DNA from: Anaerolineae bacterium
Lineage (GTDB): Bacteria > Chloroflexota > Anaerolineae > Anaerolineales > Anaerolineaceae
Direction: 5' to 3'
DNA: 35,766 nt
Assembly (NCBI GenBank): GCA_011176685.1
Contig: DUED01000018.1
Span: 1-35,766 of the forward strand
Shown one piece after another: positions 1-35,766 of the stretch. The notes below the pieces were generated by a model. It ran no database searches. It saw nothing but the letters and a program-made list of their open reading frames with translations, and was not told the origin of the DNA. Position 1 is the stretch's first letter. Every line of letters begins with the position of its first letter. The position numbers and the translations under genes were made by a program.

Positions 1-42
1 AGAATCGGCGATGTTAATGGCTGGCAGCTGTATACCTGGTAG
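1..42 (+). CDS. possible C-terminal end of a gene cut by the window edge
   Basis: A plus-strand frame is open from base 1 and ends at TAG (40-42), encoding RIGDVNGWQLYTW. It is too short to assign to a family. It could equally be chance or another piece of gene debris, like the sequence that follows it. Confidence 0.15.
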   Translation, partial: RIGDVNGWQLYTW

Positions 43-143
43 TGAATAGACCCTCCTAATCTGCAAAATTAATATGAATTCTCTTACATAAGCGACTATA
101 ATTATTACAAGGATGGTTGGTCATCCTTAAAGGAGGCAGGACA

Positions 144-212
144 ATGGCTGGGGAACGTATTGGTGAGGTTAGCCATTTCTATGGCCGTATCAGCGTGGCA
201 GTAATCAATCTC
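144..212 (+). pseudogene. N-terminal stub of an EF-Tu domain-2-like protein
   Basis: A strong Shine-Dalgarno (AAAGGAGG, 129-136) precedes ATG at 144. The first codons read MAGERIGEVSHFYGRISVAV, which resembles the start of the small stand-alone translation-factor domain-2 proteins (about 85 aa) that I recall from Chloroflexota and other bacteria. After about 23 residues the resemblance stops abruptly; the expected VGD-type beta-barrel continuation is absent and the frame runs into unrelated sequence until 341. Known: these proteins are a single beta-barrel of unclear function. Inferred: the 3' part was lost when a different gene fragment was joined at about 212. Confidence 0.45.
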
Positions 213-396
213 AGCGGGAATCCCCATCAGAAGAGCCTTGCGGGTTCTGGAATGGTGAGCAGCTGTCATAGTACGCGTCATACCAATCTACTGTCTACTC
301 CCAGACTTTGCTTGCCATATCCAATGCCCCATAAGGGCTAGCTACAGTCGGATAGCTTCCTACCGCTGTGGTATCATCTTCTTTTATGTCTTGGAT
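213..396 (-). pseudogene. fragment of a formylglycine-generating-enzyme (SUMF1/FGE-sulfatase) domain
   Basis: Read on the minus strand, about 380 to 213 gives TTAVGSYPTVASPYGALDM, then ASKVWE, a stop (TAG), then TVDWYDAYYDSCSPFQNPQG. This matches the core of SUMF1/FGE-sulfatase domains (typically TTPVGSYP..PYGLYDMAGNVWEWT.DWY...NP.GP). The in-frame TAG stands where the second Trp of the WEW motif normally is, a one-base TGG to TAG change. Both ends of the domain are missing, and the fragment abuts the truncated plus-strand EF-like stub at about 212. It is a dead gene fragment. Family assignment is fairly firm from the motif; the original protein cannot be known. Confidence 0.6.
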
Positions 397-404
397 TCAA
401 GTAC

Positions 405-575
405 CAATCTGGTAATAATTTAGTCGTTATTGCTTATAAGTGAAAGAGAGTTTGATAGTACGACAATGAAAATTTGGCAATAAATTTAAACCCCGCCTTT
501 TCCCATTTGGGGTGGAGCTTCTTGCGGTTCTTCTGGTAAACGTTACACAACCCAGTTTCCAAGATGATGCCGGAG
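405..575. repeat. direct repeat R1 (partner at 4745-4905)
   Basis: The segment contains GGTAATAATTT, AAGTGAAA, ATGAAAATTTGGCAATA and ATTTAAACCCCGCCTTTTCC. The same words recur in the same order and spacing at 4745-4905 with scattered substitutions. Both copies lie on the 3' side of a wbuX-like sequence: the intact gene at 690-1826 and the remnant at 5147-5242. A segmental duplication followed by decay fits best. Confidence 0.6.
480..513 (-). terminator. weak terminator candidate downstream of wbuX
   Basis: On the minus strand ACCCC (513-509) pairs with GGGGT (494-490) around a 14-nt loop and is followed by TTTAAATTTATTG. The stem is short and the U-run is interrupted. The pairing is not conserved in the R2 copy. 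Confidence 0.25.
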
Positions 576-689
576 ATTTTCCTGCTGTATGTAGAGTTAA
601 CGGTGCGCTATCATATCAGTCTGAGTGCAACTTCGGCTATTTTTGTTTTTAAAATAGCATGTCCAAGAATTAGATCGGTATCTAATTGA

Positions 690-1826
690 TTACGTCCCTG
701 GCCAAAGATTAATTTTTGATAAAAAATTCTTCAACCCAGATTGCCGGACAAATTCAGTGATTTTCTTATATGTTGGGAATTCTATGTAGGATCGGATAGG
801 TAAACGCATAAGCTGAACAAACTCTTCCCGTGTGAGTTCTAACTTTTTCAAAACATATTCCATATCCTCTTCAAACATGTACCCTGCATAAGGAGGGGAC
901 TGTAATTCCTTTATCGCTTCTTCTCTTTTCATTTCTCCAGATAGAATCAATGCAGATAAATGAGCTTTACGTTTATCAATAACAAATTTTTTAGGGAGGA
1001 TATAACCTTGAAAGAAGCGCGTGTAAATTGATTCGTAGTGTTTCCCACCGTATTTTCTCCAGCCTAATTCGTTTATTAATACACGCATGGCTTGTTGTTT
1101 AGAATATTGTAAATAATCAAGAAAATTAATTACACTGATATTTCGAATGAAAGTGTAATAAAACAATTTGAGCAAGTCATAATGCGGATAAATTCTCAAT
1201 TGTCTTTCCCCAAATTTCTTATGCACACTGTGGATATAACGCCAATCACGAACACCATAGGTCCAGCTTAATGGCAGAATTCCTTCCGTAGTAAGATTAG
1301 CACCTAAAAGGATATAGTGAACCCCATGTTTTGCAGCTGCAGTGTACAAAGCGGCGGATATAGCATGATCGGTAGGTATTTCTGCATCGGAAACAGATGC
1401 TTTTAAAAATGCTAATTGTAAGTTCTTGAACTCTTCCCAATCCAATACATAAGTGAATAGATCAATGTCTAATTTTTGTAAGGATTTTTCTATGTTGCTT
1501 ACGGCAAGCTCGGAGTCCCAGCCATTATCCATATGAATGGCTAATGGCCGTAGGCCAACTTTTTTGGCATAGTAAATTAGATAAGTACTATCGACCCCAC
1601 CACTCACACCGACTATACAGTCGTATTCTTTTCCTTCTCCCTCGGTCTTTATTCCAGTGAGTAGTTTGTTAAAATTCTTTTCTCGCTCTTCTTTGGGAGT
1701 ATTAACAGTCTGTAACTGTTGTTCAAGTTCCTTGCAATGGTTGCATACACCATTCTCGTCAAAGATGATATTCGGATCAGTTGTGTCCATAACACATCTA
1801 GTGCATTGCTGATATTCACGAGTCAT
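690..1826 (-). CDS. wbuX: N-acetyl sugar amidotransferase (WbuX/WbpG/PseA family)
   Basis: The protein (378 aa) should convert an N-acetyl group on a nucleotide- or lipid-linked sugar to an acetamidino group, using ammonia supplied by the HisH/HisF-like pair encoded just upstream. Visible features: two CxxC pairs at the N-terminus (C8, C11 and C28, C31), likely a zinc site, around the family signature TTDPNIIFDENGVCNHC, and an ATP-pyrophosphatase P-loop SGGVDS at residues 75-80. Length is normal for the family. It is the last gene of the amidation trio, 4 bp after the HisF-like gene. Known for Pseudomonas O-antigen: WbpG with HisH2 and HisF2 amidates a mannuronic acid derivative. The sugar here is not known. 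A degenerate second copy of the gene's 5' end lies at 5147-5242. Confidence 0.92.
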   Translation of the reverse strand: MTREYQQCTRCVMDTTDPNIIFDENGVCNHCKELEQQLQTVNTPKEEREKNFNKLLTGIKTEGEGKEYDCIVGVSGGVDSTYLIYYAKKVGLRPLAIHMDNGWDSELAVSNIEKSLQKLDIDLFTYVLDWEEFKNLQLAFLKASVSDAEIPTDHAISAALYTAAAKHGVHYILLGANLTTEGILPLSWTYGVRDWRYIHSVHKKFGERQLRIYPHYDLLKLFYYTFIRNISVINFLDYLQYSKQQAMRVLINELGWRKYGGKHYESIYTRFFQGYILPKKFVIDKRKAHLSALILSGEMKREEAIKELQSPPYAGYMFEEDMEYVLKKLELTREEFVQLMRLPIRSYIEFPTYKKITEFVRQSGLKNFLSKINLWPGT

Positions 1827-1830
1827 TTTT

Positions 1831-2601
1831 TTACACCATATTGAAGAGTTTATTGATTTCTTCCTCTGTAGGGTAATTTATTAGAACAGAGCGATTTCTA
1901 CCCTGATAAACGAAAAGGCTTCCAGCTGCTACAGCTGATGCACCACCTTTAGAAACAGAGGATTTTAGGTCATTCAAATTACCAGCTCCTCCGCAGGCGA
2001 TAACAGGGATAGAGACTGCATGAGTAACGTTTTTTATTAGATTTGTATCATAGCCTTTCATAGTCCCATCTCGGTTAATGGAATTTATTAATATTTCGCC
2101 AGCGCCCATAATTTCAATTTTATGTGCAAAATCCACAACATCCCAATTGGTTTTTTTACGTCCTCCATAAATAAATACATTGTACTTACCGTTCCAGTTA
2201 AGTTTTACATCAATAGATATTACTATGCTTTGGCTTCCTATAAGATCAGAGGCTCTTTGGATAAACTCAGGGTTTTCAGCAGCATAGGTGTTAATAGCAA
2301 TTTTTTCTATACCTAATGATATGATTCTCTCAATGTCATCCGTTGAGTGGATGCCACCACCATAACATATAGGCATAAAACATTCGGATGTAATTTTTTC
2401 TATCAAATAAAAATTTGGCCTACGATCTTCAATTGAGGCGGTTATATCAAGTAAGATAAGCTCATCTACTTCTTTATCATTGAAAATTTTGATTATGTTT
2501 ATTGGATCGCCTAAGTATGTAGGATCTCTGAATTTAATAGTTTTCACTAACCTCTTACCGTTCAAAAGTAAACATGGTATCACGCGAGGACGAATTAACA
2601 A
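1831..2601 (-). CDS. wbuZ: HisF-like glycosyl-amidation protein (WbuZ type)
   Basis: A 256-aa TIM-barrel protein homologous to imidazole glycerol-phosphate synthase cyclase HisF. The start reads RPRVIPCLLLNGKRLVKTIKF. In true HisF the CLD motif here carries the catalytic Asp11; this protein has Leu (residue 12), while the second catalytic Asp is kept in ISIDVKLNW. Phosphate-binding loops CYGGGIH and ACGGAGN are present. Loss of Asp11 argues against histidine synthesis and fits a role in channelling ammonia from the HisH subunit to the neighbouring amidotransferase. The gene overlaps the end of the HisH-like gene by 7 bp and precedes wbuX by 4 bp, so the three are probably translationally coupled. 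Confidence 0.9.
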   Translation of the reverse strand: MLIRPRVIPCLLLNGKRLVKTIKFRDPTYLGDPINIIKIFNDKEVDELILLDITASIEDRRPNFYLIEKITSECFMPICYGGGIHSTDDIERIISLGIEKIAINTYAAENPEFIQRASDLIGSQSIVISIDVKLNWNGKYNVFIYGGRKKTNWDVVDFAHKIEIMGAGEILINSINRDGTMKGYDTNLIKNVTHAVSIPVIACGGAGNLNDLKSSVSKGGASAVAAGSLFVYQGRNRSVLINYPTEEEINKLFNMV

Positions 2602-3164
2602 GGGAATTTTTCAGCAAAGTTCTTTAAAAACTGCATACCATATTTATGGCTTTTCTCTGGGTGAAACTGTACACCCAAAATATTATCATTGGTAACAATG
2701 GATGTAAAAGAGATACCATAATTAGTTGTTGCTAAGATATTATTATTGTCATTACATATTAAATGATAGGAATGCACAAAATAAAAACGGTATTGAGATT
2801 TGTATTTGTCAAAAAGGCAATTTTCTCTCTGTAAATTAATATAATTCCATCCCATGTGAGGAATCTTATATTTGCTATCAGATGGATAATTAAAGCGAAT
2901 AACACGGGCATCTAGCCATCCCAGCCCCTTTTCTTGTCCTTCCTCGCTATGTTTTGCAAAAAGCTGCATACCTAAACATATTCCTAGGATAGGAGTCTTA
3001 TTTTTTAGAACACTCTCATTTAGAACAGGCAATAAATCACTTTCTTTTAATTTATTCATAGCGTTATTAAATGAACCTACGCCAGGTAATATAAGCTTTT
3101 TAGCTTGAAGTATCAGATTTTGTTTAGAAGTTATTAAAAATTTAACGCCAATCTTTTTTAGCAT
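2595..3164 (-). CDS. hisH: HisH-like glutamine amidotransferase (WbuY type), start codon unclear
   Basis: Class I glutaminase subunit that should release ammonia from glutamine for the HisF-like/WbuX pair. The catalytic Cys sits in PILGICLGMQLF (Cys63 counted from the ATG at 3164) and the His-Glu pair in GVQFHPEKS; the oxyanion loop PGVG is present. The only usable ATG is internal: conserved N-terminal residues IGIVIIDYHVGNIGSIAN lie upstream in the same frame (3218-3165), but between them and the flippase stop codon (TAA, 3242-3240, in the same frame) there is no ATG, GTG or TTG. Translation may start at ATT (3218 or 3212), or the protein may be shortened by 18 residues. From ATT the length would be about 207 aa, normal for HisH. 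Confidence 0.85.
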   Translation of the reverse strand: MLKKIGVKFLITSKQNLILQAKKLILPGVGSFNNAMNKLKESDLLPVLNESVLKNKTPILGICLGMQLFAKHSEEGQEKGLGWLDARVIRFNYPSDSKYKIPHMGWNYINLQRENCLFDKYKSQYRFYFVHSYHLICNDNNNILATTNYGISFTSIVTNDNILGVQFHPEKSHKYGMQFLKNFAEKFPC

Positions 3165-3239
3165 ATTAGCAATAGAGCCAATATTTCCAACATGGTAATC
3201 AATGATTACAATTCCAATGTTGCTTTTTTGTTGCGTTTC

Positions 3240-4715
3240 TTAAATCTTTCTTATACGAAAATATTTATCAATAATTGTACGAATCTGTTGTCTTAATATT
3301 CTTTTTTCCTCTCCGGTAATTAATGAAAAAGCAGGGATTGAAACAAGGTATATCATAAATAAAACAACAGCAAGGATGATCTGTTGATAATATTCTGATG
3401 GACTTATTAATAAACTGAAAATTATTATTAAAGAAGAGGTCATCAATATTCGTAGGATTCTGTTGAATTCAAATGGAATAGAGTAATCATTATGTGATAC
3501 GGCGATAAAGAAGAGATTAAAACTGAGGTAAGAAATCAACGCCGACAAAGCAGCGCCAACCCCACCCCAAATTGGAATAAAAAGATACAGCATGATTATC
3601 ATAATGAGAGCACTAATTGCAGTAACTATTCCAACAAGACCAGTTCTTTTAGTAAGGAGAGCTCCGATTGAAGTTATTTGTGATGTGCCATCGGCCACAA
3701 TAGCAAACGCAAGGGCAGGGACAATAACATAAGCAGATTCGTAATTGCTAGTTGCAAGGACCTTCAGGGCTGGTCGAGCAAAGAGGGAAAGCAGGACAAC
3801 TAGAATTGATGATAGCAGGAGGTAATAACTAAGCGTAAGGCTGTATACTTTTGGCGCATCTTTATCTTTTGATGTCTCAAAAATGAAGGGCAGATTTGCC
3901 AAGCGAAATGCCTGAGCGAAAAAACCCATAATTGATGCGATGCGAATCCCCGCTGCATATTTCCCCACTTCTTCAAGATTGGAAAGTTTAGTCAGCATAA
4001 TTCGATCTGAGGATGTCATTAACCAAGTGCAAATACCGACAAATGCCATTGGTATCCAATAGATGAACATCTCTCTGAAGCGTGAAAAATCGAATTTGAA
4101 TTCATAGAATTCGAAATTGATGAATATGCCAACAAAAGAGAATATCATTGTGGCTATTGCATTTGACCAAAATACTGAGCTCACCCCAGCTTTTTTACCT
4201 AAAACCAGATATATATTCAGCAGCAGGGTTGTGACCAGAAACGGGATAGAAATGGTTATATAGGAAATGGGTTTCCTCTGTAAACGTGCTAGATTTAAAT
4301 TCAGGTTGTAAATCCCTGTGAATGGTATTGCTAAAGCGGCAATCCTTATGTAATCTGCGAAGCGTGTCTCAGCGAAGATCAGGTTGCTGATAGGTTCTGC
4401 AAATAAATTGATTATCAGAACAATAAGTATATTTATGGTGAAGGTATAAATCCCCAGAACAGAAACAGTTCTTTTCCGCGCTTCTTTTTTGGGGTATTCA
4501 AAAAAGAAATAACTCAAAGCTGCGCCTGTTCCTGAAGTTAGCAGGGTGCTTGCAAGTACAGTAATGATAGTGATGACATCAATTACTCCATATTCAGCCA
4601 CACTGAAAATACGTGAGTATAAAGGAAGGAGTAGGAGGTTGATGAATTTACTGCCAGCTCCACCCAAGCCGTATATCACAGATTCTTTTGTTAATTTTTT
4701 AAATTTTGAAAGCAT
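3240..4715 (-). CDS. oligosaccharide flippase, Wzx-like (MOP superfamily)
   Basis: A 491-aa, very hydrophobic protein with about 12-14 predicted membrane spans. The N-terminus (KLTKESVIYGLGGAGSKFIN) and the pattern LYSRIFSVAEYGVIDVI are typical of Wzx/RfbX polysaccharide transporters, which flip undecaprenyl-linked repeat units across the inner membrane. It is the first gene of the four-gene distal block with the sugar-amidation trio. Its stop codon is directly and in-frame followed by the HisH-like coding sequence. It is the second flippase of the locus (the other at 18886-20226), so the block may be a separately acquired unit. Upstream is the decayed stretch 4716-5261. Confidence 0.88.
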   Translation of the reverse strand: MLSKFKKLTKESVIYGLGGAGSKFINLLLLPLYSRIFSVAEYGVIDVITIITVLASTLLTSGTGAALSYFFFEYPKKEARKRTVSVLGIYTFTINILIVLIINLFAEPISNLIFAETRFADYIRIAALAIPFTGIYNLNLNLARLQRKPISYITISIPFLVTTLLLNIYLVLGKKAGVSSVFWSNAIATMIFSFVGIFINFEFYEFKFDFSRFREMFIYWIPMAFVGICTWLMTSSDRIMLTKLSNLEEVGKYAAGIRIASIMGFFAQAFRLANLPFIFETSKDKDAPKVYSLTLSYYLLLSSILVVLLSLFARPALKVLATSNYESAYVIVPALAFAIVADGTSQITSIGALLTKRTGLVGIVTAISALIMIIMLYLFIPIWGGVGAALSALISYLSFNLFFIAVSHNDYSIPFEFNRILRILMTSSLIIIFSLLISPSEYYQQIILAVVLFMIYLVSIPAFSLITGEEKRILRQQIRTIIDKYFRIRKI

Positions 4716-4744
4716 TTCATTTTTGCAAATTCTTGAGTAAATAA

Positions 4745-4905
4745 CAATTCGGTAATAATTTGTACGTGATTATTTCTAAGTGAAATTGAGGTTTATAGTC
4801 TGACCATGAAAATTTGTCAATACATTTAAACCCTGCTTTTTCCAATTTTAAGTCGAGTTTTTTCTAATCTGTCTGGTAGATAATTACATAATCAGATTCC
4901 TAATA
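4745..4905. repeat. direct repeat R2 (partner at 405-575)
   Basis: Diverged copy of R1. Shared words include GGTAATAATTT, ATGAAAATTTGTCAATA (one change from R1), CATTTAAACCCTGCTTTTTCC and CTGGTAGA. It lies on the 3' side of the wbuX remnant, as R1 does for the intact wbuX, so the two mark a duplicated gene-plus-downstream segment. Confidence 0.55.
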
Positions 4906-5009
4906 CTTTGAATTTTTCTTAACGGATCTAACATCCCTGCCCCTAAAATTAGGATCATCCCAATAATTAGTATAAAAAATCGCCATTCAATTAGGTAGAA
5001 GGAGAACAT
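4884..5009 (-). pseudogene. short hydrophobic ORF, probably the tail of a decayed membrane protein
   Basis: A 41-codon minus-strand frame starting MFSFYLIEWRFF, continuing with a hydrophobic stretch (ILIIGMILILGAGML) and ending DPLRKIQSIRNLIM. No Shine-Dalgarno is seen before its ATG. The same frame extends upstream as coding-looking sequence (RKEYLKIYLMVMEYY) interrupted by a TAG. I read it as the C-terminus of a lost membrane protein of the polysaccharide locus; the family is not recognisable. It could also be chance. Confidence 0.3.
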
Positions 5010-5146
5010 TATTTTAGTTTGCAACCGAAAATGCCAATTCTAATAATACTCCATAACCATCAAATAAATTTTCAAATATTCCTTGCGGGTTATTAAATAC
5101 CCTTTATTCAACTATTAATTACAACCAGATAAGGACTAAAAGAATA

Positions 5147-5242
5147 TCATTTGAGCACACTATTCTCGTCAAAGTCGATATTCGGGTCGCTGGTATTCGT
5201 GGCATATTTAGTATAAATTCGGCAATTTGGTTTGTTGTTCAT
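5147..5242 (-). pseudogene. remnant of a second wbuX 5' end
   Basis: From ATG at 5242 the minus strand reads MNNKPNCRIYTKYATNTSDP, then NIDFDENSVLK and a stop. The 18 residues YTKYATNTSDPNIDFDEN align without gaps with CTRCVMDTTDPNIIFDEN of the intact WbuX (residues 8-25). Both zinc-type cysteines of the first CxxC are Tyr here, which needs only single G-to-A changes. The rest of the gene is absent. With R2 this identifies a decayed duplicate of the wbuX region. Confidence 0.7.
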
Positions 5243-5261
5243 CTCATCATTTATCCTTTGT

Positions 5262-6410
5262 TCAATTTTTACTAATTTCATTTAAGAGCTTTGTGTAAGA
5301 TTCAACAACAGCTTTTATAGTGAAAGATTTGGAGAATTTATAGCTGTTTTTTCGGAATTTTAATAGTCTATGCGGATCAATAAGAAGCTTTCGTAGGGCT
5401 TTGCTGTAACCATCAATATCTCCTGGTTCGACCAAGAAGCCATTTACATTTTCTTTTACTAAATTACTGCACCCACCCACATTGCTCAATACAACAGCAA
5501 GACCTGTTGCCAATGCCTTTAACCCAGTTAATGGCAACCCCTCGGTGAGAGAGGGCATGAATAAGATGTCGCTTTTTTTGAACCATTCAGTAACCTCATC
5601 CTCGCTGATCCACCCTGTGAGCTTAATACGCCTTCCCAAATTGTGCTGGTTAATAATACGTTTTGCATCTTGGAAAAGTAGCCCGTCACCTAACAGGGTA
5701 CAATCCCAGTCAAGGTCTTCAAGTTTTGCAAGAGTATGAATGATTGCAAGAGGATTTTTTTCTGGAGAGAAGCGACCAGCGAAGATGATGTGTGGTTTTT
5801 TATTAGGTTCGAATTTGCCTGGTGTCAGTCGGTCTAAGTCAATCCCATTGCCAATCACATTCATATCCACATCATAATATTGATATGCAAGTTGTTTAGT
5901 CTGATCGCTCACAGCGACTACTTTGACAGCATTTTTCCAAATTCCATAAGTGAAGGGCATAACGAACCGGAACCAGCGGTCAGTTTTCTCTGGCGCGGCT
6001 CCAGGGACATCGCCTCCATGTGCAGTGATGATATAAGGAAGGTGAGTGAATTTTGAGAGCGCCCAGGTAGTTGCGCCCGCTGGAACAGCGAAGTGTGCAT
6101 GTAAAATGTCTGGTTTCCATTCACGGATGAGCTTTATCCCCTTGAAGAAACTGGCAAGCACATAGAAAATCATAGCTGAGAAGTCAGCTCTGTATTGCAC
6201 TTTTCTGTTTGACCACAGGCGGTGAATGATTACACCATCACAGTTTTCAATTGCTGGTGATTCTCCGAAACGAGCAGTGACCACTTGAATTTGGTATCCT
6301 GATTTCACCAAGCCGCGGCATAGGTTCTGAGAAATACGTCCACCCCCACCGCCCACAGGTGGATATTCGTGAATAAAAACCAGTATTTTCTTTATTCTTT
6401 TGCCAGTCAT
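5262..6410 (-). CDS. GT4-family glycosyltransferase
   Basis: A GT-B-fold retaining glycosyltransferase (382 aa) that should add a sugar from a nucleotide donor to a lipid-linked glycan on the cytoplasmic face of the membrane. Seen: the N-terminal Gly-rich donor-side motif HEYPPVGGGGGRISQNL, the central AHFAVPAG and TAHGGDVPG, and the C-terminal FAGRFSPEKNP and SLTEGLPLTGLKALATG. The last motif is the E-x7-E signature, but the second Glu is Lys (AAG), unlike the other canonical GT4 at 11885-13018. Start ATG (6410) overlaps the preceding methyltransferase stop as ATGA. It borders the decayed 4716-5261 stretch, so partial loss of function is possible. Confidence 0.88.
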   Translation of the reverse strand: MTGKRIKKILVFIHEYPPVGGGGGRISQNLCRGLVKSGYQIQVVTARFGESPAIENCDGVIIHRLWSNRKVQYRADFSAMIFYVLASFFKGIKLIREWKPDILHAHFAVPAGATTWALSKFTHLPYIITAHGGDVPGAAPEKTDRWFRFVMPFTYGIWKNAVKVVAVSDQTKQLAYQYYDVDMNVIGNGIDLDRLTPGKFEPNKKPHIIFAGRFSPEKNPLAIIHTLAKLEDLDWDCTLLGDGLLFQDAKRIINQHNLGRRIKLTGWISEDEVTEWFKKSDILFMPSLTEGLPLTGLKALATGLAVVLSNVGGCSNLVKENVNGFLVEPGDIDGYSKALRKLLIDPHRLLKFRKNSYKFSKSFTIKAVVESYTKLLNEISKN

Positions 6411-7240
6411 CGCTTTTTGCTTATTGGTTTTGCGGCGAACACGCTGATTCTGGTCACGCTATCTTTCTTTCTATCACCAGTTTTAAATTCATCCCGGATT
6501 CTGCCTTCATTTGCCAAGAAAGCGGTTTCATCTCGATTGTCAATGGAAATTTCCACTTTGGTGAAATAAGTGCGGAACAATTTCTCGAAATCAACCATCC
6601 TCATTCGATTTAAATTACTGGTTGGATTCAGCCATGTCTGCCAGGTCCTTTTCGAGTAACACAGCATCTCAAATGGGTACTTAAAATAGTGGTCGCGCAA
6701 GTCGATGAAATGGATCTGCGCTCCATCTATTTTAATTACCCAAGCAAGTTCTTTGGTAATCATTTCTGGATTGATCAGGTGCTCATACACTGAGAAACTG
6801 AGCACCAGGTCTATTGGGGGAAGTGCGTAGGATTGGGCAAGCTGATGTAGGTCCTGATGAAAAACCTGGATATACTCAGGTTTAGGCTTAATAGAGTTAT
6901 TTCGAAATTTAAAATAGTTGCTGTATTGGGCAGCTAGTTGTGGGTCAATGGAACTTTGGGGGAATCCTTTCCGTTCACACAGGATCACCTGCCCTGCTCC
7001 AGCACCCAACAGTAGGCAGGCAGTAGCCAAATTGCCACCATATCCGAAGATCATCACTTTCTTATGATTGAGATCAAATTCATGCCTGTCCAGCTTTTCA
7101 ATATATTGCTTGAATGCTTCCTGCGGTGCCTTGGTTTCTATACCGGGTGCGATGATTAGTTGTTTTTTAAGTAAAAAATTGACAATGTTATCTGGCAGGA
7201 AATGACGGATAATGCGGGGTATTAGGTATGGAATATTCAC
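6407..7240 (-). CDS. class I SAM-dependent methyltransferase
   Basis: A 277-aa protein with a Rossmann-type SAM site: VMIFGYGGNLATACLLLGAGAGQVILCERKGF (motif I region) and LVLSFSVYEHLINPEMITKEL (post-motif with the typical acidic/His-Leu pattern of small-molecule methyltransferases). An N-terminal 50-60 residues precede the fold. It lies between a GT-C-like protein and a GT4, and overlaps the latter by ATGA, so a sugar or polysaccharide-tail substrate is the natural guess. The substrate cannot be read from sequence. Confidence 0.75.
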   Translation of the reverse strand: MNIPYLIPRIIRHFLPDNIVNFLLKKQLIIAPGIETKAPQEAFKQYIEKLDRHEFDLNHKKVMIFGYGGNLATACLLLGAGAGQVILCERKGFPQSSIDPQLAAQYSNYFKFRNNSIKPKPEYIQVFHQDLHQLAQSYALPPIDLVLSFSVYEHLINPEMITKELAWVIKIDGAQIHFIDLRDHYFKYPFEMLCYSKRTWQTWLNPTSNLNRMRMVDFEKLFRTYFTKVEISIDNRDETAFLANEGRIRDEFKTGDRKKDSVTRISVFAAKPISKKR

Positions 7241-7250
7241 TAATTTGCCT

Positions 7251-9287
7251 TCAGGGACAGTTTAAATCCAATTCTGGTGGTTTTGTTCTAGGAATAAGCA
7301 ATTCCACACCCACATTCCTAAAAGTATGGTACGGCTCATAATAACAAAGCAGTGGTTCTGAGACCCATTTGACATAGGCATCATTCTCTTCACCGAATTT
7401 AATTTCCTCACTCTGATATCCTATCCAAATCGGTTCGTTGATGATTAGTGAAAAGCGCTGATGTTTTAAGTCCTCATAAAAAGCATGAAAATAGGCAGAA
7501 TTGCTGCTCAACGCCTCATTCATGAGTAATTTCTTTTCATAATCCACAACGAGTGGTACATCTTTGATATATCCGAAAGTGAGCAGTTGCCTTTGATCTA
7601 AGAACAAAATTTCCCCATATTCTTTATGTTCATCGACGATTTTTTGGATGAAATCGATGATCCCTTGTTGTTCTTTTTGTGCCGGGAGGGAAAGGGGGAT
7701 TGATGAATATATATTACTGACTATTGGATAAGTTACAAGAATAATTATCAATAATGTTTCCCATCGGGTGTGTTTCTTCAGATCTGTTAACCATAGTTGG
7801 GCAGAGTGTCTCCAGGCAACTCCGGTGAGGATCACAAGAGTTATCAGAAACATATCCAGATTGTGTAAATTGCTACCGCCGCCGATTTTCACACTTGCAA
7901 CTATCCCAACTGAGAAAAATGTACCAAGAGAGCCCCAAACAGCCAACTTCTGCCAGACATTGAGCCGCCAGCCGCTTCGTTTTGCAAATGTAATAAGCAA
8001 GGCACAAAGGGGGAAAATGGCAAGCAGTAGAGCCAATAGAATACCCAGGTTATTTGTAGAATTAGGAACAAGTCTTGACCAGATAAGCTTCTGGTGAGTT
8101 AATGTTGAGGTTACGATAGAAAAGATAGATTGGGTAGATTGAGGGTAAACTTCTGGAGAATTCGCTTGTAGAGGTAAAAATGATGGCAGGATTAATCCGC
8201 CCAATAGTCCAACAAAACCCTCGGCGATGACTCTTCTCCAATGAATACCTGCAGTTTTATTCTTAATAGGTGCATTTATGGTGAGCAGAATCGCCCATAT
8301 TGCTGGTGCTAGGCTCCAGGTGTATCGGCTGAGATTTGTGTAATAACCAGCCAATGCGACAAGCGGAAGTGATACAAACAGAGGTAGTCGACTTGCTATT
8401 ATGACAATTATTGCGGAGATTACAAGTGGTGTGTAAATAGGTCCTTGGTTTAAAAATAGCAATGTCCACAGTCCGCAAAGCAACCATAAGAACTGATTTT
8501 GCCACTTTTTCCAGAATAACATTAAACCTAACAGAATATTGGGTACGATGAATAAAAATGAATTCCACAAACGCATTCCTTTTATGGATAGGTTGGGAAT
8601 GAGAAATGCTAAACCCCAAAGACTTTGACGACCTAATTCAATAAAGGCGACAATCGGCTTATCAGAGAGATTTACGTACCGTTTACTGCCGAATAAAATG
8701 GAGTAATCCCAAAATCGATTTCCCTCAGACCATTTAAGTGAAAATGGGTAATCTACGACATCTCTTAGTCTTTGCCCGATAAAAAACAAGGCATTGGTAA
8801 GGAGCAAGGATGCGATTATTGTTTTTAGGGTAAAGAGAGTATGTTTTTCTTGGTTGCCGATAAATGTGAGGATAATGATTGTGCCCAAATAGAGTACAAG
8901 CCGAAGTACAAAACTTGTGAATATGAAGCTCCATGGAGAATAAACTAAAAAATACATGGGGAATGTACATATAAGGCCATAGATTATCCATTTGATCCCC
9001 TTGGATTTAATTAAGAATCTTTTTAAGGGTTTAATAAAACTTGGTTTCCAGATTGAGATGGGGATAAATATAAATGCTCCGCTAGAAATGATTAAATAGA
9101 ATAGCAGAGTGAAGATGTTCCAAACCCCACTTAATGTCTTCCAATCTAACGCATACCAATAAATGGCTTTTAATGCCACAAACCATGATATGAGTAGAAG
9201 AATTGTGAGGATAGTTGCAATAAAATCCAATTTCGCTTTCTTATTAGACAATTTAGACACCTTTTCGTAATAATGGCTCTTCCACAC
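7251..9287 (-). CDS. large multi-spanning membrane protein, GT-C-like
   Basis: A 678-aa protein with about 13-14 hydrophobic segments and a soluble C-terminal domain (about residues 560-678). After the early spans it has DYPFSLKWSEGNRFWDYSILFG, an acidic loop like the catalytic loops of GT-C glycosyltransferases that use polyprenyl-phosphate sugars. It could instead be a polymerase-like (Wzy) protein. Its start overlaps the upstream methyltransferase by 35 bp, and the next gene follows after 10 bp. No recognised named family; confident as a gene, uncertain in role. Confidence 0.75.
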   Translation of the reverse strand: MWKSHYYEKVSKLSNKKAKLDFIATILTILLLISWFVALKAIYWYALDWKTLSGVWNIFTLLFYLIISSGAFIFIPISIWKPSFIKPLKRFLIKSKGIKWIIYGLICTFPMYFLVYSPWSFIFTSFVLRLVLYLGTIIILTFIGNQEKHTLFTLKTIIASLLLTNALFFIGQRLRDVVDYPFSLKWSEGNRFWDYSILFGSKRYVNLSDKPIVAFIELGRQSLWGLAFLIPNLSIKGMRLWNSFLFIVPNILLGLMLFWKKWQNQFLWLLCGLWTLLFLNQGPIYTPLVISAIIVIIASRLPLFVSLPLVALAGYYTNLSRYTWSLAPAIWAILLTINAPIKNKTAGIHWRRVIAEGFVGLLGGLILPSFLPLQANSPEVYPQSTQSIFSIVTSTLTHQKLIWSRLVPNSTNNLGILLALLLAIFPLCALLITFAKRSGWRLNVWQKLAVWGSLGTFFSVGIVASVKIGGGSNLHNLDMFLITLVILTGVAWRHSAQLWLTDLKKHTRWETLLIIILVTYPIVSNIYSSIPLSLPAQKEQQGIIDFIQKIVDEHKEYGEILFLDQRQLLTFGYIKDVPLVVDYEKKLLMNEALSSNSAYFHAFYEDLKHQRFSLIINEPIWIGYQSEEIKFGEENDAYVKWVSEPLLCYYEPYHTFRNVGVELLIPRTKPPELDLNCP

Positions 9288-9987
9288 TGCTCAGAACGAA
9301 AAATCTTTCCCCACCTATTGGTAGGTTAAGAAAGAGCAACCAGTAGAGTATATTCGACAGCATTTTCTTTCTCTGGCTGAACTTCCCGCCAACTGCATCT
9401 TTTGGCATATTCATAACAATACGTCGGTATATGTTGTAGAAGGGGAAACCCCAGGCAATCTTCTTCTCAACTTTAAACCCTGCGTCCCTCAATTTTAACA
9501 GTACTTCCTTTCTGCTGAACCCATGTACATGCCCTACTTTTATTTTCTCTTGCTTGAATAATGGGCCAGTTGGTACAACCAGCAGGAAATATTTTCTGGT
9601 CATTTTCCTTAGATTTCTAAGAGTAGAAACATCGTCCTGGATATGTTCCAACACATCTATGCAGGTCACTAGGTCGAAAGATGCTGGCAGGTGCTGTTTT
9701 ACTAAATCCAGTTGTCTTATTTTCGCATCAGGATTCTTCTCTCGTGCAGCGGAAACACCGGTAAATGCATATTCCACTCCTCTTAATTCTATTTGAGGAT
9801 ATCTTTTTCTCATTTCTATCAATAACGTACCGGCGCCACAACCAGCATCAAGTACGGAAGAGAATGAGAGGTTCTTGATCATTTGGAAAATGAGTCTCCG
9901 CACATGCCGGGATGCAGGTCCGAAGGATTTCATATCGTCCCATCGCTTCCAGGCGTCTTCGTAATATTCTTTTTCAACCATTTTCAT
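9253..9987 (-). CDS. class I SAM-dependent methyltransferase
   Basis: A 244-aa methyltransferase of the UbiE/Methyltransf_11 type. Motif I is SVLDAGCGAGTLLIEM (about residues 39-54), the acidic residue binding the SAM ribose is in LRGVEYAFTG, and the post-motif is FDLVTCIDVLEHIQDD. Such proteins in polysaccharide loci methylate sugars or chain ends. It starts 3 bp after asnB and its 3' end overlaps the next gene by 35 bp, so it is part of the same transcript. The substrate is unknown. Confidence 0.85.
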   Translation of the reverse strand: MKMVEKEYYEDAWKRWDDMKSFGPASRHVRRLIFQMIKNLSFSSVLDAGCGAGTLLIEMRKRYPQIELRGVEYAFTGVSAAREKNPDAKIRQLDLVKQHLPASFDLVTCIDVLEHIQDDVSTLRNLRKMTRKYFLLVVPTGPLFKQEKIKVGHVHGFSRKEVLLKLRDAGFKVEKKIAWGFPFYNIYRRIVMNMPKDAVGGKFSQRKKMLSNILYWLLFLNLPIGGERFFVLSSVEEPLLRKGV

Positions 9988-9990
9988 CTT

Positions 9991-11883
9991 CTACACTTCT
10001 TGTAATTTACACCATAAATTTAACACAACAAGTGCCCAGATCCTCTTTCCGTGATCATATTTACCGCTTTTATGTTCTGTGAAGAGTTTCCTTATTTCTG
10101 ATTTTTCAAACCATTCGTTAAAAACCCCGTTATTGTTCAGCAAAAGTTCCTGTCCCCAATCCAGTAAAGGACCACGGAACCATTTTGAGATGGGGATTCC
10201 AAAACCTTGCTTCCCTCGTGACATTACAGTTTTGGGAAGTTGTTTTGAATACGCTTTTCGGAGTAAATATTTTCCTTTGAACTGCCGTACCTTCATTTTT
10301 ACGGGCAGGCTGGCTGCCCAGCTTACTAGCTTATGATCGAGAAATGGCGAACGAGCTTCCAGAGAATGAGCCATTGTCATTCGGTCTGCTTTAACTAATA
10401 GATTGCTGGGTAGATAGGATGAAATATCCGTGTAAAGTGTGCGGTCAAGGAAACGGGTAGCATAAGCACCCTCAAATAAACATGAAAGATATCGTTCTGC
10501 TTGATCAGTTTTGAGAAGATGTTTAAATTGATGTTTCCATAATTTCCTTTTTTGTTCTAGTGAAAAATAGGAACTCCAACGTAAAATGCTTGCACTGGAG
10601 TTGACTTTTGCCACAGTTTTTAACCGTTTTAAGCCATTAATAAAACTTGCACCAATTGGACGCTCGCTTTTATCTGGTATATGGTTGGCTATTGCAGGTA
10701 GACACTTTTGGGTGAGAAAGCTAGGAAATTTTTGGTACAGGTTTGCCCATGGGTCTAACCAGTAACGTTGATAACCGGCGAATGATTCATCGCCACCATC
10801 GCCATTTAAGGCGACAGTAACATATTTTCGAGTGAGCTTTGAAAGGAAATAAAGAGGGATTACTGAAGGATCGGCGAGTGGTTCTCCAATTTGGTTAACA
10901 ATGGTTTCAAGGGTCTCGGGGATGTCCTTGTATTTCAGAATGAATTCGGTGTGTTCAGTCTGGAAATAGTCAGCGACTGTACGCGCATAGGGGATTTCTG
11001 AGAAATGGTTTTCTTCAAATCCAATAGAAAAAGTTTTTACAGGTACAGAGCTGCATTGAGCCATTTCGCTGACAATAATGCTGGAATCAATTCCGCCGCT
11101 TAGATGCGCGCCAAGTGGGACATCGCTGATCATTCGCAGCTTGACAGCTTCTCGTATTCTTGTTTGAAGTTGTTCGATAAGGGCATCTTTTGGGTCGGTT
11201 AATTTCGGTAGGTGCTCCAATTTCCAATATCTATTGATGGTCACTTTACTTTTATGCCATATGAGAAAGTGTGCAGCGGGCAGTTTATAAATTCCCTGAA
11301 ATGGAGTATATGGGTTGGGAATATACTGCAAGCTGAGATATTGATCGATTGCATTTAAATCGATGTCTGGCTTTTCATCTAAGCCTATAAGAAGACTGGG
11401 CAATTCAGAACTGAAATAAATTGAACCATTTTGGAGGGTATAGTAAAGTGGTTTTTGGCCAAGACGGTCGCGAGCTAATAATAGCCTTTGTTCTTTTTTA
11501 TCCCATAATGCAAATGCGAACATTCCCCTGAGGTATTGGAAAAGGGAAGTGCCATGATCTTCAAAGAGGTGAAGGAGACACTCTGTATCGGAGTTCGTTT
11601 TAAACGAGTGCCCGCTTTTTATTAGGTCTTTCCTTAATGATATATAGTTATAAATCTCACCATTTAAAATGACCCACAACATGTTATTCTCATTGCTGAT
11701 AGGTTGATCGCCAGTAGCGAGATCGATAATTTTTAGGCGCCGCATGGCCAGACCGATACCACGGTCTGTAAAGAATCCCTCATTGTCTGGGCCACGATGT
11801 TCAAGAGCAGCATTCATTTTCCTAAGACGATCTTTATCAATGTGTTGGCTGTTCGCATGAACAATGCCGCATATTCCGCACAT
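9991..11883 (-). CDS. asnB: asparagine synthase (glutamine-hydrolysing)
   Basis: A 630-aa AsnB. The N-terminal nucleophile Cys2 follows the initiator Met (MCGICGIVHA), the glutaminase domain carries RGPDNEG and LNGEIYN, and the synthetase domain has the ATP-pyrophosphatase loop HLSGGIDSS. Length is normal. AsnB paralogues are common in Chloroflexota and other polysaccharide clusters, where they may amidate a sugar acid or a cell-wall carboxyl rather than make free Asn; which applies here cannot be told. It lies 1 bp after a GT4 gene and 3 bp before a methyltransferase. Confidence 0.93.
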   Translation of the reverse strand: MCGICGIVHANSQHIDKDRLRKMNAALEHRGPDNEGFFTDRGIGLAMRRLKIIDLATGDQPISNENNMLWVILNGEIYNYISLRKDLIKSGHSFKTNSDTECLLHLFEDHGTSLFQYLRGMFAFALWDKKEQRLLLARDRLGQKPLYYTLQNGSIYFSSELPSLLIGLDEKPDIDLNAIDQYLSLQYIPNPYTPFQGIYKLPAAHFLIWHKSKVTINRYWKLEHLPKLTDPKDALIEQLQTRIREAVKLRMISDVPLGAHLSGGIDSSIIVSEMAQCSSVPVKTFSIGFEENHFSEIPYARTVADYFQTEHTEFILKYKDIPETLETIVNQIGEPLADPSVIPLYFLSKLTRKYVTVALNGDGGDESFAGYQRYWLDPWANLYQKFPSFLTQKCLPAIANHIPDKSERPIGASFINGLKRLKTVAKVNSSASILRWSSYFSLEQKRKLWKHQFKHLLKTDQAERYLSCLFEGAYATRFLDRTLYTDISSYLPSNLLVKADRMTMAHSLEARSPFLDHKLVSWAASLPVKMKVRQFKGKYLLRKAYSKQLPKTVMSRGKQGFGIPISKWFRGPLLDWGQELLLNNNGVFNEWFEKSEIRKLFTEHKSGKYDHGKRIWALVVLNLWCKLQEV

Positions 11884-11884
11884 G

Positions 11885-13018
11885 TTATTGCTCGACTATT
11901 CGCTTTAGAAGTGTAAGATATTGGTTTCCAGATGATGACCAGCTGAAATTATTTTCTGTAATCCTTCGGCTGGATGCCCCCATTTTCTTACATAATTTAG
12001 TATTTGTTAATAAATGCGCCAATATTTCTCTGAGCTTATAAAAATTTTCATTGTCAAACAAATAACCATTTTTACCATCTTTGACCAACTCTTCATTTCC
12101 GGCTATATCGGAAGCGACTATTGGTAAGCCGCTTGCCATAGCTTCCAATACAGCATTTGGCATACCCTCATGGCGAGATGGGTTCACAAATAGTGTGGCT
12201 CTGGCAAGGAAAGACGGCAGGTCCTCTTTGTTCCGCCAGCCAAAAAAATGGACTCTATTATTTAAACCTTGGTCTTTAACTATGGATTTGAGCTGGTCCA
12301 TATAGGAGCCATCACCAACTATCAAAAGTTTCCATGAAATATCTTTTATTTTTATGAGAGCGCTCATAAGGAGATCTAAGCCTTTCTGATAAACGACTCT
12401 TCCTATAAAGAGTATAGTTGGAGCTCCCCAATCTCTCTTGGTGTCATGAAAATAGTCTAAGTCCACACCATTGGGTATATTGATTACTGGCACTTGGTCA
12501 TAAAAGGACGTCGCCAATTTCTTCAAACCCTTGCTGTTGGCAATAACAGCGGATGAATGTCGCCATACAATTTTTATTATTGGACCCAATAGATGGTGAT
12601 AAAAGGCAAAGTCATATGGGCGAAAACCGGGTACATCTCCACCCCGAAGAGATACTATATATGGTATGTGGAAAATAAATTTCAGCAGTATTCCAATAAA
12701 TCCGCTTGGGATACCGAAAAAAGCCCATACAATATCTGGCTTCCACCTCCTAAAAAGGGAAAAGCAATAGAATGCTGCGGACAATATGTAACTTAGTTGC
12801 TCGGATGCGCTTGACCGATCTGCTTTCCTACGAATGGCTGGGATGCGTTTGATTTGGAATCCTTCCTGGTATTCGCTCTTGGGTAGATCAGCGAATTGAA
12901 CAGTAACTATTTTTACATCTTGGCCTTGTTGGGCTAGATGTTTTGCAAGGTTCGCTGTGGCATTTCCGGCACCACCCCCTATAGGTGGATATTCGCTGTT
13001 TAGAAGCAATATTTTCAT
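11885..13018 (-). CDS. GT4-family glycosyltransferase
   Basis: A 377-aa GT-B enzyme. N-terminal NSEYPPIGGGAGNATANLA, central SLRGGDVPG and IPNGVDLDYF, then LFIGRVVYQKGLDLL and the canonical E-x7-E motif SRHEGMPNAVLEAMASGLP. It is clearly related to the GT4 at 5262-6410 (same EYPP-Gly-rich start and GGDVPG), so the two are probably paralogues in one pathway. It is the first gene after a 287-bp gap and has a TATAAT box at 13065-13060 upstream, so it may begin a transcript. Confidence 0.92.
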   Translation of the reverse strand: MKILLLNSEYPPIGGGAGNATANLAKHLAQQGQDVKIVTVQFADLPKSEYQEGFQIKRIPAIRRKADRSSASEQLSYILSAAFYCFSLFRRWKPDIVWAFFGIPSGFIGILLKFIFHIPYIVSLRGGDVPGFRPYDFAFYHHLLGPIIKIVWRHSSAVIANSKGLKKLATSFYDQVPVINIPNGVDLDYFHDTKRDWGAPTILFIGRVVYQKGLDLLMSALIKIKDISWKLLIVGDGSYMDQLKSIVKDQGLNNRVHFFGWRNKEDLPSFLARATLFVNPSRHEGMPNAVLEAMASGLPIVASDIAGNEELVKDGKNGYLFDNENFYKLREILAHLLTNTKLCKKMGASSRRITENNFSWSSSGNQYLTLLKRIVEQ

Positions 13019-13059
13019 GGGAAAAAATTGGTTGTTTTTACATGATACTCGGAAACAGG

Positions 13060-13065
13060 ATTATA
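13060..13065 (-). promoter_or_regulatory. promoter -10 candidate for the 13018-to-5262 gene run
   Basis: TATAAT on the minus strand, ending about 41 nt before the ATG at 13018. A TCATTG about 16 nt upstream is a possible weak -35. The surrounding 287-bp gap (13019-13305) holds no ORF worth calling; it also has a TCCCA/TGGGA inverted repeat (13148-13175) of unclear meaning. Confidence 0.4.
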
Positions 13066-13305
13066 CCCCACTCATAATAATCAATGATGATGCATAGTGG
13101 GTTGCAAGGAGGATCATTTTAATAATTTGTTCTGCTAGTCAGCAATGTCCCAATCAAGAACAGTGAGGACTGGGATTATGAAATCTAATTTTTATTTATT
13201 GTGAATTTATGAGGCTGTATTCTTGTAAATTATCTGAAAAGAATAAATTAGTAGAGAAAAAACTAATACTTAATCTATCCATAATTATCGATAGGCAATA
13301 AGTTG

Positions 13306-14259
13306 TTATTTCTTAAGGATATTAATAATTTTACGAATTGTATACGTAGGTTTATTCTGTGATTCATGGTAAGTTCTTGCCAACAGTTCTGCTATTAATC
13401 CCATTAAAATAGATTGGACGCCTAGAATGCCGGCTGTTATACCCACCATAAACCATGGGGAGGCGATTACAGATACTTCAAACCACACCCTGCGCACGAA
13501 AAGATAAAGTAAAACGATGGCACCGACAGTGATTAAAATTGCTCCTGTGCCGCCAAATAGATAGATGGGTTTGCTGCCATAACTTGTTAGAAATTTCACG
13601 GTGAAGAGATCCAACAGGACTTTAAAGGTGCGTTCAAGCCCGTACTTGGCTCTTCCGTGTTCACGTGGGTGGTGGTGGACTTGTACTTCGGTGATCTTTG
13701 CCCCTATAGAATCAGCGTAGACGGGAATAAAGCGATGCATTTCACCATAAAGCCGAAACCCTGTGATAACCTCACGCCGGTATGCTTTAAGCGTACAGCC
13801 GTAATCATGTAGATGGACACCAGTTACAGTAGAAATTAACCAATTAGCGATTTTTGATGGAAATGTACGTGTGATGAATTTATCCTTGCGATTATAACGC
13901 CAACCACTAACTACATCGTAACCCTCATTGAATTTTCGTAACATCAAAGGGATATCGGCGGGGTCATTCTGCATATCAGCGTCAAGTAAAACGATCACAT
14001 CGCCTTGTGCATGGTCGACCCCAGCCGCAATAGCTGCAGTCTGTCCGAAATTCCGTCTGAGTACGATTACACTTACTCTTTGTGGGTTTTTTCTTGCTAA
14101 TTTTTCCATGTTTTCTAAACTCTTATCCTGGCTGCCGTCGTCTACCAGGATTAGTTCCCAAGTAAGCTTTAATGACTTGAGTGCTTTAACTATCGCCTGA
14201 TATAGTGGGCTAATGCTATCCTGTTCGTTATAAACTGGTACAACTATGGAAAGCTTCAT
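13306..14259 (-). CDS. GT2 polyprenyl-phosphate glycosyltransferase (DPM1/ArnC-like)
   Basis: A 317-aa GT2 enzyme with an N-terminal GT-A domain (SIVVPVYNEQDSI, LILVDDGSQDKS, and the DxD-type LDADMQNDP) and two hydrophobic helices at about residues 228-300. This layout is that of enzymes transferring a sugar or aminosugar to undecaprenyl phosphate, making the lipid-linked donor used by GT-C enzymes outside the membrane. The adjacent upstream gene (14256-16127), overlapping by ATGA, is GT-C-like, so donor synthesis and use are likely paired. Confidence 0.9.
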   Translation of the reverse strand: MKLSIVVPVYNEQDSISPLYQAIVKALKSLKLTWELILVDDGSQDKSLENMEKLARKNPQRVSVIVLRRNFGQTAAIAAGVDHAQGDVIVLLDADMQNDPADIPLMLRKFNEGYDVVSGWRYNRKDKFITRTFPSKIANWLISTVTGVHLHDYGCTLKAYRREVITGFRLYGEMHRFIPVYADSIGAKITEVQVHHHPREHGRAKYGLERTFKVLLDLFTVKFLTSYGSKPIYLFGGTGAILITVGAIVLLYLFVRRVWFEVSVIASPWFMVGITAGILGVQSILMGLIAELLARTYHESQNKPTYTIRKIINILKK

Positions 14260-16127
14260 CTTTTTCTCCGAAAAATGCGATAATATGCTCCGGTTTCACA
14301 CTCATGAATAATTTTGGAAGGTAGAAGTTCATCAAAAAGGTCTGGATTGATCCATTCGACCACATCCCCATAAAAGTCCTTTCCTTCAATTAGAGCAAAG
14401 TCAGTTTCATGCAACCATTTTAATGCAAGTTCTTCATTCCAGTAACCATGTTCGTAGAGTCGCTGGCTGTCTCCATCAATAAAGTAATTGAATCTATTAT
14501 TGAGCTGTGGCGGGAAAATTCGGATGTCCTCTAGATAAAGCAAGGGTACAGGACCGCTTGAACTCCACCACCAAACCTTAGAACCGGGGGGAATTTGGTT
14601 ATTTAGGTATGTCCCAACGGATTCATACACTGGAATAAGGTTGCCAGTACATTCATTGCGCGAAGGTCTGTCTCCTAACAACATGGTTGGTGTAAGGAAC
14701 ATGCCTAATCCTATCAGCAATAGGAAGCTGGCAGTGCCGATTCCCAGTTTCTTCCTTTGTTTCTTCCAGATTAACCGCAGAATTATACCGACTGCAAAAA
14801 TGAATATTCCTGCAGATACGCCGAAAGCTGCTGGTATTCCATACTCAAGTGTTTTGAAGGAAAGATTGAACTTGTTTGAGAGCAGGCGCCAAAGCTCTGT
14901 AGTTCCAGGCTGGATGGCAAGCTCTCTTACGCGCGGAATCTGAATTTGAAGCAGGGCTTTGCCAACGTCCTGGTAGGTGCTAAAACCGATCCCGGTTGTG
15001 ATAAGCATAAGAATAATGACGGCGATAGTCTGTTTAATTGCGCTTATTTTTCCAGACAGATTGCTCGCGGTAAGGACAAAAAGGATTATACCGATCTCAT
15101 TGAAGAAAGTCAGATAATTGGGGAAACAAAAAACACAATAATTGCGAAAAATGGATGCCCAAGTATGCATGATGAATAAAGTAGCGAATAAGGCAGTGAG
15201 AAATACCGCACTGCGGAATTTTGATTGGTCTTTCCAGTCGTTTTTTCTGGGCCAAAATATCCAGGAAAATATTGTGCCTGAAATGGCTAAGAAATGCAGT
15301 CTGATGCCATCCCAGAAGGAAAGCAAGCGTCCGAGAATCTGCGTTTGAGTTTGCCAAGTCCTTGTAGCGTCAGGATCAAATATCAAACTGGAGAAAGGTT
15401 TTGCTATAAATCCAGGCAAGATTTTGAGCCATATCAGTAAAATTTCAGGGTAGTAATAAATATGAAAGCCGATTAAGGTGATTGCCGCGACAGATAATGC
15501 TATTATCCCGGCTTTTTTTTCATGTTCCCAAAAACAATAAAGGACGAGAAATGGCACAATGGGGAAAAGGTTTTGGCGGGTCAGCACAATCAGACTGGCA
15601 ATAAAAGATGCAGCGGTTATCTGCCAAAGGGAGCGCTTCTTCCCGAGCGATAATGCGAGAACTAAAGCCAGCATTGTCGCTACAAGCCCCTCGGAGAAAA
15701 CTTGACTGTATATCTTTTCTAAGAAGGGGTTTAATGCAATTGCCCAAACGACGAAAGCTGCCCACCAGCTATTGCTAAACCGCTTGGTTGTTGACCATAG
15801 GGCTGCAAGCATAATTATTCCCAGAGCAACTGCAAAATACCTGCCTGTGCGAATACCTGGACCAAAAAGCATTTGTACCCATCCAGGGATTAAAAAAGAG
15901 AGCGGCATGCTACCTGTACTAGGGCCATAGGGTTGGAAAGGTTTGTAAACATCTGTTGCGAAGAGCAATCCTTTGTACAAATAATTGCCTTCATCGAGAG
16001 TAGAAAAAAGGGATTGGGCGTAGGACAGGGCTTTAAAGAAATAAAAGAATCCACCCAGGAGACTGATTAAATCCCCTGGGGATGGAAACTTAATCAGTGA
16101 TCGATCGGATTGGACGAATTTTTTCAT
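14256..16127 (-). CDS. GT-C (PMT/ArnT-like) membrane glycosyltransferase
   Basis: A 623-aa protein with about 11-12 membrane spans and a C-terminal extracytoplasmic domain (about residues 505-623). The first loop after the N-terminal span has STLDEGNYLYKGLLFATDV; the DE pair there is the hallmark of GT39/GT83 enzymes. These take sugars from polyprenyl phosphates and transfer them outside the cytoplasmic membrane. It is coupled by an ATGA overlap to the GT2 gene that would make its donor. The acceptor is unknown. Confidence 0.8.
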   Translation of the reverse strand: MKKFVQSDRSLIKFPSPGDLISLLGGFFYFFKALSYAQSLFSTLDEGNYLYKGLLFATDVYKPFQPYGPSTGSMPLSFLIPGWVQMLFGPGIRTGRYFAVALGIIMLAALWSTTKRFSNSWWAAFVVWAIALNPFLEKIYSQVFSEGLVATMLALVLALSLGKKRSLWQITAASFIASLIVLTRQNLFPIVPFLVLYCFWEHEKKAGIIALSVAAITLIGFHIYYYPEILLIWLKILPGFIAKPFSSLIFDPDATRTWQTQTQILGRLLSFWDGIRLHFLAISGTIFSWIFWPRKNDWKDQSKFRSAVFLTALFATLFIMHTWASIFRNYCVFCFPNYLTFFNEIGIILFVLTASNLSGKISAIKQTIAVIILMLITTGIGFSTYQDVGKALLQIQIPRVRELAIQPGTTELWRLLSNKFNLSFKTLEYGIPAAFGVSAGIFIFAVGIILRLIWKKQRKKLGIGTASFLLLIGLGMFLTPTMLLGDRPSRNECTGNLIPVYESVGTYLNNQIPPGSKVWWWSSSGPVPLLYLEDIRIFPPQLNNRFNYFIDGDSQRLYEHGYWNEELALKWLHETDFALIEGKDFYGDVVEWINPDLFDELLPSKIIHECETGAYYRIFRRKR

Positions 16128-16187
16128 GAATTGGATGCGCTCTATTCCAAATTAACATTCAAGGGATTATAACATTTTGGCTGAAAA

Positions 16188-17729
16188 TCAAGACTTATTG
16201 CCCCTTTTTAAGCGTATCAGATCTACTACACAACCTCCGAGTATCATTAATAAATTAACGGTAACAATAATTGCGACCATCTGCCAGAAGGGTAACCTGG
16301 CCCACAATTTGTAGTATCGGCTGAGGTACCATTGCAGAAAGAAGAGTACAAAAAATGCCTCAATAGCGAAAATCCGTTTCAGCCAACGAGAGTGTTCAAT
16401 TTTGTAATGAAACCAGGCCCAGCTGGCAAGCAGAGCCATCCATGGCAGTAGAATGGTACGGTAACGGGGATTATCCCACTGGTCACCACCGGCTCGGATG
16501 GAAGATAGCAGCACCCATAGGAGTGCGAAAATGATGAACCATGTTAAAACAATCCGTTCTTTCTTTGGGCGAATCTTCCAAACAGCCAGCAAGGAAAAGA
16601 TTATTAGTGGAGCGAGCATATACCAACCAATTGAGCGGAAAGTTGCAATTGTACGCATTAAGGGAATGCCTGGATATGCAATAGCTGCAGGCAGTACGGG
16701 CTGAAACAGGCCATATCCAACAATAAATGGAATGCGCCATTTTTCGCCAATATTTTCTAGTTCGAACTGGATGCGGCCAGAGCTGCTTTCCACTAGGTAT
16801 AGATCCCAGCGGGCAGTGCCCACTAACCAATTCAAGCTTATGAGCAAGGTAAAAATGGTTACCAGGACCAGAAGAATCCAACCGAGTGTCTTTTGCGTCT
16901 TTCTTAAATCCGGATAGATATTTTCTAACCAAAACCAGACTGCGATTAAAGTGAATACCGCGGCAGCTATCCTTGAAGAAAAAATAGCTATGCCTAATAA
17001 GCTGCCGACCAATGGGAGAAGAGCTTGTTTGCGCCTTTTCTTCCAATGTAGCACTGCCCATAATGCTATACCGCTCAGCCCAATGAGGAAGGGCTCGCGC
17101 ATCTGCGAGCTTCCCAGAAAGACACTTTCCGGATACAGTACTAATATCCAGGCAGCGATGTCCGCAGTTTTTTCATTCCAGCGAAGTTTAATGGCTTTCC
17201 AGAAGAAGGGAATACCTAAAGTTGCGACGAAGGCACTGAGGATCAGGATTATGAGCGGTCGGTGTGTATCTGGACTGAGATAGCGGTAGATGGCTGCACT
17301 AATGGAGAGCAAGCCGCCATATTGATCAGTATAAAACTCATCTCTAAAAGCTGTCCACAGTGGCTCACCGGAGGAAGCAAGTTGCCAGGCGTCTGAATCA
17401 CGGCGATAAGCATCCAGATAAAGATAGCCAGCATTTGGTGGGGCTTCATCGTATCCCCAGATTGGCAATCCGATAAATAGAAATATTCCAAGGGAAAGGC
17501 GCAGTATAAATGCTATAAGAATTAGAAAACTTACTTTTCGTGATTTACCTAAGCCCATCCATACACGAATGAGGAGAAAAATGCATAGTGAAGCTAGGAA
17601 TGCGCTCCCAGCCCAGCCGATCAGAGGTTGCTCCCCTGGCTCAATATAGACCAGGATGACTCCGATCACTGCCCCAATTAGCACAGAAAACAACAAATGC
17701 TTAACTTTTTTTATTGTTGATTTTGGCAT
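16188..17729 (-). CDS. multi-spanning membrane protein, GT-C-like
   Basis: A 513-aa protein with about 11-13 predicted spans. After the third span it has PIWGYDEAPPNAGYLYLDAYRRDSDAW, an acidic loop reminiscent of the catalytic loop of GT-C transferases. It also has the EPFLIGLSGIALWAVLHW segment common to family-39-like proteins. It sits between GT-C and GT4 genes with short gaps (60 and 11 bp). Transferase is more likely than polymerase, but this rests on topology and one loop. Confidence 0.7.
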   Translation of the reverse strand: MPKSTIKKVKHLLFSVLIGAVIGVILVYIEPGEQPLIGWAGSAFLASLCIFLLIRVWMGLGKSRKVSFLILIAFILRLSLGIFLFIGLPIWGYDEAPPNAGYLYLDAYRRDSDAWQLASSGEPLWTAFRDEFYTDQYGGLLSISAAIYRYLSPDTHRPLIILILSAFVATLGIPFFWKAIKLRWNEKTADIAAWILVLYPESVFLGSSQMREPFLIGLSGIALWAVLHWKKRRKQALLPLVGSLLGIAIFSSRIAAAVFTLIAVWFWLENIYPDLRKTQKTLGWILLVLVTIFTLLISLNWLVGTARWDLYLVESSSGRIQFELENIGEKWRIPFIVGYGLFQPVLPAAIAYPGIPLMRTIATFRSIGWYMLAPLIIFSLLAVWKIRPKKERIVLTWFIIFALLWVLLSSIRAGGDQWDNPRYRTILLPWMALLASWAWFHYKIEHSRWLKRIFAIEAFFVLFFLQWYLSRYYKLWARLPFWQMVAIIVTVNLLMILGGCVVDLIRLKRGNKS

Positions 17730-17740
17730 TTGGAATTCTC

Positions 17741-18889
17741 TTATAGAGCACCGGACTTTTTCAATATTGTATACATTTCAAGTGTACGCTTCGAGCGTTT
17801 TATCCATGTATATTGCGCTGCGTCTTGTTTTGCTCTTTTCCCCAGTGTTGTTCTGCGGTGCTGGTCTTCTGATAATGCTTTAATCACATGAATCCATGCG
17901 GAAGTATTTTCTGGTGGGCAAAATACTGCATTATCCTTATTGAGGATTTCATGAAAGATTGGCAGGTCGCTGGAAACGATTGCCCTGCCCGTTGCCAGAT
18001 AGTCAAACATTTTCATCGGATTAATCACCTTGGCGATATTTCCTCCACTGCTGCCAGCGATGGCTTTTCCGTAAGGCATCACTAGAATATCTCCTGCAGC
18101 TTGGTAAAGCGGTAATTTGCTGTTCGGTACAAAACCTGTTAAGGTTATGTTCTTGATATCGAGTGACCTTAAGCGCTTCTTCCAGGGTTCAATGTCCTCT
18201 TGGCGTCCGCCTACGCATAAGAAGTTGATCTCTGGTAGTGACTTTGCTAGTTCCAAAAGAAGATCCATGCCGCGCCCTTTGTAAAAATGACCCGTGAAAA
18301 CCACTGTTAAACATTCTTTTAAACCGATCTTTTTGCGTGCATTAACCGGATCCGGCAGATTGCTGTAGCTTTCCAGGTCAGTTCCGTTTGGTGCGATTTG
18401 TAATATCTGTGGGGGAAAAGATATTTTGTATTCTTCTTCTAATCTTGTAGCCAGAGCCCTTGTGGTAGTAAGCACTAGTTTCTTCCCTGATAGGCGCATG
18501 AAGATACGGAAAAGTTTTGGTCCCAAGAAACCCATGGGAAAATCGTGAAATTCCATAATAACCGATTTTTTCCTCAAGAGTGAAAAAACCGCTGCCTGTA
18601 ACGCCCAGGTGTATATTACCTCGGCTCCCCATTGGATGGATTTGTGTACTGCTTTCCAGCAGAAATCGTATTGTTTCAAGGAGGGGTTGAATTTCAACCA
18701 ATCGATTCCAAACTGTGTTGAAAGGCCGTAGATATTTGACAGATCCTTCCAAGAGGTGGTTTGGAATTTTGGCACCCATACTTGTATTTCATTATCAAGC
18801 TGCCTTAATGAGTGACACACCTTCATCGCTTGTATGCTGTTGGCAGAGCTGGATGGAATTTGGGAGGTGGTAATGCATGCAATTTTCAT
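17741..18889 (-). CDS. GT4-family glycosyltransferase
   Basis: A 382-aa GT-B enzyme. Seen: VVFTGHFYKGRGMDLLLELAKSLP (start of the C-terminal domain), TLTGFVPNSKLPLYQAAGDILVMPY and the donor-site motif NPMKMFDYLATGRAIVSSDLP, typical of a GT4 subgroup in which the second Glu of E-x7-E is replaced by an Asp in MFDYLA. It overlaps the upstream flippase by ATGA. It is less similar to the other two GT4s of the locus and probably adds a different residue. Confidence 0.88.
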   Translation of the reverse strand: MKIACITTSQIPSSSANSIQAMKVCHSLRQLDNEIQVWVPKFQTTSWKDLSNIYGLSTQFGIDWLKFNPSLKQYDFCWKAVHKSIQWGAEVIYTWALQAAVFSLLRKKSVIMEFHDFPMGFLGPKLFRIFMRLSGKKLVLTTTRALATRLEEEYKISFPPQILQIAPNGTDLESYSNLPDPVNARKKIGLKECLTVVFTGHFYKGRGMDLLLELAKSLPEINFLCVGGRQEDIEPWKKRLRSLDIKNITLTGFVPNSKLPLYQAAGDILVMPYGKAIAGSSGGNIAKVINPMKMFDYLATGRAIVSSDLPIFHEILNKDNAVFCPPENTSAWIHVIKALSEDQHRRTTLGKRAKQDAAQYTWIKRSKRTLEMYTILKKSGAL

Positions 18890-20226
18890 GCGGTTGCACC
18901 TGCCGCATCTGCTTTCTCTCGATTATGAATCTCTTGAAGACCCCGCACGACAATCCATGTAATGGAGATCACGAAGAAGGCGGAGAGTAGCATTGCTTCA
19001 AAGCCCAGGCCAAACGAAGGCACGAGCAGGAATGTCAGAGAAATCTTAGCAATCCCGCACCATAGACTGATTTTATATGGAACCAATGGCAATCCGAGGG
19101 AAAGCAATAAAGGCCGGTTCCAGAAGAATATATTTGAATACCCAAGACCGATTAAGAAAAGCAGCATAGGTGAATATGCCGGTATGAATTCGTGACCATA
19201 GAAGAGCAATAACCATTTCCCAAAGAGGGCTAAGCCCATTGTGCTCAGACAGGTCCACCCGCCTGAAATGAGTGTTACTTTTTTTATCAAGCTCTTCACA
19301 ATTTTCCAATCTCTCTTGGTAACAGCATGGTTTATCTCAGGGTAGGTGGTGCTGATTAAAGGGGTGATTGGCATTTGGACGAGGTTGATGATTGCCAGGG
19401 CTGTTTTGGCATATCCCGCTTCCAGTGGGGATAAGAAATACGCTATCCATAGGACTTCGTTATCGCGTACAAGCATGATGATGGTGCTGCTGATATTAGT
19501 GCTGAAGGCGAAATTGAACAGTTCCTTAACAGCGGGTAAATGCTTGAAGGAGGTTTTCCACCAATCTTTTCCAAGGGTGCTGTTGAGTTCACGGAAACCG
19601 ATAATGGCTGTTCCTAATCCGATCACGAATTTTCCAAGCATATATGCCGTCACGATTTCATGCAAACCGCCCTTTGTCAAATATGCCCAGACAATAACAA
19701 GTGCGGTCAATATATTGCTTAAGAAATTTATCTTTGCCTGGTCACGGAAGCGGTTATTAACTTGCAGAACACCGGTTGAGGTTTCTGTTATGAAATTGGC
19801 TAATATGATTGTGCTGTAAAGGATGAAGTGTTGTGCGGTGGATGGATCATCAGCCAGCTTTAAAGCGGCGTAAGGTGCAAGAAGTATGCAAATGATGAAT
19901 GATAGCAAAGCGCTTGTAGATTCTGCGATTATGGCGGCTTTAATAACAGCTGACGCGCGCTTGAGCTGGTGTTTAGTGGTAAATTCACCATAATATTTCA
20001 CCACCAATTCGTTCATACGGAAAGAAAAAAGTCGGTTGAAAGTAGAGGCAAAGACCGTGATCGTTCCGATGATGCCGAAGCCCATTATGCCTAACAGTCG
20101 GCCGGTCAGGATACTTTGTATAACGCTGAACACATTGCTGCTCAGCAGATAGCCGGAATTACGTACAACCTTCTGCAGCAGCAGGTCTTTACGCCAGTGC
20201 TGCCGGAGGTTCTCCATAAAATTCAT
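18886..20226 (-). CDS. oligosaccharide flippase, Wzx-like (MOP superfamily)
   Basis: About 446 aa with 12-14 hydrophobic segments, including NSGYLLSSNVFSVIQSILTGRLLGIMGFGIIG at the N-terminus, characteristic of Wzx-type transporters for undecaprenyl-linked oligosaccharides. I choose ATG at 20226 (MNFMENLRQHW) because it overlaps the epimerase stop as ATGA; the longer frame from 20271 would run 49 bp into the epimerase. Second flippase of the locus, little resembling the one at 3240-4715, so the two may carry different repeat units. Confidence 0.88.
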   Translation of the reverse strand: MNFMENLRQHWRKDLLLQKVVRNSGYLLSSNVFSVIQSILTGRLLGIMGFGIIGTITVFASTFNRLFSFRMNELVVKYYGEFTTKHQLKRASAVIKAAIIAESTSALLSFIICILLAPYAALKLADDPSTAQHFILYSTIILANFITETSTGVLQVNNRFRDQAKINFLSNILTALVIVWAYLTKGGLHEIVTAYMLGKFVIGLGTAIIGFRELNSTLGKDWWKTSFKHLPAVKELFNFAFSTNISSTIIMLVRDNEVLWIAYFLSPLEAGYAKTALAIINLVQMPITPLISTTYPEINHAVTKRDWKIVKSLIKKVTLISGGWTCLSTMGLALFGKWLLLFYGHEFIPAYSPMLLFLIGLGYSNIFFWNRPLLLSLGLPLVPYKISLWCGIAKISLTFLLVPSFGLGFEAMLLSAFFVISITWIVVRGLQEIHNREKADAAGATA

Positions 20227-21200
20227 TCGGTGTCCACTTGGCTCGCCCAGTTCCGTTCCTGCATATACCAATCGATCATGCGAGGGATGCCGGCTTCAAG
20301 TGGTACTTCTGGCTGCCAATTTACTAACTTTCTGGCTTTTTCCACATTGGCCCAACTGGTGGTCATATCGGCGGGATGAGCGGAAAAATGTTCAATTTTT
20401 GCCTTTTTACCGACAATTGTCTCAATGTGTTCAATTAGTTCGTTAATTTGTATGGATTGGTGTCCTCCTAAATTGATGATTTCATATCCCAGTGGCTTAA
20501 GTGCCTGAATTGTGCCACGTGCGATGTCGTCAACATAAGTGAATCCGCGTGTTTGGGTTCCATCACCGAACACTTTCACGGTCTTTCCTTCAATGATCCA
20601 CTGGGTAAAGCGGAACATGGACATGGTAGGTCTTCCGGCGGGACCGTATACTGTGAAATAGCGTACAATGGTAATATCAAGGTTATGAAGAAAATGATAA
20701 CTGTAACATAGTGCTTCGGCTGCTTTCTTGCTGGCGGCGTATGGCTGCAATGGATGACTGGAATCAGCATCTTCTGGTGTGGGATAAGGTGCATTATTGC
20801 CGTAAATGCTGGATGTAGATGCTAATATGAACTTGGGTATTCCCTGATGACGGCAAATTTCAAGAAGGTTCAAAGTTCCATTCACGTTTGTGTTGAAATA
20901 GGACCAGGGATCAAGAACCGAGTCACGCACACCGGCTTTTGCAGCCAGATTGATCACAGCATCCAAGGGCTGGCACTGAGCAATGATTGACTTCATTTTT
21001 TTTAGGTCACAGATATCTTCCCTGAAAAATGAAAAGGATGAATAGGGCTTCAACTGCTCCAATCGCCAATCCTTAAGGCGCAGGTCATATGTCGGGTCGA
21101 AATTATCAACTCCGAAAACGGTGTGTCCATTTTTCAATAGATATTCGCTCACTTTGGAGGCAATAAAACCGACTGCCCCGGTAACTAGGTACTTACTCAT
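20223..21200 (-). CDS. NAD-dependent nucleotide-sugar epimerase (UDP-glucuronate 4-epimerase type)
   Basis: A 325-aa extended short-chain dehydrogenase. The catalytic Tyr-Lys is in PYAASKKAAEA, the Ser in LASTSSIYG, and the substrate-end motif is RYFTVYGPAGRPTMSMF, typical of UDP-GlcA/UDP-GalA or UDP-GlcNAcA 4-epimerases (CapI/WbpP group). The nucleotide loop is TGAVGFIAS instead of TGxxGFIGS: the third Gly is Ala14. It follows the UDP-sugar dehydrogenase by a TAATG junction, so the two should act in sequence: oxidise C6, then invert C4. Confidence 0.9.
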   Translation of the reverse strand: MSKYLVTGAVGFIASKVSEYLLKNGHTVFGVDNFDPTYDLRLKDWRLEQLKPYSSFSFFREDICDLKKMKSIIAQCQPLDAVINLAAKAGVRDSVLDPWSYFNTNVNGTLNLLEICRHQGIPKFILASTSSIYGNNAPYPTPEDADSSHPLQPYAASKKAAEALCYSYHFLHNLDITIVRYFTVYGPAGRPTMSMFRFTQWIIEGKTVKVFGDGTQTRGFTYVDDIARGTIQALKPLGYEIINLGGHQSIQINELIEHIETIVGKKAKIEHFSAHPADMTTSWANVEKARKLVNWQPEVPLEAGIPRMIDWYMQERNWASQVDTE

Positions 21201-22516
21201 TAGAGTTTCACTACTTTAGGACTGCCGTTTCCCACTTCGGAAAGGGCATTACGAGTATCGACGATTAGCGTGGCGGCTTTCAGTATTGCAGCGTAATCAT
21301 AGCTGCTGTGATTGGTAACGATGACCACACAATCAGCGGTTTTTACGCCGGCATTTATGTCAGATATGGAATTCATTTTCAATCCCTCATGTATAATTTG
21401 ATGAAAATAAGGATCGTGATAACTGACCTTGGCACCTTTCTCCCGTAATAGGTGAATAATATCCAGGGCTGGAGATTCGCGCAAGTCGTCAATATCTGGT
21501 TTGTAAGCTACTCCAATGATTAATACTTTACTGCCTTTCAGCGGCTTGCGTTGCTCATTGAGGGCATCTTGAACTTTGCCTACCGTAAATCGAGGCATGT
21601 TAGTATTGATTTCTGATGCCAGGTCAATGAAACGTGCGGAGTAGTTCAGTGCCTTCAATTTCCATGAGAGATAAAGCGGGTCAATCGGGATACAGTGTCC
21701 GCCCAAGCCAGGTCCGGGCAAGAATTTCATAAAGCCGAAAGGTTTTGTGCCGGCTGCTTTAATTACTTCCCAGATGTCAATGCCAAGTCGGTCGCTCATG
21801 ATTGCCATCTCATTTACAAGACCAATATTGATCATACGGAAGGTGTTTTCCAGCAGCTTTGTCATTTCAGCCACTTCAGTGGAAGAGACACGCACAATTG
21901 TCTGGATCGCTTGCTCGTACCAAATAGAAGCCACTTCCGTGCATTGGGGAGTGATGCCGCCGATGACTTTCGGGGTGTTTGCTGTGGTCCAGTCCTTTCG
22001 GCCGGGATCTACGCGCTCGGGTGAAAAAGCCAGGAAGAAATCCTTACCTGCTTCCAATCCGCTGGCTTCGGTTAATTTTGGCAGGATTAATTCACGAGTT
22101 GTGCCGGGGTAAGTTGTGGATTCCAGCACTACAACAATACCAGGATGGATGTACTGTTTAAGCAGTTCAGAGACAGATAAGATAAAGGAAAGATCAGGAT
22201 CACCGGTTTTTCGTAATGGTGTAGGAACGCAGATGCTGACTGCATCCATCTGCTCCAGTATAGCAAAGTCTGTTGTTGCCTGCAGGTTCCCTTGTTTCAC
22301 CAGTCTGTGGATTTGTTCATCCTGTATGTCCAAGACATAGCTTTTTCCGCGATTGATGCTCTCAACTTTTGACTCAACTGGATCAAAACCTGTGACCTTG
22401 AAGCCCGCTTCGGCGAAAACAACTGCCAGGGGTAAGCCCACATAGCCAAGCCCAAGTACAGAAACTCGGGCGCTTTTTTCTTTCAGCTTTTTTATTAAAG
22501 CTTGTGCTTTATCCAT
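21200..22516 (-). CDS. UDP-N-acetylglucosamine/UDP-sugar 6-dehydrogenase (WbpA/TviB-like)
   Basis: A nucleotide-sugar dehydrogenase of about 438 aa that oxidises C6 of a UDP-hexose to the uronate using two NAD. Seen: VLGLGYVGLPLA (NAD site), ICVPTPLRKTGDPD, the catalytic region GPGLGGHCIPIDPLYLSW with the nucleophile Cys, and VLIIGVAYKPDIDDLRESPA in the C-terminal domain. The family resembles UDP-GlcNAc dehydrogenases (WbpA/TviB) more than UDP-Glc dehydrogenases, but this is a judgement from motifs. I prefer ATG 22516 (after GAGAGG) to the TTG at 22528. It is the first polysaccharide gene, 16 bp after the uracil-DNA glycosylase. Confidence 0.92.
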   Translation of the reverse strand: MDKAQALIKKLKEKSARVSVLGLGYVGLPLAVVFAEAGFKVTGFDPVESKVESINRGKSYVLDIQDEQIHRLVKQGNLQATTDFAILEQMDAVSICVPTPLRKTGDPDLSFILSVSELLKQYIHPGIVVVLESTTYPGTTRELILPKLTEASGLEAGKDFFLAFSPERVDPGRKDWTTANTPKVIGGITPQCTEVASIWYEQAIQTIVRVSSTEVAEMTKLLENTFRMINIGLVNEMAIMSDRLGIDIWEVIKAAGTKPFGFMKFLPGPGLGGHCIPIDPLYLSWKLKALNYSARFIDLASEINTNMPRFTVGKVQDALNEQRKPLKGSKVLIIGVAYKPDIDDLRESPALDIIHLLREKGAKVSYHDPYFHQIIHEGLKMNSISDINAGVKTADCVVIVTNHSSYDYAAILKAATLIVDTRNALSEVGNGSPKVVKL

Positions 22517-22531
22517 AATGCCTCTCAACCG

Positions 22532-23176
22532 TTAGAAAAAACTGAGTTGTGTTGGGTCTTTATGATCATTTAGAGTACCCTGCTGTTCTGAAAAGGGATC
22601 GTAGGAGCGATTTGCCTTGCGCGCTTTTTGAATATATGCAGGTAACATCTCGAAATCTTTGCGGATAACCGCTTTCAAAGAAGGCTGATGCAAACCGGCA
22701 GCCGGGTGATACATGGGTACAACTAGTTGCCCTTTTATCCAAGTTGCTTGGCCGTGCATCATGCTGATTTTTACATCCTTGAAATACCGCGCCATAGAAT
22801 GCCGTCCTAAGGTGACAATTACTTTGGGTTTAATAGCCATGATTTGCCGCTCAAGATAATCACGGCATGCATTTAACTCTTCTTCCTGAGGATCGCGATT
22901 GCCAGGTGGGCGGCATTTTAAAACGTTGGTAATATAGACTTGCTCGCGCTTTAAACCGGCGTTATTCAGCAGTTCATCTAAGAACTTTCCAGCTGGACCA
23001 ACAAATGGCAGGCCTTGCTCATTCTCATAAAAACCGGGTCCTTCTCCTATGAACATGATTTCCGAATCTGTAGGTCCTTCACCAGGGACAGTATTCTTTC
23101 GTGATTGAGAAAGGGGGCATTTTGTACATTGTGCAATTTCAGCCGCAATTTCTTCAAGAATATTTTCAGATGCCAT
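22532..23176 (-). CDS. family 4 uracil-DNA glycosylase
   Basis: A 214-aa DNA-repair glycosylase that removes uracil from DNA. It has the 4Fe-4S ligand Cys pair CTKCPLSQS near the N-terminus, a further Cys in NVLKCRPPGNRDPQ, and the water-activating motif GEGPGFYENEQGLPFVGPAGKFLD of family 4/5 enzymes. Motif MYHPAAGLHQP near the C-terminus fits the HPSP-like loop. A good Shine-Dalgarno (AGGAAAGG) precedes the ATG. It is on the same strand as tsaB and leads into the polysaccharide operon. Confidence 0.93.
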   Translation of the reverse strand: MASENILEEIAAEIAQCTKCPLSQSRKNTVPGEGPTDSEIMFIGEGPGFYENEQGLPFVGPAGKFLDELLNNAGLKREQVYITNVLKCRPPGNRDPQEEELNACRDYLERQIMAIKPKVIVTLGRHSMARYFKDVKISMMHGQATWIKGQLVVPMYHPAAGLHQPSLKAVIRKDFEMLPAYIQKARKANRSYDPFSEQQGTLNDHKDPTQLSFF

Positions 23177-23261
23177 AATTGATCCTTTCCTTTTTCAAAC
23201 AATTATTTTACAACGTTTCCTTATAAAAACAATGCTGATGAACTGCCGATGTTGTAAATTC

Positions 23262-23933
23262 CTAATCTTTAATAATGGTATTTGCCGTGTGCAAATAAAT
23301 AGGGGTCAGCATGGACGGATCATCGCTCTGCCCACTATTTAACCTATACCACGCTATCTCTGCAAGATATGCTGGCCGCCGCAGCGAATTAGCCGGGGAG
23401 GTCAAGATAACATTCTTCCATCTACGTGCCAGTGTTTTTCGGTCCTCAGCCGTCAGTTCGCCGGAAATGATAGTCGTTTTGGGTATGGATGCTTCAAGCT
23501 TCTTAGCGGTTGTTACATACGGGTCTTGAACGGCTTGCCATTGATTGTTCTCATGTATATAATGGGCGGCAGCCAAACGATGCCGTCCGGCTGGTAATAC
23601 ACAAATCAACGGCAGGGTACTGGGGGGCTGCATAGTGGCGATAATATCCAATGAGGGAATACCAACGATGGGTATGTGTTGAGCCAGTGCCAGGCCTTTT
23701 ACGAATGCCAAGCCAATGCGTAGACTTGTAAAGGATCCAGGTCCCAAAGCAATAGCAGCGGCTTGAATATCTGACATGGATTTACCAGATTCCAACAGCA
23801 TTTGGGAAACAGCGGGTGCTAATTCTACAGTATGCCGTCGATATGTACGCCAGGTTTTTTCGTGAATAATTCTGCTGTCTGAAAGAATAGCTAACCCCAT
23901 CCATTGGGTAGATGTATCAATTGCTAGTATCAT
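23262..23933 (-). CDS. tsaB: tRNA threonylcarbamoyladenosine biosynthesis protein TsaB
   Basis: A 223-aa ASKHA-fold protein that supports TsaD in making the t6A37 modification of ANN-reading tRNAs. Seen: ILAIDTSTQWMGLAIL at the N-terminus and AAAIALGPGSFTSLRIGLAFVKGLA, both diagnostic. Its ATG overlaps the tsaE stop by 4 bp. TsaD is not in the window. Confidence 0.93.
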   Translation of the reverse strand: MILAIDTSTQWMGLAILSDSRIIHEKTWRTYRRHTVELAPAVSQMLLESGKSMSDIQAAAIALGPGSFTSLRIGLAFVKGLALAQHIPIVGIPSLDIIATMQPPSTLPLICVLPAGRHRLAAAHYIHENNQWQAVQDPYVTTAKKLEASIPKTTIISGELTAEDRKTLARRWKNVILTSPANSLRRPAYLAEIAWYRLNSGQSDDPSMLTPIYLHTANTIIKD

Positions 23934-24430
23934 AATACACTCGAAAAAACCATTCTGCGCATATGCCTCATTATGTCTTCATAATGCGCACCGTTAGGTA
24001 TGAAGACCATGTCGCGTTGTTGTTCGCCTATATATTTTAATTCAATCCATAAATTCTCTTCAGGTAGTGTCTCACGGATCTTCTCAGCCCACTCTACGAT
24101 CAAAGGTCCATTTGAAAGCATATAGTCAATATCCAGGTCTTCTGCTTCAAGTGCATTTTTTAACCGGTAAGCGTCCAGATGGGAAATTTCTGGTCCATCA
24201 GGTCTGCGGTAGACATTAACCAGCACGAAGGTCGGGCTTGTTACATTATCTGCAGACCCCCAACCTTGTGCGATGCCCTGTACAAGAGTCGTCTTGCCTG
24301 TCCCCAGTTCCCCTGAAAGGCAGATGACATCCCGGATTTTTAAAAGCGAACCTAACTGGATACCGATTCGGCGTGTTTGCTGTGGACTGCGGCTTATGAA
24401 TTCCAGTGTGTTCTCATCAAAGATAGGCAT
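23930..24430 (-). CDS. tsaE: tRNA threonylcarbamoyladenosine biosynthesis ATPase TsaE
   Basis: A 166-aa P-loop ATPase of the t6A pathway. Walker A is SGELGTGKTTLVQGIA and the family motif SPTFVLVNVY follows, then HLDAYRL and LIVEWAEKI. Length is normal. It is co-transcribed with tsaB by an ATGA overlap. Confidence 0.94.
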   Translation of the reverse strand: MPIFDENTLEFISRSPQQTRRIGIQLGSLLKIRDVICLSGELGTGKTTLVQGIAQGWGSADNVTSPTFVLVNVYRRPDGPEISHLDAYRLKNALEAEDLDIDYMLSNGPLIVEWAEKIRETLPEENLWIELKYIGEQQRDMVFIPNGAHYEDIMRHMRRMVFSSVL

Positions 24431-24488
24431 TTTACCTGTTTATCCGTTATTTATGATACCCAAGTGCTCTGTAAAGATATGGGCAATT

Positions 24489-24517
24489 CCTATAATTTTT
24501 AAGATCGTGCTATTCAA
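24489..24517 (-). promoter_or_regulatory. promoter candidate for tsaE
   Basis: TTGAAT (24517-24512), 17-bp spacer, TATAGG (24494-24489), predicted leader about 52 nt. The -10 matches only four of six bases, so this is tentative. No terminator is obvious in the 24431-24579 gap. Confidence 0.3.
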
Positions 24518-24579
24518 ACGCTTGCCATGTGGCATATTGGCGGTTTTTGGGATGTTCTAACCAAATGAATAATTTTTTC

Positions 24580-24786
24580 CTAGCAGCTTGAATTATCAGG
24601 CCCTCTTTCCAGGATGGATTTTAATCTATTTTTTAATTCTCTCCTGGTGAGCATAATTCTCCTGCCACATTTCTGGCATTCCAAGCCGATATCTGCGCCT
24701 AAGCGCGTCACTTTCCAGGTAGTACCGCCGCATGGGTGAGCTTTTTTTAGACGAACCACATCATTAGGTTGCAAATCTGGCAACAT
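24580..24786 (-). CDS. DUF951-family small zinc-ribbon-like protein
   Basis: A 68-aa protein MLPDLQPNDVVRLKKAHPCGG..., with HPCGG, LGADIGLECQKCGRRIMLTRRELKNRL. This is the DUF951 pattern (about 60-75 aa, three Cys); its function is unknown, a nucleic-acid role is often suggested. I choose ATG 24786 rather than 24804: it has GAGG just upstream, and a TATAAT on this strand at 24798-24793 would place transcription initiation near 24786, so the mRNA may be leaderless. A longer frame to 25074 runs antisense through the M50 protease gene and is not credible. Confidence 0.85.
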   Translation of the reverse strand: MLPDLQPNDVVRLKKAHPCGGTTWKVTRLGADIGLECQKCGRRIMLTRRELKNRLKSILERGPDNSSC

Positions 24787-24792
24787 GCCTCG

Positions 24793-24812
24793 ATTATAAC
24801 GCATGATATAAT
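24793..24812. promoter_or_regulatory. divergent -10 boxes within a palindrome
   Basis: CGATTATA (24791-24798) and TATAATCG (24806-24813) form a perfect 8-bp inverted repeat with 7 bp between. Each arm contains a TATAAT, one on each strand, so RNA polymerase could leave in both directions: leftward to DUF951 (start about 24786), rightward to the M50 gene (start 24845). No clear -35 is seen on either side. The palindrome could also bind a regulator. Confidence 0.4.
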
Positions 24813-24844
24813 CGCCTCGATTTCCAATAATTTTGAGGTAGACA

Positions 24845-25495
24845 ATGAATCTGTTAAACTCTTCTCCCGCAGTGCTTTTCTCTGGTCTTGTCACACTAGT
24901 CATTTCACTGACTGTACATGAGTTTGCACATGCCTGGACAGCTGTGCGATTTGGGGATGATACACCGCGCTTTGCAGGGCGATTGACGTTGAATCCGCTA
25001 AAACACTTGGATCCGATTGGAAGCATCATGTTAATTTTTGCTGGATTTGGCTGGGCAAAACCGGTACCGGTCAATCCTTACGTGCTTAAACGCCACTCGC
25101 CCGCTGCGTTAATGTTTGTGGCGCTGGCCGGACCTTTATCTAATTTTTTACTGGCGGTGTTGGCTGCTATACCTCTGCGATTTGGTCTATTACCAGTGCA
25201 GATTTACGCAAGTCAATATTTTCCAACAATGCATGAGTTCTTGTTGTATTTTATTTTCACCAATTTAGGGTTGATGCTGTTCAACTTGCTTCCCATTCCG
25301 CCCCTTGATGGAGAGAAGATTCTTTCTTTCCTGCTTCCAGGAGAATTGGGGCGGTTTTATGAGCAGATTCGACCATACGGTCCTTTAATGTTATTAATGG
25401 TCTTATTGATCGGACCGATGATAGGATTTAATATATTGGATATGTTGTTAAGCCCGATTATGTACACAATTGGAAGGTTCTTGTTGGGAGGGTAA
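24845..25495 (+). CDS. site-2 protease family (M50) membrane metalloprotease
   Basis: A 216-aa protein with about five to six spans. The zinc motif is HEFAHAW (HExxH) near residue 24, followed by LTLNPLKHLDPIGSIML, and the third ligand is in NLLPIPPLDGEKIL (NPxPPLDG type). Length is typical of the short bacterial S2P group (Rip/YwhC-like), which lacks PDZ domains. A GAGGT ribosome site sits upstream of the ATG. Substrate unknown. Confidence 0.92.
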   Translation: MNLLNSSPAVLFSGLVTLVISLTVHEFAHAWTAVRFGDDTPRFAGRLTLNPLKHLDPIGSIMLIFAGFGWAKPVPVNPYVLKRHSPAALMFVALAGPLSNFLLAVLAAIPLRFGLLPVQIYASQYFPTMHEFLLYFIFTNLGLMLFNLLPIPPLDGEKILSFLLPGELGRFYEQIRPYGPLMLLMVLLIGPMIGFNILDMLLSPIMYTIGRFLLGG

Positions 25496-25496
25496 T

Positions 25497-25601
25497 ATGG
25501 CTGTTAGACTGTGTATGATTGGCCTAGAAAAGACAGGCGCTTCGATCGGGCTGGCTTTAGCGGATAAGGGCGAAGCAGTCCATTTAAGGGGGAGTGATTA
25601 A
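25497..25601 (+). pseudogene. N-terminal stub of a prephenate-dehydrogenase-like protein
   Basis: Directly after the M50 stop, ATG 25497 opens 34 codons reading AVRLCMIGLEKTGASIGLAL then ADKGEAVHLRGSD and stop. The IGLxxxGASIGLALA pattern is the nucleotide-binding start of prephenate/arogenate dehydrogenase-like Rossmann proteins common next to such genes. The rest of the protein is gone, and the GIY-YIG gene begins at 25594, overlapping it. Probably a truncated gene, possibly a small peptide gene whose translation helps that of the next gene. Confidence 0.5.
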
Positions 25602-25875
25602 AGAGGTATCGTTAAAAACAAAAGGTGTTTGCTGCTATATCCTGCAGTGTAATGATGGCACCTATTACACTGGCTGGGCAAAAGACCTGGCAAAGCGTGT
25701 GGAGCAGCACGAAAAAGGATTGGGGGCGAGATATACGCGCCAACGCTTGCCAGTTCGTTTGGTATATTCAGAGGCACTTCCAGACCGATCTGCAGCTATG
25801 AAAAGGGAGCGAGCAATCAAAAAATTGTCCCGCCCAAAAAAAGAACGCTTGATCCAGGGATTAAACGGACACTAG
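25594..25875 (+). CDS. GIY-YIG nuclease family protein (YhbQ-like)
   Basis: A 93-aa single-domain protein: CCYILQCNDGTYYTGWAKDLAKRVEQH, ARYTRQRLPVRLVYSEALPD and AMKRERAIKKLSRPKKERLI. The catalytic Tyr pair is in the YIL...YTG core and the Arg and Glu follow as in UvrC-like/YhbQ proteins. The start is GTG at 25594 after AAGGGGGA. The role of this small family in DNA repair or exchange is not settled. Confidence 0.88.
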   Translation: MIKEVSLKTKGVCCYILQCNDGTYYTGWAKDLAKRVEQHEKGLGARYTRQRLPVRLVYSEALPDRSAAMKRERAIKKLSRPKKERLIQGLNGH

Positions 25876-25906
25876 AGATCGGCCGAGTAAGCTAGTGACC
25901 TTTTTT
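25867..25906 (+). terminator. rho-independent terminator after the GIY-YIG gene
   Basis: GGACACTAG (25867-25875) pairs with CTAGTGACC (25892-25900) with one A-A mismatch, followed by TTTTTT. The left arm contains the gene's stop codon. It lies between convergent genes but has a T-run only in the plus direction. Confidence 0.7.
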
Positions 25907-25918
25907 ATATCGCAATTA

Positions 25919-26473
25919 TTAGTCAGTGAAGACTGGCAGGTGGCCGAGAGCAATGATATTTGCCCATTGTGACTGGTCGCCTTCGGTGAAAATGGCTGCC
26001 TCTAGGGTGATTTCGCCGCCAGCTTTCTTTATGATGGTGCGCATGCCCTTCAGCGTTGAACCGGTGCTTATAACATCGTCCACAATAGCAATACGTTTAC
26101 CTTTTACGAGTTCGCGGTCTTTTTCATCCAGGATGAGTGTTTGCTGTTTTCCGGTAGTGATAGATCGCGTCTCGGCTTTGAGTGCATCACCCATGTAGAT
26201 TTTATAATCTTTGCGCAGGATGACATAGGGTTTGCCAGTATTAACGGATAACGCGTGAGCCAGGGGGATGCTTTTTGATTCTGCCGTTACAATCACATCA
26301 TACGCCTTGTTGTCCATTTTTTTGGCAAGTTCTTGTGCTGCAGCTTGTACTAATTCGGTATCGCCTAAAATATTAATGATGGCGATTCTCACGCCTGTCT
26401 TTACCTCAAACAAGCGCAGGTTGCGTTTGACGCCGCCTATCTCAATTGGGTAAGTTGTTCTTTTTTCAAGCAT
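25919..26473 (-). CDS. purine phosphoribosyltransferase family protein (Apt-like)
   Basis: A 184-aa PRTase. The PRPP-binding motif is IAIVDDVISTGSTLKGM; the flexible-loop region is KDYKIYMGDALKAETRSITTGKQQTLILDEKD. It resembles adenine/xanthine phosphoribosyltransferases (salvage of purine bases to nucleotides), though the base specificity is not certain. Ribosome site GGAGGG precedes the ATG. Upstream is a 402-bp gap shared with the divergent methyltransferase gene. Confidence 0.85.
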   Translation of the reverse strand: MLEKRTTYPIEIGGVKRNLRLFEVKTGVRIAIINILGDTELVQAAAQELAKKMDNKAYDVIVTAESKSIPLAHALSVNTGKPYVILRKDYKIYMGDALKAETRSITTGKQQTLILDEKDRELVKGKRIAIVDDVISTGSTLKGMRTIIKKAGGEITLEAAIFTEGDQSQWANIIALGHLPVFTD

Positions 26474-26875
26474 GATTCCCTCCAGCGCATATTATTGAAA
26501 TCTATCACGAGTTTATCACAGGTTGCAAGTTCAACAGCAGACAATATAAAAGTGAATTGTAATAGGTAGTAGATTGTAAGGTTGATTAAATTAATAGAGA
26601 GCCGTTTACACCATCTCGGCTCTCTTATAAGGAGGAGAAGAAGAGAAGTCGCCCTTTAAATAATACTAACAAGAATACAGTAATATTGCTTGACGCTTAC
26701 CCTACGCTTACCCTACGCTTTTCCAGAGTGTTTTTGAGGGTTATATACATGTTTTGATAATAAATCGGATGAAATCAGCTTGTGTGAAAAAATTTCTAAT
26801 CTATAATGATTAAGCAAAGGGTTAGCAACCATAATTGGGTGAGATTCACTTTTTACAGATGGCGAAGGTGCAGTA
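26474..26875. other. 402-bp divergent intergenic region with hairpin and 11-bp tandem repeat
   Basis: No gene is seen. It holds a perfect 9-bp hairpin (AGAGAGCCG 26596-26604, CGGCTCTCT 26617-26625, 12-nt loop), immediately followed by AAGGAGG with no start codon near it, and 2.5 copies of the 11-mer ACGCTTACCCT at 26693-26720. The hairpin lacks a T-run in either direction, so it is not an ordinary terminator. Confidence 0.4.
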
Positions 26876-27427
26876 ATGAAAGAATTCTTGCCGTCCAAAG
26901 ATATATCATTCTTTTTGGGGTTCTTGGAAAGCACGCCAGCAGGGTCAATAATACTGGCAGCCAGCGATGAGGGGCTTATCCGTGTAAATTTCTGTGACTT
27001 AGCAGTATTCGAGGAGCATATCCGTAAACACATTGGTGTTTTTTCCCCACAGTCTGTAGAGATCGTTGCGGATGCTGTCCAACAGGTGAATGAATATTTT
27101 TCACACCGCCGCCAAAGTTTTGAACTGCCTGTTGATTGGCGTTTTTTTACGCCATTCACGAGGTTAGTTCTTCAAGCGACATTTGAGCTTCCTTTTGGAT
27201 CACTTACCACTTATGGTGAGCTGGCTGCGCGTGTTGGTAAACCCGGGGCAGCCCGGGCGGTGGGTAGAGCCATGGCTTCTAATCCGGTTGCGTTGGTGAT
27301 TCCATGCCATCGCGTGATTGCTAAAGGCGGATACCTGGGCGGTTATTCAGCTCCGGGCGGCTTGCTGACTAAATCCCAGCTGCTGCGTCTGGAAGGCCAC
27401 ACTGTGCTGGACGGCAGGGTAATCTGA
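26876..27427 (+). CDS. methylated-DNA-protein cysteine methyltransferase (Ogt/MGMT type)
   Basis: A 183-aa suicide repair protein that takes the methyl group from O6-methylguanine. The acceptor Cys is in NPVALVIPCHRVIAKGG (canonical PCHRV), the helix-turn-helix region is FGSLTTYGELAARVGKPGAARAVGRAM, and an N-terminal RNase-H-like domain precedes it. Start ATG follows GAAGGTG. Confidence 0.94.
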   Translation: MKEFLPSKDISFFLGFLESTPAGSIILAASDEGLIRVNFCDLAVFEEHIRKHIGVFSPQSVEIVADAVQQVNEYFSHRRQSFELPVDWRFFTPFTRLVLQATFELPFGSLTTYGELAARVGKPGAARAVGRAMASNPVALVIPCHRVIAKGGYLGGYSAPGGLLTKSQLLRLEGHTVLDGRVI

Positions 27428-27466
27428 ACGTGGAGTGGGGGATAGCCGCAGGATAGATTTATTTCA

Positions 27467-27472
27467 TATAAT
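27467..27472 (+). promoter_or_regulatory. -10 box abutting the era start
   Basis: TATAAT directly before ATG 27473; initiation 7 bp downstream (about 27479) would leave only ATG 27482 usable, with a leader of 2-3 nt. No good -35 is visible. Confidence 0.4.
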
Positions 27473-27481
27473 ATGTACAGC

Positions 27482-28402
27482 ATGCAGCTGTCAAAAAATG
27501 AATTTCGCTGTGGTTATGTTGCGCTTATCGGGCGTCCCAATGTGGGCAAATCCACGTTGATCAATGTTTTCCTGGGACAGAAGGTCGCTGCAGTTTCCCC
27601 CAAGCCCCAGACTACCCGTCAGCGCCAGCTTGGTATTCTCACTACCCGAGATGACCAGTTGGTTTTTGTCGACACACCCGGCATCCATATTCCTCATCAT
27701 AAGCTCGGGAAAGCGATGAATGCTGTCGCGCGCGAGGTCTTGATGGAGGCGGATGTTATCCTGTGGATTGTGGATGTCAGCCGTTCTCCGCATGAGGAGG
27801 ATCACCTCATTGCCAGTCAGCTGATAGAGATTAACCCGCTTCCGCCGGTTGTCCTGGCGCTCAACAAGGTAGATGCCTTGGCAGATGATTTGCATAGTAA
27901 ACGTGAAGAGCAATACCATCAATTGCTGACTTGTGCCCAACAGATCTTCATCTCTGCCCTGACTGGCTATCAACTGGAGCAATTACTTGCCTGTTTGAAG
28001 GCGCTCTTGCCTGTGGGTGAGCCGTTCTATCCGCCGGACCAGATCACTGATTTCTATGAGCGTGAGATCGCCGCTGACTTGATTCGTGAAGCAGCCATGC
28101 TTTTCCTGCACGAAGAGGTACCGCATGCAGTTGCAGTACGCATTGACCAGTATAAAGAGCGTGCTGAAAAAGGCGCCTATATCATTGCCACATTATTTGT
28201 GGAGAAGGATTCGCAGAAGGGCATTGTCATCGGGCGCGGCGGTGCAATGCTCAAAAAGATTGGCACCACTGCGCGCATGTCCATTGAAAAGATGAGCGGC
28301 AGAAAAGTCTTTTTGGAGCTGAGAGTGAAGGTTAACAAGAACTGGCGCAACAATGAAAGCGTGCTGCGCCATATGGGTTACCCAAAAATTGAGGAGGGCT
28401 AA
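27482..28402 (+). CDS. era: GTPase Era
   Basis: A GTPase that binds 16S rRNA and aids small-subunit assembly. G1 GRPNVGKSTL, G3 DTPG, G4 NKVD, and a C-terminal KH domain with VIGRGGAMLKKIGTTARMSIEKM. About 306 aa, normal length. I prefer ATG 27482 (MQLSKNEF) to 27473, because the TATAAT at 27467-27472 would put the transcript start between them. The next gene's ATG follows the stop codon directly. Confidence 0.95.
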   Translation: MQLSKNEFRCGYVALIGRPNVGKSTLINVFLGQKVAAVSPKPQTTRQRQLGILTTRDDQLVFVDTPGIHIPHHKLGKAMNAVAREVLMEADVILWIVDVSRSPHEEDHLIASQLIEINPLPPVVLALNKVDALADDLHSKREEQYHQLLTCAQQIFISALTGYQLEQLLACLKALLPVGEPFYPPDQITDFYEREIAADLIREAAMLFLHEEVPHAVAVRIDQYKERAEKGAYIIATLFVEKDSQKGIVIGRGGAMLKKIGTTARMSIEKMSGRKVFLELRVKVNKNWRNNESVLRHMGYPKIEEG

Positions 28403-29077
28403 ATGCTGAATCTATGGTTGCTGTTGGCAGTTGGATTGGCGTTGCTGGACTGGTTTGCAGTCTGGAATGAATATGAGCAGATTAATTATTTCACCAAACC
28501 CGGTACATTGATCGCCATGCTGGTCTGGTTCTGGACTGTGGGAGCCATGCAGGGCATCTTGTGGTGGTTCGGCATGGCGCTGGCCTTATCGCTGGTCGGC
28601 GACATTTTGCTCCTGCTGCCGGAGAAATATTTCATATTTGGGCTGGCAGCTTTCTTATTGGCACACGTTTTTTATATCATTGGCTTCAATCAGCCCCTGC
28701 CGCAGCCCTCGCTTCCCATGTATGTTCTGTTTCTGCTGATTGGCGCGCTGGGCATGGTTCTGTTTGGCATTATCCGTGTCGGTTTAATGCAGAAAGAAAG
28801 CCGCCGCAAGCTGGTTACACCGGTTCTGGTGTACAGCTTTACCATTGAGCTGATGCTCTTTTCTGCTCTGTTGACGCTTTTCCGGGCGGACTGGCAGCCA
28901 ACAGCCGCCGGGCTGGCAGCTTCAGGCGGGGTGCTGTTTTTTTTCTCTGACTCTCTGCTGGCGTACAATCGCTTTGTCATAGTTTTTCCCAAAGCGCGTT
29001 TGTGGGTGCGCATCACTTATCACCTGGGACAGCTGGCATTGGTTGCCGCTGCGCTGTTGAATTTTGCGGTTATGTGA
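28403..29077 (+). CDS. lysoplasmalogenase family (YhhN/TMEM86-like) membrane protein
   Basis: A 224-aa protein with about seven to eight hydrophobic segments. Motifs SLVGDILLLLPEKYFIFGLAAFLLAHVFYIIGF and GGVLFFFSDSLLAYNRF, with acidic residues in helices, define the YhhN family; the human member TMEM86B cleaves lysoplasmalogens. Its bacterial function is inferred only from the family. It starts directly at the base after the era stop and should be co-translated. Confidence 0.88.
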   Translation: MLNLWLLLAVGLALLDWFAVWNEYEQINYFTKPGTLIAMLVWFWTVGAMQGILWWFGMALALSLVGDILLLLPEKYFIFGLAAFLLAHVFYIIGFNQPLPQPSLPMYVLFLLIGALGMVLFGIIRVGLMQKESRRKLVTPVLVYSFTIELMLFSALLTLFRADWQPTAAGLAASGGVLFFFSDSLLAYNRFVIVFPKARLWVRITYHLGQLALVAAALLNFAVM

Positions 29078-29095
29078 TCTGTTTTTTGGGGGTTA

Positions 29096-29116
29096 GGGGC
29101 GTCTCTACGAGACTCC
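29096..29116. repeat. short palindromic repeat, copy 1
   Basis: GTCTC-TAC-GAGAC (29101-29113), with flanking G- and C-runs, lies between convergent genes. A related word CCTCTACGAGACTCCCTGCGGTCGC occurs near 30280. It may act as a weak bidirectional terminator or be a member of a dispersed repeat family. Confidence 0.4.
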
Positions 29117-29126
29117 CTTTGGTCGC

Positions 29127-30014
29127 TTAATGCCGCAGTGGATGGAAGCCATAGCCCAGCGCTTCATTCGCCTGCCCGATGACCATGAAAGCCGACGGAT
29201 CCACTTCGCTGACAATGTCCTTGAGCAAGTTCACTTCGGAGCGTGTCAGCACACAGTACAGCATAGGGCGAACGTTGCCAGTGTAGCCGCCGGTGCCCGG
29301 TAAGATGGTTGCTCCCCGCTCCAGCAGTTCAAAGATGCGCTCTGCCACTGCTTGCGCTTCATTGGTCACTATCAAAGCTACCCGCACCACTCGTGAACCC
29401 TCTGAGATCAGTTCTGCTGCCAGCCCGCTGATGTATATGACGATAATGCCGTACAGGGCATGCTCCCAGCCGAAGGCGAAGCCGCCTGCCAGCACCACCA
29501 CTGCATCCGTGATAAGGTATGCCTGCGAAATGGATATGCCGCGGTAGTGGTTGAGGAAGCGCCCGAGTACGTCGCTGCCGCCGCTGGTGCCACGCCCGAG
29601 GTAGACCAGTCCCAGCCCGATGCCCAGCAGTACGCCGCCATAAAGAGTGTTCAGCACCAAATCGGAGGTAATGCCTTCAAGCGGTAGGAAGAAAGCCAGC
29701 CCGTCGGTCAATATGGAAAATGCCAGGATAGCAACTGCTGTGCGCAGTGCAAAGCGCATCCCGCCCAGGTAACGCCAGCCCAGGACGTACAGCGGGATAT
29801 TGCCCACCAGCACCATCACGCCGATTGGCAAGCCAGTGAAATGCTGGATTATCTGCGCCGCGCCGCTGATGCCACCGCTCACCAGCATCCCCGGGATGAG
29901 GAATAAGCGCATAGCCAGCGCCTGGGCAAGTGCCCCCAGCAGGATGAAGGTGAAATCCTGGAGCCCCCGACGCTTTTTGGTTGCAGTTTGCGTAGCTTTC
30001 TTGGTTGCCATCAT
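29127..30014 (-). CDS. YitT-family membrane protein (DUF2179)
   Basis: A 295-aa protein with five to six spans (FILLGALAQALAMRLFLIPGMLVSGGISGAAQ is the diagnostic start) and a C-terminal cytoplasmic DUF2179 domain (about residues 215-290; GATILPGTGGYTGNVRPMLYCVLTR, EVDPSAFMVIGQANEALGYGF). Function is unproven. TATAAT on this strand lies about 11 nt before the first ATG, giving a very short leader. Confidence 0.92.
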   Translation of the reverse strand: MMATKKATQTATKKRRGLQDFTFILLGALAQALAMRLFLIPGMLVSGGISGAAQIIQHFTGLPIGVMVLVGNIPLYVLGWRYLGGMRFALRTAVAILAFSILTDGLAFFLPLEGITSDLVLNTLYGGVLLGIGLGLVYLGRGTSGGSDVLGRFLNHYRGISISQAYLITDAVVVLAGGFAFGWEHALYGIIVIYISGLAAELISEGSRVVRVALIVTNEAQAVAERIFELLERGATILPGTGGYTGNVRPMLYCVLTRSEVNLLKDIVSEVDPSAFMVIGQANEALGYGFHPLRH

Positions 30015-30388
30015 TAATCAGTGTGATTATAAGCCAAACTGCTTCTCTCTCATGCCATCGAGGGCAGGGTATAACACGCTACGCTCTGTACACGTCTCCG
30101 CTCTCTGCTCTTTTAAAACGACTTCTGCGCCTCATCTTACAGCGTCTTGACGCCGCAGTTGATGAGGCATCTCCGCTCTCTGCTCCTGCAGAGAGCTTCG
30201 ACAAAAGCCGACACTTTTTCAATAAAAAGGATTCGTTTCTAAGGAACGAATGATGGTTCAGGGCGGATATTGGCGGTCGCCTCTACGAGACTCCCTGCGG
30301 TCGCGCAGTAATTTTCCCCGTTTTTGTCATCCTGAGCAGGGCGAAAGCCCTATGAAGGATCTCCATTTGTATTGAAGCATCCTCATGC
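30015..30388. repeat. hairpin-rich intergenic region upstream of the tRNA
   Basis: No gene is seen. Modules: a 16-bp direct repeat TCTCCGCTCTCTGCTC at 30095-30110 and 30170-30185; GCCTCATC/GATGAGGC arms (30129-30136, 30161-30168) around GCGTC-TT-GACGC (30042+100, i.e. 30142-30153); GCTCTCTGC/GCAGAGAGC (30175-30183, 30188-30196); ATTCGTT/AACGAAT (30231-30237, 30245-30251); copy 2 of the CTACGAGACTCCCT word near 30280; and AGGGC-GAAA-GCCCT inside the GTCATCCTGAGC...GAAGGATCT dispersed word at about 30327-30363. Confidence 0.5.
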
Positions 30389-30417
30389 TTGACTGCAACC
30401 CTGGAGGAAAGTACAAT
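30389..30417 (+). promoter_or_regulatory. tRNA-Gly promoter
   Basis: TTGACT (30389-30394), 17-bp spacer, TACAAT (30412-30417). Transcription would start about 30424, just before the tRNA 5' end at 30428. Confidence 0.75.
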
Positions 30418-30427
30418 GGTGTCTCAA

Positions 30428-30499
30428 GCGGGCGTCGCCAAGTGGTAAGGCATCAGCCTTCCAAGCTGACATTCATGGGTTCGAGTCCCATCGCCCGCT
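30428..30499 (+). tRNA. tRNA-Gly (anticodon UCC)
   Basis: A full cloverleaf of 72 nt: acceptor GCGGGCG/CGCCCGC, D arm GCC/GGC, anticodon stem TCAGC/GCTGA with loop CTTCCAA (anticodon TCC), 5-nt variable loop and T arm ATGGG-TTCGAGT-CCCAT; discriminator T. CCA is not encoded. It has its own promoter and a following T-run. The 3' half is repeated at 33511 and 35513, and almost the whole tRNA at 33393, so it looks like the insertion target of the accessory region to its right. Confidence 0.95.
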
Positions 30500-30636
30500 C
30501 TTTTTTTACTCCCCGTTTTTATTATTATATGTAATAGAATTACATTATCCTTGCCAGCTTTAGGAGCTTAATAACTGAACAACTGGCGTTTAGAGGGCAC
30601 TGCACAAGTACACAAGCAGGTAAAATGAAGAAATTG
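30484..30636. repeat. tRNA-Gly 3' half plus downstream direct repeat, copy A
   Basis: Begins at AGTCCCATCGCCCGCTC of the T-loop and tRNA 3' side, then the T-run, TTATTATTATATGTAATAG, GTTTAGAGGGCACTGCA, AGTACACAAGCAGGTAA and ends at GAAATTG. About 153 bp, lacking a GTC triplet present in copies B and C. It is the copy attached to the functional tRNA. Confidence 0.85.
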
Positions 30637-30648
30637 CCTTGACGCACC

Positions 30649-30768
30649 TGCAATACGGCTATCCACCGCTGGGAAGAATTCCGAAAAACAGACTGGATTA
30701 CTTACCTTGAATATCCTGAGTTTACAATGAGGCAAACACAGGAATTATTAACAATTTTTAAATCTTGA
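30649..30768 (+). pseudogene. possible C-terminal scrap of a transposase
   Basis: A 39-codon open frame without start: CNTAIHRWEEFRKTDWITYL then EYPEFTMRQTQELLTIFKS and stop. RWEExxxxxxWITYLEYPE recalls the C-terminal part of mutator-type (IS256-like) transposases, but the match is short and weak. It directly follows repeat copy A. Confidence 0.25.
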
Positions 30769-30793
30769 ACCTCTGCTTTATTTTTCTAGCAAC

Positions 30794-31855
30794 TTAGAAT
30801 AATGCTCCAAAAACAAGTCCAGCGGTAGTAGTAATTATAGTTATCAAAAGAGCATAAATAACTGTCTTTTTAACCCCTAAAACCTTACTTACTACCAGCA
30901 GGCTTTGTAAAGAAACAATTGGATCTGCTAAGATGTAAGCAAGAAGTGGTCCCTTGTTCATTCCTAAATCTAAAAAGGTTTTGGCAATCGGCACTTCTAC
31001 TAAAGCAGGGAAATAAGCAATCACACCAAATAAAACACCTGCCAGGTTTGCCCAGATTGTATTTTGTCCAGCCAGTCTTTGAAAAGCCTCTTGGGGAATA
31101 ATGGCCTTAAACACGCCTGCTCCGAAAACTCCAACCAAAAGCAGAGGGAAGATCATCCAAAAAAACTTCCAGGTTTCCTTCATCCATGAAATCAATTCTT
31201 TCCTAGAGTAAAACAAAAAAGAAAAGACTACAGTTATTAAGGTGAAAAAACCGATAAAAGGATATTTGATATTACCTGCTATTGGGGCTGTGCCAGCAAT
31301 AAGAATGCCTGCCAAAGAACCAAAGAAAAGAACTGATTGATAAGCTGGTCTTTCTTTGAATTGAGTCTTTCCCTCAAGAGGAACGCTGTTTCTCATTTGC
31401 TCTATCTTTTCTTTTTCACCATCTTTGAATATCCAAGTCATTAAAATACCCACAAGAACAGCAAAAAGGATAGAAAAAATCAGGCGAGCAAAAGCAATAT
31501 CCCAGCCGATTAAAGAAGCGGTATAAGAAACAGCTAAAATATTAATCGCTGGTCCTGCGTACAAAAAAGCCATTGCTGGTCCTAAACCTGCTCCTCTTTT
31601 CCAAATGCCTGCAAACAAAGGCAGAATAGTGCAAGAGCAAACTTCAACCAGAGTGCCAAATAAAGCACCCAAACCATAAGCTTTGACTGGATGAGCTTTT
31701 CTGCCCAAAGTTTTGACAATAATATCTTTGGAAACTAAGGCATTAATTGCTCCTGCTAAAAAGAAAGCAGGCACCAGGCAAAACAAAACATGAGCAGAAA
31801 CATAGTCATAAAGTGCCAGTAAACCAGCATTAAAAAAATTGAAAACAAAGTTCAT
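30794..31855 (-). CDS. permease (UPF0718/ArsP-like)
   Basis: A 353-aa membrane protein with about eight to ten spans. The paired signature EVCSCTILPLFAGIWKRGAG...FLYAGPAINILA with a CxC, and the second half GVIAYFPALVEVPIAKTF...YILADPIVSLQSLLVV, define the UPF0718/ArsP permease family, which includes organoarsenical exporters. It overlaps the thioredoxin-like gene by ATGA. In the ArsR operon context a metalloid or metal-thiol substrate is likely, not proven. Codon use is visibly more AT-rich than in the housekeeping genes. Confidence 0.88.
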   Translation of the reverse strand: MNFVFNFFNAGLLALYDYVSAHVLFCLVPAFFLAGAINALVSKDIIVKTLGRKAHPVKAYGLGALFGTLVEVCSCTILPLFAGIWKRGAGLGPAMAFLYAGPAINILAVSYTASLIGWDIAFARLIFSILFAVLVGILMTWIFKDGEKEKIEQMRNSVPLEGKTQFKERPAYQSVLFFGSLAGILIAGTAPIAGNIKYPFIGFFTLITVVFSFLFYSRKELISWMKETWKFFWMIFPLLLVGVFGAGVFKAIIPQEAFQRLAGQNTIWANLAGVLFGVIAYFPALVEVPIAKTFLDLGMNKGPLLAYILADPIVSLQSLLVVSKVLGVKKTVIYALLITIITTTAGLVFGALF

Positions 31856-32100
31856 TTTTTAATCACCTCTTTGATTTCCTCAACAGAAGCCACCTTGCCT
31901 GAGATACACACCTTGCCGTCGACTGTCAAAGCTGGCGTCATCATCACACCCATTTCAATAATCTTTCCAATGTCATAAATATGGGTAATCTCTGCTTTTA
32001 GCCCCAGTTCTTTTACTGCTTCTCTGGTATTTTCCTCTAGCTTCTGGCAATTAGGGCAACCTGAACCTAAAATTTGAATTTTCATATTTGTTCCCATCAT
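31852..32100 (-). CDS. small thioredoxin-like redox protein (CxxC)
   Basis: An 82-aa protein of the 'redox-active disulfide protein 2' type: MKIQILGSGCPNCQKLEENT with the CPNC active site, and GVMMTPALTVDGKVCISGKV with the cis-Pro. Real start may be MK (codon 6) or the first Met; the first ATG overlaps the arsR stop as ATGA. It is usually found beside ArsP-like permeases and may pass electrons or bind the metal(loid). Confidence 0.9.
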   Translation of the reverse strand: MMGTNMKIQILGSGCPNCQKLEENTREAVKELGLKAEITHIYDIGKIIEMGVMMTPALTVDGKVCISGKVASVEEIKEVIKK

Positions 32101-32399
32101 AAAGAAAAAATACTGTTAGTAACTTTTTTCCCCTTGTTAGTTAAAGAATAAAATACTTTTCTGCCTTGTTTTTGATCTTCTACCAGACCTGCATTTTTTA
32201 GATCTGCCAAGTGGTGAGAAATAAGACTTTGGCTCATATCAAAATGCTCTACTATCTCGCAAACACAATGCCTACCCTGACGTAAAACACAAAGAAGCTT
32301 TAGTCTACTTTCCTCAGCCACAAGTTTTAATAAAGAAGATAATGAGGCAACCTTTATAAACTCTTGTTTATCAGGAGAACAACAATTATATGAACCCAT
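32097..32399 (-). CDS. ArsR/SmtB-family metal-responsive repressor
   Basis: A winged-helix repressor of about 100 aa. ESRLKLLCVLRQGRHCVCEIVEHFDMSQSLISHHLADLKNAGLV contains the metal-site CVC at the alpha-3 helix (ELCVCDL in ArsR) followed by the recognition helix. An additional CC lies at the N-terminus (SYNCCSPDK). I choose ATG 32399 rather than 32405: the promoter's expected initiation base is the A of that ATG, and the palindromic operator covers both. First gene of arsR-trx-permease, likely autoregulated. Confidence 0.9.
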   Translation of the reverse strand: MGSYNCCSPDKQEFIKVASLSSLLKLVAEESRLKLLCVLRQGRHCVCEIVEHFDMSQSLISHHLADLKNAGLVEDQKQGRKVFYSLTNKGKKVTNSIFSL

Positions 32400-32407
32400 G
32401 TTCATAT
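32388..32407. promoter_or_regulatory. ArsR operator (20-bp palindrome)
   Basis: ATATGAAC (32388-32395) and GTTCATAT (32400-32407) are perfect 8-bp arms with a CCAT spacer. The site overlaps the -10 edge, the predicted transcription start and the arsR start codon, so bound repressor would block initiation. Confidence 0.75.
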
Positions 32408-32434
32408 TTTATTACAAGGGGAAGGAATTGTCAA
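32406..32434 (-). promoter_or_regulatory. promoter of the arsR operon
   Basis: TTGACA (32434-32429), 17-bp spacer, TAAAAT (32411-32406). Initiation is expected at about 32399, on the arsR ATG. A consensus-like sigma70 promoter, the best in the window. Confidence 0.8.
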
Positions 32435-32468
32435 TAAAGCAAGAGGGAAGGATTGTTAATAACCAGCG

Positions 32469-32633
32469 TCATTTGGCAGGACAGGCGTATTCAGGCATTG
32501 AAGCAGCAGGATTACCGTGTTTCACCCATTGACCATCTTTACAAATCCAAGAATCCTCGCTGCCACCAATAACAAACCTAATAAATAACCATGCAACCAA
32601 AATAATCAGCAAGAAAATCAAAACTTTTTTCAT
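32469..32633 (-). CDS. small secreted or membrane-anchored protein (54 aa)
   Basis: Not in a recognised family. The frame starts MKKVLIFLLIILVAWLFIRF (Lys-Lys then a 20-residue hydrophobic segment, a signal anchor), followed by GGSEDSWICKDGQWVKHGNP and ASMPEYACPAK. Two Cys flank the exported part and could form a disulfide. I recall similar 'SEDTWIC..GQWVKHGNPS' mini-proteins in Patescibacteria genomes, which would need a search. It starts 12 bp after the VIT1-like gene stop, so probably the same transcript. Confidence 0.7.
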   Translation of the reverse strand: MKKVLIFLLIILVAWLFIRFVIGGSEDSWICKDGQWVKHGNPAASMPEYACPAK

Positions 32634-32645
32634 AATCTAATAAAT

Positions 32646-33125
32646 TCAGTGATTAAAAATAACTGATATCCAATCACCTAAAAAATGCGTAATTAAAATA
32701 ACTGCCAAACCAATAACTAAATGCTCTGTTATCATCTTCCATGGAATTTCTTTTTGTTGTTTGGCAATAATAAAACTAAAAACAGACAAAGTAGATAGTC
32801 CCCAGATAACACTTATTATAATCGCTTGAGAAAGTTCAAAAACTAAGACAGGAGAAATAAAAGTTAAGGAAAAAACTAATTTAGAGAAAAAGGTGGCTAG
32901 TGTTGCTTCCCATATCTCTTTGACTGAGTTTTTATTTTGGGACTCTTGAGAAATATGAATACCCAAGGCGTCAGAGAAAGCATCAGCAATAGCAATAGTT
33001 AAAATGCCACCTATAACAACTAATTTTGAATGGGTTCCTGCATGAAGACCAACCATTAACCCAAGAGTGGTAATCACCCCAGAAGTTAAACCAAAACTCA
33101 AACCTGTTTTAAACGAATATCTCAT
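32646..33125 (-). CDS. VIT1/CCC1-like small membrane protein
   Basis: A 159-aa protein with about five spans. FGLTSGVITTLGLMVGLHAGTHSK and IAIADAFSDALGIHISQES recall the membrane part of VIT1/CCC1 iron/manganese transporters, in which Gly-rich TM1 and the ADAxSxxxG helix are conserved. Shorter than plant/yeast VIT1 and with no visible metal-binding domain. AT-rich like the arsR block; it may contribute to metal handling. Start ATG follows TAGGAA. Confidence 0.7.
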   Translation of the reverse strand: MRYSFKTGLSFGLTSGVITTLGLMVGLHAGTHSKLVVIGGILTIAIADAFSDALGIHISQESQNKNSVKEIWEATLATFFSKLVFSLTFISPVLVFELSQAIIISVIWGLSTLSVFSFIIAKQQKEIPWKMITEHLVIGLAVILITHFLGDWISVIFNH

Positions 33126-33189
33126 TTCCTACATTTTACATCAAGTAAGAGGATTTAAAAAAGTTCGGTAATCATCTCATCTAGGGTAG

Positions 33190-33392
33190 CGCCTAGGACT
33201 TCGGCAGGCAGGATATGAACTCAAGAGAGAGCATGACCAGGTGATCAACCATAAGGTATTGCAGAAACCGGGAATTCAGCCGTTTGAGGTGCTGTATAAG
33301 GACTTTACTGAGATTCGATATTGCAGAGGGCTAAATAAAGCGTATCTGATGCCCATTCTGGAACATGGGACCCGGAGTGTGTTAGGCTGTAC
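33190..33392 (+). pseudogene. truncated IS3-family-like transposase (ORFB)
   Basis: An open frame after a TAG (33187-33189): LRQAGYELKREHDQVINHKV then LQKPGIQPFEVLYKDFTEIR, YCRGLNKAYLMPILEHGTRS and VLGC. YKDFTEIRY holds the first catalytic Asp of the DDE domain, and the following stretch fits the rve-core pattern. It stops exactly where the pseudo-tRNA begins (33393), and the ORF only continues through the tRNA by chance. N- and C-terminal parts are missing. Confidence 0.65.
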
Positions 33393-33527
33393 GCGGGCGT
33401 CGCCAAGTGGTAAGGCATCAGCCTTCCAAGCTGACATTCATGGGTTGGCATTTACAATACTCCTTGCAGTCGCCCTTACAGGGTACACACTCAGGGGGCG
33501 CAGGCAGGTAAGTCCCATCGCCCGCTC
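33393..33527 (+). pseudogene. pseudo-tRNA-Gly, split by 64 bp in the T-loop
   Basis: 33393-33446 repeats the tRNA-Gly(UCC) exactly from its 5' end through the first two T-loop bases, and 33511-33527 resumes at AGTCCCATCGCCCGCTC. Between them 33447-33510 is foreign (GGCATTTACAATACTCCTTG...GGGGGCGCAGGCAGGTA) and replaces the CG of the loop. No promoter precedes it; it cannot give a normal tRNA. Confidence 0.85.
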
Positions 33528-33673
33528 TTTTTTTACTCCCCGTTTTTATTATTATATGTAATAGAATTACGTCATTATCCTTGCCAGCTTTTGGAGCTTA
33601 ATAACTGCAAAGCTGGCGTTTAGAGGGCAATGCGCAAGTACACAAGCAGGTAAGATGAGGAAATTGTGGGTTG
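33511..33673. repeat. tRNA-Gly 3' half plus downstream direct repeat, copy B
   Basis: Starts at AGTCCCATCGCCCGCTC, shares the T-run, TTATTATTATATGTAATAG, ACGTCATTATCC, GTTTAGAGGGCA, AGTACACAAGCAGGTAAGATGAGGAAATTG and GGGTTG. About 156-163 bp. Copies B and C share sequence to both sides of A's limits: TACACACT.AGGGGGCG.AGGCAGG on the left and GGGTTG on the right. Confidence 0.85.
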
Positions 33674-33836
33674 CCTCCAATACCGCATAGGTCTCTCGCG
33701 GTACTTTCTCTTTCAGATATTCTTTCACCTTTTGATTAGATATGCGCTGTTTATCAACCAATTCCCCTTAGCTATCCATCAGCACCATAAAGGTGCGCTT
33801 GAGATGCAGGTCTATTCCAAGGTAAAATGGGTACAT
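33665..33836 (-). pseudogene. 5' fragment of an IS110-family transposase
   Basis: ATG at 33836 after AAGGAGG (33850-33844) reads MYPFYLGIDLHLKRTFMVLM, then DS, an in-frame TAA, then GELVDKQRISNQKVKEYLKE and KVPRETYAVLEATHN. GIDLHxKxT is the first Asp motif of the DEDD transposase of IS110 elements, and the EATHN segment is also typical. The gene is broken both by the stop codon and by the join with repeat copy B at about 33666. Confidence 0.7.
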
Positions 33837-33985
33837 AAGCGTTCCTCCTTTTCTGAACTTGTTTGTCTCTTACCTCAAGTTTAGCAAACTGGCAGGGACG
33901 CTTTCATAGTATAAACCGGGTTGCACCCAAAACAGGAAAGGCGGCTCACAATAGTTTTGTGAAAAACCTCCTTAATCCCGGTACA
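33837..33985 (-). other. noncoding 5' region of the IS110-like fragment
   Basis: The 150 bp before the transposase start carries no ORF. In IS110-family elements this left-end region is known to encode the bridge RNA that pairs target and donor; a structured transcript here is possible but cannot be confirmed from sequence alone. Confidence 0.35.
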
Positions 33986-33992
33986 GTACTGT

Positions 33993-34523
33993 TTAACGGT
34001 CACCTAATGGCAGTTTGGTAGCCCTGTTTGCAGCTAAAGCTTCTCTAATAAGTTGTAAAACATCATCCGATCGGCGTGTCGAAAAGGAAATATCCCGCAC
34101 AAGCCCCTTTTTTCTCTTAAGCGCGATCACAACCCTGGGATGCTCCAGGAAATTGAACGAGGCACGATATCTTTTGCGAATGCTCATAAAGTGTATCCCT
34201 GCTCCACCCATCCTCATCACCATAGGGATCTCATCAAGAGAACATTCTTCAATATTATCCAAAGGTACTATCCAGGTGAATATGCCAAATGTGAGCTTCA
34301 GAGACTCTGAGGTGATGCTGATAATGAGTGTTCTGAAGTTCACCGAATAGAATAAAAATAAACTGAAAAGACAGAAGAAAACATCAGCAAGAACGTCTAA
34401 ACTGCCAGCAATCACGCGCCAGATGAGTAGTAAGAGGAAGAGGATTGTGAGCGCCAAGAAGAGCACCTCCGTCCGGTTTGAAGTAACCCTCTCGTTGTAT
34501 TTAAGATCGTCAGCATTGACCAT
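33993..34523 (-). CDS. PH-like-domain membrane protein
   Basis: A 176-aa protein with two hydrophobic segments (about residues 22-62) followed by a beta-rich domain with LISITSESLKLTFGIFTWIVPLDNIEECSL, typical of bacterial PH-like (bPH) domains. Conserved-looking end EHPRVVIALKRKKGLVRDISFSTRRSDDVLQLIREAL. Function unknown. It lies 38 bp after the isoprenylcysteine-methyltransferase-like gene, and the two form the cargo between repeat copies B and C. Confidence 0.65.
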   Translation of the reverse strand: MVNADDLKYNERVTSNRTEVLFLALTILFLLLLIWRVIAGSLDVLADVFFCLFSLFLFYSVNFRTLIISITSESLKLTFGIFTWIVPLDNIEECSLDEIPMVMRMGGAGIHFMSIRKRYRASFNFLEHPRVVIALKRKKGLVRDISFSTRRSDDVLQLIREALAANRATKLPLGDR

Positions 34524-34561
34524 GCTTTATTTCATAAGCGTTCTGCTCATACCTAAGACAA

Positions 34562-35260
34562 TCACCATATTCCTGGTAACAAACGATAACAAACTCGCTT
34601 TACATAATCACAGTAGCCTTCTAATTCATCCTGCAAAAACCTATCTTCTAGATTGGTGCGAATTAACATTAGAATTGCGATAAATACTGTTGGCAAGAAT
34701 GCCCATCCTGAATTTAGAAAGAGAGGTGTTGCCAGATATGTCAAGAGCGCCCCTGCGTAACCAGGATGCCGCATCCAGCGGTAGGGACCACTCGAGACAA
34801 CCTGGTGACCGCGATCGGTCTGGAGGCGTACCATACCAGAAAAGAATCGGTTTTCGATCAAGGCATAGGATCCCAAGGCGTATCCAGCCAGGATGATAAG
34901 CAGCGAAAGAATTTTCAGCGGCAAGCTGAACATAGGGGACCAGCCAAACAGCGCATCCAGCCCGGCTACAAGCATTACCAAACCACCACCAAGCCCGAGA
35001 AAAGGGGCTAAAAGTTTATCCCAGGGTTTGGCGTTCGCATGTTGCATGAAGCGTGCGCGTTCAGTAATCAGGTCTGGATGACGCCGCGCGGCCAACATCC
35101 GGCTGATGGCGAACCCCAAGATGGAAATTATGGCATATACCCAAGCTTCCCACCAGTTCCAGCGCCGGGAGATCAATAAAGGTAGGAATGGTATTACAAC
35201 AATAAAAAACAACATTTGGACAATAACACCTGGGGAGATTAGCCTTTGTTGATTGTTCAT
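34562..35260 (-). CDS. isoprenylcysteine carboxyl-methyltransferase family protein
   Basis: A 232-aa membrane protein with about five spans. The C-terminal SAM-binding part has GPYRWMRHPGYAGALLTYLATPL and DELEGYCDYVKRVCYRLLPGIW, the ICMT/PEMT signature. Bacterial members methylate lipids or other small molecules; they rarely have prenylated targets. Start ATG after TGAGGTG. First gene of the two-gene cargo unit 2. Confidence 0.88.
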   Translation of the reverse strand: MNNQQRLISPGVIVQMLFFIVVIPFLPLLISRRWNWWEAWVYAIISILGFAISRMLAARRHPDLITERARFMQHANAKPWDKLLAPFLGLGGGLVMLVAGLDALFGWSPMFSLPLKILSLLIILAGYALGSYALIENRFFSGMVRLQTDRGHQVVSSGPYRWMRHPGYAGALLTYLATPLFLNSGWAFLPTVFIAILMLIRTNLEDRFLQDELEGYCDYVKRVCYRLLPGIW

Positions 35261-35512
35261 TTTTCACCTCAGTTACCGTCAGCTTCACCAAGTAGGCAGC
35301 TTTTCCAATCCCTAAATGCAGAATATTTTCTCTCCAGCAACTCAACCCATCACGACTCAAATTATAAATCAGAAAAATAAGAAATAGCGCGGTACTCGTG
35401 GAATCCCTGACCGCGCGGTTATTACTGCGATTTGATAATACTAAAATAATAATATCAAGAATCAAACATCAGACCTGCGGTGTTATACACACTAAGGGGG
35501 CGTAGGCAGGCA
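35261..35512. other. intergenic region upstream of cargo unit 2, with inverted repeat
   Basis: No convincing gene. GCGCGGT (35387-35393) and ACCGCGC (35410-35416) are perfect 7-bp arms with a 16-bp spacer, possibly an operator. At 35484-35512 the sequence TACACACTAAGGGGGCGTAGGCAGGCA matches that left of copy B. Confidence 0.4.
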
Positions 35513-35676
35513 AGTCCCATCGCCCGCTCTTTTTTTTACTCCCCGTTTTAATTATTATATGTAATAGAATTACGTCATTATCCTTAGCAGATTTAGGAGC
35601 TTTAAAGCTGAAAATTTAGTGTTTAGAGGGCACTGCACAAGTACACAAGCAGGTAAGATGAGGAAATTGCGGGTTG
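35513..35676. repeat. tRNA-Gly 3' half plus downstream direct repeat, copy C
   Basis: Starts at AGTCCCATCGCCCGCTC and runs through the same 157-bp sequence to GGAAATTG, then GGGTTG as in B. No tRNA 5' half is present. The repeat differs from B in scattered positions (for example TTAGCAGATTT). Confidence 0.85.
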
Positions 35677-35766
35677 ATAAAAAGAGATTGGGAACTATTG
35701 CTCATTACATTGGAGTCATTGGCGAATACTGCATAGTCATCTTCTTGTCGGTATGGCTAAATCATG
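35677..35766. other. window end, no gene recognised
   Basis: Short open frames only (for example EIGNYCSLHWSHWRILHSHL). It may be the beginning of another transposase or a third cargo, but nothing can be supported. Confidence 0.2.

Follow-up and report, generated by a model that had tools for sequence, protein, structure and literature searches.

The sequence at 33393-33527 is a dead extra copy of tRNA-Gly and the longest unit of a degenerate array of tRNA tail repeats. It lies in a window, the whole 35,766-nt stretch analysed here, that makes up the complete contig C10; the genome (G000) has 66 contigs totalling 2.08 Mb. Downstream of many tRNA genes in relatives, the gene's 3' end is repeated in tandem in units of 61-93 nt, and where T-stem meets T-loop the units hold an inserted hairpin (TCCCCnnnGGGGATGnTA followed by TTCGA). 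As the leading explanation, such units would be attR-like junctions made by a T-loop-cutting recombinase and amplified in tandem, with the window copy as a divergent member; we hold this tentatively, at a little under an even chance.

Anatomy of the interrupted tRNA-Gly copy

ARAGORN and Rfam find a single intact tRNA-Gly(TCC) in the window, which heads the array (Table 1). The second copy begins at exactly position 1 of the tRNA, and its 54-nt 5' part is identical to the intact gene. It is then interrupted by 64 nt (33447-33510) and resumes at AGTCCC...CTC, the identical final 17 nt of the tRNA. Alignment of both copies thus bears out the preliminary description, which had reported the 54-nt identity, the 64 foreign bases, the resumption at AGTCCC and a break inside the T-loop. 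Judged from the sequence, a perfect 54-nt repeat between the two copies excludes chance.

The broken copy measures 135 nt and the intact gene 73 nt, a net gain of 62 rather than 64 nt, because the T-loop bases CG are absent from the broken copy. With these bases lost, removing the 64 nt cannot rebuild an intact tRNA-Gly, and the excision junction TTCGAGT, suggested earlier as a test, cannot be regenerated by any excision. Neither ARAGORN nor Rfam detects at 33393-33527 the complete cloverleaf of a functional tRNA; the Rfam tRNA model gives 25.7 bits, under the 29-bit cutoff, and covers the D and anticodon arms only. A functional tRNA with a T-loop intron was considered and rejected, since in the other copies the 5' half is missing or reduced to a decayed remnant. 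To our knowledge, there is no bacterial precedent for a functional tRNA carrying a T-loop intron.

Table 1. Features of the tRNA-Gly array and its cargo in the window
Feature	Position	Strand	Basis
Intact tRNA-Gly(TCC), array head	30428..30500	+	ARAGORN, Rfam
Downstream flank P', copy 0, ending in GTACACAAGCAGGTAAAATGAAGAAATTG	30501..30643	+	alignment
Cargo block A: ArsP-type permease, thioredoxin, ArsR regulator, VIT1-like protein; 37% GC	30794..33125	-	
Transposase-like fragment (rve), end abuts tRNA position 1 exactly	33241..33392	+	Pfam E=0.15, weak
tRNA-Gly nt 1-54, 100% identity with intact gene	33393..33446	+	alignment
One unit of genome-wide 24-bp intergenic repeat (CATTTACAATACTCCTTGCAGTCG)	33449..33472	+	repeat matching
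Partial repeat unit CCCTTACAGG	33473..33482	+	repeat matching
28-nt P segment GTACACACTCAGGGGGCGCAGGCAGGTA, common to 35486, C29, C55	33483..33510	+	sequence comparison
tRNA-Gly 3' end, copy 1	33511..33527	+	alignment with intact gene
Flank P', copy 1	33528..33673	+	
Repeat remnant with IS110-like transposase N-terminus	33670..33912	-	by eye
Cargo block B: ORF of unknown function, ICMT/PEMT-type methyltransferase	33993..35260	-	
P segment, copy 2	35486..35512	+	
tRNA-Gly 3' end, copy 2	35513..35529	+	
Flank P', copy 2	35530..35676	+	

Composition and recurrence of the 64-nt insert

From left to right, the insert consists of GG, a 24-nt repeat unit, CCCTTACAGG and the 28-nt P segment, or 1.4 units of a 24-bp intergenic repeat plus 28 nt. 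The first 36 nt of the insert are a strong match to the repeat unit, equalled by none of 1000 shuffles. The 15-nt core of this repeat has 54 matches genome-wide at up to one mismatch and none in a reversed control; inspected in context, the matches are mostly intergenic and often in 24-nt tandem. In the window the repeat (CCCTTACAGGACTCCCTTCGGTCG / CTCTACGAGACTTCCTGCGGTCGC) lies at 29112, 30290 and 33459, and tandem arrays with a 24-nt period occur elsewhere, for example at C52:1304-1462. Together with the next G, CCCTTACAGG forms a CCC..GGG hairpin that is present on contig C55 too.

The 28-nt P segment always directly precedes a tRNA-Gly 3' end: in the 33511 copy, at 35486, on contig C29 (reverse complement, 279) and on C55 (305). 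Upstream of P, C55 reads ...ATTCATGGGTTTGCCCTTACAGGGC, a decayed tRNA T-stem with the same hairpin and 24 nt fewer than the window copy. This common junction and the recurrence of P make the interruption of tRNA-Gly an old event common to several copies rather than a unique one. P and P' are absent from the viral contigs, species genomes, plasmids, phages and 147 family genomes searched. A derivation of P from the tRNA 5' part was rejected, its alignment being no better than shuffles (177-189 of 1000), as was an inverted copy of the 24-bp repeat, weakly supported at most (1-7% of shuffles).

These observations bear directly on the idea that a single element entered the T-loop of a second tRNA-Gly gene and was then almost wholly deleted. 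The complete 54-nt 5' part, the exact T-loop break and the cargo blocks on either side favor such a history, which is nevertheless highly unlikely: it is already weakened by the junction found on C55 minus 24 nt, P occurs at three more places, and the 5' half is absent elsewhere. Relatives, moreover, show the same arrangement of tRNA 3' copy and hairpin as small tandem repeats without an element, which argues against a one-off insertion. The insertion proposed in the preliminary description therefore survives in the integration-type look of the junction and in the 2-3 kb of cargo between tRNA 3' ends, and fails as a one-off event. Its variant of a left end joined to a right end finds no support, as the first 36 nt are the genome-wide repeat and the last 28 nt stand before three other tRNA-Gly 3' copies. 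The 24-bp repeat part of the segment does sit stably at unrelated loci without element ends, which tells against the earlier proposal for that part.

The tail array and its cargo

The tRNA-Gly 3' end recurs with about 140 nt of its downstream flank (P') at 30484, 33511, 35513 and on C29; the preliminary description had omitted the 3' end and flank at 30484, 35513 and C29. The units of the array are set apart by 3.0 kb and 2.0 kb of cargo, and the GC content of block A is 37%, against 43% in 1-30427. The IS110-like remnant has up to eight further genomic sites; its identity was read from the translation, and Pfam gave no confirmation. The contig ends 90 nt past P' copy 2, in sequence common with C29 (95% over 351 nt).

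Copies 0 and 1 of P' are identical at 128 of 140 nt, and the right arm P' pairs 30484 with 33511 and 35513 with C29. A different, incongruent grouping is given by the left arm P, which 33511, 35513, C29 and C55 have in common. Exchange would therefore have happened within the tRNA 3' segment, and this incongruence between P and P' around a shared core counts for recombination. C55 was also considered as the right-hand chromosomal boundary of the array and rejected, since what lies downstream on it matches nothing expected. The YigZ-type neighbor gene in relative G011 has no match in G000, so the empty site is not reconstructable.

Several further features were observed in these contigs. C29 (L027) carries two tRNA-Met 3' relics, at 500-575 and 3200-3290, each starting at the anticodon and each with a 24-bp unit after GGTCG; HNH and SIR2-like genes, named by eye from translations, lie between them. 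On C55 (L028), a Rep-like gene, an HTH gene and a tyrosine recombinase beside tRNA-Met(CAT) form an integrated element (2950-5322), and the two contig ends have 162 nt in common in inverted orientation. The minus strand of the window at 690-22528 holds a surface-polysaccharide cluster with flippases, a glycosyltransferase, an asparagine synthase and a UDP-glucose/GDP-mannose dehydrogenase.

Hairpin-bearing tail repeats in relatives

Tail arrays follow tRNA-Val, Lys, Arg, Gly, Glu, Ser and Met and, with looser inserts, also Cys and His. For example, genome G029 has four 71-nt units after tRNA-Gly and three 93-nt units after tRNA-Met, with the hairpin near the T-arm in each. A spacing search was positive in 13 of the 118 family genomes, 12 of which hold clear tRNA-Gly tail arrays and one (G081) a doubtful case; across the order's other 282 genomes it gave 12 matches that look like chance. 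Matches were judged by reading the matched sequence, the reversed control being uninformative as TCGCCCGCT is the same read backwards. A motif independent of tRNA type, GTCCCCN3-7GGGGATnnnATYCGA, occurs in 58 of 400 genomes of the order and in none with the reversed control: 19 of 118 in this family (G084 probably by chance), 38 in one other family and 1 elsewhere. These prevalence counts refer to exact patterns and miss divergent inserts like that of the window copy.

The CCCC/GGGG stem, the ATGnTA tail and the TTCGA T-loop are near invariant and the hairpin loop is variable, a pattern partly fixed by the search; conservation covers the sequence of stem and tail, beyond pairing alone. Across about 490 kb around loci picked by the motif, with unselected flanks, the hairpin with its tail lies away from the T-loop once only, in the same kind of tRNA copy. 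Many canonical units retain terminator-like hairpins, and the T-stem 5' strand drifts among units. Most canonical units lie within 260 nt of the tRNA without cargo, separated by spacers of native flank. Copies bearing two inserts occur in G387 and G159. Additionally, in G387 a tRNA-Val with a unit and a tRNA-Val 3' fragment with a unit flank 3.5 kb, and the IMG/VR contig IMGVR_UViG_3300005259_000061 (L207), which has phage capsid and lysozyme genes, starts with two T-loop hairpin units (28-139).

Like these units, the window copy is a same-strand, downstream repeat of the 3' end of the local tRNA, and its insert at the T-stem/T-loop border holds a CCC..GGG hairpin, GGGTT..CCCTTACAGGG (GGGTTTGCCCTTACAGGGC on C55), preceded by a 24-bp repeat unit. 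It departs from them in its tail, which reads GTACACAC...GGTA and then AGTCCC in place of GGGGATGnTA and an intact TTCGA, and in its spacing of kilobases with cargo in place of a 61-93 nt period. The canonical motif has no match in G000. The genome's tRNA-His locus (C1, L053 1163-1465) does carry a near-canonical unit in a tail copy, GCGGGC-ACCCACGAGGGGTATGTTA-TTCGACCCCCGTCAGCCACCC, with a near form of the canonical tail, ACCCACGAGGGGTATGTTATTCGA, and GGGTTTG-hairpin forms resembling the window copy occur in G155, G140 and G088. We infer that the window copy is a divergent, cargo-bearing member of the T-loop hairpin class.

Two other loci deserve mention. A TGGACACAATGGACACAATGG stretch upstream in the tRNA-His locus also precedes a tRNA-Met relic on C29. 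In G049:C72 (L014 / L084), the anticodon of a GGGCCC-type tRNA is seemingly interrupted by about 640 nt that include an HNH-like ORF and may be a group I intron; next to this tRNA lies a tyrosine recombinase sharing 43% identity with the C55 enzyme.

Origin of the tail repeats

In every canonical unit, identity with the tRNA starts at TTCGA, beside the conserved arm, which gives the units the attR-like look expected of a T-loop-cutting recombinase. Each unit joins the 3' part of the local tRNA and its flank to a hairpin-bearing insert placed where T-stem and T-loop meet. In this reading, the invariant T-loop TTCGAnT would serve as the recombination overlap, the conserved hairpin and tail as the adjoining element arm, and the duplicated tRNA 3' end as the displaced target fragment. 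Cargo would usually be lost and the short remainder amplified via unequal crossing over. In G000, cargo may have stayed or re-entered between the units, and the 24-bp repeat may have expanded within the insert. What the sequences demonstrate is how the units are built, that they recur at many tRNAs and that they sit at the T-loop; the recombinase and the succession of events are inferred.

The contig with phage genes and the 3.5-kb case of G387 fit a recombinase origin, and G387 and the window, as cases with cargo between units, count in its favor. Against it stand the mostly cargo-free canonical units close to the tRNA, the lack of an ATGnTA tail or intact TTCGA in the window insert, and the absence of P and P' from every other genome, virus, phage and plasmid searched. 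No homologue of G000's four tyrosine recombinases lies beside the arrays in the 517 kb searched, where close relatives only were detectable. The native-flank spacers also count against it, as simple tandem duplication would produce them.

Tandem duplication of the tRNA 3' region with insertion of small hairpins, and no site-specific recombination, is a somewhat unlikely but substantial alternative. Slippage from the variable loop to the flank would create the copies, and a dead copy would tolerate insertion of REP-type hairpins or the 24-bp repeat, possibly dispersed by a single-strand transposase, and the window copy would be a full-length duplicate struck in its T-loop. Unit lengths equal to the duplication plus about 19 nt (Arg: 51+19=70), the copies with two inserts, the 24-bp repeat being both interspersed and tandem in G000, and the tRNA-Met relics with a 24-bp unit after GGTCG all agree with this account. 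A shared hairpin and tail at one fixed T-loop border, as seen across many isotypes in two families, would however not be expected from random insertion.

Relation to known systems

Islander recognizes genomic islands by a restored tRNA and a displaced fragment (PMC4383910). The window matches this arrangement, with an intact tRNA upstream at 30428, same-strand 3' fragments downstream at 33511 and 35513, a T-loop break, and more than 2 kb of foreign-looking cargo between. Unlike such islands, it has no tyrosine integrase in 30500-35766 (the genome's matches lie on C12, C37, C38 and C55); tail units in general come without an integrase, their conserved hairpin abuts the tRNA fragment, and most are tandem and only 61-93 nt, far under the 2-kb island limit. 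Cis-mobilizable elements and accretion arrays hold several integrase-less cargo blocks between repeated att sites. The window likewise has several such blocks between att-like sites, yet neither a helper element nor an integrase carrying these arms turned up. It is quite improbable, although conceivable, that the units, at 61-93 bp, act as minimal mobile cassettes, each supplying a site for T-loop recombination and a 3' end to replace that of the tRNA, often together with a terminator.

REP/BIME sequences are short palindromic intergenic repeats with GC-rich hairpins and many copies. The 24-bp repeat of G000 is of that sort, whereas the canonical hairpin is seen in tRNA copies only, nearly always at the T-loop.

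In E. coli tyrT, 178-bp repeats lie downstream of the tRNA, each with a piece of the tRNA 3' end. The tail units are likewise tandem, downstream and furnished with a tRNA 3' piece, but they are shorter, carry a conserved T-loop hairpin and involve many isotypes. RtT RNA, which an E. coli tRNA operon yields (PMC4986893), is a precedent for tail repeats kept for a function, as RtT-like RNAs from tRNA transcripts or as decoy T-loops that spare the essential tRNA from integration. Conservation of stem and tail sequence beyond pairing and the terminator-like hairpins kept in many units agree with this improbable alternative; the drift of the T-stem 5' strand and the presence of units in only part of the genomes speak against it, as do the Rfam covariance models, none of which, RtT included, matches the tail units; the window copy likewise has no RtT match.

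Implications

The 3' ends of tRNA genes are the main docking sites of bacterial mobile DNA. A sequence-defined T-loop hairpin recurs here in tRNA tail copies of at least nine amino-acid types and in two families, and it exposes either an unknown integration system or an unknown copying route for tRNA ends. A literature search on tRNA tail repeats with hairpins returned nothing relevant, and this recurrent process at bacterial tRNA gene ends is apparently undescribed so far. If the units are cassettes, they would enter and leave arrays behind any tRNA via a T-loop-specific recombinase, forming tRNA-anchored, integron-like arrays that are mostly empty and able to carry genes, as in the window.
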